Part shown: positions 1 to 64,000 of the stretch, piece after piece | Numbering within the stretch: position 1 is the first letter of the stretch | Layout of the letters: each line of letters opens with the position of its first letter | Source: Chitinophagales bacterium | Lineage (GTDB): Bacteria > Bacteroidota > Bacteroidia > Chitinophagales > JADIYW01 | Direction: 5' to 3' | Assembly: GCA_023957215.1 (NCBI GenBank) | Contig: JAMLHH010000006.1 | Span: forward strand, 1 to 64,000 | DNA length: 64,000 nt | Notes under the pieces: generated by a model | What the model was told of the DNA's origin: nothing | The model's input: the letters and a program-made list of their open reading frames with translations, nothing else | Database searches by the model: none | Made by a program: the position numbers and the translations under genes

Positions 1-750
1 TATTACTGGCAAGGAGCTGAAACTATTTTGACGGATTCATTGGATATAGGTAAGCTCACGGATGAAACTTTACACAACTATACAACTTCAAATTCTAAAG
101 TTGCTTTACATCTATATGCAGCCTATGAAGGTGAAAAATATCTTGAAAAAATATCGCATGACGGATATGCAATACCGAACATGGTAGAGTGGACGGCTCA
201 AATCTTGCCACAAAATAAAGGAGTACGACTTTTGAGAACTTTCGATTATAGTTTTAAAAATCAGAAAGCTAAAGTGTATGTAGATGATGAATTAGTAGGA
301 GAGTGGCTCAATCCCGGGTTGAATATGAATGGCTATATCAGAGATGATATTTTTGATATTCCTGCACAATATACTTATGGCAAGTCGTTTATTCACATCA
401 AGATAGTCAATACTTCCGGCGATAGTCCTTGGACTGAATTGTACTATAAAGTTTATACTCGTGTGGATGAAACCGGTCCGATAACAGATGTTTCAGTATC
501 GGTGACAGAAAAGCCTTTTCGGGTTTATCCGACAATTACGAAGGGTGGAATACAAATTCAAGCGACTGATGACAAAGATTGGTCATGGCAAGTTTTTGAT
601 CTGAATGGTAAAATGATACAACAGGGATTTAATCAAGGAGCTATGACCGGTGGCATTGATTTATCACAACAAGCAAGTGGTATCTATTTTGTTCGTATTA
701 TGCAGGCGGATGGCTCTATTCAAGCGGAAAAAGTAGTTTTGACGAAATAA
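1..750 (+). CDS. C-terminal part of secreted DUF2961 (GH172-like) protein with T9SS sorting domain, 5' end outside window
   Basis: The reading frame is open to the left edge, so this is the 3' part of a longer gene; the internal TTG at 28 is not a real start. Residues around VRLLRTFDYS, AKVYVDDELVGEW and the WTELYYKVYTR strand resemble the C-terminal jelly-roll half of DUF2961 proteins, a family that includes GH172 fructan/arabinan-acting enzymes. The last ~75 residues (FRVYPTITKGGIQIQ through GIYFVRIMQADG to the final lysine) look like a type A T9SS sorting domain, so the protein is expected to be exported and attached to or released from the cell surface. The catalytic part lies outside the window, so substrate cannot be judged. 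The DUF2961 call is by motif memory and moderately sure; the sorting domain is firm. Confidence 0.7.
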   Translation, partial: YYWQGAETILTDSLDIGKLTDETLHNYTTSNSKVALHLYAAYEGEKYLEKISHDGYAIPNMVEWTAQILPQNKGVRLLRTFDYSFKNQKAKVYVDDELVGEWLNPGLNMNGYIRDDIFDIPAQYTYGKSFIHIKIVNTSGDSPWTELYYKVYTRVDETGPITDVSVSVTEKPFRVYPTITKGGIQIQATDDKDWSWQVFDLNGKMIQQGFNQGAMTGGIDLSQQASGIYFVRIMQADGSIQAEKVVLTK

Positions 751-784
751 GGGTTGAATATTCAGGTGAGTTTGAACAAACTAA

Positions 785-868
785 TTCTTGGTTCTTGGTT
801 CTTGGCTCTTGGTTCTTGGTTCTTGGTTCTTGGTTCTTGGTTCTTGGTTCTTGGCTCTTGGCTCTTGG
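785..868. repeat. (TTCTTGG)12 heptanucleotide tandem repeat
   Basis: Twelve uninterrupted 7-bp units, mostly TTCTTGG with CTCTTGG at units 4, 11 and 12. It lies between the end of the secreted-protein gene and the 3' end of tRNA-Arg, so it is in a 3' region for both neighbours. A 7-bp unit changes reading frame when copy number changes, but no gene reads through it here. Slipped-strand expansion is the likely origin. Confidence 0.95.
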
Positions 869-879
869 CTCTATTTTAG

Positions 880-951
880 TAGCCCCAGCAGGAATCGAAC
901 CTGCATTTAAAGTTTAGGAAACTTTCGTTCTATCCATTGAACTATGAGGCC
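880..951 (-). tRNA. tRNA-Arg (anticodon CCU)
   Basis: The minus strand folds as a 72-nt cloverleaf: acceptor GGCCTCA with TGGGGCT (G-U at the first pair), D arm GTTC/GAAC, anticodon stem AAAGT/ACTTT with loop TTCCTAA (anticodon CCU, codon AGG), T arm GCAGG-TTCGATT-CCTGC and discriminator A. CCA is not encoded. Confidence 0.95.
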
Positions 952-999
952 TGAATGTGTTCTCTATTTAAATAAAAGAGATATTTTTTCAAAGCGCCA

Positions 1000-1007
1000 C
1001 AAAAATA
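1000..1007 (-). promoter_or_regulatory. Probable -7 element for tRNA-Arg
   Basis: On the minus strand the sequence reads TATTTTTG, a perfect match to the Bacteroidota TANNTTTG element, about 48 bp upstream of the tRNA. A TTG lies 23 bp further upstream, slightly beyond the usual spacing. Confidence 0.5.
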
Positions 1008-1154
1008 TAAAATTCAAACCAATTCTTTATCAATAAACCGGTCAGATGATAGTTTTTCTACATAATCTTATACCAAAAGGAGTGAAAAACGATAAAAGCC
1101 TATCCTTTTAAAATACTTTTTTCATAATTATAATAAAAAACAAACTATTATATC

Positions 1155-1162
1155 TATCTTTG
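1155..1162 (+). promoter_or_regulatory. -7 element of the rimP-nusA-infB promoter
   Basis: TATCTTTG matches TANNTTTG exactly. Transcription would start near 1168, just before the GC-rich hairpin at 1176-1199, which places the hairpin at the very 5' end of the mRNA. I found no clear -33 TTTG at normal spacing. Confidence 0.6.
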
Positions 1163-1175
1163 CACCGTGGAATTG

Positions 1176-1199
1176 GAGGGGACTGTTGAGAGTCCCCTC
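1176..1199 (+). promoter_or_regulatory. rimP leader hairpin (terminator-like)
   Basis: A perfect 9-bp stem, GAGGGGACT pairing with AGTCCCCTC around the loop GTTGAG, is followed by TTTT. It sits between the predicted transcription start (~1168) and the rimP start at 1218. The shape is that of an intrinsic terminator or attenuator, although it precedes an essential operon. Regulation by attenuation or by a bound protein is inference. Confidence 0.6.
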
Positions 1200-1217
1200 T
1201 TTTGTTCAATAAATGAG

Positions 1218-1694
1218 ATGAAAAAAGAAGAAACTTTAAAAGAAACAATTTCGGGGGTTTTAAACGAAAGATTTAAGGACACGGATTTGTTTTTAGTGGA
1301 TATCAAAATAAGCCCACAAATGAAAATTTGTGTGTTTATAGATGACACAAAAAATGTCAGTATAGAAATCTGTGCACAGACCTCTCGTTTTTTGGAAGAG
1401 TATTTGGAACAAAACAACTTAGTGACCGATAATTATACCTTGGAGGTTTCTTCACCGGGTTTGGACGAACCTTTGAAAGTTCGCCGACAGTTTGACAAGG
1501 CATTAGGAAAACAGGTAGATATCTTACTGAAAAACGGAATCAAAGAGGTTGGAATTTTAAAAGCTCTTGGCGATGAAACCATTACTATTTTAATAGAAGA
1601 GATAAAAAAGAAAAAAGAAATAATACCGGAAGAAATAAAAACCTATAAAATGGAAGAAATAAAAAACATTAAAAAACATTTCGCATTCAAATAA
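1218..1694 (+). CDS. rimP: Ribosome maturation factor RimP
   Basis: RimP binds the free 30S subunit and is needed for its maturation. The 158-residue product has the family core: a GLD-containing strand (LEVSSPGLDEPL) and a C-terminal SH3-like domain with a lysine-rich linker. ATG 1218 is chosen over an in-frame GTG at 1167, because the earlier start would translate the leader hairpin and add 17 residues foreign to the family. It is the first gene of the conserved rimP-nusA-infB operon, with 8 bp to nusA. Confidence 0.93.
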   Translation: MKKEETLKETISGVLNERFKDTDLFLVDIKISPQMKICVFIDDTKNVSIEICAQTSRFLEEYLEQNNLVTDNYTLEVSSPGLDEPLKVRRQFDKALGKQVDILLKNGIKEVGILKALGDETITILIEEIKKKKEIIPEEIKTYKMEEIKNIKKHFAFK

Positions 1695-1702
1695 TTTGAC
1701 CT

Positions 1703-2938
1703 ATGAACAGTGCAGAATTAATAGATTCAATATCCGAATTTAAAGATTTTAAAAATATAGACCGCCCTACCATGATGCGTGTCTTGGAAGATGTTTTTAA
1801 GACTTTGTTGAGAAAAAAATATGGCTCAGACGATCATTTTGACATCATCGTCAATACGGATAAAGGAGACCTTGAAATATATAGAAAAAGAACGATAGTT
1901 GAAGATGAAGCTGTTGAAGATGACTTGCAAGAGATCAGTTTGTCAGAAGCACAATTGATAGATACCGATTTTGAAATTGGAGATGAGTGCTATGAAACTG
2001 TAAAATTGGAATCTTTTGGTCGCAGAGCAATTTTGGCGGCAAGACAAACGCTAATTTCAAGGATACTTGAATTAGAAAAAGACGAAGTTTTCAAAAAATA
2101 CCATGATAGAATAGGTGAAATTGTGACTGCGGAAGTGTATCAGGTTTGGAAAAAAGAAGCATTGTTGTTGGATGAAGACGGAAACGAATTGATACTTCCC
2201 AAAACAGAACAAATAAAAAGTGACTATTACGAAAAAGGTAGTAATATCAGAGCTGTTATCAAAGATGTAGAAATGAGAGGATCCAATCCGAGAGTGATTT
2301 TATCAAGGGTGGCATCTGAGTTTCTTGGCAAATTATTGGAATTAGAAGTGCCGGAAATTTTTGACGGTCTGATTACTATTAAAAATATCGTGAGAGAGCC
2401 GGGCGAAAGAGCAAAAGTCGCCGTGGAATCCTATGATGACAGAATCGATCCCGTAGGAGCCTGTGTCGGTATGAGAGGCTCAAGAATACACGGTATCGTC
2501 CGTGAGTTGAAAAATGAAAATATAGATATCATTAACTATACTAACAATATTTCTCTCTATGTCCAAAGGGCTTTGTCTCCGGCAAAAATATCTTCTATTG
2601 ATATTTCTGACGACAAGAAAGCGGCTGTATATTTGAAACCGGATCAAGTTTCTTTAGCAATTGGTAAAGGAGGTCTGAATATTAAATTGGCAAGTCGTCT
2701 GACCGGTTATGAAATCAATGTCTATCGAGATACAGATGAAATTGAAGATGACGTTGACTTAGATGAATTTACAGATGAAATTGCATCATGGGTGATAGAC
2801 TCTCTAAAAAGCATCGGTTGCGATACGGCAAAAGATGTACTCAGTCTTGATAGAGACGAGATTGCAAGACGTGCTGACTTAGAGGAAGAAACCGTTGATG
2901 ATGTGATTAAAATCCTCAAAGAAGAATTTGAACAATAA
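1703..2938 (+). CDS. nusA: Transcription termination/antitermination factor NusA
   Basis: NusA binds RNA polymerase and nascent RNA and modulates pausing, termination and antitermination. The 411-residue protein has the N-terminal polymerase-binding domain (about 1-130), an S1 domain (about 135-205), KH1 with GACVGMRGSRI and KH2 with LAIGKGGLNIKLA. It ends with one helix-hairpin-helix-like segment (IGCDTAKDVLSLDRDEIARR). It lacks the two acidic C-terminal repeats of the E. coli protein, as is common outside Proteobacteria. It sits 10 bp before infB. Confidence 0.96.
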   Translation: MNSAELIDSISEFKDFKNIDRPTMMRVLEDVFKTLLRKKYGSDDHFDIIVNTDKGDLEIYRKRTIVEDEAVEDDLQEISLSEAQLIDTDFEIGDECYETVKLESFGRRAILAARQTLISRILELEKDEVFKKYHDRIGEIVTAEVYQVWKKEALLLDEDGNELILPKTEQIKSDYYEKGSNIRAVIKDVEMRGSNPRVILSRVASEFLGKLLELEVPEIFDGLITIKNIVREPGERAKVAVESYDDRIDPVGACVGMRGSRIHGIVRELKNENIDIINYTNNISLYVQRALSPAKISSIDISDDKKAAVYLKPDQVSLAIGKGGLNIKLASRLTGYEINVYRDTDEIEDDVDLDEFTDEIASWVIDSLKSIGCDTAKDVLSLDRDEIARRADLEEETVDDVIKILKEEFEQ

Positions 2939-2948
2939 AAAACAATAA

Positions 2949-5837
2949 ATGTCCGTAACAAAATCCATACAATTAGTAAAAGCAGCAAGTGAACTTAATG
3001 TCGGCATCAATACAATAATTGAATACCTGGCTTCTCATGGTCATCAAGTTGAAAACAAGCCATCAACAAAATTAAGCCCGGAGCAATACGATGTTCTTTT
3101 AAGTGCGTTTAAGCAAGATATTGCCATTAGAAAAAAAGCGGATGAAATCAATATCGGGAAAGTAAGGAAAGACAAAGTAGATGAAGTCAAAGATGAAAAG
3201 GTAACTATCAAAGAAGAAGAAAAACCCGTAGTAGTTGAAAAAATTGAAGTCAAAATTCGTGAGCCGAAAATTGTGGGCAAAATAGATTTGGACGGCAATA
3301 AAAAGAAACCGGAATCAGAGAAAGTTTTGGAAGAAAAAGTAATCGAAGTTACCGAAAAAGTTGAGCCGGAGACTAAAAATGAAATGGTAGGAGAAACCGT
3401 GGAGGAAGTTGTCACATCTGAAGAAAAGACTACTTTGAAAATTGTAGGAAAAATAGATTTGGAAGATAAAAAGAAATCAAAATCTAAAAAGACTTCTCCA
3501 AAAACGGAAGAAAAGAAAAAAGAAGAGACTCCTAAAATAGAAGAAGCACCGACTCCTTCGGAGATTGTTCCTGCTCCTGTTATTCAAGTGAAAGAGCAAG
3601 TAGTGAAAGAGGTAAAAGAAGAAGAACATGTTATTAGAGCTGAGGCAGGGAAATTGGAAGGAGTAACCGTTATTGGTAAAATAGAACTCCCCCAAAGAAG
3701 GTCTTCTGATGATTCAAAAAAAACACATTCTAAAGATAATTCCAAAGGAGAAAAGAAAAAAAGAAAAAGAATCAGCGGAAGAGCAGTCAATATTGATAAA
3801 GTTGGTACGGAAGGAGATGATAAAAACAATGTTGCCTCATCTGATAGAAATAGAAACAGAAGTCAAGGTCAAGGTCAAAACCAGGGTGATAGAAGAGACA
3901 AAAGGCGTGGAGATAGAAACCGAAAACCGGTAGAAACAGATCAGACCGTTTCTGAAAAAGAAATAGATGATAAAATAAAAGCCACGATGGCTAAACTATC
4001 CGGCAATAAAGCCCGATCTATTAAATCCAAGAATAAGAAATCAAGAAGAAATACGGCTGTCGAATCTGTAGAAGCCACTGATGGCGGTAAAATTCAAGTA
4101 ACAGAATTTATTTCAGTGAGTGAACTGGCAAATATCTTGGATATCTCACCGACACAAGTTATTTCAGCTTGTTTTTCTTTGGGTATCATTGTCTCTATCA
4201 ATCAGAGAATTGATGCCGAAGTAATAGAATTAGTCGCAGGCGAATTTGGTAGAGAAGTAGAATTTATCAGCATTACCGATGAAGATGAAGAGTTAGACGA
4301 TGTAGATGAACCGGAAGATTTAAAACCGAGAGCACCGATAGTCACAATCATGGGACACGTGGATCATGGTAAGACTTCATTACTTGACTATATCAGAAAT
4401 GCCAATATCGTTGCCGGTGAAGCCGGAGGTATCACCCAGCATATTGGAGCTTATGAAGTAACCTTGCCGGAAAGCAATAAGAAAGTAACGTTCTTGGATA
4501 CTCCCGGACACGAAGCCTTTACTGCTATGCGTGCAAGAGGTGCTAAACTGACAGATATCGTAGTAGTAGTTGTAGCGGCTGATGACAATGTCATGCCTCA
4601 AACAAAAGAAGCGATTAGTCATGCTCAAGCTGCTGATGTTCCGATTATTATTGCTATCAACAAAATTGATAAACCGACTGCTAATCCTGATAATATCAAG
4701 AAACAATTGGCAGATATGAATATCGTTGTTGAAGAATGGGGAGGTAAATATCAAAGTCAAGAAATTTCAGCTAAAAAGGGAACCGGTGTCAATGAATTAT
4801 TAGAGAAAATTTTATTAGAGGCAGAATTACTCGAATTAAAAGCTAACCCGGATAAACCTGCTTCCGGTAGCTTATTGGAGGCTTCTTTAGATAAAGGTCG
4901 TGGCTATATCTCTACTATCATGGTACAAGAAGGGACTTTGAAAATTGGAGATTTTGTCGTTGCAGGACAATATTACGGAAAAGTAAAAGCTTTATTTAAT
5001 GAGAGAGGCTCGAGAGTAAGTCAAGTAGGACCTTCACAACCGGTACAATTACTTGGCTTGAATGGAGCTCCGACCGCAGGTGACAAGTTTAAAGTATATG
5101 AATCCGAACAAGAAGCCAAAGAAATTGCCAATAAAAGAACAACAATTATTCGTGAACAAGGAATCCGTGCCCAAAAACACATTACATTGGATGAAATTGG
5201 CAGAAGACTTGCATTAGGTAATTTCAAAGAACTCAATATCATTATCAAAGGTGATGCAGACGGCTCTATCGAAGCTTTAAGTGACTCTTTATTAAAACTT
5301 TCTACGGAAGAGATTCAAGTAAATATCATTCTAAAAGGAGTAGGAGCCATCACTGAAAATGATGTTCAACTTGCAATAGCTTCTGATGCAGTTGTGGTAG
5401 CATTCCAAGTAAGACCGTCAACCAATGCTAAACAATTGGCCGAGAGAGAAAGCATAGAAATTAGAAATTACTCCATTATTTATGATGCGATAGAAGATGT
5501 CAAACATGCGATGGAAGGTATGCTCGAACCTAAGTTTGAAGAGAAAGTCGTAGCCGAAGTGGAAGTGAGAGAAACATTTAAGATTAGTAAAGTAGGCACA
5601 ATTGCTGGTTGTTATGTGATGAGTGGTCGAATCTCACGTTCTAATGAAATCAGATTAGTCAGAGATGGCATTGTAGTCTTTACAGGAGAGCTAGACAGTT
5701 TGAAACGTATCAAAGATGATGTAAAAGAAGTCGGCAAAGGATTTGAATGTGGTATCAAGGTGAAAAACTACAATGATATCAGAATCGGAGATATTATCGA
5801 AGCTTTTGAAAAAGTAGAAATCAAGAGGAAGTTGTAG
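2949..5837 (+). CDS. infB: Translation initiation factor IF-2
   Basis: IF-2 is the GTPase that recruits initiator tRNA and joins the ribosomal subunits. The 962-residue protein starts with an IF2_N-like helical domain, then a Lys/Glu-rich low-complexity linker (about 65-380) containing the motif IVGKIDL more than once. A second IF2_N-like domain (about 388-440) precedes the G domain: GHVDHGKT near residue 469, DTPGHEA near 517, NKID near 571 and SAKKGTG. Domains II-IV follow. No Shine-Dalgarno site is evident. Confidence 0.98.
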
Positions 5838-5907
5838 AGAAATTGAACACTATACATGCTGATTTCATCACGGTATCATCTTTTTAGGAAAGACGAAACG
5901 ACGACCC

Positions 5908-5934
5908 GACCCCGAAAGTGAAACTTTCGGGGTC
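5908..5934. repeat. 12-bp perfect inverted repeat downstream of infB
   Basis: GACCCCGAAAGT pairs fully with ACTTTCGGGGTC around a GAA loop. The surrounding ~50 bp (5891-5940) is much richer in GC than the region. It may end infB transcription, but there is no U-run after the stem, so it could equally be a dispersed REP-like palindrome. Confidence 0.65.
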
Positions 5935-6030
5935 ACGCCCAAATACTTAATACTGTATTAATATAAATGCTTGCATAGATTAAATTTCTATGTTTTATTT
6001 TTAATAGATGGCTTGTTATCAAGAAAAAAT

Positions 6031-6038
6031 TATCTTTG
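6031..6038 (+). promoter_or_regulatory. -7 element of the FTR1-fusion gene
   Basis: TATCTTTG matches TANNTTTG and lies 27 bp before the start codon. A TTG at 6013-6015 is a possible -33 element at a slightly short spacing (15 bp). No Fur-box-like palindrome was recognised. Confidence 0.55.
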
Positions 6039-6065
6039 CTTTTAATTAGTCTAAATTAAAATTAC

Positions 6066-8012
6066 ATGTATAAAAGAGCGCATTTTTTTTTATTTGTTAC
6101 TATATCTTTTTATATATTTTCTATACAAAGTTTATTTGCCGACGACAGCAAAACGGCAGCTGAAACGGTTGTCCATTTATTGAGTTACGTCTCAATGGAT
6201 TATGCCGGAGCGGTCGAAAGCGGTAAAATACTCGACCAGCAGGAATATGAGGAGCAACAGGAGTTTTCGTTGCAGGCATTGCATCTTGTGGAAGAATCGC
6301 CTTCGATGAGTGAAGATAGCAAATCGAAACTATTGGGAGACATACAAAAGCTGATAGAACTAATCAATACAAAAGCTCCTGCTGAGAAAATTAGCACATT
6401 AGCTAACCAAATTAATAACAGTGTCATTATTGAAACAGGACTTCAGACTTCTCCCAAAACGTGGCCTTCTTTATCAAACGGACGGAAGCTATTTTCTATA
6501 CATTGCGCCTCTTGCCATGGTGAGAAAGGGAATGGTGATGGAGTAGCAGGTAAGGATATCGAACCCAAGCCGAGTAATTTTCACAATGCGGATTTGATGA
6601 AAGGTATCTCCGCTTATCAGGCATACAACAGCATAAGATTAGGTGTTCCCGGAACTGCCATGCAAGGACATGCTCATCTGAGCGAACAAGATATTTGGGA
6701 TTTGGCTTTTTATGTAAAATCTATCTTATACCAAGATCCATTACAAGACAATCAGGATCTTATATCACAATTTAATTCCGCATCCAAGGAGCTAAACCTA
6801 GAAGATTTATCTTTTTTATCTGATAATGAAATTCTCCATCGATTAAGCGGTACCAATCCGAAAAATAAAGAACAAAAATTGTTGGCACTCAGGACGTACG
6901 AACCGGAGAAAAAGCCTACTGAAAATAGTTTGCCTACTGCAAAGAACGGGCTTCTGTCAGCTTTGGAAAGCTATAAGAAGGGTGATAAAAAGATTGCTAA
7001 AATTCAAGCTATTAATGCATATTTAGACGGTGTAGAACCGGTAGAAGCACGTCTCCAAACTGTCAAAAGTGATTTTGTCCCCCAATTGGAAGCACAGATG
7101 TTTAAAGTCAGACAGACGATTGAAAAAGATTTGGGAGTGGAGGCTTTACAAAATGAAGTGGATCAGGCGATTAATTTATTAGATGAAGCTAACCATTTAT
7201 TGGGTGGTCAAAACTTAAATTACTGGTTGGCTTATATATTAGCATTATCTATCATGTTGAGAGAGGCTTTAGAGGCTTTTTTAATTATTGCAATTGCTAT
7301 CACTTTGATACGATCTACAAAAATTAAAGGTGCTTTAAAATGGCTGCATGCCGGGTGGATTTCGGCAGTTTTGATGGGTGGTGCGGGTTGGTTTTTGGCT
7401 GATTATATCATACAGTTTGGTGGGAAAAATAGAGAATTGTTAGAAGGTCTTGTCTCTATTTTCGCAGTAGTTATCTTGATTTTTGCCGGATTTTGGTTGC
7501 ATGATAAAACGTATGCCTCTAAATGGACAAAATTTATCAATGAAAAAATTGGAGGGTATTTAAAGAAAGAAAGTATGTACGGATTGGCATTTTTCTCTTT
7601 CATGGTTGTATTCAGGGAAGCTTTTGAGGTAATTTTGTTTTTACAGGCTATTCAATTGGATGCAGGGGTAGAAAATGTATCTGCGATTGGCTTGGGAGCT
7701 CTTACCGCAGTATTTCTGATTGCTATCATTGCCTATATCTTTTTCAAATACACTAAAAAAATGCCTCTGCAATATATTTTTAAATATTCCTCATGGATGA
7801 TATTAATTTTGTCTGTTATATTAATAGGTAAGGGAGTTCATTCTCTTCAAGAGGCCGGTTGGATATCCCATCATTCCATTTCATTTATACGAATAGACTG
7901 GTTGGGTATTTATCCGAACATGCAGACATTACTTTCACAACTTATCCTAATTACCTTCATTGCAGTCATGTTTTGGATAAGTGATAAGCGTAATTTGCAG
8001 GTAAAGGGATAG
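6066..8012 (+). CDS. Cytochrome c-FTR1 family iron permease fusion
   Basis: This is predicted to import iron across the inner membrane, with a periplasmic heme domain handling electrons. A signal peptide (about 1-25) is followed by a cytochrome c domain with CASCHG (heme Cys147, Cys150, His151) and a likely Met199 ligand (GTAMQGHAHLS). A helical linker (about 280-385) leads to a seven-helix FTR1 permease. It carries both family iron motifs, REALE (399-403) and REAFE (517-521). The length, 648 residues, matches fused FTR1 proteins rather than the ~280-residue permease alone. No partner (P19/EfeO/EfeB) is nearby. It is convergent with the thioesterase gene, 42 bp away. Confidence 0.92.
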   Translation: MYKRAHFFLFVTISFYIFSIQSLFADDSKTAAETVVHLLSYVSMDYAGAVESGKILDQQEYEEQQEFSLQALHLVEESPSMSEDSKSKLLGDIQKLIELINTKAPAEKISTLANQINNSVIIETGLQTSPKTWPSLSNGRKLFSIHCASCHGEKGNGDGVAGKDIEPKPSNFHNADLMKGISAYQAYNSIRLGVPGTAMQGHAHLSEQDIWDLAFYVKSILYQDPLQDNQDLISQFNSASKELNLEDLSFLSDNEILHRLSGTNPKNKEQKLLALRTYEPEKKPTENSLPTAKNGLLSALESYKKGDKKIAKIQAINAYLDGVEPVEARLQTVKSDFVPQLEAQMFKVRQTIEKDLGVEALQNEVDQAINLLDEANHLLGGQNLNYWLAYILALSIMLREALEAFLIIAIAITLIRSTKIKGALKWLHAGWISAVLMGGAGWFLADYIIQFGGKNRELLEGLVSIFAVVILIFAGFWLHDKTYASKWTKFINEKIGGYLKKESMYGLAFFSFMVVFREAFEVILFLQAIQLDAGVENVSAIGLGALTAVFLIAIIAYIFFKYTKKMPLQYIFKYSSWMILILSVILIGKGVHSLQEAGWISHHSISFIRIDWLGIYPNMQTLLSQLILITFIAVMFWISDKRNLQVKG

Positions 8013-8054
8013 AAGGGAGGAATATCAACTAATCTATCTATAATAGTTTTGAAC

Positions 8055-8486
8055 TTACCCTTTCTTATGCTTTACTACAAACATGGTGATTCTACTAATG
8101 TTGATGAGATCTCCGGCTTCATCTTTGATTTTAATTTCCCAAACTTGTGTTGTACCACCGATATGCAGAGGTCGGGCTGTGCCTGTTACATAACCCTCTC
8201 TGACACTTTTTAAGTGATTGCTATTGATATCGAGACCAACTGCGTGTGCTTCTCCGGGATGGAGGACTAAATTTGCACCCAAACTCCCGAGAGTTTCCGC
8301 CAATACCACACTTGCCCCTCCGTGTAATAAACCGAAAGGCTGTCTGGTGCGTTCGTCCACCGGCATTCTTGCTGAAATAAAATCTTCTCCTACTTCTGTA
8401 TATTCTACACCAAGGTGATAGGTCATATTTCTCCCTTTATTTTCATTTAAAAGCTCAACTGTAACAGGTATTTTCCAGATACTCAT
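8055..8486 (-). CDS. menI: Hotdog-fold thioesterase, MenI/YdiI-like (probable DHNA-CoA hydrolase)
   Basis: MenI releases 1,4-dihydroxy-2-naphthoate from its CoA ester in menaquinone synthesis. The 143-residue protein closely matches E. coli YdiI in the catalytic block, here PVDERTRQPFGLLHGGASVV with the catalytic Glu in VLAETLGS, and in the later HIGGTTQVWEIKI segment. The menC and menE genes at 60.4-62.5 kb support the pathway. Related PaaI-type thioesterases act on other acyl-CoAs, so specificity is inferred. An internal Met at residue 21 is a possible alternative start, but the longer form aligns better with YdiI. Confidence 0.75.
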   Translation of the reverse strand: MSIWKIPVTVELLNENKGRNMTYHLGVEYTEVGEDFISARMPVDERTRQPFGLLHGGASVVLAETLGSLGANLVLHPGEAHAVGLDINSNHLKSVREGYVTGTARPLHIGGTTQVWEIKIKDEAGDLINISRITMFVVKHKKG

Positions 8487-8544
8487 AAGAAATGTTTTTC
8501 ACAAGATAATTAATTCAAATGAGGTAAAATTCAAAATTGTATTT

Positions 8545-9435
8545 TTATCTGTAACCTTTTACGGGAAAAACTTGAAGTGTTCGAGAAAATGTACTGAAAA
8601 TGCCAAAGCCATTCTCGATATTTGAATATACCAACGTAGGCTCATTAAAATTATCATCACCTCTTTTCCTATAGGTTTTTTTGTATAAATAACCATCTTC
8701 CGATAATTCCAAAACTTCTATGTAAAACCAGACGGCTCTTACATTATCGGATTGAAACTCTTCCATATTTCTAAAATTTAGATTGTAAGAAATATTTTGT
8801 GGATTGTCAGTGACAATATTTGAATAATTTCTATCGTCCTTGAAAGATTTAGGTAAGTTAATATCTATGATATTCCACGAAACAGTTTCTGTTTCATCAT
8901 CGTTACTTCGATGAATCTCAAAAAAATTGATAATACTGAAATATCTTCTTTTTACGTTGGTTTCAGTGATATGGACTTGTACGTGCATTGTGCCGGAATC
9001 CGCAATCGCTCTGACGTCTTTATCCATAGAAATACTTTCAATATTGGGCGAGTCAAAAGTAGTTTGCGTAGCGGAAATAATTGGCAAATCCTTGTAAGAT
9101 GCTTTGATTGTATAAGTTTTTAATGCTTGTATTTTATTTTGAGAGGTATATATACCGAGCTGTCCGTTTTTGCTCACGTACTTTAAACTTTCTAACCATA
9201 CGCCATTTTCATATAAATCCACTTTTGCATCGGATGGTGTGATGTAATTATCATAATCCAATGGTGATTTGGTTAGGGTAATTAATGCTTCGACAGTATG
9301 GTCTGTTTCTACATCTGCATTGAGTGTCAGATTTTTACCCACCTGATCAAAATCTAAATCATATTTTTTTAAACATGAAGAAAATATAATGACTGATAAA
9401 AGTATAAAAATGCTATTTCTTAAAAATGAAATCAT
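8545..9435 (-). CDS. DUF4249-family lipoprotein
   Basis: The 296-residue protein has a lipoprotein signal peptide with the lipobox FSSC (Cys21). Its N-terminal half resembles DUF4249, a Bacteroidota surface-lipoprotein family usually next to a TonB-dependent receptor: a strand LNADVETDHTVEALITLT, then SPLDYDNYITPSDAKVDLYENG. No receptor gene is adjacent here, so it stands alone. A perfect -7 element (TAACTTTG on the minus strand, 9443-9450) lies only 7 bp before the ATG, suggesting a very short leader. Confidence 0.7.
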   Translation of the reverse strand: MISFLRNSIFILLSVIIFSSCLKKYDLDFDQVGKNLTLNADVETDHTVEALITLTKSPLDYDNYITPSDAKVDLYENGVWLESLKYVSKNGQLGIYTSQNKIQALKTYTIKASYKDLPIISATQTTFDSPNIESISMDKDVRAIADSGTMHVQVHITETNVKRRYFSIINFFEIHRSNDDETETVSWNIIDINLPKSFKDDRNYSNIVTDNPQNISYNLNFRNMEEFQSDNVRAVWFYIEVLELSEDGYLYKKTYRKRGDDNFNEPTLVYSNIENGFGIFSTFSRTLQVFPVKGYR

Positions 9436-9442
9436 GAAGACT

Positions 9443-9450
9443 CAAAGTTA
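9443..9450 (-). promoter_or_regulatory. -7 element of the DUF4249 lipoprotein gene
   Basis: TAACTTTG on the minus strand matches TANNTTTG. It ends 7 bp before the start codon, so the transcript would be leaderless or nearly so. Confidence 0.45.
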
Positions 9451-9598
9451 AGGAAAATTAGAAATTCGGAAACTTTGAAAACTTGAAAGAGATATTGTTT
9501 TCCAAATTTCTTCAAAACCAGAGGTTATCAATAGATGTGGAAAAAAATACAAGGCAAATATTGGATATTCGCACTACTTTTATGTATTATAAGTGATT

Positions 9599-11476
9599 AT
9601 GGCAGAAGTTCAATACGGTGAGGATAATATTAGAACGCTCGACTGGAAGGAGCATATCAGAATCAGACCGGGAATGTATATTGGGAAATTGGGTGACGGT
9701 TCCTCGGCGGATGATGGAATCTATGTATTGCTGAAAGAGGTGATTGACAACTCGATAGATGAACACATGATGGGTTTCGGTAAGCAGATTGATGTAGATA
9801 TCAAAGATGGCGTCGTGCGTGTACGAGATTATGGTCGAGGTATTCCTTTGGGAAAGGTAATAGATTGTGTTTCAAAAATCAATACGGGTGGTAAATACGA
9901 CTCAAAAGCTTTTCAGAAGTCTGTGGGTCTCAATGGAGTAGGAACAAAAGCGGTCAATGCACTTTCTACAACTTTTACGGTGCTTTCTATCCGGGACGGA
10001 CAACAAAAAAAAGCGGTTTTCCAATCGGGAGAATTAATAGAAGATGTGCCTTTGGAGTTCAGTAATGAGAAAAATGGGACTATCATAGAATTTACACCTG
10101 ACAAGACGATTTTTAAAAATTACAAGTTCATTATGGACTTTGTGGAAGATCAGATGAAATATTATGCGTATCTCAATGCCGGGCTTATTATCAATTTGAA
10201 TAAAAACCGAATTTTTTCCAAGAATGGCTTGCAGGATTTGTTGGAAGATAAAACGGATGCCAATCTTTTGAAATATCCTATCATTCATCTGAAAGGTGAA
10301 GATATAGAAATGGCTCTCACACATGGCAATGAATATGGAGAAGATTATTATTCTTTTGTCAATGGCCAATATACCATACAGGGAGGTACACATTTGACTG
10401 CTTTTAGGGAAGCGATTATCAAGACTTTGAGAGAGTTTTACAATAAAAATTTTGACACTTCGGATATTCGCCAAGCGATTATTGCGGCTGTAGCTATTAG
10501 AGTACAAGAGCCGGTTTTTGAGTCGCAAACAAAGACGAAATTAGGTTCGACCAATATGTCTCCTGACGGTGAATCACTCAGAACTTTTATTCATAATTTT
10601 GTCAAAGAAAACTTAGATCCATACTTACATAAAAATCCCGATACTGCGGAAGCTTTGTTAAAAAGAATACAACAGTCGGAACGTGAGCGCAAGGATATGG
10701 CAGGTGTGCGAAAAATTGCCAAAGAACGTGCTAAAAAGGCAAGTATTCACAATAGGAAATTGAGGGATTGTCGAGTGACTTTTACGGATGAAAAGCATCC
10801 TCGCCACCTTGAAACAACTTTATTTATTACAGAAGGTGACTCAGCAAGTGGTTCGATTACAAAGTCGAGGGATGTAGAAACACAAGCGGTGTTTAGTTTG
10901 AGAGGGAAACCTTTAAATTCTTATGGATTGACAAAAAAAATAGTCTATCAAAATGAGGAATTTAACCTATTGCAACATGCGCTGAATATCGAAGAAGATA
11001 TTGATGATTTGCGTTATAATAGAATAGTGATCGCTACAGATGCTGATGTGGACGGTATGCATATCCGGCTATTGCTGATGACTTTCTTTTTGCAGTTTTT
11101 CCCTGATGTGGTGAGAAAAGGACATCTGTATATTTTAGAAACACCACTTTTTAGGGTGAGAAATAAAAAAGAGACAATTTATTGCTATTCGGAAGAGGAG
11201 AAAAAAGCTGCAATTGATAAGTTGAAAGGGAAGCCCGAAATTACCCGATTTAAAGGTTTGGGCGAAATTTCACCTGATGAGTTTGGGGGGTTCATTGGTG
11301 AAGATATCCGTTTGAGTCCGGTGGTGATGAGAAAAGATGTCAAAATAGAGGAGTTACTTTCTTACTACATGGGAACAAACACCACTGAAAGGCAAGAGTT
11401 TATCATCGAAAATCTCAGAGTAGAAAAAGATGAGGTGGATAAAGATGCGATAGAGGAAGAAGCCCTCGTCTCGTAA
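9599..11476 (+). CDS. parE: DNA topoisomerase IV subunit B (ParE-type)
   Basis: This is the ATPase/TOPRIM subunit of a type IIA topoisomerase that decatenates chromosomes with ParC. The 625-residue protein has the GHKL ATPase motifs [30 protein letters not shown] and [14 protein letters not shown], then the TOPRIM motifs [13 protein letters not shown] and [10 protein letters not shown]. Length and the insertion-free C-terminus fit the Bacteroidota ParE-like paralogue better than GyrB, but this is a judgement. ATG 9599 is preferred over GTG 9593. No parC gene follows, although the two are often neighbours. Confidence 0.85.
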
Positions 11477-11538
11477 AAATAGAAAGTTTTTAAAGTAGAT
11501 GGAAATAATTAATATATTTGCTCTTAAAATAATTTGAA

Positions 11539-12267
11539 ATGGCTGAGAAAAAAGAATTTGTAGCGAGTGCTGAAGTAAAAGGACAAGCTAAGCAATTGCG
11601 TGTTTTTGCGATGATAGCATGGATAGTGGCAATTGCCGGAGAGGTGTTTGCAATACTCAAATTAATCAGTAACGATATGATGATGTGGCTAATTGGAGCT
11701 GTTGTTGTCATATTGGCACTCTCTATTACAGGTTCGTTATTGTGGAAAAAAGCAAATCGTTTAGATCCTGCATCTGAAAAGAACAAAGCAAAATTTTTTA
11801 TCCAAAGTCAATTAGGTGCTATCATGGCGGCTATTGCTTTCTTGCCTTTAATCGTTCTTGTTTTGATGAATAAAAATTTAGACAGAAAGTCTAAAGGTAT
11901 TGTAGGTGCTGTTGCAGCACTTGCTTTATTGATTGGAGTAGGAACCGGCGTGGATTATGCGCCGCCTTCTATTGAAAAATATACCGAACAGATTAACGAG
12001 CAGACTGATTTGATTACTGACTTGACCAATGGTGTGGACAGGGTTTATTGGACACCATCAGGTAATAAATTACATATTTTTGATGACTGTCAGCACATTA
12101 AAAACAGTGAAGTAAGTGAAGGTACTGTAAAAGAAGCTTGGGAAGCAAGAAAGATTGATAATAACGAAGTTTGTAAGACTTGTATCAATAGAGCTGAAAA
12201 ATTACGAGGCGCTGATAATTCTACTTTAGAACATGAGGATGTGACTGAAGAAGTGGGGACAGAGTAA
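11539..12267 (+). CDS. Membrane protein with four helices and a Cys/His-rich C-terminal tail
   Basis: I do not recognise a named function. The 242-residue protein has four hydrophobic segments (about 21-42, 46-68, 92-110 and 121-139). A soluble tail of ~100 residues contains VYWTPSGNKLHIFDDCQHI and later EVCKTCINRAEK. The pattern, aromatic-T/P-G-K-x-H-x-C followed ~35 residues later by CxxC, resembles a small metal-binding module found at the end of many otherwise unrelated bacterial proteins. Zinc binding is inferred. It starts 62 bp after parE on the same strand and ends just before the IS630 element. Confidence 0.65.
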   Translation: MAEKKEFVASAEVKGQAKQLRVFAMIAWIVAIAGEVFAILKLISNDMMMWLIGAVVVILALSITGSLLWKKANRLDPASEKNKAKFFIQSQLGAIMAAIAFLPLIVLVLMNKNLDRKSKGIVGAVAALALLIGVGTGVDYAPPSIEKYTEQINEQTDLITDLTNGVDRVYWTPSGNKLHIFDDCQHIKNSEVSEGTVKEAWEARKIDNNEVCKTCINRAEKLRGADNSTLEHEDVTEEVGTE

Positions 12268-12304
12268 GTTTTTATTAACCCGACATATATTGACCGATAT
12301 TTTC

Positions 12305-13339
12305 CTATGCTGCATACTGAATATCTCTGTGTTTAAAATATTTCATTACTCTTTGCGGACTGACTGATAGCATTTCCATATGGTTTTGTACATTATTTTG
12401 TAGCGTTTCCTTGTTCTTTGGTGACTTTTTTGCTGACATTCCCTGTTTCAGATCACAGTTCAGATATTCGTCAGGATTACGTTCAGGAGAATAAGAAGGC
12501 AGATAGTATAATGCAATCTTTTCTTTGTTTCTCTCAACCCATTCCTTAACGATTTTACTGTGATGAACCCGAAGATTGTCCAATATCAAATAGACCATTC
12601 TTCGATTTGCCTTAATGAGTTGTGTCATAAATTCAATCAACCTATCGGCATTCATAGACTCGGAGTATATCATAAAATGGACTTTACCCTGATTGTTGAC
12701 TGCCGACACCATATTTACCGAAAAACGTTTGGACATACTCTTTTTCACAGGTGTTTTCCCCTTAGGTGCATAACTTCTGCCGTGATTACACTGGTTTTTG
12801 ATTCCGGTCTCATCGCCCCAGAAAATTTCAGCATCTTCTTCTTTAGCTTGTTTCTTGATAGCAGGGTATTGCTCATCTAACCATTTTTGGACTTTCTTCG
12901 GGCATTGTTCGTAAGCTTGCTTCTTTGGCTTTTGAGGGGTAAAACCCCACTTCCTCAAGTAAACGCCCATGGCACTGATAGAAATAACTATCCCAAATTC
13001 TCTTTCAACCAATTCTTTGACTGCTTTTCTTGTCCATAAAGCATAATCAAGTTTTAACTGCTCTGGCATTTTATCAATAATCATCTTCTGTATTTGCCGT
13101 TCTACCTTTGAGGATAGTAGTTTTCTGTCCTCAGACCTCGCTCCACGCTTTCCGGAATGAAGACCCTTTACTCCTTTGCTCTTATATTTCTTGCTCCAAT
13201 CGTTTAGAGTATTAGGACGCAGGCATAGTTTTTCACAAACAGCCTTCTGAGACATTCCTGATTCAATAAGGCGCATAGCGGATTTTCGTATGCCAAGTAT
13301 TTCTTGTTCGTCGAGTTTTCGTAAATCAAGTTTTTCCAT
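12305..13339 (-). CDS. IS630-family transposase (DDE)
   Basis: The 344-residue transposase has an N-terminal helix-turn-helix domain (SGMSQKAVCEKLCLRPNTLNDW), a second winged-helix region and a DDE catalytic core. The core residues are D176 (IFWGDETG), D254 (LILDNLRVHH) and E291 (SPERNPDEYLN), with family-typical spacing. ATG 13339 is chosen over a TTG two codons upstream. The -7 element at 13343-13350 ends only 3 bp before this ATG, which suggests leaderless translation and low expression. The gene appears undamaged. Confidence 0.93.
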   Translation of the reverse strand: MEKLDLRKLDEQEILGIRKSAMRLIESGMSQKAVCEKLCLRPNTLNDWSKKYKSKGVKGLHSGKRGARSEDRKLLSSKVERQIQKMIIDKMPEQLKLDYALWTRKAVKELVEREFGIVISISAMGVYLRKWGFTPQKPKKQAYEQCPKKVQKWLDEQYPAIKKQAKEEDAEIFWGDETGIKNQCNHGRSYAPKGKTPVKKSMSKRFSVNMVSAVNNQGKVHFMIYSESMNADRLIEFMTQLIKANRRMVYLILDNLRVHHSKIVKEWVERNKEKIALYYLPSYSPERNPDEYLNCDLKQGMSAKKSPKNKETLQNNVQNHMEMLSVSPQRVMKYFKHRDIQYAA

Positions 13340-13342
13340 GCA

Positions 13343-13350
13343 CAAATATA
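13343..13350 (-). promoter_or_regulatory. -7 element of the IS630 transposase gene
   Basis: TATATTTG on the minus strand is a perfect TANNTTTG match, 3 bp upstream of the transposase ATG and just inside the right inverted repeat. Confidence 0.5.
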
Positions 13351-13514
13351 CAAAATGTATCGGTATTATGCAATCATGTTAATAACCACTTATTCTAATA
13401 TTTAAGACAGATTTATTGTCTTGACGTTAATTAAACAGAAGTATGTTAACCGGAGAATGTGTCAATGAGATTACTTGTTGTATTGTTTCGACATTTAATT
13501 AACAAAAATTCTTA

Positions 13515-13522
13515 TAATTTTG
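13515..13522 (+). promoter_or_regulatory. -7 element of the sulfotransferase-wecG operon
   Basis: TAATTTTG matches TANNTTTG. Transcription would begin near 13528, after the first possible ATG (13527) and before the second (13539), which favours the second as start. Confidence 0.5.
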
Positions 13523-13538
13523 TGGCATGCGAGTGGAA

Positions 13539-14543
13539 ATGCCCTATTTCTTTATTGTAGGAAATTCAAGAAGTGGTACGACAATGATGTTACGGATTTT
13601 GAATAATCATCCTAAACTATTTGTCCTCAATGAATTGCACTTTTTTGAACAACTTTGGTCTTCTAAAGATAGAGATGTTTTACTTACTAAAGGTGAAGCT
13701 ATCACTTTGGTCTCCAAATTATTTTATATCCAAAAGAGCGGATATACAGGCAAAATGGATATCAAGAAGTATCATTCAGAGGCAAGTATCTTTGTTAACA
13801 ACCTGAGTATTCCATTTGTTCCCCACTTGATTTATGCAGAATTTATGAATATGGTAACTCATCAGGAAGGTAAACTAATCCCTTGTGAAAAGACACCTCA
13901 AAATGTGTTCTATATTCAAGAGATTTTGGAGCTTTTTCCGAGAGCAAAGATTATCAATATGGTGCGTGATCCAAGAGCTATTCTCTTATCGCAGAAAAGA
14001 AAGTGGACACGTAGAAAAATGGGGGCAAATTTCATTACAAAAAGAGAGGCTTTGAGATTGAGAATCAATTATCACCCTTATACTTTGAGCAAACTTTGGA
14101 ATGCCGCAATCAGAGCTTCTTTAAAATTTGAACATCACCCCCAAGTACTGACCATAAGGTTTGAAGATATTTTGGACGATGGGAAATCCACAATTCAGAA
14201 AATCTGCCGACATCTCGAAATAGATTTTTTTGATGAAATGTTGGATATCCCACAAGCCAGTTCTTCTAATGAAGCAGACAGTCAAGAGGTGGGAATCAAA
14301 AAGGAAAGAGCCGGTAATTGGAAAAAAGGTGGTTTGTCAAATGAAGAAATTGAAATCTGTGAGAGAACCTCCGGTCGATTCTTTCCAAACTTTGAATACC
14401 AATTTGTGCATCCCAAGGTCAATAAGCGCTCATTATTAGCATGGTATATACTTTTCCCGTTTAAATTAGGTTTGGCCTTATTATTTAATCTTGACAGGAT
14501 GAAAAGTATCCCTGAAACCATCAAAAGAAGGCTCTCGTTATGA
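13539..14543 (+). CDS. Sulfotransferase family protein
   Basis: Predicted to transfer sulfate from PAPS to a carbohydrate or other acceptor. The 5'-phosphosulfate-binding loop is GNSRSGTTMM near the N-terminus, and the 3'-phosphate-binding site is MVRDPRAILLSQKRKW in the middle. The rest is typical of the Sulfotransfer_1/3 superfamily. ATG 13539 gives the usual short strand before the P-loop; an alternative ATG at 13527 would sit on the transcription start. The stop codon overlaps the next gene (ATGA), so the two are co-translated. The pair suggests sulfated surface glycans. The acceptor is unknown. Confidence 0.82.
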   Translation: MPYFFIVGNSRSGTTMMLRILNNHPKLFVLNELHFFEQLWSSKDRDVLLTKGEAITLVSKLFYIQKSGYTGKMDIKKYHSEASIFVNNLSIPFVPHLIYAEFMNMVTHQEGKLIPCEKTPQNVFYIQEILELFPRAKIINMVRDPRAILLSQKRKWTRRKMGANFITKREALRLRINYHPYTLSKLWNAAIRASLKFEHHPQVLTIRFEDILDDGKSTIQKICRHLEIDFFDEMLDIPQASSSNEADSQEVGIKKERAGNWKKGGLSNEEIEICERTSGRFFPNFEYQFVHPKVNKRSLLAWYILFPFKLGLALLFNLDRMKSIPETIKRRLSL

Positions 14544-15298
14544 CAGATATTGATTCGCAAATATCACTTTTGAATTTTACGGATTCGGACAATCCCAAAC
14601 GTGTTGCCCAAAAACTTGTTGAGCAATGGATGAGTTCTGATGATGCACTTGTTGTGCACTATATATATTACGCCAGTTATGTTTTACTTCATCAGAATAG
14701 GAAAATCTTACAAGATTATCTTTTGGCAGATTATCTTTTGGTGGACGGTATCGGCATGCAGATTTGTTTTAAAATCATTACCGGTCAAAAAATTGCCAAT
14801 CTCAACGGTACGGATATGTCTCCATTATTTATTGATGTTTTACATCAATCAGGTATGCCTATCTGTTTTTATGGTACGACAAAAGAAAATATCAATGCTT
14901 GTAATGTAAATCTTAACCGGCAGTATGGCACACAAGTGCTGACCTATTTTCAAGATGGTTATACCCCTTTGAATTTTGATAAAATTCCCGATAAGTGCGC
15001 TTTATTTATCGGTATGGGTTCGCCGAGACAAGAACGATGGGTAACGGAAAATATAGATTGGATAAGACAAAAAAAACTATTGATTTTCACTGTTGGAGGT
15101 TTTTTTGATTTTTTGAGCGGTTTTTATATACGTGCTCCTAAATGGATGCGCGTAATCAAAATGGAATGGCTGTGGCGTACAATCCTTCATCCATCTAGAC
15201 ATTATAAAAAAAGATTAAGAGATATGACGGTAGTTATTTTACCTCTTATTCACAAACTGAAAGGATACAAAAAGTTGATTAAGTTGAAGTGGATATAA
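14540..15298 (+). CDS. WecG/TagA/CpsF-family glycosyltransferase
   Basis: Members of this family (GT26) add N-acetylmannosaminuronate or a similar sugar to lipid-linked intermediates at the inner face of the membrane. Family hallmarks in the 252-residue product are LVDGIGMQI, the NLNGTDM motif, an FYGTTKENINA segment and the strongly conserved IGMGSPRQERW block, followed by GGFFDFLSGFYIRAPKWM. It overlaps the sulfotransferase gene by 4 bp. No complete polysaccharide cluster is adjacent. Confidence 0.88.
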   Translation: MTDIDSQISLLNFTDSDNPKRVAQKLVEQWMSSDDALVVHYIYYASYVLLHQNRKILQDYLLADYLLVDGIGMQICFKIITGQKIANLNGTDMSPLFIDVLHQSGMPICFYGTTKENINACNVNLNRQYGTQVLTYFQDGYTPLNFDKIPDKCALFIGMGSPRQERWVTENIDWIRQKKLLIFTVGGFFDFLSGFYIRAPKWMRVIKMEWLWRTILHPSRHYKKRLRDMTVVILPLIHKLKGYKKLIKLKWI

Positions 15299-15338
15299 GT
15301 GAAAATCTATGTTTTATGAATACTTCTCCATAATATAT

Positions 15339-15362
15339 ATTTTACTAAGTATTCAGTAAAAT
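15339..15362. terminator. Possible bidirectional terminator hairpin between convergent genes
   Basis: ATTTTACT and AGTAAAAT form an 8-bp AT-rich stem around an 8-nt loop in the intergenic space between two convergent genes. The stem is weak and has only a short flanking T/A run, so the role is uncertain. Confidence 0.3.
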
Positions 15363-15496
15363 CACCACACTTTTGGTTTCTTTAGCCTTTTTAAACTATA
15401 TTATAGTATGACAAATCGGCATATATATAAGCTGGAGCTTTGTTATATCGGCACATTGAATACAACACGATGAAGAATTACGCCTGGAAAAATTTG

Positions 15497-16849
15497 TTAT
15501 GAAGCAACCTTTTTCAAATCCATTCCTCCCCAATGACCGGAACTCATTAACAAGATAACACTATTATCCGTAATTTCCTTTTGTAACCAAGCTTCTAATT
15601 TGTTTTTATCAGAAAAGACCTCAAGCGCCTGATTGTCAAATTGCTCTTTGATCCAATCTGTTTCTATGGGTGCTTTGTTTTTAATTTTTAATGCTTCGTT
15701 GTCCACGAAAACGCAAGCAATATCACTATTATCCAAAGTATGGGCATAGTGCGATGTAAAATTTGCTTGCAAACTACTATAAGTATGTAACTCCAAAGCC
15801 GCTACCAGTTTTCGCTTGGGATATTGTTTTCTGACGGCATCTACCGTGGCTAAAACTTTGGATGGAGCATGTGCAAAATCTTTGTAATAGGTAATTTTTC
15901 TTTCTACATCATCTTTTATAAGTTCTAACCGGTTGGCGGCGCCATTAAAACTTTGTATCAATTCAAAGAAGGTTTCTTCATTGACACCTAATTCTGTGCA
16001 AATGTGAAAAGCTGCACTGAGATTTGCCATATTGTGCTCTCCGAAGATGTGTAAAGGATAAGATTTTTGATTGTGTATGACAAAGGTTTGATCGTTTTCT
16101 ACTTTTGAAGGTAGTGCATTATATGGGAAAGCTTTTTGACCGATTATTTCTTTTGTCATTGCGATTAAATCTTCATCTTTTGAATAGAAGAAAAGCTTTT
16201 TATGGACAGTACGAATGAATTTTCTGAAAGTTTCCAAATACTCGTCAAAAGTTGGGAATACATTGATATGATCCCAAGCAATACCGGTAATCACTGCGTA
16301 ATCAGGATGATAGTGTAAAAATTTAGATCGTCGGTCAATCGGTGATGTCAAATATTCGTCACCTTCCAAAATCACAATGGAAGCTTCTTCACTTGTTTTG
16401 ACGGAATAGTCAAAACCCTCAATCTTTGCGCCTACCAAATAATCAAAATCAATCTTTGCAGCTTTTAGTACGTGCATAATCATGGATGTGGTAGTCGTTT
16501 TACCATGACTTCCGGCTATCACGACTCTTGTTTTATTTTTTGACTGCTCGTAAATAAACTCCGGAAAAGAATAAATTTTTATGCCTAATCTCTTAGCTTC
16601 TACTAATTCAGGATTATCATCTTTGGCGTGCATTCCCAAAATAACGGCATCTAAACCCTTGTGAATGTTTCCTTTATTCCAACCTTCTATTTTTGGCAAT
16701 AATCCATGATTAGACAAATTAGTCTTGGCAGGATCGTAAATGACATCATCCGAACCACTCACTTGGTGACCCATGCGGTGAAGATGAATGGCAAGTTGAT
16801 GCATGATAGCTCCACCTATTGCAATAAAATGATAACTTTTAACAGACAT
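15497..16849 (-). CDS. mpl: Mpl, UDP-MurNAc:murein tripeptide ligase
   Basis: Mpl recycles cell-wall tripeptide by ligating it to UDP-MurNAc. The 450-residue protein has the Mur ligase order: a Rossmann-like N-terminal domain (HFIAIGGAIMHQLAIHL), the ATP loop GSHGKTTTTSM, the central domain with EGDEYLTSPIDRR and DHINVFPTFDEY, and a C-terminal domain with DFAHAPSKV. The N-terminal form GGAIMHQLA and the AHAPSKV block favour Mpl over MurC. ATG 16849 is chosen over GTG 16855. Confidence 0.87.
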   Translation of the reverse strand: MSVKSYHFIAIGGAIMHQLAIHLHRMGHQVSGSDDVIYDPAKTNLSNHGLLPKIEGWNKGNIHKGLDAVILGMHAKDDNPELVEAKRLGIKIYSFPEFIYEQSKNKTRVVIAGSHGKTTTTSMIMHVLKAAKIDFDYLVGAKIEGFDYSVKTSEEASIVILEGDEYLTSPIDRRSKFLHYHPDYAVITGIAWDHINVFPTFDEYLETFRKFIRTVHKKLFFYSKDEDLIAMTKEIIGQKAFPYNALPSKVENDQTFVIHNQKSYPLHIFGEHNMANLSAAFHICTELGVNEETFFELIQSFNGAANRLELIKDDVERKITYYKDFAHAPSKVLATVDAVRKQYPKRKLVAALELHTYSSLQANFTSHYAHTLDNSDIACVFVDNEALKIKNKAPIETDWIKEQFDNQALEVFSDKNKLEAWLQKEITDNSVILLMSSGHWGGMDLKKVAS

Positions 16850-16866
16850 AGCCACAAGATATTTAT

Positions 16867-16874
16867 TAGTTTTG
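16867..16874 (+). promoter_or_regulatory. -7 element of the small-lipoprotein/ytxJ gene group
   Basis: TAGTTTTG matches TANNTTTG and lies 33 bp upstream of the ATG at 16908. It is divergent to mpl. Confidence 0.5.
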
Positions 16875-16907
16875 CATTATCTAACTATTTAAACTAAAAA
16901 TAAAAAT

Positions 16908-17039
16908 ATGAAAAAAAGAAGATTTGCGGCTGTAGTTTTAATGATAACTTTTTTAACTGTGGTAAGTTGTGGTAGAAAAGGTTCAGGTTGTCCTACCTTT
17001 TCCAAAATCCATACTACACAGCTTAATATTTTAAAATAA
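16908..17039 (+). CDS. Small lipoprotein, 43 residues
   Basis: This short gene (ATG 16908, TAA 17037-17039) encodes a basic start MKKRR, a hydrophobic stretch and the lipobox VVSC (Cys21), then a 22-residue mature tail with one further Cys (GSGCPTF). A perfect -7 element is 33 bp upstream and the ytxJ gene starts 4 bp after its stop. Signal peptide, promoter and spacing together argue it is real despite its size. Function unknown; position next to a thiol-redox protein is suggestive only. Confidence 0.65.
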   Translation: MKKRRFAAVVLMITFLTVVSCGRKGSGCPTFSKIHTTQLNILK

Positions 17040-17043
17040 TGAA

Positions 17044-17364
17044 ATGGTAAACTGGGTTGACATAACGAGTGAGGAGCAGATTGATGATATGATGACCTCT
17101 CCGCAAAGTGCTGTTATTTTCAAACACAGTACAAGATGTCCTATTAGTTCTATGGCCAAAAACCGATTAGAGAGAACTTGGGATTCTCCGAAGGAGATAT
17201 ACTATTTAGATTTGTTGAAACATCGTGATTTGTCTAATTATATTGCACAAAAAAGTGGAGTAGAACATGAATCTCCGCAAATTATTGTATTTAAAGAAGG
17301 TAAAGCCGTTTACGACAGTTCACATTCGGCAATTATTTCAGAAGATATAATTGCTAATTTATAA
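17044..17364 (+). CDS. ytxJ: YtxJ-like monothiol protein (bacillithiol system)
   Basis: The 106-residue thioredoxin-fold protein has the YtxJ/DUF2847 signature KHSTRCPIS with a single active-site Cys32 and the SPQIIVFKEGKAVYDSSH C-terminal block. YtxJ is thought to act as a bacilliredoxin-type protein removing bacillithiol from mixed disulfides, so the organism probably makes bacillithiol. No bshA/B/C genes are in this window. It is 4 bp after the small lipoprotein gene. Confidence 0.85.
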   Translation: MVNWVDITSEEQIDDMMTSPQSAVIFKHSTRCPISSMAKNRLERTWDSPKEIYYLDLLKHRDLSNYIAQKSGVEHESPQIIVFKEGKAVYDSSHSAIISEDIIANL

Positions 17365-17395
17365 GCAGAAACTTTCTGTAAAAGGTATTTGTCTC

Positions 17396-18178
17396 ATGTT
17401 TAAAAATCTGGCATTCATCCTATTGTTAGTAGGTACTTTGTACTACGAGCCGACTTTTGCCCAAAGTGCAAGATTACAAAAACCGGCGGAGGAGTATGAG
17501 TTTGTCTATCATCAGGATTGGTCGGCTAATTTTAAGTTGCGTTCGGATGGATGGCAATTGGGTTTTGAAATGGGCAAGTCTAAGATTTATACCCGATCAC
17601 TCATTTACCAGATTGATTTAGGGCTTTATAACCACCCAAAGCAAGCCAAACAAAACAAAGACCCTTATGCCGGATGGTTTAGTTCCAATGGAATCAAACC
17701 TTTTATTTATGGCAAGCAAAATACACTTTTTGCTTTACACGGTGCAGTCGGTCAAAGATTTTTGGTTGCAGAAAAAGCTAAGCACAACGGTGTGATGATT
17801 AACTATTACTATGCAGGGGGAATTACGTTGGGGCTTCTCAAACCTTATTATTTAAGAGTTTGCGGTGATGATTTATGTACCTATTACGATGTAGTTTCAT
17901 ATCACCCCGATGAGGACAATGGTTTTATAGATTACGATAAAATTATCGGAGGAGCAGGTTTTGGAGTGGGATGGAAATTAAAATTCAGACCCGGATTACA
18001 TGCTAAGACAGGTTTACAATTTGATTGGTCAAGTCAGAGTAGCATGATAAAAGCAGTAGATATCGGTCTGAGTGTAGATAGTTATTTTTCCAAAGTGCCG
18101 ATAATGGTTACGAAAGCAAATAAATTTATTTTTGTAAATGCCTTTGTTGGAATCAGCTTGGGCAAAAAGAAGTTATAA
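17396..18178 (+). CDS. Predicted outer-membrane beta-barrel protein
   Basis: The 260-residue product has a clear signal peptide ([22 protein letters not shown], cleavage after AFA-like FAQ region) and a mature part of alternating aromatic/polar strands ending in a strand typical of small barrels ([14 protein letters not shown]). ATG 17396 is chosen because an upstream TTG at 17351 overlaps ytxJ and adds residues before the signal peptide. Its stop overlaps the lipA start by one base. Function unknown. Confidence 0.6.
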
Positions 18179-19044
18179 TGGAAACATTGGTTGAAAAGGA
18201 GCAGAGAATACCAAAACCGGATTGGCTAAAAGTCAAAATTCCGGCTGGTGAAAGTTATAAAAGAGTCAAATCTATTGTCAAGGAACACAAATTAAACACC
18301 ATTTGTGAAAGTGGTCACTGTCCCAATGTAGCTGAATGCTGGGGAGCGGGAACAGCCACATTTATGATTTTGGGAAATGTATGTACAAGATCTTGTGCTT
18401 TTTGTGCGGTGGCGACCGGTCGTCCCGCGGGATTGGATGAAAAAGAACCTGAACGCGTGGCTGATGCTATTCGTCTGATGAATGTAAAACATGCAGTTAT
18501 TACTTCGGTGAATAGAGATGAATTGCCTAATAAAGGTGCGAGAATCTGGCATGAAACAGTTTTGGCAATCAAAAGAGCCTGTCCCAATACGACTATTGAA
18601 ACTTTAATTCCCGATGTGAGAGCGGATTGGGATGCCTTAGAAGTGATGATTTCGGCAGGTCAGGAAGTAGTCAGTCACAATATGGAGACTGTCAAAAGAT
18701 TATACAGAAGAGTACGCCCACAGGCAAAATATGATAGAAGCATTGAAGAGCTGAGACGTATAAAAGCTTATGGCAAACGTACCAAAACAGGTATCATGGT
18801 AGGATGTGGGGAGACAGAAGATGAGGTCTATGAAGCTATGGACGAACTGTTAGATGCAGGTGTAGATGTGATTACAATAGGTCAATATTTACAACCGACA
18901 AAAATTCACATGCCGGTGGACAGATACGTGCATCCTCACGAGTTTTTACGTTATCGAAGATATGGATTGGAGAAAGGTTTCATGTATGTAGAAAGTGGCC
19001 CGATGGTTCGTTCCTCTTATCATGCAGAAAGACACGTTTTGTAA
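18178..19044 (+). CDS. lipA: Lipoyl synthase LipA
   Basis: LipA inserts two sulfurs into octanoyl groups on lipoyl domains of 2-oxoacid dehydrogenases and the glycine cleavage H protein, using radical SAM chemistry. Cys43, Cys48 and Cys54 ([12 protein letters not shown]) bind the auxiliary cluster, which is consumed as sulfur donor. Cys69, Cys73 and Cys76 (CTRSCAFC) bind the radical SAM cluster. The terminal RSSYHAE motif supplies the serine ligand. The 288-residue length is normal. It is translationally coupled to the preceding gene (TAATG). Confidence 0.98.
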
Positions 19045-19065
19045 CCGACTATTAGACTTTACCAC

Positions 19066-19728
19066 TTGTTAGAGCAAGCAAATAGAGTTAAATATCTCAT
19101 TCTAAAGGAAGCCTATTTAGAATGGAGAAATAAATCTGTCTTAGCAAGTATGCTTTTATATGTGATAGGGGCTACTTTTATTGTGTATTATGCTTTTGAA
19201 GGAAGAATAGAGTTTCAATCGTGGACAGCTATTTTTTGGGTAATTGTTCTCTTTTCGGTCATCAATATTGTGGGAAAAACTTTTGAAAAAGAGGTCAATC
19301 AACAATATTATTACATTAGAGGTCTTGTCAGCCCGATAGAATTAATTTTATCTAAGTTGTTTTACAATGCATTTTTGGTTTTCTTTTTTGAGCTGATAGT
19401 GTATGTGGAAATGACTATTTTCTTTGGAATACAGATACAGGACAGTTCTTATTTTTTACTCGTATTGTTTTTAGGCGGGATTGGTTTCAGTAACCTTTTT
19501 ACACTTTTTTCTACGATTACGGCTCGACTCAATAATATAGTGGTATTGCCGGTTTTGGGGTTTCCTATTATTCTTCCACTTTTAATTTTGGTTTTGAGAT
19601 TGACAAATATCTCCAATATCGAAGTTGATTTTGACGAAAAGATGATAAATATAGGCGCAATGTTGCTTTTGGACACGATTACGTTTATACTGTCTATTAT
19701 ATTATTTCCTTACCTTTGGAGCGAATAA
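19066..19728 (+). CDS. ccmB: Heme exporter membrane protein CcmB
   Basis: CcmB is the permease subunit of the CcmAB ABC transporter in cytochrome c maturation. The 220-residue product has six hydrophobic segments and CcmB-like features: an N-terminal LKEAYLEWRNKSVLASMLLY block and PVLGFPIILPLLIL near the fifth helix. The start is TTG 19066, because no ATG occurs until about residue 29. It is 21 bp after lipA and 1 bp before ccmC. No ccmA gene is in the window. Confidence 0.85.
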   Translation: MLEQANRVKYLILKEAYLEWRNKSVLASMLLYVIGATFIVYYAFEGRIEFQSWTAIFWVIVLFSVINIVGKTFEKEVNQQYYYIRGLVSPIELILSKLFYNAFLVFFFELIVYVEMTIFFGIQIQDSSYFLLVLFLGGIGFSNLFTLFSTITARLNNIVVLPVLGFPIILPLLILVLRLTNISNIEVDFDEKMINIGAMLLLDTITFILSIILFPYLWSE

Positions 19729-19729
19729 T

Positions 19730-20419
19730 ATGACATACGAGAAATTTACGACTCAAATTTGGTGGAAAGCTATCACTATAGTTTTGCTTTTTTATACTTG
19801 TATCTATGGTTTTATAGTGAAAGTGCCTGATTTGCCGATATTGGAACAATCTATTAGAAATCTGTTTTTCCACGTACCGATGTGGTTTGCAATGATGTTG
19901 CTGATGATGATTAATTTATTTTTCAGTATTAAGTATTTATCCTCTAATAGCCAAAGAAATGATGTGATTGCCGAGAAATCCGCTTTGATTGGTTTATTGT
20001 TTGGCTTTTTGGGTTTAGCGACCGGATCAGTATGGGCAAAAGTAACTTGGGGCGCTTGGTGGGTTTTTGCAGAGGTAAAATTGAATGCAACTGCTGCTGC
20101 TGTATTGGTATATTGTGCATATTTTATTTTGCGCTCCTCATTTTCTGATTCGGAGATGAAGGCAAAATTTTCAGGTGTATATTCCATTTTCGCCTTCGTG
20201 ATGTTCATGGTGTTTATCAATATCATTCCGAGGGTTTCAGGATCTTCCCTGCATCCGGGCAATGGTGGGAATCCGGGTTTTAATTCCTACGATTTAGATA
20301 ATAATTTGAGAAAAGTCTTTTATCCTGCCGTCATAGCTTGGATAGGTTTGGGGCTTTGGTTGAGTTCTTTATTAGTTAGAATTCAATTTGTTAAGAGAAA
20401 ATTAGATAGCATTGATTAA
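19730..20419 (+). CDS. ccmC: CcmC/CcsA-like cytochrome c assembly protein
   Basis: The protein should present heme at the outer face of the membrane for delivery to CcmE. It has six predicted helices and the family blocks NLFFHVPMWFAMM and SVWAKVTWGAWWVFAEVKLN. The second block is the WWD region, but the usual Asp after the tryptophans is not in its expected place (WWVFAEV). The PRVSGSSLHPGNGG segment also fits the Bacteroidota version. It lies between ccmB and ccmD. Confidence 0.85.
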   Translation: MTYEKFTTQIWWKAITIVLLFYTCIYGFIVKVPDLPILEQSIRNLFFHVPMWFAMMLLMMINLFFSIKYLSSNSQRNDVIAEKSALIGLLFGFLGLATGSVWAKVTWGAWWVFAEVKLNATAAAVLVYCAYFILRSSFSDSEMKAKFSGVYSIFAFVMFMVFINIIPRVSGSSLHPGNGGNPGFNSYDLDNNLRKVFYPAVIAWIGLGLWLSSLLVRIQFVKRKLDSID

Positions 20420-20434
20420 ATTAAAAATAAAAAG

Positions 20435-20641
20435 ATGAAAGTTGCACTATTTTTTTTACTTATAAATATTTTCTCTATTGTCGGAGTTTTTGCAGAAGAA
20501 CATCAGGCTTACGATCTTTTAATTACACAAGATAAATTAGTGGCCGTTCAAGTAGTTTTGTTAATTATTTTAGTGGTCATCGTTACTTTCTTGATTAGGC
20601 AAGAAAAGCAAATCAAATCTTTGGAAGACAGAATCAAATAA
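20435..20641 (+). CDS. ccmD: CcmD-like small membrane protein
   Basis: The 68-residue protein has an N-terminal hydrophobic segment that could be a signal peptide, a second hydrophobic helix (about 39-56) and a charged tail (RQEKQIKSLEDRIK). Size, topology and position 15 bp after ccmC match the CcmD-like protein of Bacteroidota, which retains the heme-loaded chaperone at CcmC. Confidence 0.8.
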   Translation: MKVALFFLLINIFSIVGVFAEEHQAYDLLITQDKLVAVQVVLLIILVVIVTFLIRQEKQIKSLEDRIK

Positions 20642-20739
20642 TACGATACCTTTTGTCGATGAATATTGGCTCTTTGGTGGTTTTATAGATGATTTGGGGG
20701 AAATTGTCATTCAATTAAAAATCTGATGAGAAAAACCTT

Positions 20740-20758
20740 AATTAGAAGCTTTCTAATT
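20740..20758. terminator. Hairpin after ccmD, possible terminator
   Basis: AATTAGAA pairs with TTCTAATT around a GCT loop, a perfect 8-bp stem between ccmD and the acnA promoter. No U-run follows, so an operator is equally possible. Confidence 0.3.
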
Positions 20759-20788
20759 TAGCGCAATGGATAGATAGAGAATCATTTA

Positions 20789-20822
20789 TTTGTTAAAATA
20801 AAGAACAAAATATGTATTTTCG
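20789..20822 (+). promoter_or_regulatory. Probable acnA promoter
   Basis: TTTG (20789-20792) and TATTTTCG (20815-20822) are separated by 22 bp. The second is the TTCG variant of the Bacteroidota -7 element. It leaves a leader of about 60 nt before acnA. Confidence 0.45.
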
Positions 20823-20889
20823 TGTCTTTTTTAGAGAGGACTGTATTGTCTCAAAATATGGAATAAGAATTTTTAATTAAGTGAATAAT

Positions 20890-23655
20890 ATGAAGTACGA
20901 AAAAGCAAAATCCGTTAAAGAAATTGAAGTAAACGGTAAAAAGTACAAGTATGCATCACTGAAAGACGCAGAAGGCGCAAATATTGACCATTTGCCTTTT
21001 AGTATCCGCATACTTTTAGAAAACGAATTGAGAAACTATGATGGTTTTAATGTAACAGATGAGCATCTTAAAACTTTGCTTAATTGGAAACCAACTATTG
21101 AAGAAGGAGATGTTGCATTTAAGCCGGCGCGTGTTTTGATGCAAGACTTTACCGGTGTGCCGGCGGTAGTGGATATTGCTGCATTACGTTCAGAATATAT
21201 TCGACATGGTAAAGATGGTAAAGAAATCAATCCTGCCATTCCTGTGGATTTAGTGATTGACCACTCCGTACAAGTTGACTATTATGGAACAGATTATGCG
21301 TTGAGTAAAAACGTAGAAATCGAATATGAAAGAAACAGTGAAAGATATGAACTGTTGAAATGGGCACAAGCTTCGATGGATAATTTTACTGTTGTACCTC
21401 CGGGAAATGGTATTTGTCACCAAGTGAATTTGGAATATTTGGCAAAAGGTGTACAGGTACGTGACGGATGGTTGTTTCCTGATACTTTAGTGGGTACGGA
21501 CTCTCACACACCGATGGTAAACGGTATTGGTGTTGTCGCATGGGGTGTCGGAGGTATTGAAGCCGAAGCAGCTATGTTGGATCAAGTGATTTATTTCTCT
21601 GTGCCACAAGTAATCGGTTTAAAACTAACCGGAAAAATTCCTAATACATGTACCGCAACCGATATGGTACTTTCTATTACAAGAGCATTGAGAGATGTAG
21701 GCGTAGTAGGCAAATTTGTTGAAGTTTTTGGTGAAGGGTTGGATCAATTGTCCGTAACTGACAGAGCAACTATCTCTAACATGTCACCAGAATTTGGTTG
21801 TACAGTTACTTATTTCCCGATTGATGACAGAACTTTGGAATATATGCGTTCTACTAACCGTTCTGAAGAACAAATCAAAATTGTAGAATCTTATGCAAAA
21901 GCTAATCACCTTTGGAGAACAGGTAAAGAAACTATTCAATATACACAAGTTGTAGAATTGGATCTTTCTACTTTGGAACCTACAGTTGCCGGTCCTAAAC
22001 GTCCACAAGATAAAATCATTGCAAAAACTTTGAAAACGAAGTTTGGCGAGCTTTTAAAAGATGAGTTTAACAGAGATTATATTCACGTAAAAGACAGAAA
22101 AGAAAGTGCATGGCTATCAGAAGGTGGCTCCGGTACTGAATTTTCTTTTGAAACCGCCAAAGAAAGAAATCCTGAAATTGAAGTCATTGACAATGGTTTG
22201 AGATCTGTAAGAATCAAACACAAAGACCAAGAATTTGTATTGAGCGACGGCAGTATCGTTATTGCAGCTATTACAAGCTGTACCAATACCTCTAATCCTT
22301 CCGTCATGGTGGGTGCAGGTCTATTGGCAAGAAATGCCGTAGAAAAAGGTTTGCGTACTAAATCTTGGGTAAAAACATCTTTAGCACCGGGTTCAAAAGT
22401 TGTCACTCAATATTTAGAGCGTTCCGGTCTGAATGAAGCTTTGGATGCATTGCGTTTCCACACCGTAGGTTATGGTTGTACTTCTTGTATAGGCAACTCC
22501 GGACCTCTTCCTCCACATATTGCAGAAGCAGTAGAAAAGGGAGAGTTGGTGACAGCGTCTGTACTTTCAGGTAACAGAAACTTTGAAGCCCGTGTACACG
22601 CACAGGTAAAAATGAACTTCTTGATGTCACCTATGTTGGTCGTAGCTTATGCTTTGGCTGGTAGAGTGGATATTGATATCGTCAACGATCCTATTGACTT
22701 AGATCCTAACGGACAACCGGTATATTTGAAAGATATTTGGCCATCTCGTGAAGAAATTGCTCAAACTATCAGCAAATGTATGAAGACCGAAGACTTTGAA
22801 GCTTCTTATGGTGCAATTTACAAAGGCTCAAAAGAATGGGAAGATTTGGATGTGGAAATTTCCGATGCTTTTAACTGGAAAGATACTTCTACTTATGTGA
22901 GAGAAGTTCCATTCTTCCAAAATATTACACCGGCTACAAATCCTATTATAGATATCAAAGAGGCGAGGGTATTATTGTACTTGGGTAAATCTGTTACCAC
23001 AGACCATATTTCCCCTGCGGGTTCATTCAGAGAAAGTTCTGCTGCCGGTAGATATTTGATAGAAAAAGGGGTAAAAAAAGAAAACTTTAACTCTTATGGT
23101 TCAAGACGTGGTAATCACGAAGTAATGATGAGAGGTACTTTTGCCAATGTGCGTATCAAAAACAAGATTGTTGAAGAAATCGGAGGTTATAGTAAACATT
23201 TCCCATCTAACACAGTAGATACAGTGTATGATGTAGCGATGAAATACGAATCTGAAAACACACCGTTAATCGTTTTGGCAGGTGCTGAGTATGGTTCCGG
23301 TTCATCAAGAGACTGGGCTGCAAAAGGCACTTTCTTGTTAGGGGTCAAAGCCGTAATCGCTGAAAGTTTTGAGCGTATTCATAGAAGTAACTTGGTACAA
23401 ATGGGTGTAGCTCCATTAGAATTTACAAATGGTGCTACTGCTGAAAGCCTTGGTTTGGACGGTTCTGAAGTGATTACTATCTCAGGATTGGCAGATAATT
23501 TGGTTCCGCATAAAACTCTTGATGTGAAAGCTGTACATCCATCCGGAAAAGAGACCAACTTTAAAGTGAAAGCTCGTTTGGATTCACCTATTGAGATAGA
23601 ATACTACAAAAACGATGGTATTCTACAGTACGTTTTAAGAGAGTCTTTAAAATAG
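20890..23655 (+). CDS. acnA: Aconitate hydratase (AcnA type)
   Basis: Aconitase interconverts citrate and isocitrate in the TCA cycle. The 921-residue length and sequence match the AcnA/IRP branch: NGVGVVAWGVGGIEAE-like block, the cluster ligand in SCTNTSNPSVM, the CxxC pair in GYGCTSCIGNSG, and the swivel domain with GSSRDWAAKG. ATG 20890 is preferred over GTG 20881 three codons earlier. Bacteroides often use the AcnA/B or mitochondrial-like type, so this choice is lineage-informative. A strong terminator follows. Confidence 0.96.
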   Translation: MKYEKAKSVKEIEVNGKKYKYASLKDAEGANIDHLPFSIRILLENELRNYDGFNVTDEHLKTLLNWKPTIEEGDVAFKPARVLMQDFTGVPAVVDIAALRSEYIRHGKDGKEINPAIPVDLVIDHSVQVDYYGTDYALSKNVEIEYERNSERYELLKWAQASMDNFTVVPPGNGICHQVNLEYLAKGVQVRDGWLFPDTLVGTDSHTPMVNGIGVVAWGVGGIEAEAAMLDQVIYFSVPQVIGLKLTGKIPNTCTATDMVLSITRALRDVGVVGKFVEVFGEGLDQLSVTDRATISNMSPEFGCTVTYFPIDDRTLEYMRSTNRSEEQIKIVESYAKANHLWRTGKETIQYTQVVELDLSTLEPTVAGPKRPQDKIIAKTLKTKFGELLKDEFNRDYIHVKDRKESAWLSEGGSGTEFSFETAKERNPEIEVIDNGLRSVRIKHKDQEFVLSDGSIVIAAITSCTNTSNPSVMVGAGLLARNAVEKGLRTKSWVKTSLAPGSKVVTQYLERSGLNEALDALRFHTVGYGCTSCIGNSGPLPPHIAEAVEKGELVTASVLSGNRNFEARVHAQVKMNFLMSPMLVVAYALAGRVDIDIVNDPIDLDPNGQPVYLKDIWPSREEIAQTISKCMKTEDFEASYGAIYKGSKEWEDLDVEISDAFNWKDTSTYVREVPFFQNITPATNPIIDIKEARVLLYLGKSVTTDHISPAGSFRESSAAGRYLIEKGVKKENFNSYGSRRGNHEVMMRGTFANVRIKNKIVEEIGGYSKHFPSNTVDTVYDVAMKYESENTPLIVLAGAEYGSGSSRDWAAKGTFLLGVKAVIAESFERIHRSNLVQMGVAPLEFTNGATAESLGLDGSEVITISGLADNLVPHKTLDVKAVHPSGKETNFKVKARLDSPIEIEYYKNDGILQYVLRESLK

Positions 23656-23679
23656 AAAATAAAGAAGATTCATATCCAT

Positions 23680-23713
23680 AAAGGCTACTTGCATTGTCAA
23701 GTAGCCTTTTTTT
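23680..23713 (+). terminator. Rho-independent terminator of acnA
   Basis: AAAGGCTACTT and AAGTAGCCTTT form an 11-bp stem with an 8-nt loop, followed by a T-run. Confidence 0.93.
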
Positions 23714-23841
23714 AATAACATCACATAAAAGCAAATCGCAATAAATTTTATTACTTATTTTTTTAAATAGTTTATAAATATTGAATTTGTTATACCTTTA
23801 CTTATCTTAAAAAAATCTAAAAAGAACAATTTTTTCATACC

Positions 23842-24333
23842 ATGAATATATATGTTGCCAATATTCATCTTGAGGCAAGGGAGAATGAATTAAAGTCTCT
23901 ATTTGACAAATACGGCGAAGTTGTATCCGTAAAAATAATCTTAGACAGAGAGACAAAAAAGAGTCGGGGCTTTGGCTTTGTCGTCATGAAGAAAGATTCA
24001 GAGGCGAAAAATGCCATCCAAAACATAAATGGATCTATTTTCAAAGGAAGATCTTTGGCAGTAAAAGAAGCATTGCCTCCGGCTAAAGAGGTCAAAGATA
24101 ATTCCAATCACAAAAGTACAAATGTAACGAAAGAAAGAAAGGACTCTGTCGTTAAAGCACCTGACATTAATTTGGATGATATTAAGAATAAATCATCAGA
24201 ACATAAGAAGAAAAAAGATGATAGAAACTTTTTTGAATCAGAAAGGAAAATAAAGAAATCTTTTGACAAAAAAAAGAAGTATCGCGATTTTGACGAGGAC
24301 GATGATGATTATAATTACCGAATTAAATATTAG
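23842..24333 (+). CDS. RRM-domain RNA-binding protein
   Basis: The 163-residue protein begins with one RNA recognition motif (about 1-80), with RNP2 IYVANI and RNP1 SRGFGFVVM. The aromatic residues of RNP1 that stack on RNA are kept. The rest is a highly charged Lys/Asp-rich tail, probably disordered. Proteins of this kind are common in Bacteroidota and cyanobacteria and may act as RNA chaperones or post-transcriptional regulators. The target is unknown. It ends 2 bp from the convergent Rrf2 gene. Confidence 0.9.
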   Translation: MNIYVANIHLEARENELKSLFDKYGEVVSVKIILDRETKKSRGFGFVVMKKDSEAKNAIQNINGSIFKGRSLAVKEALPPAKEVKDNSNHKSTNVTKERKDSVVKAPDINLDDIKNKSSEHKKKKDDRNFFESERKIKKSFDKKKKYRDFDEDDDDYNYRIKY

Positions 24334-24335
24334 GT

Positions 24336-24785
24336 TTAATTTGATGAAATTGTTTTCAATAAGGAAGCTTTACCGGATTTCAGGTCAATAGCCAAATCAT
24401 ATACAGAGGTCGTTTTGAGCATCATTTTTAAGTTGTCTCTGATACTTGAAAATTTTGAATGTAAAGGGCAAGGATTGTTGGGATCACATTTACTAAATCC
24501 TAATGCGCAGCTGTTATATGCCGTACTGCCGTCTATGGCATCCACGATATCACCTACTTTAATAGCATGCATGGATGATTCGCTGATTTCAAATCCGCCT
24601 TGTATTCCTTTGTAAGAACTTACTATCTTCTGCTTAGTGAGTGCGCTTAAAATTTTACCTATAAAAGCTTCAGGACATCCTGCATTTTCAGCAATAGCGC
24701 TAATATTGACCCTGTTTCCATCTAATGATTGGGCGGCTATGTAAGTAACAGCTCTTAATCCGTATTTACAAGCATTTGAGAACAT
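24336..24785 (-). CDS. Rrf2-family transcriptional regulator
   Basis: The 149-residue protein has the Rrf2 winged-helix domain (CKYGLRAVTYIA, then NISAIAENAGCPEAFIGKIL) and a KGIQGGFEIS wing. The cysteine cluster CALGFSKCDPNNPC can bind an iron-sulfur cluster as in IscR, NsrR or RsrR, so it probably senses iron-sulfur status, nitric oxide or redox state. No isc/suf or nitrosative-stress genes are adjacent, so its targets cannot be named. A near-consensus -7 element (TATCTTTA, minus strand) lies just upstream. Confidence 0.88.
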   Translation of the reverse strand: MFSNACKYGLRAVTYIAAQSLDGNRVNISAIAENAGCPEAFIGKILSALTKQKIVSSYKGIQGGFEISESSMHAIKVGDIVDAIDGSTAYNSCALGFSKCDPNNPCPLHSKFSSIRDNLKMMLKTTSVYDLAIDLKSGKASLLKTISSN

Positions 24786-24891
24786 ACATTTTTTTTTGTA
24801 AAGATATAATTTCTACTCTAAAGACTATATTGTGTTAATGTCAAATGAGTTTTTCTGATAGAGGAACACTTATACGTACATTTTGAAACAG

Positions 24892-25470
24892 CTACTTTTT
24901 CAATATATTTCCCAAAATACTGCCAATAGCTCCGGCAGTACCTCCTTTGGAATTTCCTCCTCCCAAAATACTGCCAACGATGTCCATCCATCCGCCGTTA
25001 CCCCCGCTGATACTATTGAGCAATCCGCCCAAATCGATAGGATTGTTGACTTTATTGGTCTGTTTTTGTTTACTCAGATAACTCATTACGATAGGAGCTA
25101 ATGTGGCAAGTATCGGACCTATTTGAGATGCATTTACTCCTGTCGATTTTGAAAGACTTTGTTTGACTTGATCGTTTTGATTTCCAAATACATGTCCTAA
25201 AATTCCCATTCCATCTTGTTGTAAACCTTGGGCATTCCCCAAAATAGAACCTAAATTATCTAATAGGGATGGCTCATGACTGCTCAATGCATTATGCAAA
25301 GCTTCCGCTCCTTTAGGTGTTTGGGCATTGTGTTGAAGTCCTCCTAATATAGTAGGAATGGCAGATTGTACAATACTGGCTGCCTGTTTTTGATCCAAAT
25401 TAAATTGTGAAGCTATCTGGCTTATAATTTCTTGACCCTTTTCTCCTTTTAGTAAATCGTCTAAATTCAT
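24892..25470 (-). CDS. DUF937-family protein
   Basis: The 192-residue protein has the DUF937/YidB pattern: MNLDDLLKGEKGQEIISQIA, then repeated helical blocks with QAASIVQSAIPTILGGL and GVNASQIGPILATLAPIVMSYL, and a Gly-rich C-terminus ending SILGNILKK. No enzyme motif is visible and function is unknown. A perfect -7 element (TACATTTG, minus strand, 25490-25497) precedes it. Confidence 0.8.
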   Translation of the reverse strand: MNLDDLLKGEKGQEIISQIASQFNLDQKQAASIVQSAIPTILGGLQHNAQTPKGAEALHNALSSHEPSLLDNLGSILGNAQGLQQDGMGILGHVFGNQNDQVKQSLSKSTGVNASQIGPILATLAPIVMSYLSKQKQTNKVNNPIDLGGLLNSISGGNGGWMDIVGSILGGGNSKGGTAGAIGSILGNILKK

Positions 25471-25489
25471 AAAGTAGTATTATATTTTT

Positions 25490-25497
25490 CAAATGTA
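25490..25497 (-). promoter_or_regulatory. -7 element of the DUF937 gene
   Basis: TACATTTG on the minus strand matches TANNTTTG, with 19 bp to the start codon. Confidence 0.45.
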
Positions 25498-25686
25498 GTG
25501 ATATTATAAAAATAAGTTTAATATATTTAGCTATTTTTCACTCAGCTTTTTAATTACTTATAATAAGGTCTTATCTTAAACTTAACTCAAAAATCATCTG
25601 TTGTAAATATTTATAATGCTTACATTCTATTATTAATCATTAATTTGTGCATTCAAATTTTAAATTGCAAATAAATCAAATACGAT

Positions 25687-26964
25687 ATGACATTTTTAAA
25701 AAATCCAAGAAGAGTTGCTGTTGTAGGTTATAACAGAATTCCATTTGCTCGTCAAAATACTGTTTATGCAGAAGCTACCATTAGAGATATGATGGTGGCC
25801 ACACTCAATGGTTTAGTAGAAAAATACAAATTACAAGGTGAGTTGATTGGCGAAGTGGCAGGTGGTGCGGTTTTAAAGAGTAGTGCTGAGGGTAATTTGA
25901 TGAAAGATTCTTTGATGATGACTGCATTAAATCCGGCTACTCCGGGAGTGGATGTTCAGCAAAATTGTGATACAGGTCTGGCGGCGGCTATCTACATCGC
26001 CAATAAGATTGCTTTGGGGCAGATTGAAGTGGGTATTGCCGGCGGAGCGGATTCTACCAGTCAAGTACCTTTGGTATTGGGAGAAAACTTAACAAGAGCA
26101 TTTTTGGCAGCTAATAGAGCGAAAAAAAATCAAGATAAAGCTTTGGCTTTATTAAAAGTAAGACCTAAAGATTTAATTCCGGTGATTCCCGCAGTTTTAG
26201 AACCTTTGACAGGTTTGTCTATGGGAGGTCATACAGAATATACTGCTAAATATTACAGAATAGGCCGTAAAGAGCAAGATCAACTTGCTTATGAAAGCCA
26301 TCATAAAATGGCAGCAGCTTATGACGAAGGTTGGATGGACGATATGGTCAGTCCGTTTATAGGTGTGGAGAGAGACAATAATTTACGTCCTGATACCACA
26401 GTCGAAAAATTAAGCACTTTGAGACCTGCATTTGACAGAAAAAATGGTACGATGACAGCCGGTAATTCAACACCACTTTCTGATGGTGCATCCGCCGTAT
26501 TGTTAGCGACCGAAGAATGGGCAAAAGAAAGAAACTTACCTGTCTTAGCATACATTACTGCTGCTCAAGAAGCAGGTATCGAGTTTGTGGAAAACAAACA
26601 CAATCTATTGATGGCACCGGTTTATTCTGCTTATGAAATGTTGAAGAAAAATAATTTAAAACTTCAAGATTTTGATTTTTATGAAATCCATGAAGCGTTT
26701 GCAGCTCAAACTTTGGCGACTTTAAAAATATGGGAAAGTGAAGAATTGAGTAAACAATTCGGTATTGAACCATTGGGTAAAATTGATAGAAGCAAATTAA
26801 ATGTGAAAGGTGGCAGTTTGGCCGCCGGACATCCATTTGCTGCTACCGGTGGTAGAATCATTGCTACATTGGCTAAGTTATTGAATGAAAAAGGTTCAGG
26901 TAGAGGTTTTATCTCTATTTGTGCAGCAAGAGGTCAAGGAGCGACTATGATTTTAGAGAAATAA
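25687..26964 (+). CDS. fadI: FadI-like acetyl-CoA C-acyltransferase (thiolase)
   Basis: The enzyme cleaves 3-ketoacyl-CoA in fatty-acid oxidation or condenses acetyl-CoA. The 425-residue product has the nucleophile Cys94 (QQNCDTGLAA), the GHPFAATGGR histidine block and the final Cys in ISICAARGQGATMILE. Length and the CAARGQGA form match FadI-type thiolases rather than the 390-residue AtoB/FadA type. It stands alone here; the acyl-CoA dehydrogenase at 38.4 kb probably serves the same pathway. A terminator follows. Confidence 0.88.
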   Translation: MTFLKNPRRVAVVGYNRIPFARQNTVYAEATIRDMMVATLNGLVEKYKLQGELIGEVAGGAVLKSSAEGNLMKDSLMMTALNPATPGVDVQQNCDTGLAAAIYIANKIALGQIEVGIAGGADSTSQVPLVLGENLTRAFLAANRAKKNQDKALALLKVRPKDLIPVIPAVLEPLTGLSMGGHTEYTAKYYRIGRKEQDQLAYESHHKMAAAYDEGWMDDMVSPFIGVERDNNLRPDTTVEKLSTLRPAFDRKNGTMTAGNSTPLSDGASAVLLATEEWAKERNLPVLAYITAAQEAGIEFVENKHNLLMAPVYSAYEMLKKNNLKLQDFDFYEIHEAFAAQTLATLKIWESEELSKQFGIEPLGKIDRSKLNVKGGSLAAGHPFAATGGRIIATLAKLLNEKGSGRGFISICAARGQGATMILEK

Positions 26965-26980
26965 TCATCATCATACAAAC

Positions 26981-27012
26981 AAAAAAAGGGTCGCAACAGT
27001 GGCTCTTTTTTT
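26981..27012. terminator. Bidirectional terminator between thiolase and nadE genes
   Basis: A 14-bp stem of AAAAAAAGGGTCGC with GTGGCTCTTTTTTT (three G-U pairs) around the loop AACA. A-run and T-run flank it, so it can serve both convergent genes. Confidence 0.85.
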
Positions 27013-27075
27013 GTTTTCTTTTGAATCAAGTTCGTTTTAGGGTAATTTGTAAAAAATATTTGTAGGAAGAATTTT

Positions 27076-28698
27076 TTAAAAATTTCTCTTGACCAATGGA
27101 AAATGAGTTTCAACGAATGATCGTTTGGAAATCTTTAAGACAGGAACTGATTGATGCCTTTTAAATTCTGCTCGTCTGACTAAACCGATAATTTTTTTTA
27201 CTGTTTCTGTATCGTATCCGTGTAACAAAATTTGCTCCTCGCTCAAATTATTTTCAATATATAGACATAGTACTTCGTCCAAAATGTCATAAGGTGGCAA
27301 GGAGTCACTATCTTTTTGATTTGGACTAAGCTCAGCAGATGGGCTTTTGACAAGAATGTGATGCGGTATGATTTCTTGCTCTCTGTTGATATATTTACAA
27401 AGTTCGTATATCTGCGTTTTATACAAATCCGCTATTGCTGCCAATGCTCCACACGTATCACCATAGAGTGTGCCATAGCCGACAGCAACTTCACTTTTGT
27501 TAGACGAATTGAGTACAATGTGCGAGAGCTTATTGGATATTGCCATTAATAAAACACCTCTGATACGAGCCTGTAAATTTTCTTCTGTAACATCTTGCTT
27601 TTTACCTTCAAAAATAGGAGCAAGAGTATTGTTGAAAGTTTCAAAAGTAGAGTGTATAGGTACAATTTGATGAGGAGAGTTTAAATTTTTGACCAAGTCC
27701 AAGGCATCTTTGACAGAGTGGTCACTTGAATATTCAGATGGCATCAAAACGGATAAAACATTCTCAGCACCCAAAGCTTTGACAGCCAAAACCAAGACCA
27801 AAGCAGAATCAACTCCTCCCGATAAACCTAAAACAGCCTTTCTAAATCCTGATTTGAGGAAAAAATCTTTAATACCCAAAACCAAAGCATCATGTACCAA
27901 TGCAATATTTTCTACCGGTTGGAGATTTTCGTTATTCCCCGATTTAGAAATTTTCTCTAAGTCAAAGATTCTGATTTCTTCTTTGAAAAAACTCATCTCC
28001 TCAAAAATAGCACCATCTGCATTAACGACCATAGAACCACCATCAAAAATAATAGGAACTTGTGCACCATAAGTATTGCAATAAAAAACAGGCAACTTAT
28101 TTTCTACTGCTAATCTTTTGATATAGTTTCTCTTTTCGCGATAACTGTCTTGTTCAAAAGGTGTGGCACTTATGTTTAAAATAAAATCCGGTTTCATATT
28201 TAAGATTTTATTGATTTCACTACTATCACTAAGTAGAATGTTTTTACGATCATCGCCAATGTGTAAAAGAAACTTTTTGCCTTTGTATTGTATCAACTTG
28301 GTGGTATTGGTAGAGGAATAGTATTCTTTTTCATTAAAAACTTCTCTCTTAGAAAGATGTATCTTATGTACAATTTGTTGAATATCACCATCTGCAATAA
28401 AATAGGCAGAATTATAAGGCTTGTCTTTCGCCAAAGTATTTGTATTCGGCGCACCTACTACAACAGCTAATTTATTTTTGGTGTAATCTGCAATCTTTTC
28501 TACAAATTGAAATGAACGGGCTACAAATTCACTATAATGATTCAAATCATAAGAAGGATATCCACAAACCGACATTTCGGGAAACAAAAGAATGTCAGCT
28601 TGTTGTTTATAGGCTGTATCAATGGCAGACTTTATTTGTGCCAAATTACCTTCAAAATCTCCTATAATATAATTCTGTTGTGCGATTCCGATTTTCAT
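27076..28698 (-). CDS. nadE: NAD+ synthase with N-terminal glutaminase domain lacking its catalytic Cys
   Basis: NadE makes NAD+ from deamido-NAD+. The 540-residue protein has the two-domain, glutamine-using layout: a nitrilase-like domain (about 1-265) and an NAD synthase domain with the ATP loop GLSGGVDSAL (SGGVDS 293-298). In the first domain Glu41 (FPEM) and Lys112 (KIHL) are kept. The nucleophile position, normally in an ICED motif, reads IGDD: codon GGC gives Gly148. Glutamine hydrolysis should therefore be lost and the enzyme may depend on free ammonia. The frame is intact and the synthase domain looks normal. Confidence 0.93.
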   Translation of the reverse strand: MKIGIAQQNYIIGDFEGNLAQIKSAIDTAYKQQADILLFPEMSVCGYPSYDLNHYSEFVARSFQFVEKIADYTKNKLAVVVGAPNTNTLAKDKPYNSAYFIADGDIQQIVHKIHLSKREVFNEKEYYSSTNTTKLIQYKGKKFLLHIGDDRKNILLSDSSEINKILNMKPDFILNISATPFEQDSYREKRNYIKRLAVENKLPVFYCNTYGAQVPIIFDGGSMVVNADGAIFEEMSFFKEEIRIFDLEKISKSGNNENLQPVENIALVHDALVLGIKDFFLKSGFRKAVLGLSGGVDSALVLVLAVKALGAENVLSVLMPSEYSSDHSVKDALDLVKNLNSPHQIVPIHSTFETFNNTLAPIFEGKKQDVTEENLQARIRGVLLMAISNKLSHIVLNSSNKSEVAVGYGTLYGDTCGALAAIADLYKTQIYELCKYINREQEIIPHHILVKSPSAELSPNQKDSDSLPPYDILDEVLCLYIENNLSEEQILLHGYDTETVKKIIGLVRRAEFKRHQSVPVLKISKRSFVETHFPLVKRNF

Positions 28699-28722
28699 GT
28701 TGCAAAAAAAATAAAATTTGAT

Positions 28723-29397
28723 TTAAGACTTGGTAACTATGTTGTCATTTTTTAAAACTCCATATACGATGAGCAACTGCGCTATTAAATAAGTACTCAT
28801 AATTGCCATCGAACTATTTTTAAAGGGATGGATAAAATAATGAATAGCAATCAAAAAATCGCTTAAAATAAAAAATAAGCTACCGAGAAAGACACTTATC
28901 CAAGAATTAACTTTTACCGCATACCATCTGTTTAAAGCCATAATACTCATCAAAATAATTACAAACGCATATAAGTAAATGGGGAGTTTAGGGACTTGTG
29001 TAACTACTGAAAATAGATTGACTGAATAAATAAAAAAAAGAAGATAAGGCAAGATTAAATAAGGTTTATTCATTATTAAATGGGGGCGTTTCATACTGCT
29101 GACTTCTTTTGAAAACAAATAAATGTAAAATAGATGTCCAATTAAAAAAGCAATCAGACCCAAAAGAAAAAGTATCATATTGTCATTGCTGATGAGAAAA
29201 ATATCTCCCCACCAGCCCAAAAACACGCCTGCAAATAAATACTTAGAAGGTTTTGTTTTGAGATTGTTTTTTTGCCAGATTACAAACATCAATATAGGCA
29301 TGAATAGCACTTTTATGAATGGAAGTGCTTGAAGCATATTTCTACTTAATAAAAGTAGATAAATGCACGCGATAAATATGTATAAAATCAAAATCAT
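28723..29397 (-). CDS. YhhN/TMEM86-family membrane protein (lysoplasmalogenase-like)
   Basis: The 224-residue protein has about eight hydrophobic segments and the YhhN-family motifs GVFLGWWGDIFLI and LLGLIAFLIGHLFYIYLF. Animal relatives (TMEM86A/B) hydrolyse lysoplasmalogens, and some bacterial ones share this activity. Substrate here is not determined. It is 24 bp upstream of nadE on the same strand and may be co-transcribed with it. Confidence 0.8.
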   Translation of the reverse strand: MILILYIFIACIYLLLLSRNMLQALPFIKVLFMPILMFVIWQKNNLKTKPSKYLFAGVFLGWWGDIFLISNDNMILFLLGLIAFLIGHLFYIYLFSKEVSSMKRPHLIMNKPYLILPYLLFFIYSVNLFSVVTQVPKLPIYLYAFVIILMSIMALNRWYAVKVNSWISVFLGSLFFILSDFLIAIHYFIHPFKNSSMAIMSTYLIAQLLIVYGVLKNDNIVTKS

Positions 29398-29534
29398 AAT
29401 GATTGTAAAAAATTTGAGAAGTAAGTTAAAGATAAAAGAAGTTTATTTGAAGATTATGTCAAAATTTTGATTAATCTATCGTTTAGATTTTATAATTCTT
29501 ATTTTGTCGAAAATTAAAAGTATCAACTTATTCT

Positions 29535-30338
29535 ATGAAAATTTTGGTTGCAGGTGGTGGAAACATGGGAAAAACTTTTGCCCAAGGATTTTTAAACTCA
29601 AAATTGATAACGAGAGAGGAGCTTTTCATCTTTGAAAAAGACAGTGAAAAGATCAAGCAACTCAATGATGAAGGTCTCGGTACGGCTTTTTCTGACGAGA
29701 ACGAATATTTTGAGAATGCAGACATCTATATCTTAGCAGTCAAACCACAAGATTTTAAAAATATTTTTTCTATTATCAAAAAGTATATCACCGATGATAA
29801 AATAGTGATTTCTATCATGGCAGGTATCAATATGGACCACATTAAAAAGAATACCGGAGCGACAAAAGTTGTAAGAACAATGCCTAATTTGGCTTGTCAG
29901 GTAGGAAAAGGGGTAATAGGTTATAAAATTTCAAAAGACATGAGTGCCACTGAGAAAGAATTGGTGGAAAATCTTTTGAAAACCACGGCTTTAGCATTAG
30001 AAGTAGATGATGAGAAAAAGCTAGATGCAGTGACAGCCATGTCAGGAAGCGGTCCTGCTTATGTTTTTTACTTTATGGATGCCATGATACAGGCAGGAAT
30101 ACAACTCGGTTTTAACCTGCAAGAAGCTTCAGAAATTGTTCTTAAAACTTTTGAAGGAAGTATCCAATTGCTAAATAGCAATAATCTGAGTCCGAGAGAA
30201 TGGATAAATAAAGTGGCATCAAAGGGTGGTACGACAGAAGTTGCTTTGGAAACTTTTGAGGATCTGGATGTGAAAAATAGTATTGGCAAAGGAATTTTGA
30301 GGGCAGAAAATCGCTCGGAAGAACTGAGCAAAGGATAA
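29535..30338 (+). CDS. proC: Pyrroline-5-carboxylate reductase ProC
   Basis: ProC performs the last step of proline synthesis with NAD(P)H. The 267-residue product has the Rossmann loop VAGGGNMGK, the AVKPQDF block, RTMPNLACQVGKG and the family signature VTAMSGSGPAYVFYF, with a C-terminal ASKGGTTEVAL segment. All are normal. It is divergent from the YhhN gene. Confidence 0.96.
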   Translation: MKILVAGGGNMGKTFAQGFLNSKLITREELFIFEKDSEKIKQLNDEGLGTAFSDENEYFENADIYILAVKPQDFKNIFSIIKKYITDDKIVISIMAGINMDHIKKNTGATKVVRTMPNLACQVGKGVIGYKISKDMSATEKELVENLLKTTALALEVDDEKKLDAVTAMSGSGPAYVFYFMDAMIQAGIQLGFNLQEASEIVLKTFEGSIQLLNSNNLSPREWINKVASKGGTTEVALETFEDLDVKNSIGKGILRAENRSEELSKG

Positions 30339-30403
30339 TTCTTTCGACTTTGTGGCATGAAACTTGCATTTATAATGCATATTTTATAACAAAAAATTTG
30401 ATT

Positions 30404-31147
30404 ATGTATTTACGCAGATTACTTTTTACAATGCTAATTATTTTGGGAACGATACCGGTGATTTCGGCTAAAGAAGACAATCCGGGAGGTTTTGGAATCA
30501 AAGGTGGTATTGGACTTTCGACTATTAGTTTTGGCAATCCCAAACAGGTAGATAACGTCACCTTCAAAGACAATAACAATAAATGGAAAGTAGGAGGTTT
30601 GTTGGGAGTCTCTTATGAAAAACGTTTTGGCAAGACCTTTGGAATGGACATTGAAGCTCTTATTGCCAATAAAGGCGTAAAAAGAGATTTTAACTATGAT
30701 TTATTAGGCAAACAAGGGAAAGTCATTATGACCGGAAACCTTTTCACAGTAGATATACCCGTCTCTGCAAAGTTTTATTTGGGTAATAATTTCAACTTCA
30801 ATGTAGGTCCTTATTTCTCATATATCTTTGGAGGACGTTCCAAAATAAAAAGTACTTATGACGGCAAAACACAAGACAAGCAAAGCAATGACTGGTATGG
30901 AGACTCATACAAAGATATGGATGGTAATTTACCGCTCAATAGATTTGATTTTGGTATCAATGCAGGTATCGAGTTTGTTACCAATAGTGGTTTTGGTATA
31001 GGCGCAAGAGTACAAAAAGGATTTATCGACTTGACCAACGACAAGTACAAAGGTACTTTTTCTGAAGGAGATGGTTTAATTTTTCCAAGTGATAAAAAGT
31101 TTGTGACCAATACAGGGTTCCAAATTTATGGAATTGTTAGATTTTAA
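30404..31147 (+). CDS. Outer-membrane beta-barrel protein (porin-family)
   Basis: The 247-residue product has a signal peptide ending VISA and a mature domain of about eight amphipathic strands (GFGIKGGIGLSTIS, GLLGVSYEKRFG, VSAKFYLG, FNVGPYFSYIFGG, GINAGIEFV, TGFQIYGIVRF). It fits the PorT-like outer-membrane beta-barrel family of Bacteroidota. ATG 30404 starts directly at the signal peptide. Function unknown. Confidence 0.75.
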   Translation: MYLRRLLFTMLIILGTIPVISAKEDNPGGFGIKGGIGLSTISFGNPKQVDNVTFKDNNNKWKVGGLLGVSYEKRFGKTFGMDIEALIANKGVKRDFNYDLLGKQGKVIMTGNLFTVDIPVSAKFYLGNNFNFNVGPYFSYIFGGRSKIKSTYDGKTQDKQSNDWYGDSYKDMDGNLPLNRFDFGINAGIEFVTNSGFGIGARVQKGFIDLTNDKYKGTFSEGDGLIFPSDKKFVTNTGFQIYGIVRF

Positions 31148-31171
31148 ATGGTTCTTTTAAATATACTATAT

Positions 31172-31204
31172 AAAAGGCTTGTCTATAAACGACAAGCTTT
31201 TTTT
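31172..31204 (+). terminator. Terminator of the beta-barrel gene
   Basis: GCTTGTC and GACAAGC with a 7-nt loop, extended by A-T pairs and followed by seven T. Confidence 0.88.
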
Positions 31205-31403
31205 GTAAAGTTTGAGTCGAAACTATAATGGCATACTTCCATTGTATGAGCCTGTTGAACCCTGCATTTCACAAAACCTATCATGTTACATGTATCAAAC
31301 TATTTTTAAAGTAAAAGGTTTTAAATGTCTTTGCCATAATTTCCGATTTGTTAAAATTTATTAATTTGCTATTAACAAGGATTATTTAACCAAATAGATT
31401 TTG

Positions 31404-31411
31404 TATTTTCG
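31404..31411 (+). promoter_or_regulatory. -7 element of the BACON-FISUMP gene
   Basis: TATTTTCG is the TTCG variant of the Bacteroidota -7 element, 27 bp before the start. The rest of the 291-bp gap upstream holds only the terminator. Confidence 0.4.
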
Positions 31412-31438
31412 TTAGCTTTAGTTAAAAAATAGATAAAA

Positions 31439-32527
31439 ATGCAAATGAGAATATTATTTATTATGCTCTTTGCCATCATTATGGCGAGTGTAGAATCTTG
31501 TAAAAAAGAAAATTCAAATTCCGACATTAACTCTGATTGGATTGACATTGCTAAAGAACAACTTATTCAAAACTTTTTATCCGGAGATACAGTTGTTAAT
31601 GTCAGTTTTACTACTAAAGTAGCATGGACAGTTCTCGTTAGAGAGCAGGGCGGTGAAGCAGAGAGGAATGCTCGCAGATCGGCCGGTACTTCGTGGATTA
31701 GCGTTAACCCTGCTGGCGGTGAAGCCGGTTTAAGCAATCTTACTATTTCACTTGAACCCAATACCAATGATGTTATGCGTGAGGCAGAAATTATAATCCA
31801 AAGTAATGATAAGAGCGTAGTTATAAAGGTGGCACAAGAAGGAGGATATGAGCAAACTTTTACGAATCCCTATTTAAATCCTAATTTGGCTTACGGGAGT
31901 GTGACAGACATAGATGGTAACGTATATGCTACCATAAAAATAGGTGAACAAACATGGATGGCAGAGAACTTGCGTACTACTAGATACAATGATGGTGTAG
32001 CCATCCCTTATATCACAAGTGGATACGACTGGGAGTATCTGCTGAATAAAGGGGGATATACTCTGTATGATTTTTTGCCTGAAAATGATGCAATTTATGG
32101 CAAACTCTATAATTGGTATGCTGTAAATACCGGTAAGCTTTGTCCACAAGGTTGGCGTATTCCTACGGTTGCGATGTGGGACAAACTGGGAAACTATTTG
32201 GGTAGCTTAGGCGGCAATGTTGGTGGAAGGATGAAATCGACAGGTACTAGAGAGGCAGGTACAGGCTTATGGAGCGATCCGAATGGTGGTGCGACAAATG
32301 AGAGTGGATTTACCGGACACCCTAGTGGAGAGATAAGTGAAAGTCCGGCTTTCTTTGGTATAGGTAATTATGGAAGATGGTGGAGTGCTACAGAAAATAC
32401 AGAGGTCGGAGGCGGGCTTGGAGAAGCTTATACTCGCTTCTTGTATTATGATGGTAACCCTAACTCGTTCAATGGAGGTGTCTCCAAAAAGGGGACAGGA
32501 TTACCCTGTCGCTGTGTGCAGAATTAG
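31439..32527 (+). CDS. Lipoprotein with BACON-like and FISUMP domains
   Basis: The 362-residue protein has a lipoprotein signal (lipobox VESC, Cys21). An immunoglobulin-like BACON domain follows (about 45-140, strands WTVLVREQGG, SWISVNPAGGEAGLSNLTISL, VIKVAQEGG). The C-terminal ~210 residues match the Fibrobacter succinogenes major paralogous (FISUMP) domain: VTDIDGNVYATIKIGEQTWM, WMAENLRTTRYNDG, YGKLYNWYAV, CPQGWRIPT, GRWWSATEN and a terminal CRCVQN. It is a surface lipoprotein; the ligand is unknown. A second ATG at 31445 is an equally possible start. Confidence 0.85.
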   Translation: MQMRILFIMLFAIIMASVESCKKENSNSDINSDWIDIAKEQLIQNFLSGDTVVNVSFTTKVAWTVLVREQGGEAERNARRSAGTSWISVNPAGGEAGLSNLTISLEPNTNDVMREAEIIIQSNDKSVVIKVAQEGGYEQTFTNPYLNPNLAYGSVTDIDGNVYATIKIGEQTWMAENLRTTRYNDGVAIPYITSGYDWEYLLNKGGYTLYDFLPENDAIYGKLYNWYAVNTGKLCPQGWRIPTVAMWDKLGNYLGSLGGNVGGRMKSTGTREAGTGLWSDPNGGATNESGFTGHPSGEISESPAFFGIGNYGRWWSATENTEVGGGLGEAYTRFLYYDGNPNSFNGGVSKKGTGLPCRCVQN

Positions 32528-32756
32528 TATATTTTGAGTACTACACGCCCGGCCAAATCATGAAAAAGTGTGATTCTTGATGGGTTTCCTTTTTTAGCAT
32601 TTGATAGGCTTTTCTACCTTATAGACTTTAAGCCTCGAGCAAGAGTTGTAATACTTAATGATAGTTATTTCAACTTAATTGCATGATACTTGAAGTTTTG
32701 GTTAATTTGTTGTATTCCAAATCCTCTCAGAAAACTTTTTTGTTTTAAAAATCTCT

Positions 32757-32769
32757 TATACTTAGTATA
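32757..32769. promoter_or_regulatory. 13-bp palindrome upstream of the copper ATPase
   Basis: TATAC-TTA-GTATA is a perfect palindrome 35 bp before the ATPase start. It could be an operator, but the AT-rich context makes chance occurrence plausible and it does not match known copper operators. Confidence 0.25.
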
Positions 32770-32804
32770 TTAAAGCTATTAACTGATTGCCAAAAACAAA
32801 TGGA

Positions 32805-35219
32805 ATGACAACAGTATCTACTTCTACATTCAGTCTTCCTTTTCAACAAATAGGGGATAAGCAAACACTTCATTCTATCGAAGAGAAACTTGCTCTTTTG
32901 CCTGCACTGATGTCTTTTAAAATTGATAATAAAAATAATGTCCTACATATTGAAATTGATAATCATCAAAAGTTGTCACCACTGATTACAGAATTGCAAT
33001 CTACCGGACTTCAATTGAAGACGACTAAAAAGGTGTATCCCGTACTCGAAATGTCATGTGCTGCTTGTGCTACAAGTATAGAAAATACAGTAAAAAGCAC
33101 ACAAGGTGTTGTCAATTCGGCTGTCAACTTTGCTTCAGAAAGTTTGAATGTAGAGTTTATTCCGGCACTTATCAGGCCGGATGAAATGAAGCGAGCTGTC
33201 CAAGATGCAGGTTATGATATTGTGATAGAAGAGTCAGAGAATGAAGCGGAAATGATAGAAAATCTGCATCGTGAAAAGTATAAAACACTCAAGCGAAAAA
33301 CGATTTGGGCAGTCACTCTTTCTCTGCCTGTGATGATAGTGGGCATGTTTTTTATGGATATGCCGCATGCAAGCTGGATTATGTTTGTCTTCACTACACC
33401 AGTGGTTTTTATCTTAGGTAGAGATTTTTATGTCAATGCTTGGAAGCAATTGAAAAGTCGCTCTTCCAATATGGATACTTTGGTGGCTCTCAGTACCGGC
33501 ATTGCCTATGTTTTCAGTGTTTTCAATATGTTTTTCCCACAATTTTGGACACATAAAGGATTAGAAGCACATGTCTATTTTGAAGCTGCTGCGGTCATCA
33601 TCGCTTTTATTTTGTTAGGAAGACTTTTGGAGGAAAAAGCAAAAGGAAATACTTCTACAGCTATCAAGAAGTTGATGGGATTGCAACCTAAAACCGTCCA
33701 ACTTATTGATGAAAATGGACTTGAAAAAACGATTAAAATCGAAGATGTTCAAATTGATGATATATTATTAGTCAAACCGGGTGAAAAAATAGCAGTAGAT
33801 GGAATCGTGGAGTTGGGAACTTCATTTATAGATGAAAGTATGTTGAGTGGCGAACCTATTCCTGTCGGTAAAGAGAAAGATGACAAAGTTTTTGCCGGTA
33901 CGATTAACCAAAAGGGAAGTTTGAGAATACATGCTGTCAAAGTAGGTAAAAATACTCTGTTGTCACAAATTATTAAGACTGTGCAGGAAGCGCAAGGAAG
34001 TAAAGCACCGGTGCAAAATATAGTTGATAAAATTGCATCTGTTTTTGTTCCGACCATTATAGTGATAGCGATAATTACTTTTGCCGTGTGGATGATATTT
34101 GGTGGAGAGCATGCTTTCGCTCAAAGTTTATTGTCTGCGATTACAGTTTTGGTGATTGCCTGTCCTTGTGCTTTGGGTTTGGCGACACCGACTGCTATTA
34201 TGGTAGGAGTGGGAAAAGGTGCCGAAAACGGTATTTTGATAAAGGATGCTGAAAGTTTAGAGTTCTCAAAAAAGATAGATGCTTTGATTTTGGATAAAAC
34301 GGGAACGATTACTGAAGGAAAGCCGCAAGTCAACCATATTTTTTGGAAAAATCAAGATGAAAGCCAAAGTTTTATTTTAAAAAGTATAGAAAAGCAATCC
34401 GAACATCCACTTGCTGATGCAGTCGTGAAGTTTATAGATGAAGCTGAAACGGTTACAATTTTAGGTTTTGAAAGTATCACCGGAAGAGGTGTGCGGGCGA
34501 TCTATGATGGTGTGAAATACTTTGTAGGAAATCAACAACTACTGACTGAAAATGGTGTAGCTATTGACTCGACATTGGAAGAAAAGGTCAACTTGTGGAA
34601 AGAAGACGCTCAGACAGTGATTTGGTTTGCAGATGAAAAAAATGCACTTGCAATTGTTGCCGTTTCGGATAAAATAAAAAGTAGTTCCAAAGATGCTGTC
34701 GATCAACTCCATCAGTTAGGAATAGAGTTGTATATGTTGACAGGAGATAATGAGCAATCCGCAAAAGCTATTGCATCACGAACAGGTATTGATCATTATC
34801 AGGCTGAAATGTTGCCACAGGACAAAGCTGACTTTGTAAAAAAACTTCAAGCACAAGGGAAAATTGTAGCGATGGTCGGTGACGGCATCAACGATAGTAC
34901 GGCATTAGCTACGGCAGATGTAAGTATAGCAATGGGGAAAGGAAGTGATATTGCAATGGATGTGGCTAAAATGACGATTATCTCTTCCGATTTGACTAAA
35001 ATACCTCAAGCAATACAACTTTCCAAACAGACAGTAGCAACGATCAAGCAAAACCTGTTTTGGGCATTTATCTATAATATTATCGGTATTCCGATTGCAG
35101 CAGGCGTGCTATATCCTTTTAATGGTTTCCTCCTCAATCCCATGCTTGCCGGAGCAGCTATGGCGATGAGTAGTGTCAGTGTTGTGAGTAATAGCTTACG
35201 ACTAAAATGGAAAAAGTAA
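32805..35219 (+). CDS. copA: Copper-translocating P1B-type ATPase
   Basis: The 804-residue pump should export Cu(I) from the cytoplasm. An N-terminal ~70-residue segment resembles an HMA domain without its CxxC. A second HMA domain with CAAC (EMSCAACATSIE) follows. Eight membrane helices surround the actuator motif SGEPIP, the transport site CPCALGLATPT, the phosphorylation site DKTGTITEGKP and the hinge GDGINDSTAL. ATG 32805 is preferred over TTG 32787. It ends 4 bp from a convergent gene. No copper chaperone or regulator is adjacent. Confidence 0.94.
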   Translation: MTTVSTSTFSLPFQQIGDKQTLHSIEEKLALLPALMSFKIDNKNNVLHIEIDNHQKLSPLITELQSTGLQLKTTKKVYPVLEMSCAACATSIENTVKSTQGVVNSAVNFASESLNVEFIPALIRPDEMKRAVQDAGYDIVIEESENEAEMIENLHREKYKTLKRKTIWAVTLSLPVMIVGMFFMDMPHASWIMFVFTTPVVFILGRDFYVNAWKQLKSRSSNMDTLVALSTGIAYVFSVFNMFFPQFWTHKGLEAHVYFEAAAVIIAFILLGRLLEEKAKGNTSTAIKKLMGLQPKTVQLIDENGLEKTIKIEDVQIDDILLVKPGEKIAVDGIVELGTSFIDESMLSGEPIPVGKEKDDKVFAGTINQKGSLRIHAVKVGKNTLLSQIIKTVQEAQGSKAPVQNIVDKIASVFVPTIIVIAIITFAVWMIFGGEHAFAQSLLSAITVLVIACPCALGLATPTAIMVGVGKGAENGILIKDAESLEFSKKIDALILDKTGTITEGKPQVNHIFWKNQDESQSFILKSIEKQSEHPLADAVVKFIDEAETVTILGFESITGRGVRAIYDGVKYFVGNQQLLTENGVAIDSTLEEKVNLWKEDAQTVIWFADEKNALAIVAVSDKIKSSSKDAVDQLHQLGIELYMLTGDNEQSAKAIASRTGIDHYQAEMLPQDKADFVKKLQAQGKIVAMVGDGINDSTALATADVSIAMGKGSDIAMDVAKMTIISSDLTKIPQAIQLSKQTVATIKQNLFWAFIYNIIGIPIAAGVLYPFNGFLLNPMLAGAAMAMSSVSVVSNSLRLKWKK

Positions 35220-35223
35220 TAGC

Positions 35224-35619
35224 TTAAGGATTTAAAAAGTCACCGGATTCTATCCATTCGGCATGACGAGGAATCGGCTGTGCGTACTTGTATATCCAAC
35301 ATTCAATTTCACTGCCTTCCAAATGGGCAGTTACTTTTTCTCTTATAAATTCTTTAGGCGGTTTTCCATATTCTACACCTTCATATTTGTCCAATTCCTG
35401 AAAAAAAGCTTGGTCTTTGATGAAATAGATATCGCCGACCACAATATCGTCATCGTTCCCCTCTTGCACATAAGCAGGCAAACCGTCTATGGTATAAAGT
35501 TTGGCTCGCTTGATAAAACCCATGTTGAGGAGAACAGCATTTTTTTGAAGGTTCTCTTTGACAGTTATATCACTACCTAAACGAATAGTCCCATAAGTAA
35601 AAAAGTAATTTAACATCAT
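35224..35619 (-). CDS. Gamma-glutamylcyclotransferase-like (AIG2 family) protein
   Basis: The 131-residue protein has the family start YFFTYGTIRLG (substrate loop YGxxR-like) and a likely catalytic Glu in LDKYEGVEYGKP. AIG2-like proteins cleave gamma-glutamyl amines or peptides with 5-oxoproline release, but many small bacterial members have unknown substrates. It stands between convergent copA and the ICL/PEPM gene on the same strand. Confidence 0.8.
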   Translation of the reverse strand: MMLNYFFTYGTIRLGSDITVKENLQKNAVLLNMGFIKRAKLYTIDGLPAYVQEGNDDDIVVGDIYFIKDQAFFQELDKYEGVEYGKPPKEFIREKVTAHLEGSEIECWIYKYAQPIPRHAEWIESGDFLNP

Positions 35620-35709
35620 CTATAACGAAACCTAAGTATAATTTAGTTTTTATCTATAAATATAAAATATATTGAGAAAATAAATACCTTATCTTATCAT
35701 GGGATTTTT

Positions 35710-36546
35710 TTATTTGACTATATCTTTCATAAAATCAGGCGATATCAAAGGGAAGTCTGCACGATAACTATCTTCTACTTGTAAAAGCTTTTGTGCCGTA
35801 TCGTGCATAGACAACACTGTATTTTTGAAATATCCTGTTGCCAAACTCAATCTGGCGACACCTATTTCTTTGAGTGTTCTCATATCGGGAAGATGGGAAG
35901 TGAAAGTCAAATTGATAGGCAATTGAGTTTCTTTGATTATAGTCTCTATATGCCGTTTGTTACTTAAAATAATTGGGTATAAGCCGTCTGCCCCTGTATT
36001 TTTGTATGCAAGTCCTCTTTTTAAAGCTTCTGCAAGTTTTTCTCCTTGACTCAATTGTGTTTTGATATAAACGTCTATACGAGCATTGGTAAAAACATCA
36101 ACACCAGATTTTGAAATAGCTTCTTTGATAATCTCCAAGTTTTTGCATTGCTCGTCGATACTCAATAAATCCGGTTGAGTATGATGACTGTCTTCATAGT
36201 TGATACCTGCAATTCCTGTATCTATCAGTTTTTTGATATTTTCTGCTAAAGTCTCATGGTTAGTCGCATAAGCTGTCTCTATATCTGCCGAGACAGGAAC
36301 TTTTACAACATTGACTATTCTTTTTAATATCTTTAACAAGTCGTCAAAAGGTAATTTTTCACCATCAGGATAACCATTTGCCAAAGCTATGGCAGCGCTG
36401 GATGTCGCTACGGCAGGATAACCCAATTTCTCTAACACAATTGCACCAAAAGGATCCCAAATATTGGGTAATATCAGCGGTTGTTTTTGATGATGTAATT
36501 GATGAAAAGCTTTGCTTTTTTCTATTTGTGATAATTTGTTTTCCAT
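35710..36546 (-). CDS. Isocitrate lyase/PEP mutase superfamily protein
   Basis: The 278-residue TIM-barrel protein has the superfamily features LPNIWDPFGAIV, ATSSAAIALANGYPDG, the metal-binding SADIETAY, GINYEDS and NARIDVY. It lacks the KKCGH catalytic motif of isocitrate and methylisocitrate lyases, so it belongs to the broad group of carboxy-phosphonoenolpyruvate-mutase-like or oxaloacetate-hydrolase-like enzymes. The reaction cannot be named. It is followed upstream by an SDR gene and two CMD genes on the same strand, 82 bp away. Confidence 0.82.
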   Translation of the reverse strand: MENKLSQIEKSKAFHQLHHQKQPLILPNIWDPFGAIVLEKLGYPAVATSSAAIALANGYPDGEKLPFDDLLKILKRIVNVVKVPVSADIETAYATNHETLAENIKKLIDTGIAGINYEDSHHTQPDLLSIDEQCKNLEIIKEAISKSGVDVFTNARIDVYIKTQLSQGEKLAEALKRGLAYKNTGADGLYPIILSNKRHIETIIKETQLPINLTFTSHLPDMRTLKEIGVARLSLATGYFKNTVLSMHDTAQKLLQVEDSYRADFPLISPDFMKDIVK

Positions 36547-36628
36547 ATTTCTTGCTTACTGAGAGCAATAGGTATTTGTTTTTTTTAATATCTTTTGTGT
36601 AGTGAGTTGGTTTTTTTAAATAATTATT

Positions 36629-37345
36629 TTATTCTGGTGCTTTTGGATTGAGTGGTCTAAACATGATTTCGTCAATCAACAGATTATCAGGTGTTTTTAG
36701 GATGAAAATTAAAATATCTGCTACTTCATCTGCATGCAACATATTACTATGTGCTTTGATCCCTGAACTGTCAAAGAAACTTGTCTTGATAGAGCCTGAA
36801 TTGATGCAACTGACTTTAATATTGTCACCTCTCAACTCCTTGAACAAGGCTTCGCTGATACCATTAACTCCAAACTTGGTAGCACTATAACCTGCTCCTT
36901 CCGAATGAGATATCGTACCCATGATAGAACCTATATTGATGATATGTTGATAACCCTCTTTTTTACGCATCAGTTTGACTACTTCTGCTGTGATGTAATA
37001 CAGTCCATTGAGGTTGGTATTAATCATGGCTAACCAATCATCAGGATTCATTTCATCAATTCGTGCAAAATTACCTACACCTGCATTGTTGATTAGAATA
37101 TCAGGTGCGTGATGATTGCTAAAGGTACTTTTCACCCAATCTACAACATCTTCCCGATGAGATATATCCATGGTTACAGGTATAAATGCCCCCCCTAACT
37201 CTGTTTGTAATTTTTCCAAAGCTTTTGTGTTTCTGCCTATTCCATACACCTCCGTAGCTCCATTTCTAACTAAAGCCTCTGTAATCGCTTTACCCAAACC
37301 TGAACTTGCACCGGTAACAATCGCTATTTTTGAACGTATATCCAT
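36629..37345 (-). CDS. Short-chain dehydrogenase/reductase
   Basis: The 238-residue SDR has TGASSGLGKAI for NAD(P) binding, the NNAGVGNFA motif and the catalytic Ser and YSATK in GAGYSATKFG. It is most like 3-ketoacyl-ACP-reductase-type classical SDRs, but substrate is open. It is 8 bp downstream of a carboxymuconolactone-decarboxylase-family gene, which suggests an operon. Confidence 0.9.
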   Translation of the reverse strand: MDIRSKIAIVTGASSGLGKAITEALVRNGATEVYGIGRNTKALEKLQTELGGAFIPVTMDISHREDVVDWVKSTFSNHHAPDILINNAGVGNFARIDEMNPDDWLAMINTNLNGLYYITAEVVKLMRKKEGYQHIINIGSIMGTISHSEGAGYSATKFGVNGISEALFKELRGDNIKVSCINSGSIKTSFFDSSGIKAHSNMLHADEVADILIFILKTPDNLLIDEIMFRPLNPKAPE

Positions 37346-37353
37346 TTTGATGA

Positions 37354-37821
37354 TTAACGTTGTCCGGGTTGATAGTCTCCCACATGTGATCTAAAAGGTA
37401 TAGCTAATCTATTCCAACCGTTGATACCGATAATGGTCATCGTTAAAGCTAAAAGTTCTTTTTCATCGAAGTATTGGCTGACTCTTTCGTATAAATCATC
37501 TGTGATGTGATTTTTTGATATTTCTGTCAAAGCTTCCGTCCATTCCAAAGCGGCTCTTTCTTTATCTGTATAAAAAGGAGCATCACGCCAGCCTGAAAGT
37601 ACGAAAAGTCTTTGGTCCGTTTCACCTTCATGTAGAGCATCTTTGGTATGCATATCCATACAGTATGCACAACCGTTGATTTGTGAAGCTCTATATTTTA
37701 CCAATTCAAAAATTGTTTTGCTTAAGCTGGATTGTGCGACGTATTTTTCAATCTCCATCAATCCTTTCATGGCTTTGGGGTCTACGCTGAAGTAATCCAT
37801 TCTTTGCTCTATTTTTCCCAT
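37354..37821 (-). CDS. AhpD-like carboxymuconolactone decarboxylase family protein
   Basis: The 155-residue all-helical protein carries the redox motif CAYCMDMHTKDA, which has the CxxC and His of AhpD-type peroxidases, and the conserved region RLFVLSGWRDAPFYTDKERAALEW. It is probably a peroxidase or hydroperoxide-removing enzyme and not a decarboxylase. It is the middle member of a CMD - CMD - SDR run, 14 bp after the next CMD gene. Confidence 0.85.
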   Translation of the reverse strand: MGKIEQRMDYFSVDPKAMKGLMEIEKYVAQSSLSKTIFELVKYRASQINGCAYCMDMHTKDALHEGETDQRLFVLSGWRDAPFYTDKERAALEWTEALTEISKNHITDDLYERVSQYFDEKELLALTMTIIGINGWNRLAIPFRSHVGDYQPGQR

Positions 37822-37835
37822 TGTTTTAGGTTTTC

Positions 37836-38141
37836 TTATTTTGAAGTATTTGTTTTTTCTCTGTATTTAAAAATTTCATCCATGGCAATCGTTCCATGTG
37901 CATAAGCTGCGCCTGCCCGCATTTCGGCAGCTACCCAAATTGCTTCCATGATTTCTTGCTCGGTAGCCCCTTTTCTCAAAGCTTGTGGTACATGCGCTCT
38001 GATACAATAAGGACATTGCGTTACGTGAGCAACAGCTACTGCAATCAGTTGTTTGGTTTTTTCGTCCAAAGCACCGGCTTTAAATACTTGTCTGCTAAAT
38101 CCTCTCCAAGCATCCAAGTTTTCAGGAGCTAATTTTCCCAT
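37836..38141 (-). CDS. Small AhpD-like CMD-family protein
   Basis: The 101-residue protein has the CMD core with the CxxCxxxH motif (TQCPYCIRAHVPQAL) and ends shortly after. It is shorter than its neighbour and corresponds to the single-domain AhpD/YurZ-like type. It is the first gene of the probable operon CMD - CMD - SDR - (ICL/PEPM). The upstream gap of 311 bp carries the promoter of the divergent acyl-CoA dehydrogenase, but no clear minus-strand -7 element. Confidence 0.85.
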   Translation of the reverse strand: MGKLAPENLDAWRGFSRQVFKAGALDEKTKQLIAVAVAHVTQCPYCIRAHVPQALRKGATEQEIMEAIWVAAEMRAGAAYAHGTIAMDEIFKYREKTNTSK

Positions 38142-38452
38142 TTCTACTGCTGTTTCGTGGGTTTTGTTATCATTCCATCGTTATCCATGACATTCTTTTT
38201 GTTATAGTTTAAACTCATTTTTAAGAAAATTGTTTTTGAGTTCATGTTTTTTCATGTTTGGGGAAGTAGGGGATTAGATTTACCTTTTCCGGCAGTTTGA
38301 ACTATAACTCATGCACTTTATAAGACAAAGAGCTATCTTTTCTTTCAGATAACAATTCTTTAAACTACTGATTTGAAATAATTTATCTTATTCTTTTACT
38401 TTTGGACGATTTCAAAAAATAGAAAATTTTAAATTGAAAAACAGATATAATT
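38142..38452. other. Intergenic region between divergent CMD and acyl-CoA dehydrogenase genes
   Basis: It holds the acyl-CoA dehydrogenase promoter at its right end (38372-38404). I see no coding sequence, RNA gene or clear repeat in the remainder. Confidence 0.6.
38372..38404 (+). promoter_or_regulatory. Promoter of the acyl-CoA dehydrogenase gene
   Basis: TTTG (38372-38375), 21-bp spacer, TACTTTTG (38397-38404): both elements match the Bacteroidota consensus. It leaves a leader of about 42 nt. Confidence 0.75.
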
Positions 38453-40255
38453 ATGAGTAAAAATCAAGGTTTAAAAGGTGGTTCTTTTATCGTTAGCCAA
38501 GAAGTTGCTAAAAATGTTTTTATTCCGGAAGAATTTAGCGAAGAGCAAAAAATGCTCGGTGAGATGGTACAGGATTTCTGTAACAAGGAAATTCACTCAA
38601 TGGGTTCATTAAAAGTAGCCAAATTAAATGCAGAAGACAATATGGATATCGTAAAAGATACCTTCCAAAAAGCTTCTGACTTGGGTCTTTGTGGTGTTTC
38701 TATCGCTGAGAGATTTGGTGGCTTGGGGCTCGACTTTAATACCGGCTTGGTATTTAGTGAAAACATTGCACAAAGCTTTTCTTTCGCTACGACGATAGGT
38801 GCACAGACTTCTATCGGTTCACTACCTATCGTATATTACGGTAATGAAGATCAAAAAGAGAAATATCTTCCGGGCATAGCAAGCGGCGAATTGGTAGCTG
38901 CTTATGCATTGACAGAGCCGACTGCCGGTTCGGATGCAAATAGTGGTAAGACACACGCTACTTTAAACAAAGAAGGTACTCACTACATTTTGAACGGTCA
39001 AAAAATGTGGATCACCAATGGTGGCTTTGCAGATGTTTTTATCGTTTTTGCAAAAATTGATGATGACAAAAATCTTTCAGCTTTTATCGTTGAAAAAGCT
39101 TTTGGAGGAATAGAAATAGGTAAAGAGGAAGCGAAATTAGGCATCAAAGCATCTTCTACGGTGCAACTTTTCTTTACAAACTGTGAAGTACCGATAGAAA
39201 ACCTTTTAGGCGAAAGACAAGGTGGTTTCAAAATGGCGTTAAATATCTTGAACTCCGGTAGAATCAAATTGGCCGCCGGCTCAGTAGGTGGGATCAAATA
39301 TGCTTGTGACAAATCGGTAGAGTACGCCAAACAAAGAGTACAGTTTAACAAACCCATTTCAGACTTTGGTGCTGTGCAACAAAAAATTGGACAAATGGCT
39401 ACTTTGGCATTTGCTGTCGAATCCGCAGTTTACAGAACAGGTTACAATATTGACCAAAAACACCAAGAACTGATTGCCGCAGGTGCATCAGAAAATGATG
39501 CATCTATCAATGCATTGAGAGAATATGCTATCGAATGTGCCATCTTAAAAGTAGTCGGTTCAGAAGGATTGGCCTATGCTGTCGATCAAGGCATCCAAAT
39601 CTTTGGTGGTATGGGTTATTCTATGGAAGCGGGTATGGAAATGGGATACAGAGATGCACGTATCACACGTATCTATGAAGGTACTAACGAAATCAACCGT
39701 ATGCTATCGGTCGCCGAGTTAATGAAACGTGCTTATCAAGCAAAAGAGATAGACTTAATGGGTGCTACAAAAGGAGTCCCTGTACAAATGTTCAGTGCTA
39801 TCAATCCATTTAATGCAAAAGGATTCTTAGGTAAAGAAAGTGAAATTGTAGAAAATTTGAAAAAATTATTCTTGTTGGTTTCCGCCGCTGCCGGTCGTAA
39901 ATTAAAATTGAAATTGGTGGATGAGCAAGAAATTGTTATGAATTTAGCAGATATTTTGGGTCAGACTTATGTTGCCGAGTCAGCTTTGTTGAGAGTGAAG
40001 AAACTTCAAGAGCAAGGTGCTGATAAAGATGAGTTGGAAACCAAAAAAGCGATTGTCCAGTTGTACATCTATGAAGCTTTGGCAATTGCCAGAAAATCAG
40101 CAGAAGATGCAATTGCTTCCTATGCAAAAGGTACTGAAAAATTTGTTACCCAAAGACTTGCTGATACATTGACGATGACTTACGATGTCAATCCTAAAGA
40201 TTTGCGCCGTCAGGTCGCCCAAGCAGTTATCAATGCAGGGAAATATCCTTTTTAA
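38453..40255 (+). CDS. VLCAD-like acyl-CoA dehydrogenase
   Basis: The enzyme oxidises long-chain acyl-CoA to the trans-2-enoyl form with FAD. The 600-residue length is that of the VLCAD/ACAD9 group, about 200 residues longer than short-chain enzymes. The acyl-CoA dehydrogenase core includes YALTEPTAGSDANS, WITNGGFADVF and the catalytic Glu in IYEGTNEINRM. The C-terminal ~180 residues are the helical extension that in VLCAD promotes membrane binding or dimerisation. It partners functionally with the thiolase at 25.7 kb. A terminator follows. Confidence 0.92.
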   Translation: MSKNQGLKGGSFIVSQEVAKNVFIPEEFSEEQKMLGEMVQDFCNKEIHSMGSLKVAKLNAEDNMDIVKDTFQKASDLGLCGVSIAERFGGLGLDFNTGLVFSENIAQSFSFATTIGAQTSIGSLPIVYYGNEDQKEKYLPGIASGELVAAYALTEPTAGSDANSGKTHATLNKEGTHYILNGQKMWITNGGFADVFIVFAKIDDDKNLSAFIVEKAFGGIEIGKEEAKLGIKASSTVQLFFTNCEVPIENLLGERQGGFKMALNILNSGRIKLAAGSVGGIKYACDKSVEYAKQRVQFNKPISDFGAVQQKIGQMATLAFAVESAVYRTGYNIDQKHQELIAAGASENDASINALREYAIECAILKVVGSEGLAYAVDQGIQIFGGMGYSMEAGMEMGYRDARITRIYEGTNEINRMLSVAELMKRAYQAKEIDLMGATKGVPVQMFSAINPFNAKGFLGKESEIVENLKKLFLLVSAAAGRKLKLKLVDEQEIVMNLADILGQTYVAESALLRVKKLQEQGADKDELETKKAIVQLYIYEALAIARKSAEDAIASYAKGTEKFVTQRLADTLTMTYDVNPKDLRRQVAQAVINAGKYPF

Positions 40256-40278
40256 GAAGAAATTTTAAATTGTTGAAT

Positions 40279-40308
40279 AAAAGGCTGTCTGAAAAGACGG
40301 CCTTTTTT
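40279..40308 (+). terminator. Terminator of the acyl-CoA dehydrogenase gene
   Basis: AAGGCTGTCT and AGACGGCCTT form a 10-bp stem (one G-U) with a GAAA loop, followed by a T-run. Confidence 0.92.
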
Positions 40309-40423
40309 GGTATATTTTGAAAAAGTTTTCCACAATATTCGATTGAAAATGTAAATGATGTGCGTTTCTCTATTGTAAAGAATTAATTCGATTATGTTTC
40401 AATTTTTTATAATGGCAATTTCT

Positions 40424-40431
40424 TATTTTTG
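40424..40431 (+). promoter_or_regulatory. -7 element of the ileS operon
   Basis: TATTTTTG matches TANNTTTG, about 62 bp before ileS. The leader shows no obvious T-box. Confidence 0.5.
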
Positions 40432-40493
40432 CAATTCTATTATAAAACACTTGTTATATGAGTCTGTTTTAAAATAGAGCAGTTAAATTTAAA

Positions 40494-43400
40494 ATGGAGA
40501 ATTCGGTGAGAAAGTTTAAAGAGTCAAAGTCTATACGTCCTAATGAAATAGAATCTGAAATGCTTAAATTTTGGATGGATAGAGATATCTTTAAAAAGAG
40601 TGTAGAAAATAGAGAGGGGAATAGTAGTTTTGTTTTTTATGAAGGACCGCCTTCTGCTAATGGGATGCCGGGTATTCATCATGTCATGGCTCGTACCATC
40701 AAAGATTTATTTTGTAGATACAAAAGTCTGAAAGGCTTTTATGTAGAAAGAAAAGGAGGCTGGGATACACATGGTTTACCGGTCGAACTTCAAGTAGAGA
40801 AAAAATTAGGTATTACCAAAAAAGATATCGGTACAAAAATTTCTATCGAAGATTACAACAAAGAATGCCGTATCGAAGTGATGAAATACAAAGAAGTATG
40901 GGATGATTTGACCCAAAAAATGGGTTATTGGGTGGATTTGGAGAATCCTTATATCACCTTTGAAAATGCCTATATTGAAAGTATTTGGTCTTTACTCAAA
41001 AAATTATACGAAAAAGAATACTTGTACAAAGGTTTAAAAATCCAACCTTATTCACCTGCTGCCGGTACCGGATTAAGTTCACACGAACTCAATATGCCTG
41101 GCTGTTATAGAGAAGTCAAAGATTTATCTGCTGTCGCCCAATTTAAGTTAATTGCTACACCTAATACGATTTATAGCGAACTGCAAGTACTTTGTGAAGA
41201 AGGTGATTTGTATATGCTTGCATGGACGACTACTCCCTGGACACTTCCTTCCAATACGGCTTTGGCTGTAGGAAAGAGATTAGACTACGTTTTAGTAGCG
41301 ACAGTCAACCCTTATACACACCTTAGAGTAAATGTGATTTTAGCTAAAGGTTTGCTTACTAATTATTTCAGTCCTGAAAATGAAAATAAAACTTTCGACA
41401 GTTATCAAAATAACGGTAAAAATCTACCTTATAAAATCCTAAAGGAACTAAAAGGCAGCGATTTGCTGGGTTTGAGATATGAACAACTATTACCTTATGT
41501 CCAGCCGGAAGAAGGTGATGCTTTCAAAGTCATCAGCGGTGATTTCGTCACTTTGGAAGACGGTACCGGTATCGTTCATATCGCTCCAAGCTTTGGCGCA
41601 GACGATATGCAGGTGGCAAGTGAAAATGGCATCGGTTACTTGACACTTGTTGATAAGCAAGGTCGTTTTGTAGAGGCGGTGACAGATTTTGCAGGCGAGC
41701 CGGTCAAAGAAGCTTATCTCAAAGACGATGAGAAAGAAGAGGCTATCCAAAAGCAAGGGAGAAACAAATACTTATCTGTTGATGAAAGAATCGTCATCAA
41801 GTTAAAATATGAAAACAAGTGCTTCAAATCTGAAAAATTTGAACACTCATATCCACATTGTTGGAGAACTGACAAACCAATTTTGTATTACCCCTTGGAC
41901 TCTTGGTTTATTAAAGTAACTGCCGCTAAGAAAAGATTGGTGGATCTGAATAATACCATTAATTGGAAGCCCAAATCCACCGGTGAAGGTCGTTTTGGAC
42001 AGTGGTTGGAAAACCTGGTAGATTGGAATTTGTCCCGTTCGAGATATTGGGGGACACCTTTACCGATTTGGCGTACAGAAGACGGTACGGAAGAGATATG
42101 TATCGGTTCTATCCATGAATTGATTTCAGAAATTGAAAGAGCGCAATCCTTAGGTCTAATGGGAGAAATAGATTTATCTTCCGAAAACTTGGACTTACAC
42201 AAACCTTTTGTAGATAAAATTATTTTGGCTTCACCCTCCGGATTACCGATGAGAAGAGAAGCCGACTTGATAGATGTGTGGTTTGATTCGGGAGCAATGC
42301 CTTATGCCCAATTGCATTTCCCTTTTGAAAATCAAGAGAAATTCAAATCCAATTTTCCGGCGGACTTTATCGCCGAAGGTGTTGATCAGACACGTGGATG
42401 GTTTTATACATTGCATGTAATTGCTACCTTAGTATATGACTCTGTGGCTTATAAAAATGTCATTTCTAATGGTTTGGTATTAGACAAAAACGGCAATAAA
42501 ATGTCCAAGAGATTGGGGAATAGTGTAGATCCGTTTGAAACGATAGGCAAATATGGTGCAGATGCGACACGCTGGTATATGATATCCAATTCCCAACCTT
42601 GGGATAATCTCAAATTTGATATCGAAGGAGTAGAAGAAACCCAAAGAAAATTATTTAATACACTTTATAATACCTATTCTTTCTTTGCCTTATATGCTAA
42701 TTTGGATGGTTTTAAACCCAATGGCGCCGAGGTAGATTTAGAAGACCGCCCTGAAATAGATAAATGGATTATTTCTTGTCTCAACTCATTGATTAAAGAT
42801 GTGCAGGTCTCAATGGATGATTATGAGCCGACCAAAGCTACGAGGGCAATACAAGATTTTGTCAATGACCAATTGAGCAATTGGTATGTGCGTTTGAGCC
42901 GTAGGAGATTTTGGAAAACAGATGACTCGGAAGATAAACTTGCTGCATACCAAACTTTACACACCGTATTAAAAACTGTGGCTCAATTGATGTCACCTAT
43001 TGCGCCATTTTATAGCGATTGGTTGTACAGAAATTTGATGCAAGCAGATGAAGACAGTGATACATCTGTACATATTTCGGATTTCCCAAGCTTTTATTTA
43101 TCAAAAATTGATACAGATTTAGAGAAGAAGATGGATATCGCCCAACGTTTGACATCACTGATTTTTTCATTGAGAAAGAAAGAAAATATCAAAGTCAGAC
43201 AACCTTTGACTAAAATTTTAATTCCTGTCTTAAACGAGCAACAAGAAGAAATGATTTCTTCGGTCAAAGATTTGATTTTATCTGAGGTAAATGTCAAAGA
43301 AATAGAATTTGTAAGTGATACGACGGGAATTATTTTCAAAAAATTAAAACCTAACTTTAAAGTACTGGGTAAAAAAGTAGGTTCTAAAATGAAAGAACTC

Positions 43401-43859
43401 AATGAGTTCGTTCAGGGAATGTCACAAGAACAAATTAGCACTTTGGAGAAAAATGGAAGTTTTGATATTTCACTTTCTGATTTATCTTACACACTTTTAC
43501 TTGAAGAAGTGCAAGTTTTGACGGAAGATATCAAAGGCTGGTTGGTCGCAAATGATGATGAGTGGACGGTCGCCTTGGATATTACAATCACTGATAAGTT
43601 GAGAAATGAGGGTTATGCACGGGAATTGGTCAATAAAATCCAAAATCAAAGAAAAGAAAATGATTACAATGTGACTGATCGCATCAAAGTAACAATTTCT
43701 CATCAAAATAAACTAAATAACTTATTATCATCTTACTTGGATTATATTTGCACCGAAACTTTAACTGATGAGTTAATTTTTGCAGATGAAGAATTGACGG
43801 ATGCAAAAAAATATGAATTGAATGATTTGGAAGTTTTTATGAAAATTGAAAAGAAGTAA
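40494..43859 (+). CDS. ileS: Isoleucyl-tRNA synthetase
   Basis: A class I synthetase of 1121 residues. The HIGH-type motif is in PPSANGMPGIHHVMART and the KMSKS-type motif is KMSKRLGNS. The editing domain contains AWTTTPWTLPSNTALAV. The length and the absence of a C-terminal zinc finger mark the longer, eukaryote-like type (IleS2-like); that type is often less sensitive to mupirocin, which is family knowledge and not tested here. It is 3 bp from the DksA-like gene. Confidence 0.97.
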   Translation: MENSVRKFKESKSIRPNEIESEMLKFWMDRDIFKKSVENREGNSSFVFYEGPPSANGMPGIHHVMARTIKDLFCRYKSLKGFYVERKGGWDTHGLPVELQVEKKLGITKKDIGTKISIEDYNKECRIEVMKYKEVWDDLTQKMGYWVDLENPYITFENAYIESIWSLLKKLYEKEYLYKGLKIQPYSPAAGTGLSSHELNMPGCYREVKDLSAVAQFKLIATPNTIYSELQVLCEEGDLYMLAWTTTPWTLPSNTALAVGKRLDYVLVATVNPYTHLRVNVILAKGLLTNYFSPENENKTFDSYQNNGKNLPYKILKELKGSDLLGLRYEQLLPYVQPEEGDAFKVISGDFVTLEDGTGIVHIAPSFGADDMQVASENGIGYLTLVDKQGRFVEAVTDFAGEPVKEAYLKDDEKEEAIQKQGRNKYLSVDERIVIKLKYENKCFKSEKFEHSYPHCWRTDKPILYYPLDSWFIKVTAAKKRLVDLNNTINWKPKSTGEGRFGQWLENLVDWNLSRSRYWGTPLPIWRTEDGTEEICIGSIHELISEIERAQSLGLMGEIDLSSENLDLHKPFVDKIILASPSGLPMRREADLIDVWFDSGAMPYAQLHFPFENQEKFKSNFPADFIAEGVDQTRGWFYTLHVIATLVYDSVAYKNVISNGLVLDKNGNKMSKRLGNSVDPFETIGKYGADATRWYMISNSQPWDNLKFDIEGVEETQRKLFNTLYNTYSFFALYANLDGFKPNGAEVDLEDRPEIDKWIISCLNSLIKDVQVSMDDYEPTKATRAIQDFVNDQLSNWYVRLSRRRFWKTDDSEDKLAAYQTLHTVLKTVAQLMSPIAPFYSDWLYRNLMQADEDSDTSVHISDFPSFYLSKIDTDLEKKMDIAQRLTSLIFSLRKKENIKVRQPLTKILIPVLNEQQEEMISSVKDLILSEVNVKEIEFVSDTTGIIFKKLKPNFKVLGKKVGSKMKELNEFVQGMSQEQISTLEKNGSFDISLSDLSYTLLLEEVQVLTEDIKGWLVANDDEWTVALDITITDKLRNEGYARELVNKIQNQRKENDYNVTDRIKVTISHQNKLNNLLSSYLDYICTETLTDELIFADEELTDAKKYELNDLEVFMKIEKK

Positions 43860-43862
43860 ATT

Positions 43863-44234
43863 ATGGAAGAAAGTAAAGAAGCCTTGCGCTATAGCGATGC
43901 TGAGCTCGAAGAGTTTAAAGAACTGATTCTCGATAAGTTGTCTAAAGCAAATGATGAGCTGGAATACTACCAAGAGCAAATCAAAAATGCCGGACAGGGA
44001 GAACATAATTTTAATAATTTGGAGGATGGCTCTATTACGCTCGAAAGAGAAAATATGAACCAAATTGCATCCCGTTTGATCAAGCATATCCAGCACTTGG
44101 AAAAAGCCTTAGTGAGAATTGAAAACAAAACCTATGGTATTTGTAGAGAGACCGGAAAATTAATTTCAAAAGAAAGATTGAGAGCAGTTCCTCATGCCAC
44201 ATTGAGTATCGAAGCAAAGAATAAGCGTAAATAA
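43863..44234 (+). CDS. DksA/TraR-family protein with degenerate zinc finger
   Basis: The 123-residue protein has the coiled-coil N-terminal part and the family C-terminal pattern GICRETGKLISKERLRAVPHA. Only one of the four usual zinc-ligand cysteines remains (GIC). Similar degenerate versions sit between ileS and lspA in many Bacteroidota, so this is a lineage trait. It may still bind the RNA polymerase secondary channel, but ppGpp/DksA function is not shown. Confidence 0.88.
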   Translation: MEESKEALRYSDAELEEFKELILDKLSKANDELEYYQEQIKNAGQGEHNFNNLEDGSITLERENMNQIASRLIKHIQHLEKALVRIENKTYGICRETGKLISKERLRAVPHATLSIEAKNKRK

Positions 44235-44238
44235 TCGA

Positions 44239-44853
44239 GTGAAAAACATTACTTGGAAACTGACCTTTTTGGTCATTCTGATTTTAATTTTAGATCAAAG
44301 CCTTAAATTTTGGGTAAAATTAAATTTTACCTATGGCGGTGGATTCGATATCTTAGGCTTATCGTGGGCAAAAATCCAGTTTGTAGAAAATGAAGGAATG
44401 GCATTTGGATGGCTCTTGGGTGGTGAAACCGGTAAACTCTTACTGACAAGTTTTAGATTAATGGCTATCCCCGTCGGAATATATTATTTACACTATCTGA
44501 TAAAGAGAAAGTATCATACAGGTTTTATTTTTTGTATCGCTTTGATTTTTGCCGGTGCACTCGGAAATTTGATAGATAGCGTTTTTTATGGTGAAATATT
44601 TAGCCACAGTTATGGTCAAATCGCCACACTTTTCCCACCGGAAGGCGGTTATGGTAAATGGATGCACGGTAAGGTAGTAGATATGTTTTACTTTCCGTTT
44701 TTTGAAATTACATTCCCACAAAACTTACCTCTCATAGGAGGAGAAAGCTTTTCTTTCTTCCAATATATCTTTAATGTGGCAGATTCCTCTATCTCTATTG
44801 GAGTCGTAACTATACTTATATTTCAAAAGAAGTTCTTTTCGACTAATAAATAA
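44239..44853 (+). CDS. lspA: Lipoprotein signal peptidase LspA
   Basis: LspA cleaves signal peptides of diacylglyceryl-prolipoproteins in the inner membrane. The 204-residue protein has four hydrophobic segments and both catalytic aspartates, in GALGNLIDSVFYG and KVVDMFYFPF. FVENEGMAFG corresponds to the conserved N/G-rich box. A 25-residue insertion before the second Asp block (SHSYGQIATLFPPEGGYGKW) is typical of Bacteroidota. The start is GTG 44239, 4 bp after the previous stop. Confidence 0.95.
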   Translation: MKNITWKLTFLVILILILDQSLKFWVKLNFTYGGGFDILGLSWAKIQFVENEGMAFGWLLGGETGKLLLTSFRLMAIPVGIYYLHYLIKRKYHTGFIFCIALIFAGALGNLIDSVFYGEIFSHSYGQIATLFPPEGGYGKWMHGKVVDMFYFPFFEITFPQNLPLIGGESFSFFQYIFNVADSSISIGVVTILIFQKKFFSTNK

Positions 44854-45019
44854 GACCCGAAAAACGAAAATTTTTTTCTAAAACCCTGAACTGACATCTT
44901 TAAAAATATTTATCACTGTATTTTTATTGATTCTAAGCATACGAAGATTGCCGAATATTTACTTACCTTTAATCTAAATGATATATCTTTTAGATTAATT
45001 TGTTTTTAAATAAATCATT

Positions 45020-46795
45020 ATGGCAAAAAACAAAATCAAGAAAGTAGAAAATACAAAAAAAAGCAGACAACCTTCTTCTACCACCCACATTAGAAAATCT
45101 GATAGTAATATTCAATCCTGGTCAACCTCAACCTTTGATATGTTGGAATCTCATTTTCAAAAATATCAATCTCTTTATATATCACTGATTGTAGTGCTGG
45201 CACTCATATTTTCTTTCTTGAGTTTTGACAATAAGATTTCCACGGCTAATGATGATGCCATGTATATTGAGGCCGGTTCAAGATATGTAAAAGATTTTTT
45301 CGGTTATTTTTATACACACAATGCACCTCTATATCCAATAGTTTTAGCACTCCTTATTAAGATACTTGGAGTTAAATTATTTCAGTTAAAAGTAACTTCC
45401 ATTATCTTCTTTTGTCTCTCTATCTATCTGATTTATAGAGGATTTAGAAAAAGAATCCCGTACATTATTTTATTTCCCTCCTTATTTTTGACAGCCATCA
45501 ATTCTCAATTTTTGGTTTATGCGAGTCTGACATATACGGAAACGTTTTCCCTGATGATATTTTCCTTTGGTTTTATCTATTTCTTTAAAGTACTTGAAAA
45601 ATTAGAGCATTCTGATTATACGCTCAAATCCAATTTTCTGTCTTTTGTTCTTTTAGGTATTTGCTGTTTCGTATTGATGTTGACAAGAAATGTGGCATTG
45701 GCATCCATAGGAGTAATAGTTTTGTTTTTAGTATATCGTAAAAAATATATCGAATCTTTATTTCCAATAGCCGGATTTTCCTTGTTTTTTATTTTATACA
45801 AATTGACTTTAAAAAATATATGGCATATCTCCGGTTCTCAATTTTCTACACAGGGAAGTTTGATTTTTCACAAAGATGCATACCGGCCACAGTTGGGAAA
45901 TGAAACTACTTGGGGCTTAGTCATTAGGTTTTGGGAAAACTGCGAAATATATATATCCTCAAGATTATATTTTATTTTGGGCTTTAGAGAAGAGACTTCA
46001 TCTAACAATGCTATTCTGACATTAGTGAGTATCGGTATCGTTGTATGGGCTTTTTATCTCATGCATATTAAAAAGCAATATACTTTATTGCTATCGACTT
46101 TGTTTTACGTCGTGTTACTGGGAATTACCTTTATTTCTCTTCAGACTTCATGGGGACAGACCAGATTGATTATGTTATACTTGCCTTTCATCTTCTTGAG
46201 TGTTTTCTATATTTTTTATTATTATGGACTGAAATATAGACCACTGCAAAATGTATATCTCTTGTTCCTTTTTATCCTTCTGATGTCCACCTTGGTATCT
46301 ACTTTTAGACAAATCCAAGAAAGATTCCCGGTTTTTGTTGAAAATTTGACAGGTGATCCTACTTATGGATATACACGTGACTGGCAAAATTATATCAGAA
46401 TGACCCAGTGGTGTACCCAAGAATTTCCTAATGAGACTCCATCTATTGCCGTCAGAAAGGCACCTATGTCCTATATTTTTTCTCAGGGGAAAGAGTTTTA
46501 TGGTATTTATAGCACACCTACCGAAAATGCAGATTCATTGTTAATGCCATTGAGAGCAGCAAATGTCAAATATATGATGCTTGCCGAATTGCGTTTGGTG
46601 GAAGATAGATACATTGAAGGACAATTTATTGGGACACTGCATAGATACGCCTATTTTATACAACAAAAATATCCGAAGGCTTTTGATTTTGTCCATCAGG
46701 AAGGAGATTATGAGAAATCTCAACTCTTTAAAATAAATTATCAATACATTGACAGTCTGAGCGCTGTACTCAAGCAAAACGAATTAAATGACTAA
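45020..46795 (+). CDS. GT-C fold membrane glycosyltransferase (GT39/ArnT-like)
   Basis: The 591-residue protein has a Lys-rich cytoplasmic N-terminus and about 11 predicted membrane helices. A first periplasmic loop contains DDAMYIEAGSRY, in the position of the catalytic acidic residue of GT-C enzymes. A ~150-residue soluble C-terminal domain follows. It probably transfers a sugar from a polyprenyl-phosphate donor on the periplasmic face. Its last 8 bp overlap the following methyltransferase-GT2 gene, so the two likely act in one pathway, with that gene's GT2 half possibly making the donor. Confidence 0.78.
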   Translation: MAKNKIKKVENTKKSRQPSSTTHIRKSDSNIQSWSTSTFDMLESHFQKYQSLYISLIVVLALIFSFLSFDNKISTANDDAMYIEAGSRYVKDFFGYFYTHNAPLYPIVLALLIKILGVKLFQLKVTSIIFFCLSIYLIYRGFRKRIPYIILFPSLFLTAINSQFLVYASLTYTETFSLMIFSFGFIYFFKVLEKLEHSDYTLKSNFLSFVLLGICCFVLMLTRNVALASIGVIVLFLVYRKKYIESLFPIAGFSLFFILYKLTLKNIWHISGSQFSTQGSLIFHKDAYRPQLGNETTWGLVIRFWENCEIYISSRLYFILGFREETSSNNAILTLVSIGIVVWAFYLMHIKKQYTLLLSTLFYVVLLGITFISLQTSWGQTRLIMLYLPFIFLSVFYIFYYYGLKYRPLQNVYLLFLFILLMSTLVSTFRQIQERFPVFVENLTGDPTYGYTRDWQNYIRMTQWCTQEFPNETPSIAVRKAPMSYIFSQGKEFYGIYSTPTENADSLLMPLRAANVKYMMLAELRLVEDRYIEGQFIGTLHRYAYFIQQKYPKAFDFVHQEGDYEKSQLFKINYQYIDSLSAVLKQNELND

Positions 46796-48227
46796 CACAC
46801 AATCTGATAGAAAGAAGCATATTTTTCATCATTTTGAAGCTATTGCCATGCGATACCCTCAATATCGACAGCGTTTTTCCTATTATGGGAAAGATATAGT
46901 GAGTTGTTTTAATTTTTTTATCACCGATGCTGATTCTGTCTTGGAAATAGGCTGTGGTTTTGGTGAGACAATCGGCAAATTAAAAGGTAGTCAAAAAGTA
47001 GGAGTGGATTTTTCTCCTAAGATGATAGAAATGGCTAAAAATACATTTCCCGATGTGGAATATTATGTAATGGATGCCGAAAACTTATCTTTGGATAAAA
47101 AGTTTGATGTTATCATTTTCAACAATGTCATTGGCTATTTTGAAAATATTCAAGATGTTTTTTCCGCAATCAAGAAAAATTGCCACGAACATACGCGGGT
47201 GATTATTTCATATTACAATCATTATTGGGAACCTATTCTAAAACTGGGTGAGTGGTTTGGTTTTAAAATAAAATCACCTCAACAAAATTGGTTAGATGCC
47301 GGTGATATTTCTAATCTTTTATATCTAAGCGGTTTTGAAACTTACAGAAAAAACAAAAGACTGCTTTTCCCTGTCTATATTCCCATTCTCTCTTGGCTCA
47401 TCAACAAATATGTGGCAAAATTGCCCTTGTTTAAATCTTTGTGTTTAAATCAATTTCTTTTTGCCAGACCTTTTTTAAGTAGTAGAGATGAGGAGGTCAC
47501 CGATAAATATTCAGTGAGTATCTGTATTCCTGCACGCAATGAAAGTGGAAATATTGAAGATGCGATTTTAAGACTTCCTAAGTTTGGCAAACACCAAGAA
47601 ATTATTTTTGTAGAGGGAAATTCTACGGATGATACTTGGAGTAAAATTCAAGAAATTCAGACAAAATACAAAGATACACACGATATCAAAATAGCTCAAC
47701 AAGAGGGTAAAGGAAAGGGCGATGCCGTGCGTAAAGGATATTCTATCGCCACCCAAGATATTTTGATGATTTTGGATGCTGATTTGACGATGCCACCGGA
47801 AGAACTGCCCAAATTTTACAATGCTATTTCTACCGGCAAAGGCGAGTTTATCAATGGCTCACGTCTTGTCTATCCGATGGATAAAGAGGCGATGCGCTTT
47901 TTAAATACTTTAGGCAATAAATTTTTTAGTTATCTGTTTTCTTGGTTACTTGAACAACCGATTAAAGATACTTTGTGTGGAACGAAAGTGATGTTTCGCA
48001 AGGATTATTTGAAGCTCATCCAAAACAGAAGTTTCTTTGGAGATTTTGACCCTTTTGGCGACTATGACTTATTATTTGGAGCATACAAACTCAACCTGAA
48101 AATCATAGACTTACCGATTAGATACAAAGAACGTACTTACGGCTCTACCAATATTTCACGATTTACCAATGGTTGGATGCTATTGCGCATGTGCTGGTTT
48201 GCAGCGAGAAAGATTAAATTCTGGTAG
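46788..48227 (+). CDS. Methyltransferase-GT2 glycosyltransferase fusion
   Basis: The 479-residue protein joins two enzymes. Residues about 1-225 form a class I SAM methyltransferase with the SAM loop VLEIGCGFGETIGKL and the acidic motif GVDFS. Residues about 240-479 form a GT2 domain with SICIPARNESGNI, VEGNSTDDT, the DAD motif in MILDADLTMPPEEL and QPIKDTLCGTKVMF. That half resembles polyprenyl-phosphate hexose synthases such as DPM1. No stop or frame change lies between the halves. It overlaps the GT-C gene. Together they suggest a dedicated lipid-linked glycan route; the product is unknown. Confidence 0.87.
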   Translation: MTNTQSDRKKHIFHHFEAIAMRYPQYRQRFSYYGKDIVSCFNFFITDADSVLEIGCGFGETIGKLKGSQKVGVDFSPKMIEMAKNTFPDVEYYVMDAENLSLDKKFDVIIFNNVIGYFENIQDVFSAIKKNCHEHTRVIISYYNHYWEPILKLGEWFGFKIKSPQQNWLDAGDISNLLYLSGFETYRKNKRLLFPVYIPILSWLINKYVAKLPLFKSLCLNQFLFARPFLSSRDEEVTDKYSVSICIPARNESGNIEDAILRLPKFGKHQEIIFVEGNSTDDTWSKIQEIQTKYKDTHDIKIAQQEGKGKGDAVRKGYSIATQDILMILDADLTMPPEELPKFYNAISTGKGEFINGSRLVYPMDKEAMRFLNTLGNKFFSYLFSWLLEQPIKDTLCGTKVMFRKDYLKLIQNRSFFGDFDPFGDYDLLFGAYKLNLKIIDLPIRYKERTYGSTNISRFTNGWMLLRMCWFAARKIKFW

Positions 48228-48307
48228 CATATCTTCGGGCTTTGTAAGCACTCGAATTATCTTTTGTATTTCTCTTTTTTTCATTCTGAAAACATATTAG
48301 GTTTTCA

Positions 48308-48315
48308 TAACTTTG
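48308..48315 (+). promoter_or_regulatory. -7 element of asnS
   Basis: TAACTTTG matches TANNTTTG, 21 bp before ATG 48337. Transcription would start near 48322. Confidence 0.5.
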
Positions 48316-48336
48316 CAAATCTAAAAATTGTGTCGA

Positions 48337-49779
48337 ATGACGGACTTAAAGACGATAGCAGAAATATTAAAAGAAGCCCAAATAGGTAGCGAAATGACCA
48401 TCAGAGGGTGGGTGCGGACAAAGAGAGATAGTAAAAATGTAGTGTTTATCAATATCAATGATGGCTCTACCATCCATAGCATACAAGTAGTAGCAGACCC
48501 GACACAATTTAATGAACAACTTTTACATGATATCAATACCGGCGCAGGTGTGGCAGTGAAAGGTATCTTGATAGCCTCACAAGGAAGTGGACAAGCCGTA
48601 GAATTGACAGCAAAGGAAATTAACCTATATGGAAAGGCTGATCCCAATGAGTTTCCGCTACAACCTAAAAAGCATTCTTTAGAATTTTTACGCGAGATAG
48701 CACACTTACGACCACGTACCAACACTTTCGGTGCAATTTTGAGAGTGAGACATGCTCTGGCTTTTGCCATTCATAAATATTTCAATGATAAGGGTTTTTA
48801 TTACCTCAATACACCGATTATTACGGGTTCGGATGCAGAAGGTGCCGGCGAAATGTTTAGGGTGACTACTTTGGATGCACAAAATCCACCTTTGACAGAA
48901 GAAGGTAAAATTGATTACAAACAAGATTTTTTTGGTCAAGAAACCAATTTAACTGTCTCTGGTCAGTTAGAGGGTGAACTTGGGGCATTGGCTTTGGGTA
49001 AAATTTACACCTTTGGACCTACTTTTAGAGCTGAAAACTCCAATACTGCCCGTCACTTAGCAGAATTTTGGATGATAGAACCTGAAATGGCTTTTTATCA
49101 GCTAAAAGACAATATGGATTTGGCAGAAGATTTTTTAAAATATTTGATACAATATGCCATGCAAAATTGTGCGGATGAATTGGTGTTTTTGGAAAAGCGA
49201 CTTTTAGATGAAGAAAAACAATTAGCAAACGAAGAAAGAGCGCCGATGGCACTTCGTGAAAAATTGCAATTCATTATCGACAATCCATTTAAAAGATTGA
49301 CATATACTGAGGCAATAGATGTACTCCTTAACTCAAAGGCTCATAAAAAAGGCAAGTTTAAGTTTCCTGTCGAGTGGGGAATCGATTTACAATCTGAACA
49401 TGAGAGATATTTGGTGGAAAAGGAATTTAAAGCACCGGTGATTTTGACAAATTATCCTAAAGATATCAAGGCTTTCTACATGAAACAGAATGAAGACGGG
49501 AAAACTGTCGGTGCGATGGATGTTTTGTTCCCGGGGATAGGTGAAATTATTGGCGGGTCAGAACGCGAAAGTGACTATGATAAACTTTTACAAAGAATAG
49601 AAGAACTCAATATCAATAAAGAGACCATCTGGTGGTATCTTGAAACGAGGAAATTCGGCTCCGTCCCTCACAGCGGATTTGGATTGGGGTTTGAAAGATT
49701 GGCACTTTTTGTGACCGGCATGAGAAATATCAGAGATGTCATTCCTTTCCCTCGTACACCTAAAAGTGCTAAGTTTTAA
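48337..49779 (+). CDS. asnS: Asparaginyl-tRNA synthetase
   Basis: A 480-residue class II synthetase with an N-terminal OB-fold anticodon-binding domain ([16 protein letters not shown]). Motif 2 is [21 protein letters not shown] and motif 3 is [21 protein letters not shown]. The residues distinguish AsnRS from AspRS. ATG 48337 is preferred over TTG 48328. AsnS means asparagine is charged directly, without GatCAB on this tRNA. Confidence 0.97.
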
Positions 49780-49820
49780 ACTTCTTATAATATCAAACGT
49801 CTAATCGTTAAAACGGCAAT

Positions 49821-51272
49821 ATGTTAAAACAAACTCAAGCTCAAAAAATGTTGCAAAAACTGTCTCCTCAACAGATACAGTTGATGAAGTTATTGCAAGT
49901 ACCTACAGATGCTTTGGAGCAAAGAATCAAAGAAGAAATGGAAATCAACCCTGCCTTGGAAGAGGGTAGGGATGATGCGGAGTTTGAAAAAGATGATTAT
50001 GATGATACTGCTGATGAGCAGGAAGCTTCGGAGCAAAATGAAGACTTGGGCATGGATGATTATTTGGATGAGGATTCTTATGATTATCGTGAAGATAGTG
50101 GTGGATATGATCCCAATCAGGAAGAAAAGTCAGTACCTGTTGCAGTGACCAAAAGCTTCCATGATTTGCTTTATGAACAACTTTCGCATTTATATTTAGA
50201 TGAAACTGAAAGTATTATTGCTAACCAATTGGTGGGAAGTATTGATGATGACGGCTACATCAGACGTGAATTAGAAGCTGTTGCAGACGATTTGGCATTT
50301 TCACAAGGGCTTTCTGTTAGTTTGGAGCAGATAGAAGAAGTTTTGGAGAAAATCCAGCACTTTGAACCCGCCGGAGTGGGTGCTCGAGATTTACAAGAAT
50401 GTTTGTTGTTGCAATTGTTAAGAAAAAATGACACAAACACTCAAACCCAATTAGCCATCAAAATAATAGGAGAGCATTATGAATCTTTTATAAAAAAACA
50501 TTATGACAAATTAGCGAAACAACTCAATATTGATGATGAGACACTCAAAGAAGTAATCGATGAGATTATAAAATTAAATCCGAAACCGGGAGGAGCTTCT
50601 GCCAATATTGCCGCTCCGCACCAAGTGATTATACCGGATTTTACCTTAATTAATAACAACGGCGAACTTGAAATTGTCTTAAACGGGAAAAATGCTCCCC
50701 ATTTACGTGTAAGCGATAGCTTCAAAGACATGATCAACGATTACAATAAAAGCAAAGAAAAAGATAAGCAACAAAAAGAAGCTTTACTTTTTATCAAACA
50801 AAAAATAGATTCTGCCAAATGGTTTATTGATGCTATCAAACAACGCCAACATACCCTTTTAGTGACCATGAATGCCATCGTCAACTACCAAAAAGCATTC
50901 TTTTTGAGTGGCGACGAGACACAATTGAGACCTATGATTTTAAAGGATATTGCTAAAATGACCGATTTGGACATCTCTACTGTCTCACGTGTGGCAAACA
51001 GTAAATATATCCAAACAGAATATGGTACTTTCCTTTTAAAATACTTTTTCTCCGAATCACTGCAAACTGATAGTGGAGATGAAGTTTCTACCCGTGAAGT
51101 AAAAAGTATTTTGGAAGGTATTATTCATTCTGAAGATAAAAGCAAACCTCATTCAGATGAACTTATCACGACTTTATTAAAAGAGCGAGGCTATAATATA
51201 GCAAGGCGTACCGTTGCAAAATATCGTGAACAATTGGGAATTCCGGTTGCGAGATTGCGCAAAGAACTTTAG
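49821..51272 (+). CDS. rpoN: RNA polymerase sigma-54 factor RpoN
   Basis: Sigma-54 drives promoters that need AAA+ activators. The 483-residue protein has the Gln/Leu-rich activator-interacting region I (LSPQQIQLMKLLQVPTDALE), an acidic region II, the core-binding region and the C-terminal RpoN box ARRTVAKYREQLGIP. The acidic stretch at about 50-105 is long. No sigma-54 activator is adjacent. Confidence 0.97.
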   Translation: MLKQTQAQKMLQKLSPQQIQLMKLLQVPTDALEQRIKEEMEINPALEEGRDDAEFEKDDYDDTADEQEASEQNEDLGMDDYLDEDSYDYREDSGGYDPNQEEKSVPVAVTKSFHDLLYEQLSHLYLDETESIIANQLVGSIDDDGYIRRELEAVADDLAFSQGLSVSLEQIEEVLEKIQHFEPAGVGARDLQECLLLQLLRKNDTNTQTQLAIKIIGEHYESFIKKHYDKLAKQLNIDDETLKEVIDEIIKLNPKPGGASANIAAPHQVIIPDFTLINNNGELEIVLNGKNAPHLRVSDSFKDMINDYNKSKEKDKQQKEALLFIKQKIDSAKWFIDAIKQRQHTLLVTMNAIVNYQKAFFLSGDETQLRPMILKDIAKMTDLDISTVSRVANSKYIQTEYGTFLLKYFFSESLQTDSGDEVSTREVKSILEGIIHSEDKSKPHSDELITTLLKERGYNIARRTVAKYREQLGIPVARLRKEL

Positions 51273-51354
51273 TTCTCTTTAATAAATTATTATAGTTTGA
51301 CGTTTTACCAATAGATTTCTATTGCAAGAAAAACAAAGACTTATATTTAACAAT

Positions 51355-51362
51355 TATATTTG
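51355..51362 (+). promoter_or_regulatory. -7 element of glpD
   Basis: TATATTTG matches TANNTTTG, 18 bp before the glpD start. Confidence 0.5.
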
Positions 51363-51380
51363 ATAAATATTTAAAATTCA

Positions 51381-53033
51381 ATGACCTTTTCAGCCAAAAA
51401 CAGAGGACAATTAATAGATGATTTAGAAAAAAACGAATTTGATTTATTAATAATTGGAGGTGGAATTACCGGTGCAGGTATCGCTTTAGATGCATCTCTG
51501 AGAGGTCTGAAAGTAGCTTTGGTTGAAAAAGAAGACTTTGCAAGTGGAACGAGTAGTCGCTCAACCAAATTAATTCATGGTGGCTTGCGCTATCTCAAAC
51601 AATTAGAATTTGGAATCGTAAAAGAAACCGGACATGAAAGAGCGATTCTACATCAAAATGCTCCACATCTCGTTTATCCCGAAAAAATGATTTTACCTAT
51701 CATACAAGGTGGTTCGCTCGGTAGGTATTCCACTTCTCTCGGCTTATATGCTTATGATTATCTCGCAGGTGTAAAAAGAAAAGAAAGAAGAAAAATGCTC
51801 AATAAGAAAGGGACAATGAATTTAGAACCTTTGTTGAGAGAAGAAATTTTATTGGGTAGTGGTGTCTATATTGAATATCGTTCGGATGATGCAAGATTAG
51901 TCGTAGAAGTTCTAAAAACGGCTTTTACAAAAGGTGCAATCGCCGTTAATTATGTAAAAGCTGAAAAGCTGACTTATGAAAACGGCATTGTAAATGGTGC
52001 TGTTTTGTATGATGACAGATCTGAATATAGATTTAAAGTTAAGGCTAAAAAAATTATCAATGCGACCGGTCCTTGGGTAGATGAAATCAGAGAGGACGAT
52101 AAATCTCTTTCAGAGAAAAAATTGCACTTGACAAAAGGGGTACATATCGTTATCAACAGAGATAGATTACCTATCAGTCATGCCGTTTATTTTGATGTAC
52201 CGACGGATAAAAGGATGGTTTTTGCTATCCCAAGACAGAATGTAGTTTATATCGGAACGACCGATACAAATTATACTTCCGACAAAAACCATGTATATGC
52301 TGATGCAAAAGATGTGTCTTATTTATTGAGAGCTGCCAATTATATTTTCCCGAGAGCCAAATTGGTGATGGATGATATTTGTTCTTCTTGGGCAGGACTC
52401 AGGCCTTTGATACATGAAGAAGGAAAAGGACCGTCTGAACTTTCAAGAAAAGATGAGATTTTTATTTCTAAATCGGGTCTAATATCTATTGCAGGAGGTA
52501 AATTGACAGGATATAGAAAAATGGCAGAAAGAACTGTAGATGTGGCTTTAAAGCAATTAAATCAGGAAGAAGGTATGCCTTATGTGGCTTGCAGTACAAT
52601 AGATACAATACTGGCAGGTGGTGATATTTTAGGTCAAAAGACACTCAACGATTTCATTGAAAAACTGTCAAAAGATTATCCGACATTTAATAGAAAAGAG
52701 ATAATTATTTTAGCACATAAATACGGCTCAAATGCTGTTGAGATTTTAAAGACAGCATTGCTAAAACAAGGAGATGGTAATACTCTACTGAATGCCGAGA
52801 TTGATTATTGCATAGAAAATGAAATGTGTAGCAATCTATCAGATTTCATCATCAGAAGGACAGGACGACTTTATTTTGAAAGACCTTCGTTAGAAAAACT
52901 GTATCCTTACATTCACCAATATATCATGCAAACTCTATGCACCAACGATGTCATTAGGGAACGTGATTTGAAAACTTTTGAAAAAGAGTTCCGTGCAAGT
53001 TTGGAGTTTAAGTTCAAAAAAGAAACCATCTAA
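51381..53033 (+). CDS. glpD: Aerobic glycerol-3-phosphate dehydrogenase
   Basis: GlpD oxidises glycerol-3-phosphate to dihydroxyacetone phosphate and reduces the membrane quinone pool. The 550-residue flavoprotein has the FAD-binding IIGGGITGAGIALDASLRG, the signature SGTSSRSTKLIHGGLRYL and the DAO C-terminal domain. The YIGTTDTNY and SIAGGKLTGYRKMA blocks are conserved. No glpK or glpF is adjacent. Confidence 0.95.
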   Translation: MTFSAKNRGQLIDDLEKNEFDLLIIGGGITGAGIALDASLRGLKVALVEKEDFASGTSSRSTKLIHGGLRYLKQLEFGIVKETGHERAILHQNAPHLVYPEKMILPIIQGGSLGRYSTSLGLYAYDYLAGVKRKERRKMLNKKGTMNLEPLLREEILLGSGVYIEYRSDDARLVVEVLKTAFTKGAIAVNYVKAEKLTYENGIVNGAVLYDDRSEYRFKVKAKKIINATGPWVDEIREDDKSLSEKKLHLTKGVHIVINRDRLPISHAVYFDVPTDKRMVFAIPRQNVVYIGTTDTNYTSDKNHVYADAKDVSYLLRAANYIFPRAKLVMDDICSSWAGLRPLIHEEGKGPSELSRKDEIFISKSGLISIAGGKLTGYRKMAERTVDVALKQLNQEEGMPYVACSTIDTILAGGDILGQKTLNDFIEKLSKDYPTFNRKEIIILAHKYGSNAVEILKTALLKQGDGNTLLNAEIDYCIENEMCSNLSDFIIRRTGRLYFERPSLEKLYPYIHQYIMQTLCTNDVIRERDLKTFEKEFRASLEFKFKKETI

Positions 53034-53217
53034 TAGAAAGTTTGTTCCCATCATTTTATCTTTTTCAATTCAGGTGACTGATTGTTAAGAGCGACCAATC
53101 CTGTGTATTTTGAAACTATTTTTAAAATTGCCATATAGAATATTTGACTAAAGTTAATATCATGGTAAAATTTTTATCAAATACACTTAAAAAATTTAAA
53201 AAATAACTTTAGATGTT

Positions 53218-53225
53218 TACATTTG
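53218..53225 (+). promoter_or_regulatory. -7 element of the outer-membrane protein gene
   Basis: TACATTTG matches TANNTTTG, 28 bp before the start at 53254. Confidence 0.5.
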
Positions 53226-53253
53226 AAGTATAATTTAAGTAAAAAAGAATTCT

Positions 53254-54459
53254 ATGTTAAGAAAACTCTTGTCCGGCTTTTTGATAACAGCTTTTGTTGC
53301 GCCGATTTATGCACAAACCGATGATGATGGTACAAATGAGAATACAGCTCAGACATCTGTTACAACATCCTTGAATATTGATGAGACGGCTGACGAACAA
53401 GCTGACTCAATAGTGGAATACCCTTTTGGTTTGGATAGTCTTGAATATGCTATTTTTCAAGATATGACGGCTAAGCGTCCTGAAGGAAAGGGTTGGTACA
53501 TTGAATTTGATGCCGGCTGGGGTATGCCATTTATGCCTGTCAACAAAAGATCTCCTCTTCAAGAAATAGGTGATAAAGATTGGTATCAAAGACCTGGTCA
53601 AAATGTATTAAGAGTTAGTTCTAACTTTGGTACTAACGGCGGTGGTTGGGCAGGTAATTTTACCGTTGGACACATGTTCAACAAAAACATAGGTTTGGAT
53701 TTCACCGGTACTTTGGCCAAACATCCTGAAGGTTTGGATGCCAGAATTGATATTCCTGGTTATTTTGCACAACAAAGAACAACAACAACGGCTTTGTATA
53801 TAGCTCCGCATTTGGTATTAAAGACAACTAAAGGCAAATTTGGGGTGACAAGTAAAGTCGGTTTCTTCGCTCCTGTATATGGTGCGACCATGTCTAAGGC
53901 TCAAATTAGAGATAGAAATGGAAGAATGTTACAAACCCTATTAGGTATGCCAATAGAGCCTTTGGGTGGTGGTCTTGCAAAAATTGATTTTGATGCGAAA
54001 CTCAAAACAGAATACCATCCTACTTTAGGAATCAGTAGCTCTATCTCTTTGGATTATATCTTAGGACCTAATTTAAAAATATTTGCTAGAGCAAGAGTTG
54101 CAGCATATACTATCTCTTTGAGAGAAACCAACTTTAAAGAGCTTACTATGAAGACAGAAATCTTAGGTATTCCGATTGACGAATTAGGACCTTTGAGAAC
54201 AAATATCAACGATGTAAGTGAAGCACCTACTTTCCTTAAAAAAATTACCTATCACAAAACTTTAACAGAAGCTAATAATACAGCAAGATACGGCGGAAAG
54301 GTAGATTTGGATAAGCCGATGGAAGAACTTGGTATAAAATATAATGCATCTTCTCTTTATTTCAGTATAGGATTTACTTGGCAATTTGACGGTAAATGGG
54401 ATACAAGAGGAGTAAAGAAAGCAAAAAAAGAAGCAGCTAAAATTAGAGCCGCAAAATAA
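53254..54459 (+). CDS. Predicted outer-membrane protein
   Basis: The 401-residue protein has a signal peptide (about 1-20, ending IYAQ), an acidic Thr/Asp-rich linker and a mature part with repeated beta-strands (WYIEFDAGWGMPFMP, GGGWAGNFTVGHMFN, ALYIAPHLVLK, TSKVGFFAPVYGA, GISSSISLDYILG). It ends FSIGFTWQF followed by a Lys/Ala tail. It is probably a beta-barrel; I do not recognise the family. A strong promoter motif and terminator suggest it is well expressed. Confidence 0.68.
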   Translation: MLRKLLSGFLITAFVAPIYAQTDDDGTNENTAQTSVTTSLNIDETADEQADSIVEYPFGLDSLEYAIFQDMTAKRPEGKGWYIEFDAGWGMPFMPVNKRSPLQEIGDKDWYQRPGQNVLRVSSNFGTNGGGWAGNFTVGHMFNKNIGLDFTGTLAKHPEGLDARIDIPGYFAQQRTTTTALYIAPHLVLKTTKGKFGVTSKVGFFAPVYGATMSKAQIRDRNGRMLQTLLGMPIEPLGGGLAKIDFDAKLKTEYHPTLGISSSISLDYILGPNLKIFARARVAAYTISLRETNFKELTMKTEILGIPIDELGPLRTNINDVSEAPTFLKKITYHKTLTEANNTARYGGKVDLDKPMEELGIKYNASSLYFSIGFTWQFDGKWDTRGVKKAKKEAAKIRAAK

Positions 54460-54474
54460 TTTAATATATAAGCT

Positions 54475-54508
54475 AAAAAAGGGTTGCTCAAAAAAGCAAC
54501 CCTTTTTT
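54475..54508. terminator. Bidirectional terminator between convergent genes
   Basis: AAAAAAGGGTTGCT and AGCAACCCTTTTTT pair perfectly around the loop CAAAAA. The A-run and T-run let it serve the outer-membrane protein gene and the convergent hydrolase gene. Confidence 0.95.
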
Positions 54509-54522
54509 ATTGTAAAATGAAC

Positions 54523-55359
54523 TTATAGTTTACTATTCATCCAATCGATGACATCTTGGATCACGATATCTTTTTCAGGATCGTTGTGAACCTCATGATA
54601 AAGTCCTTTGTATAGCTTTAAACTGACTAAAGAAGGATTGGCATTTGCTACAAAATCTTTTGAGCCTTGTGGATCCACAATCAAATCTCCGGTGCCATGT
54701 ATGATAAAGGTCGGAATATGTACCTCTTGGGCATGAGCGATTGCATATTCTCCGGCATCCATGATGGCAATACCCATTTTTGCAGATACTTTATCGTGAA
54801 CCAAAGGATCGTTTTTGTATTTTTCTACGATAGATTTATCTCTTGATATGTGATTAGGATCTAAGCCGGTAGGAAGTGTCAGTTTGGGGACAAAATTCTG
54901 AGTCAGCCTACCCATAAAAATCTTTATTCCCGGCTGTTTGAATTTAAGTCTGAAATACGGAGCAGAAAGCACAGCTGCTTTTAATTGAGGCTGTCGTCTG
55001 ATGAGATAATTAGCGGTAAGTCCTCCACCCATACTATGTCCGTATATTAAATGTGGAATATCGGGGAATAAGTCTTTAGTTTTATCAACTGCTAATTGCA
55101 AGTCATCTAAAAATTGATCATAGCTTGGAATATGACCTCTCGGTCCTTCAGATTTTCCGTGACCTCTGTGGTCGTAGCCTACAATCGCATATCCAGCCGA
55201 AGTGATCTTTTCTGCCAGATACTCATATCTCTCTATATATTCTCCCATACCGTGCACCAAGGTAATTACAGCTTTAGTACTGTCTTCATTGGGTTGCCAT
55301 GACACGGCATGAAGATGTATACCGTCACTTGCCGTCAATGTATATTGGTCTTTTTTCAT
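54523..55359 (-). CDS. Monoacylglycerol lipase/lysophospholipase-like alpha/beta hydrolase
   Basis: The 278-residue protein has the family blocks LVHGMGEYIERYE (oxyanion region), GYDHRGHGKSEGPRGH and nucleophile Ser109 in GHSMGGGL. The acid and base are likely Asp in GTGDLIVDP and His in LYHEVHND. This is the Hydrolase_4/monoglyceride-lipase type, with a cap domain between. It is cytoplasmic (no signal peptide). Acting on monoacylglycerols or lysophospholipids is family knowledge; specificity here is open. Confidence 0.87.
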   Translation of the reverse strand: MKKDQYTLTASDGIHLHAVSWQPNEDSTKAVITLVHGMGEYIERYEYLAEKITSAGYAIVGYDHRGHGKSEGPRGHIPSYDQFLDDLQLAVDKTKDLFPDIPHLIYGHSMGGGLTANYLIRRQPQLKAAVLSAPYFRLKFKQPGIKIFMGRLTQNFVPKLTLPTGLDPNHISRDKSIVEKYKNDPLVHDKVSAKMGIAIMDAGEYAIAHAQEVHIPTFIIHGTGDLIVDPQGSKDFVANANPSLVSLKLYKGLYHEVHNDPEKDIVIQDVIDWMNSKL

Positions 55360-55444
55360 TCTTTTTCTTTTTATAAAAATACAAATTTGTGTTGATTTCT
55401 TCTTCTTTAATGCTGTATTTCAAAATGACAGATTTACCCACTCT

Positions 55445-57156
55445 TTAATCATTCATTAAAAAGACTTTCCCTTCATAAGCTTGAAAGCTCTTTCGATTTG
55501 TTTTTAAATGGGTTGAAAGTATGACTTCACCGTTGATAGTTGGTGATTCTATTGAAGATTTTGACATATTGAGAACGATCAGATATTTGTGACCTTCTAA
55601 AATTCTGTAAAAAGCAAAAACCTTTTGATTGCATAAACTTTCAGCGATTTCGAGTTGCCCTTTTTGTAAGGCGGGAGTATGATTTCTGAGAAATAGAATC
55701 TTTTTATAGAAATTGTATTGAGAATTAGCGTCTGCTTTTTGTGTTTCAACGTTGATTTGTGGGTAGTTTTCTGCTATCGGCAGCCAAGGTTTTGCATTTT
55801 TATCGCAAAAACCAGCATTGGGTAGGTTGCTCCAAAGCATAGGCGTTCTACATTCATCTCTATTTAAAATTTCTACTGATTTATTAACCAAAACTGAGGG
55901 AAGCCATTTGTTTGTTACAGGTCTTTACCGTCTTTCAAAAGGTATGATGACTCTCGGAATACCTAACTCTTTTTCTCCAAAATAGGTAAAAGGTATGCCA
56001 CGAGATGTAAATTGGTACATGGCTAAAAGTTTTGCTTTCTCCACATTTCCTCCCAAGCGTGAAATAATACGATTCCTGTCGTGATTACCAAAAACAAGTG
56101 TAGGTATCAAAGGGTCTGCAAAGTACTTTTCAAAGGTCTCTGTCATTTCTTTATATTTCTTCGCCTTAAACGGCATTGAAATAGCATTAAACATAAAAAC
56201 AGCATGTAATCCGTTTTCCCCCTTATAAGTACAAAACTGGCGAAGGGTACTTTCATGCCCATGTGATTCTCCTATCAAGACTCTTTTGGGATGGTCAAAT
56301 TCATCTATGACAGCTCTTAATTCTGTCGCAAAACCAAAACTTTCTTCTTGGAGGAAATTATTTTCCAACTTTTGAAAGAAAATGGTCAAAGACTTATCCG
56401 AAGGTGTTAAATGTGGGCTGGAGGGATTGTTCTTTAAAAGAGGATCTTCATATATGGCGCTGATAATGTTCGTCCTAAATCCATCGACTCCTTTGTCTAA
56501 CCAAAATCTGGCTATGTCAAACATGGCTTTTTGACATCAGGATTTCTATAATTCAAATCCGGCTGAAAGGGGAGAAAGCCGTTGTAATAAAACTGTTTGC
56601 GACTTTCGTGATAAGTCCACGCCCAATTGCCTGACATCGCCCGCCAGTTATTGGGTCTTTTTAACCCGTTTTTCCCTTTCCCGTCTTTCCATATATACCA
56701 GTCAGCCTTGGGATTGTCACGTGAAGATGCAGATTCTTTAAACCATGTATGTTCGTCAGAAGTATGGTTCATTACCAAGTCAAAAACCAATTTCATATTT
56801 CTTTTATGCACTTCCGACAAAAGCTTGTCAAAAGTTTCCATTGTGCCGTACTGCTCAGAAACTTTGGTGTAATTACTGACATCGTAACCAAAGTCTTTTT
56901 GAGGACTTTCTGTATAAGGTGAAATCCAAATCGTCTCATATCCCAAGTCTTGAAGATAATCTAATTTGTCTATCACGCCCTGCAAATCGCCAATACCATC
57001 TCCGTCGGTATCTAACCATGAACGGGGATAAATCTGATAAACGGTCGTTGTTCGCCACCATTCTTCATTGAAGTCATTTGCATTCAAAACTTCTTCTTTA
57101 TTCCTTGCTAATAAATTTAGAAAGAACAAAAGAATAATTATAAAAATCGACTTCAT
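55445..57156 (-). pseudogene. GH13 alpha-glucosidase/oligo-1,6-glucosidase-like pseudogene
   Basis: The locus (about 570 codons, signal peptide at the N-terminus) still reads as a GH13 enzyme: VYQIYPRSWLDTDGDGIGDL, GYETIWISPYTESPQ, VMNHTSDEHTWF, GNHDRNRI and RDECRTPMLW. Three lesions are visible. (1) A one-base loss in a run of A (T-run 56528-56532 on the plus strand) shifts the frame after NPDVKK. (2) An in-frame TAA at 55925-55927 follows IPFERR. (3) The nucleophile Asp of DGFRxD is Asn (AAC, 56468-56470). The acid Glu (IGESHG) and HD motif remain. Decay looks real and fairly recent. Confidence 0.88.
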
Positions 57157-57205
57157 AGATTATCAAAATAAGTAAATTTTTAGACAAATCCTCAGTATTG
57201 CTCTA

Positions 57206-59716
57206 TTATAGTTTAATAAATCTCTTGGTATAAGAATTTTCATTTGTGATGATTTCAATAAAATAAACTCCTTGTGAATATTTATCAATGTGAATATTCA
57301 TGTCATAATTTTTCAAATCTTCATAAGACTGAATGATTCTACCATTTATATCTCTGATACGCAAAGTAATAATCCCAAACTCTTTTGTGTTTTCAATACG
57401 TATTGTCTCTTTGGCAGGATTGGGATAGATAAGAATTTTCAAGAAATCTTTATCAGCAATACTTGTTGTAATAAATGGAATGCATTCACTCGAAACGGAA
57501 ATATCCGGACAGGTAATAGAAGTGATTTGTACCTGATAAGTACCGTTTTTAGTAGGAGTAAAGTCGGTGGAGTGTTCATTTTCAATAACGTTGCCACTGT
57601 TACAATCTATCCAACTATAAGTTGCATCTTGTTCCTTGACAGAGAGACTATTGTTACTAACGACAATATTTGCGTCCAAATTTGCCTCTAAAACATTGAC
57701 GGTCATAGTGACAGAGGAAGCGCATTGATTTTCATCTGGCGTGAAAGTATAGACAGTAGTCGCTTGCGTATTGATTGCAGGTGTCCATGTTCCATTAATT
57801 CCATTATCTGATACATTGGACAAGGTGAAGCTTTCTCCTTTGCATATATCGTCTATTTGTGTAAAAGTAGGAGTGATGGTTGTCGGGCATTCTTCAGATT
57901 CTATAAATACACCAAAGTCTTGAATATCTGCTAAAAAGAAAGGAGTTTCGCAAGTCAGCCTTTTATTATTGATTTCAGAGGGAGTGGATTCTCCTATGAT
58001 TCTCATTCTAAGTTTTTGGTTAAAAACAATTCCTGTTTGTGGTACATGGATTTCACTTCTCAAAGTATCAAAAGTGACTTTGGTTTCGTTGTAAGTACCT
58101 TTTCCGGTAAGAACCAATTCATTTATTTCAAAAATACCATTGTTATTGAAGTCGATATAAGCTTGTACTTGTTCCGTATTTGAACTGTAAGAACGGATTG
58201 GAATTTTAAGTTGATAGCTATTACCGGGTGTCAAAGTTGTAGAATTTGTGCAATAGAAATCTTGATAGCCTTCATTAAAATTTCCACTTATTTTATCAAT
58301 GGTATTAAAAATTACCCGATTGATGGAGGCAGTGTAGCCGACGTTGGTTGAGATTGGAGTACAAGCATTTGCAATAGGAGCTTCTACTACGGCAATAAAA
58401 TCTTTTTTACTTGTGGAGCTTGTTCCAAAATTATTGGCCACTTGAAGAGTGACATCGTAAGCTCCCGTATAGTTAAAGGTAAAAAGAGGATTTTGCAGGG
58501 TAGAGGTCAAAGTTTCTTTGCCATTGGAGACTGTCCATAAAAAAGATACATCACTTCTTTGTCCGGTCGGTGTGAATGTATTGGGAATGCATGCTGAGTT
58601 GTCAAAAAATTGGACAGGATTTCCTTGACAGGCTGTAGAGTTTGTAGTAAAGAAATCGGGTTCTGCTATTTTTGCCGGTACAAGTGAAAGGTTGGATTTA
58701 GTTTCTAAAAAAGAGATCCTTAAGGTATTCATGGCTGCAATCACTCTTTCTTTTTGTCCGGGTGTAAAAAGTCCTTTGAGACCTGTATTGCAATAGCTCA
58801 TAAAATTGTTTAAAGAATTATTAATATCAAGTGAAGTGGAACACTCAGTCGTCCGGCATTCATCTCTTTTATGTGGTGGTGTATCGCAAACCATGTCACC
58901 ATCTGTTGAACAGTTATCGTCTTTTGGACAATCTTTACCGCCATTATCACCTTCAAAAGTATGATAAAGATTAAAAGCATGACCCAACTCATGTGCTAAA
59001 GTGGTCGATAGTGGGTCTTTAATGGTATTGACAAGCATGACTGCACCATCTAAAACAGTGGCATGTGCGGAGGCAAAATAAGCATATCCCAATATTCCTG
59101 CACCGCCTTCATTGTTGTCAATTTCTGAAACCAACCACATGTTATAGTAACGTGAAGGATTCCATCTGATTATATTTTTTAAATCCAAATCGCTGATACC
59201 AAATGACCTATCTGCTTTCACACCATAATTCATATACGGTTTATTATTAGTCATATCAGTATAAGTAATCCCATTGGTGCATTCGCCTTTTGGATCTCTC
59301 ACTGCTAATGCAAATTCAATTCCCACTCCTCCGTTATTTGTGCTGTCATTTGTATTATAAAGCATCTGACTATAACTTTCATTTAAGATTCTGATGGCTT
59401 CCTTGATTTGTTGTTCCGTAATATCTGTCAGTGAAGTACCTGTTGACATCACATGTACAACAATTGGTACAACAATGGTAGAATTATCTTCCCTTAAAGA
59501 AATATCATTTTTATGAGATTGGACATATTTTTCAAACTCCTGCATTTTATTTCTATAATCATCGTTTTCTGTCATCATTTTTTTATGAACCAAATCTGTT
59601 CCGCATTTGACATTGATAGATGGATCATTTTTTAGCAATGGGAAATTTAAAGTTTGTGCTTTAGAATGGGAATTTATACAGAGAAGAACTGTAAATATTG
59701 AGATGAGTGTCTTCAT
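57206..59716 (-). CDS. Secreted M43-family metalloprotease with PKD-like, GEVED and T9SS domains
   Basis: The 836-residue protein has a signal peptide (about 1-20, ending SKAQ). The M43 pappalysin-like peptidase (about 75-330) has the zinc motif HELGHAFNLYH (His242, His246, His252) and a Met-turn in NNFMSYCN. A PKD-like beta domain (about 400-445), a GEVED domain (VQAYIDFNNNGIFEINEL) and an Ig-like segment follow. The last ~80 residues (LIYPNPAKETIRI to TKRFIKL) are a T9SS sorting domain. ATG 59716 is chosen because an upstream ATG at 59755 puts 13 extra residues before the signal. It should be exported by T9SS to degrade extracellular proteins. Confidence 0.92.
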   Translation of the reverse strand: MKTLISIFTVLLCINSHSKAQTLNFPLLKNDPSINVKCGTDLVHKKMMTENDDYRNKMQEFEKYVQSHKNDISLREDNSTIVVPIVVHVMSTGTSLTDITEQQIKEAIRILNESYSQMLYNTNDSTNNGGVGIEFALAVRDPKGECTNGITYTDMTNNKPYMNYGVKADRSFGISDLDLKNIIRWNPSRYYNMWLVSEIDNNEGGAGILGYAYFASAHATVLDGAVMLVNTIKDPLSTTLAHELGHAFNLYHTFEGDNGGKDCPKDDNCSTDGDMVCDTPPHKRDECRTTECSTSLDINNSLNNFMSYCNTGLKGLFTPGQKERVIAAMNTLRISFLETKSNLSLVPAKIAEPDFFTTNSTACQGNPVQFFDNSACIPNTFTPTGQRSDVSFLWTVSNGKETLTSTLQNPLFTFNYTGAYDVTLQVANNFGTSSTSKKDFIAVVEAPIANACTPISTNVGYTASINRVIFNTIDKISGNFNEGYQDFYCTNSTTLTPGNSYQLKIPIRSYSSNTEQVQAYIDFNNNGIFEINELVLTGKGTYNETKVTFDTLRSEIHVPQTGIVFNQKLRMRIIGESTPSEINNKRLTCETPFFLADIQDFGVFIESEECPTTITPTFTQIDDICKGESFTLSNVSDNGINGTWTPAINTQATTVYTFTPDENQCASSVTMTVNVLEANLDANIVVSNNSLSVKEQDATYSWIDCNSGNVIENEHSTDFTPTKNGTYQVQITSITCPDISVSSECIPFITTSIADKDFLKILIYPNPAKETIRIENTKEFGIITLRIRDINGRIIQSYEDLKNYDMNIHIDKYSQGVYFIEIITNENSYTKRFIKL

Positions 59717-59913
59717 TAAGAAAATTTCTTGAAATTTAGATAAAATACGAAACAATGCAAGTTTTTGTTAAGAAAAATTTCTTTAATTTGTTTTTTACCT
59801 AATAATAATTGTGGAGAATCTTTAATTTGAAGATGAAAATTTCTTTTCAAATTGAAATAAAATGATAAACGAAATAATTTTTAATTTTCTTCGTATAAAC
59901 ATGACTCCAACGC

Positions 59914-59943
59914 TTGTTAAAAAAGAAAACTAATGTATATTTG
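59914..59943 (+). promoter_or_regulatory. Promoter of the tRNA-Leu/tRNA-Gly cluster
   Basis: TTG (59914-59916), 19-bp spacer and TATATTTG (59936-59943) match the Bacteroidota promoter. It lies about 60 bp upstream of tRNA-Leu. Confidence 0.75.
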
Positions 59944-60002
59944 CACTCGCAAGAGCGAAAAGCTGTTGTTGTTCTTTAATTTGAGTTTTCATAGTAGAGT
60001 AC

Positions 60003-60088
60003 GCCCTGGTGGTGGAACTGGTAGACACGCAGGACTTAAAATCCTGTGAGCCGTAAAGCTCGTACGGGTTCAATTCCCGTCTGGGGCA
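60003..60088 (+). tRNA. tRNA-Leu (anticodon UAA)
   Basis: An 86-nt cloverleaf with a long class II variable arm. Acceptor GCCCTGG pairs with CTGGGGC; the anticodon loop is CTTAAAA (UAA). The T arm reads ACGGG-TTCAATT-CCCGT. CCA is not encoded. Confidence 0.97.
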
Positions 60089-60108
60089 CTCTTCTCTGAA
60101 TATAGATT

Positions 60109-60181
60109 GCGAATGTAGCTCAGTTGGTAGAGCACAACCTTGCCAAGGTTGGGGTCGCGGGTTCGAGTCTCGTCATTCGCT
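60109..60181 (+). tRNA. tRNA-Gly (anticodon GCC), copy 1
   Basis: A 73-nt cloverleaf with acceptor GCGAATG/CATTCGC, loop TTGCCAA (anticodon GCC). CCA is not encoded; TCTTTTTTT follows. Confidence 0.97.
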
Positions 60182-60241
60182 CTTTTTTTATTTCAATCAT
60201 CTTTTATTGAATCTTCAATTTTAGTAGGTTGATACAGGTAT

Positions 60242-60314
60242 GCGAATGTAGCTCAGTTGGTAGAGCACAACCTTGCCAAGGTTGGGGTCGCGGGTTCGAG
60301 TCTCGTCATTCGCT
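60242..60314 (+). tRNA. tRNA-Gly (anticodon GCC), copy 2
   Basis: Identical over 73 nt to the copy at 60109-60181. Unlike that copy, it is followed directly by CCA (60315-60317). Confidence 0.97.
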
Positions 60315-60338
60315 CCATTACATTCAAAGCTTTAACAA

Positions 60339-60411
60339 GCGAATGTAGCTCAGTCGGTAGAGCACAAGCTTCCCAAGCTTGGGGTCGCGAGTTCGAATCT
60401 CGTCATTCGCT
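60339..60411 (+). tRNA. tRNA-Gly (anticodon CCC)
   Basis: A 73-nt cloverleaf nearly identical to the two GCC copies in acceptor and D arms. The anticodon arm is changed to AAGC-TTCCCAA-GCTT (anticodon CCC) with paired stem changes. The gene ends 4 bp before the menE stop on the other strand. Confidence 0.97.
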
Positions 60412-60415
60412 CATT

Positions 60416-61501
60416 TTAAGGTATTAGATATCTAACGCTTTCCTTCCTTTTGACTTTTCCTGAATATGTTCTTTGAAATTGTGGAGTAAAATAGATGTTT
60501 TTGGGTATTTTATATGTACTCAATCTTTCGCCCAACCCTCTTTCCAATTGTAATAATTTTTCTTTAGAATAAGGTGTAGATTCAATCAAGAGGCAAAGTT
60601 TTTCTCCTAAAATATTATCCGGTTTTCCAAAAACGAAGAATGCTTCAGATATTAGAGTACTTATTTGATTTTCAATTTGCTCGGGATGTAATTTGACACC
60701 GCCACTGTTGATGACATTGTCAATTCTTCCTTTCCATATAAATTGATCTTTACTGACAATTTCTACGATATCGTTTGTAATGACCTCACTTTCTATGTAG
60801 GGAACTTTTATTACAAGACAATCTCTATCATCAACATGAATATTTACATTGGGTAAAGTTTGAAATTTGTCTGAACTGTTTTTCCCATTGAGCTTTCTTA
60901 TGGCGATATGACTCAAAGTTTCTGTCATACCGTAGCTGAGAAATATTTCTGCTTGTAGATTTTGAATGGATTCTTCTAATTCCCTGCTCACTGTTCCCCC
61001 TCCCAAGAGGATTTTTTTGATTGATTTTGTATCTTTTACATTTTGAATCTGCATTGGAACAAAAGGGGCAAAGTCTATTACTTCATCCTCTTGTAAATTT
61101 TGTATGGGATGAGAATTAGACTCAAATTTGCAAATTAAATTTAACCGACTGTAAAGAGTCCGTACAATCATCATTTTGCCGGCAATATATTTGACGGGTA
61201 GATTTAAAAGTGCGGTTTGACCTTCTTGAAAATCAAAGTACTGCGCTGTTGCGACAGCACTCTGTAACATTTGGTTTTTTTGGACGGTGATCATCTTTGG
61301 CTGACCGGTAGATCCACTTGTCTGTAACCGGATTTGACTGGAATCATCTGACCATTCATTCATAAAATCTGCCAAATCGTGCAAAATTGTCAGCTCTGAA
61401 TTTCGACAGTATTCTTGTAATGATTGAATATTCATCTGTTGACCGTTGATAGTCAATACAGTATAATCTTTGAAGCTTAAATGATTTGTGATAGATCCCA
61501 T
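60416..61501 (-). CDS. menE: o-Succinylbenzoate-CoA ligase MenE
   Basis: MenE adenylates o-succinylbenzoate and forms its CoA ester in menaquinone synthesis. The 361-residue protein is an ANL-superfamily enzyme with the P-loop LQTSGSTGQPKM, the LSYGMTETLS motif and the C-terminal WKGRIDNVINSGGVKLHPE hinge. It is short for the family (usually ~450-490), as in many Bacteroidota. Its start overlaps the end of menC by 25 bp, so they are coupled. Confidence 0.92.
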   Translation of the reverse strand: MGSITNHLSFKDYTVLTINGQQMNIQSLQEYCRNSELTILHDLADFMNEWSDDSSQIRLQTSGSTGQPKMITVQKNQMLQSAVATAQYFDFQEGQTALLNLPVKYIAGKMMIVRTLYSRLNLICKFESNSHPIQNLQEDEVIDFAPFVPMQIQNVKDTKSIKKILLGGGTVSRELEESIQNLQAEIFLSYGMTETLSHIAIRKLNGKNSSDKFQTLPNVNIHVDDRDCLVIKVPYIESEVITNDIVEIVSKDQFIWKGRIDNVINSGGVKLHPEQIENQISTLISEAFFVFGKPDNILGEKLCLLIESTPYSKEKLLQLERGLGERLSTYKIPKNIYFTPQFQRTYSGKVKRKESVRYLIP

Positions 61502-62517
61502 TTTTTATCCTTGTGAAAATGTAAACCTTTCTCATCAAAGGTATAAGGAGAAATAAAATTATTAGTAAAAAGTTGTCCTGTTCCCAAACCTTGGGCATAT
61601 TCCGACCATCCTTGAGCCGTGTATTGGGCAATGGCATTGAGTCCTATATTACTTTCTAAAGCGGAAGTGACTACCCAAGTTCCATCTATTTCTGTTACCA
61701 ACTTTTTCCATCTGTCGGCAGCTTGAAAACCACCTATCAGGGCATGTTTTAAAATAAGAATATGCGGACGAATTGTCTCAATTAACTTTTTACGTTGTAC
61801 ATTATTATTGATACCTATCAACTCTTCATCCAAAGCTATCTTAATCGGACTTTCATCCATGAGTTGAGCCATTTCCTGCCATTGACCTGCACGTATTGGC
61901 TGTTCTATATAGCTGATATTAAAAGTAGAGAGTCGTTTCAATTTTTCTTTGGCTTCTGGATAGGAAAAAGCGCCATTTGCATCTAATCTGACTTCTACCT
62001 CATCAGCAGAAAATTGTCTTCTTATTGATTTTAATAACTCAATTTCAGTATTAAAATCTATTGCACCTATCTTTAATTTGATAGATGTGAAACCGGCATT
62101 GAGTTTTTCGGCGATTTGCTCTAACATGCTTTCTTTAGTTCCCATCCAAATTAACCCGTTTGAAGGAATATTAAATCCGTTTTCTTTGATGACTTCGGGG
62201 AAAATAATTCTTTGACTCCCATTTTCTACATCTTTTAAGACGATTTCTACTCCGAATAGGATAGAAGGCCATTCGCTTAACTCGGAAATGATATTTGCAC
62301 CTTCAGTCGGGAGTTTTTGGCAAGTTTCAGCAAGTTTTACTTCGTAATTGGTTTTATCATCATAAGACAGATTGGTGAAACGGTTACATTCACCGATAGC
62401 TATATTCCCATCTTGCTCTATAAAAATAAAATAGGTGTCTTTATTGTATAGGACACCTCTTGATGTTTCACCCTGCTTTTTGAAATGTAGAGTGTATTTT
62501 TTAAAATAGCATTTCAA
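61477..62517 (-). CDS. menC: o-Succinylbenzoate synthase MenC
   Basis: MenC dehydrates SHCHC to o-succinylbenzoate. The 346-residue enolase-superfamily protein has the catalytic lysine in SIKLKIG, the metal ligands in VRLDANGAF, YIEQP and ALDEELIG, and the second lysine in LILKHALIGG. The start is TTG 62517, immediately after the DoxX stop; no ATG is available near the expected N-terminus (KCYFKKYTLHF). The gene overlaps menE. Confidence 0.93.
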   Translation of the reverse strand: MKCYFKKYTLHFKKQGETSRGVLYNKDTYFIFIEQDGNIAIGECNRFTNLSYDDKTNYEVKLAETCQKLPTEGANIISELSEWPSILFGVEIVLKDVENGSQRIIFPEVIKENGFNIPSNGLIWMGTKESMLEQIAEKLNAGFTSIKLKIGAIDFNTEIELLKSIRRQFSADEVEVRLDANGAFSYPEAKEKLKRLSTFNISYIEQPIRAGQWQEMAQLMDESPIKIALDEELIGINNNVQRKKLIETIRPHILILKHALIGGFQAADRWKKLVTEIDGTWVVTSALESNIGLNAIAQYTAQGWSEYAQGLGTGQLFTNNFISPYTFDEKGLHFHKDKKWDLSQII

Positions 62518-62934
62518 TTATTTTCCAAATATTTTATAGTCCAAAGAAAATTTGCCCGGACCCAAAAGGAATAAAGAAATAAACATGGCATAGTATAAAA
62601 AGACCAATTCTAATACTGAAAAACCATCTTGCAATTCAATACCGTGTAAATAAGAAATCACTGAAAAGTTAATAATTAAGATAGCTGCTGCCGGTCTTGC
62701 AAACAATCCGATGATTAATAAAGAGGCACAAATACCTTCTGCAAAAGCAGCCATATAGAAAGAAGTCGAAACTCCCAAACCTATCGGATCAAGGAATTGA
62801 ATCTCATCACCGCTGATAATAGTCATCATTTTCCCCCAGCCGTGTCCATAAACCAATGACAGTCCTGCTGCTATGCGCAAAATTAGTAAACCAAGATCTT
62901 TGCCTGTTTTAAATTCTTTGTTTAAAAAGCTCAT
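62518..62934 (-). CDS. DoxX-family membrane protein
   Basis: The 138-residue protein has four hydrophobic segments and DoxX features: LILRIAAGLSLVYGHGWGKM, GLFARPAAAILIINF and LVFLYYAMFISLFLLGPG. DoxX-like proteins are quinone-pool or thiosulfate-oxidation associated in some species but mostly uncharacterised. It directly abuts menC and should be co-transcribed with menC and menE. Confidence 0.85.
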   Translation of the reverse strand: MSFLNKEFKTGKDLGLLILRIAAGLSLVYGHGWGKMMTIISGDEIQFLDPIGLGVSTSFYMAAFAEGICASLLIIGLFARPAAAILIINFSVISYLHGIELQDGFSVLELVFLYYAMFISLFLLGPGKFSLDYKIFGK

Positions 62935-63031
62935 ATTGTAATTTTTAAAGTCTAATTTATAATAAAATATCTTATTCGATAGAATTTCCTCTGACTCTGA
63001 GTAAACTAAGTTTAAATTTTAATTTTAATGG

Positions 63032-63763
63032 CTATGCCTTATAGTACTTCTTATTAAATAGTGTATTTCTGCGTATTTGTAATACCCCCCAAAAGGCTTC
63101 TTTAAATATTTTTGTGGACATTTTGGACATTCCCAAGACTCTATCCTTGAAAGTTATAGGGACTTCTTTGATTTTAAAACCACTTGACCAAACAGCATAT
63201 TTCATTTCGATTTGAAATGCATAACCAATAAAAGTAATTTTATCAAGATTGATACCGAGAAGTGTATTTCTTTTGTAGCAGACAAAACCACCTGTTGTAT
63301 CTTTTACGTTCATCCATGTAATCAGTCTGACATACAATGAAGCAAAATAGGAAAGAAGTATTCTATCTTTGGGCCAATTGCTCACTTTCCCACCTTTTAC
63401 ATATCTTGATCCTACCGACATGTCAGCACTACTCTCACAGGCTTCCAATAGTGGAATTAATGAATTGGGATTGTGTGAAAAATCTGCATCCATCTCAAAG
63501 ATGTAATCATAACCATTTTTCAAAGCCCATTTAAAGCCCGTAATATAGGCAGTCCCAAGTCCAAGTTTCCCCTCTCTTTCAATAAGAAATAGATTTTCTT
63601 TTATCTTTTGGAGTGATTTTACTTTACCGGCGGTACCATCAGGAGAACCATCATCCACGACAAGAATATCAAAAGGTCTCTGCAAATTAAAAACTGCATC
63701 AATAATGAGATGAATATTTTGCATCTCATTATAAGTGGGAATGATGACAATTGATTTTTGCAT
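63032..63763 (-). CDS. Polyprenyl-phosphate mannose synthase-like GT2 glycosyltransferase
   Basis: The 243-residue protein matches DPM1-type enzymes that make polyprenyl-phospho-mannose or a similar lipid-linked sugar at the cytoplasmic face. Motifs are VIIPTYNEMQNI, VVDDGSPDGT, the acidic EMDADFSHNP and SVGSRYVKGG, then TGGFVCYKR and FQIEMKYAVW. No membrane helix follows, unlike some bacterial versions. It could supply donors for GT-C enzymes such as the one at 45 kb. Confidence 0.9.
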   Translation of the reverse strand: MQKSIVIIPTYNEMQNIHLIIDAVFNLQRPFDILVVDDGSPDGTAGKVKSLQKIKENLFLIEREGKLGLGTAYITGFKWALKNGYDYIFEMDADFSHNPNSLIPLLEACESSADMSVGSRYVKGGKVSNWPKDRILLSYFASLYVRLITWMNVKDTTGGFVCYKRNTLLGINLDKITFIGYAFQIEMKYAVWSSGFKIKEVPITFKDRVLGMSKMSTKIFKEAFWGVLQIRRNTLFNKKYYKA

Positions 63764-64000
63764 GAACTACAAAGTAAAGAAAATTATGTTTTTCAAAATT
63801 GTTAAAAGGATATAATTTGATCATTCTATGGATAAGAAAATGATAAGCCTGCCAATACTTGTCCCGGCAATATTAGACAAGTTTTATTATAAACGTATTC
63901 GTTCGAATGTTTCTTTTTTAACTCCTCTCTATTGGTTACACTAATTTTATTTTCTTCTCTTTAGTTTTTAGGGAAAAGTGAAATAATATTACTGCATCAT

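Follow-up and report, generated by a model that had tools for sequence, protein, structure and literature searches.

The analysed stretch of DNA, hereafter called the window, is 64 kb long and carries on its minus strand the nadE gene described here, whose product joins a glutaminase-like domain to an NAD+ synthase domain. The following features were assigned, each with its basis in brackets:

27076..28698, minus strand: nadE, fused glutaminase-like and NAD+ synthase protein of 540 aa, stop codon included (ORF call, Pfam and NCBIfam)
27949..28698, minus strand: nitrilase-like glutaminase domain without its nucleophile, residues 1-250 (Pfam CN_hydrolase match at residues 2-247; alignments)
28576..28578, minus strand: Glu41, kept (sequence and alignment)
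28363..28365, minus strand: Lys112, kept (sequence and alignment)
28255..28257, minus strand: Gly148, encoded by GGC, where the catalytic Cys would stand (alignments and codon read)
28219..28254, minus strand: shortened loop just behind the lost Cys, residues 149-160 (gap relative to Cys-bearing relatives; model confidence low)
27079..27915, minus strand: NAD+ synthase domain with intact motifs, residues 262-540 (Pfam NAD_synthase match at residues 271-516; alignments)

A gene on the plus strand of 27076-28698 was rejected, as that frame holds many stops. Elsewhere in the window, three successive minus-strand ORFs at 55445-57156 hold the parts of one alpha-amylase-like protein (by eye), a split that points to frameshifts or sequence errors, and a transposase-like ORF, IS630-like by eye, lies at 12305-13345 on the same strand.

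In a profile search, the protein scored 586.6 bits with NCBIfam NF010588 (cut-off 479), which identifies it as an NAD+ synthase of full length. Together with the Pfam NAD_synthase match and the SGGVDS motif, which is present in the synthase domain, this score bears out the original prediction that the synthase domain is complete. The best solved relatives by sequence were 5kha and 4f4h, and Glu41 and Lys112 of the window NadE aligned in both. The original prediction had also held these two residues to be conserved, and they were found in 349 (Glu41) and 348 (Lys112) of 352 alignment rows. At the nucleophile position, the ICED Cys of 5kha, 4f4h and 3n05 fell on Gly148, and this alignment with characterised enzymes, together with the codon read, upheld the central claim that Gly, encoded by GGC, replaces the glutaminase Cys. 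The window NadE thus has a nitrilase-like domain fused to an NAD+ synthase domain and two members of the catalytic triad, Glu and Lys, and it lacks the Cys in the ICED motif that defines the fused glutamine-dependent enzymes. Its CN_hydrolase domain also sets it apart from the single-domain, ammonia-dependent NadE, which have no glutaminase domain.

The predicted structure of NadE had a mean pLDDT of 80.7. The glutaminase domain was mostly confident, with residues 111-130 less so and residues 152-158 poor; in the synthase domain, segments 400-416, 454-465 and 527-540 were poor. The top fold matches were glutamine-dependent NAD synthetases. The rmsd values to 5kha and 4f4h were high (about 14), which suggests that the two domains are placed differently relative to each other in the model, or that their placement is poorly predicted.

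We found Gly at the Cys position in all three genomes of the genus, namely the source genome (G000) and its congeners G001 and G002, whereas each of the nine other family members aligned has Cys in an ICED or VCED motif. One further genome of the family, 72% complete, gave no NadE match. The motif reads QIGN in G001 and QIGE in G002, and most of the loop behind it is also lost in both. Gly148 is not an error or a chance event, because the two congeners carry Gly as well. An error of sequencing or assembly, or a pseudogene in decay, might be suspected from the 70 contigs of the G000 assembly and from the faster change of the glutaminase domain than of the synthase domain within the genus (dN 0.286 vs 0.094 for L010/L014). 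However, three genomes agree, the frames are open, no further NadE was found and the gene is under purifying selection, and we therefore give this explanation practically no weight. At the sequence level, the substitution of the NadE Cys by Gly was confirmed as real.

A full NAD_synthase match occurs once in each of these genomes. Further PF02540 matches in them were rejected as a second NadE; they were short PP-loop matches, and the ones inspected were MnmA-, GuaA- and AsnB-like by eye. The search for a second nadE that the original prediction had proposed thus found none in G000.

The question of how widely the nucleophile is lost was addressed with 349 distinct fused NadE, comprising the window protein and 348 loci, two of them partial, in which the NadE ORFs were chosen by BLAST. 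Cys was present in 323 of them. The remaining 26 comprised 19 with Gly, two with Leu, one with Ala and four aligned to Asp (L222-L224 and L227), for which the alignment at the nucleophile column is of little certainty. These counts come from a non-random sample: 20 loci were taken mainly for their short frames, and 13 of these lack Cys, compared with 12 of the other 328 loci. The Cys-less rows include the window genus, L104 from a genome titled as a Bacteroidales MAG, and L112, whose title names water buffalo rumen, with four relatives; further rows are L159, L248, L314, L326 and several clades from the order of the L112 genome. The loss is patchy around L104 and L112: both family relatives of L104 keep Cys, and in the family of the L112 genome L158 and L160-L162 keep it. 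With regard to individual loci, the match at L159, where Cys is replaced by Ala, contains one in-frame TAA. At L163:1489-2247 and L164:1483-2166, a Gly-type glutaminase domain of about 225-228 aa stands alone, with no synthase domain attached, and the respective genomes (G455 and G459) each contain, at another place, weak fragments of a long gene resembling nadE.

A synthase-domain tree of 105 rows (26 Cys-less and 79 Cys-bearing) required at least eight changes between Cys and other residues, a minimum that is approximate, as it comes from one quick tree with weakly supported deep branches. Placing all 26 Cys-less rows in one clade was disfavoured (log-likelihood lower by 85.66, AU p 0.024), and so is a single origin of the loss. 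If Gly arose with a chance of 1/7 per event, at least six Gly in eight events would be expected with P = 0.00018, a value that presupposes equally likely one-base changes and depends on numbers of events left unfixed by the tree. One thought on why Gly dominates is that it may relieve a strained backbone at the nucleophile elbow.

The glutaminase domain left behind is altered and nevertheless constrained. The aligned stretch 148-170 contains 10-31 residues in Cys-less rows and at least 22 (median 27) in Cys rows, and 22 of the 26 Cys-less rows fall below the shortest Cys row. Where dS is unsaturated, dN in the dead domain is well under dS (for example, 0.025 vs 0.43 for L231/L226), and the domain thus stays under purifying selection. 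Relative to the synthase domain, it often changes faster in Cys-less pairs; the dN ratio of glutaminase to synthase domain was 1.27-3.37 in 12 Cys-less pairs and 0.78-2.9 in 9 Cys-bearing pairs, and because these ranges overlap, the faster change is no proof of lost activity.

The possibility that the domain is still active with a different nucleophile, such as Cys45 or another side chain, draws on the conservation of Glu41 and Lys112 and on the presence of Cys45 in 20 of the 26 Cys-less rows. Cys45 is no compensation for the lost nucleophile, however, because it is also Cys in 215 of the 323 Cys-bearing rows, and the pocket is surrounded by shortened or remodelled loops. Cys207, which like Cys45 occurs in many Cys-bearing relatives, was not favoured as a replacement either, and Cys416, Cys434 and Cys478 were set aside, all lying in the synthase domain. 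With no evident replacement among these five residues, we found no conserved Cys elsewhere at the active site that would speak against the original prediction, and we judge a substitute nucleophile to be very unlikely.

Glutamine-dependent NAD synthases need the glutaminase Cys for the release of ammonia. We consider it likely that the window NadE is an ammonia-only NAD+ synthase that keeps a dead glutaminase domain. Its loss of the nucleophile is genus-wide, recurs in related lineages and belongs to a wider amidotransferase pattern in G000. In this mechanism, the synthase domain would adenylate NaAD and take free NH3 in place of channelled, glutamine-derived ammonia; no glutamyl thioester would form in the nitrilase-like domain, because the nucleophile is Gly, and the domain may be retained as a scaffold, either structural or bearing the tunnel. 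The original prediction had offered two options, free ammonia or a second glutaminase that feeds NadE. The evidence favours the first, because the Cys is gone in three genomes, the loop behind it is shortened and one NadE was found in each genome. Use of ammonia by the window NadE is also predicted from the precedents of human NADSYN1 C175Y, human NadE and CPS1. In the available text on NADSYN1 C175Y, function with glutamine is almost wholly lost, and activity with ammonia is near-wild-type according to the discussion, whereas the results describe ammonia-dependent activity as significantly reduced for all variants tested (PMC10866660). The kcat/Km given for human NadE in the accessible part of the source is 0.45 with glutamine and 0.49 with ammonia (PMC6946656). 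Human CPS1 has Ser294 in place of Cys, keeps the dead domain and uses free ammonia; the same text, as far as it is accessible, adds that glutamine use can also be abolished by factors other than the Cys and that other changes may contribute in CPS1 (PMC4655335).

The second option, in which the ammonia comes from a protein docked on NadE or close to it, be it a separate glutaminase subunit of the nitrilase type or a general glutaminase, would have a counterpart in the two-subunit NadE types C and R described in the accessible text of a survey of NadE types (PMC3376133). G000 and each congener indeed contain three further CN-hydrolases whose nucleophile is intact. However, those of G000 read by eye as a carbamoylputrescine-amidase-like protein, an acetyltransferase-like fusion and an omega-amidase-like protein, none of them like a NadE glutaminase subunit, and none adjoins nadE in the window; supply by a separate glutaminase is thus improbable, and free ammonia remains the favoured nitrogen source.

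When G000 was searched for class-I GATase domains, seven matches were obtained. Four have the G-x-C-x-G nucleophile motif: three lie on contig C21 (CarA, GuaA and PyrG), and the fourth, on C13, resembles TrpG/PabA by eye. The motif is absent in CarA2, PyrG2 and GuaA2. These three and a GuaA from the genome of L104 are listed below:

L421:8537-9637, contig C6: CarA2, Cys to Gly; HPE reads LPI
L417:571-2196, contig C67: PyrG2, Cys to Gly; His is Arg
L418:532-2058, contig C35: GuaA2, Cys to Glu; HPE kept
L424:812-2341, G449 (the genome of L104): GuaA, Cys to Gly; the only GuaA-like match of the search in this genome

For CarA2, the intact CarA of C21 was preferred as the reference to the E. coli chain, which shows Ser at the Cys position and which we take to be an engineered mutant. 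CarA2 is flanked by carB2 on one side and by an L17-like ribosomal protein gene (by eye) on the other. The adjoining CarB2 (L421:5698-8511) has 937 aa, and its NCBIfam match stops at position 925 of 1058, indicating that the C-terminal part is missing. GuaA2 shares 57-58% identity with its intact counterparts in G001 and G002 and 47% with the C21 copy, and its downstream neighbour is similar to that of the intact guaA in the two congeners. The multi-enzyme pattern is not general, because GuaA of G001, G002 and G448 keeps Cys although the NadE of all three lacks it; in these genomes and in G449, the comparison beyond NadE covered GuaA, and the pattern as a whole concerns NadE and class-I GATases.

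The intact copies lie largely together. The C21 cluster (L420:9804-19631) contains purC-like, purF, guaA and pyrG genes, followed by carB-like and carA genes near the contig end (purC and carB by eye). Its glutaminase motifs are intact where checked, and it forms a second, glutamine-dependent set of nucleotide enzymes. C21 is not an obvious contaminant, because its ABC transporter is 78-80% identical to the counterpart in G001 and G002 and its G+C content is similar (0.377 in the cluster and 0.36 in the window).

The frame of the original prediction, a single NadE, was thus too narrow, as nucleophile loss is seen again in other lineages and extends to further amidotransferase copies in G000. 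The stronger finding is this wider pattern, in which the NadE nucleophile was lost repeatedly and copies of several enzymes in a single genome lack theirs. We infer a physiological pattern rather than drift, and tentatively propose a genome-level reversion of the nitrogen donor in some Bacteroidota, a reading we hold to be possible but less than probable: NadE, CarA, PyrG and GuaA copies without a nucleophile, mostly with Gly, would run on free ammonia, a separate set would remain glutamine-dependent, and the cell would have ammonia and glutamine versions of nucleotide synthesis side by side, their use following the supply of nitrogen or giving protection from glutamine antimetabolites. Selection by such antimetabolites alone (DON, azaserine and acivicin, which alkylate the nucleophile), and not by ammonia supply, would fit the finding that several families with only this chemistry in common are affected in one genome, and the M. 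tuberculosis enzyme structure 3dla, titled as DON-bound. It is nonetheless unlikely, as the intact CarA, PyrG, GuaA, PurF and TrpG/PabA-like protein of G000 would remain sensitive. A search of the open-licence literature for nitrogen-linked duplicate amidotransferases in Bacteroides found none.

These observations bear on how amidotransferases are read. The survey of NadE types, in its accessible text, treats fused enzymes as glutamine-utilizing, rejects fission and does not mention loss of the Cys (PMC3376133), and we found no published report of NadE nucleophile loss in the open-licence literature. In the present set, fused NadE appear to revert several times by loss of the active site with the domain kept. 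The NCBIfam labels of the Cys-less CarA2, PyrG2 and GuaA2 still read 'glutamine-hydrolyzing', and metabolic models would therefore give these enzymes the wrong donor of nitrogen. A joint reversion of several enzymes in a single genome would make it possible to test under which conditions glutamine, and not ammonia, pays as a donor.

Among known systems, the window NadE shares domain order, length, Glu and Lys, and a complete synthase domain with the fused glutamine-dependent NAD+ synthetases of the ~540-aa kind (NF010588; 5kha and 4f4h). In contrast to their Cys and full loop, it has Gly and a shortened loop, and the defining glutaminase chemistry is predicted to be lost. Like the single-domain, ammonia-dependent type N NadE, it is predicted to use free ammonia; type N has no glutaminase domain, whereas the window NadE retains a constrained one. 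The same residue is lost in human NADSYN1 C175Y and in M. tuberculosis NadE C176A, for which structures have been solved; the former is a disease allele and the latter a laboratory mutant, and neither is a fixed natural state, unlike the window NadE. Human CPS1 follows the same principle, with the nucleophile replaced (Ser294), the dead glutaminase domain retained and ammonia used, according to the accessible text (PMC4655335). It is another enzyme of another GATase class, and its bacterial cousin in G000, CarA2, has Cys replaced by Gly.
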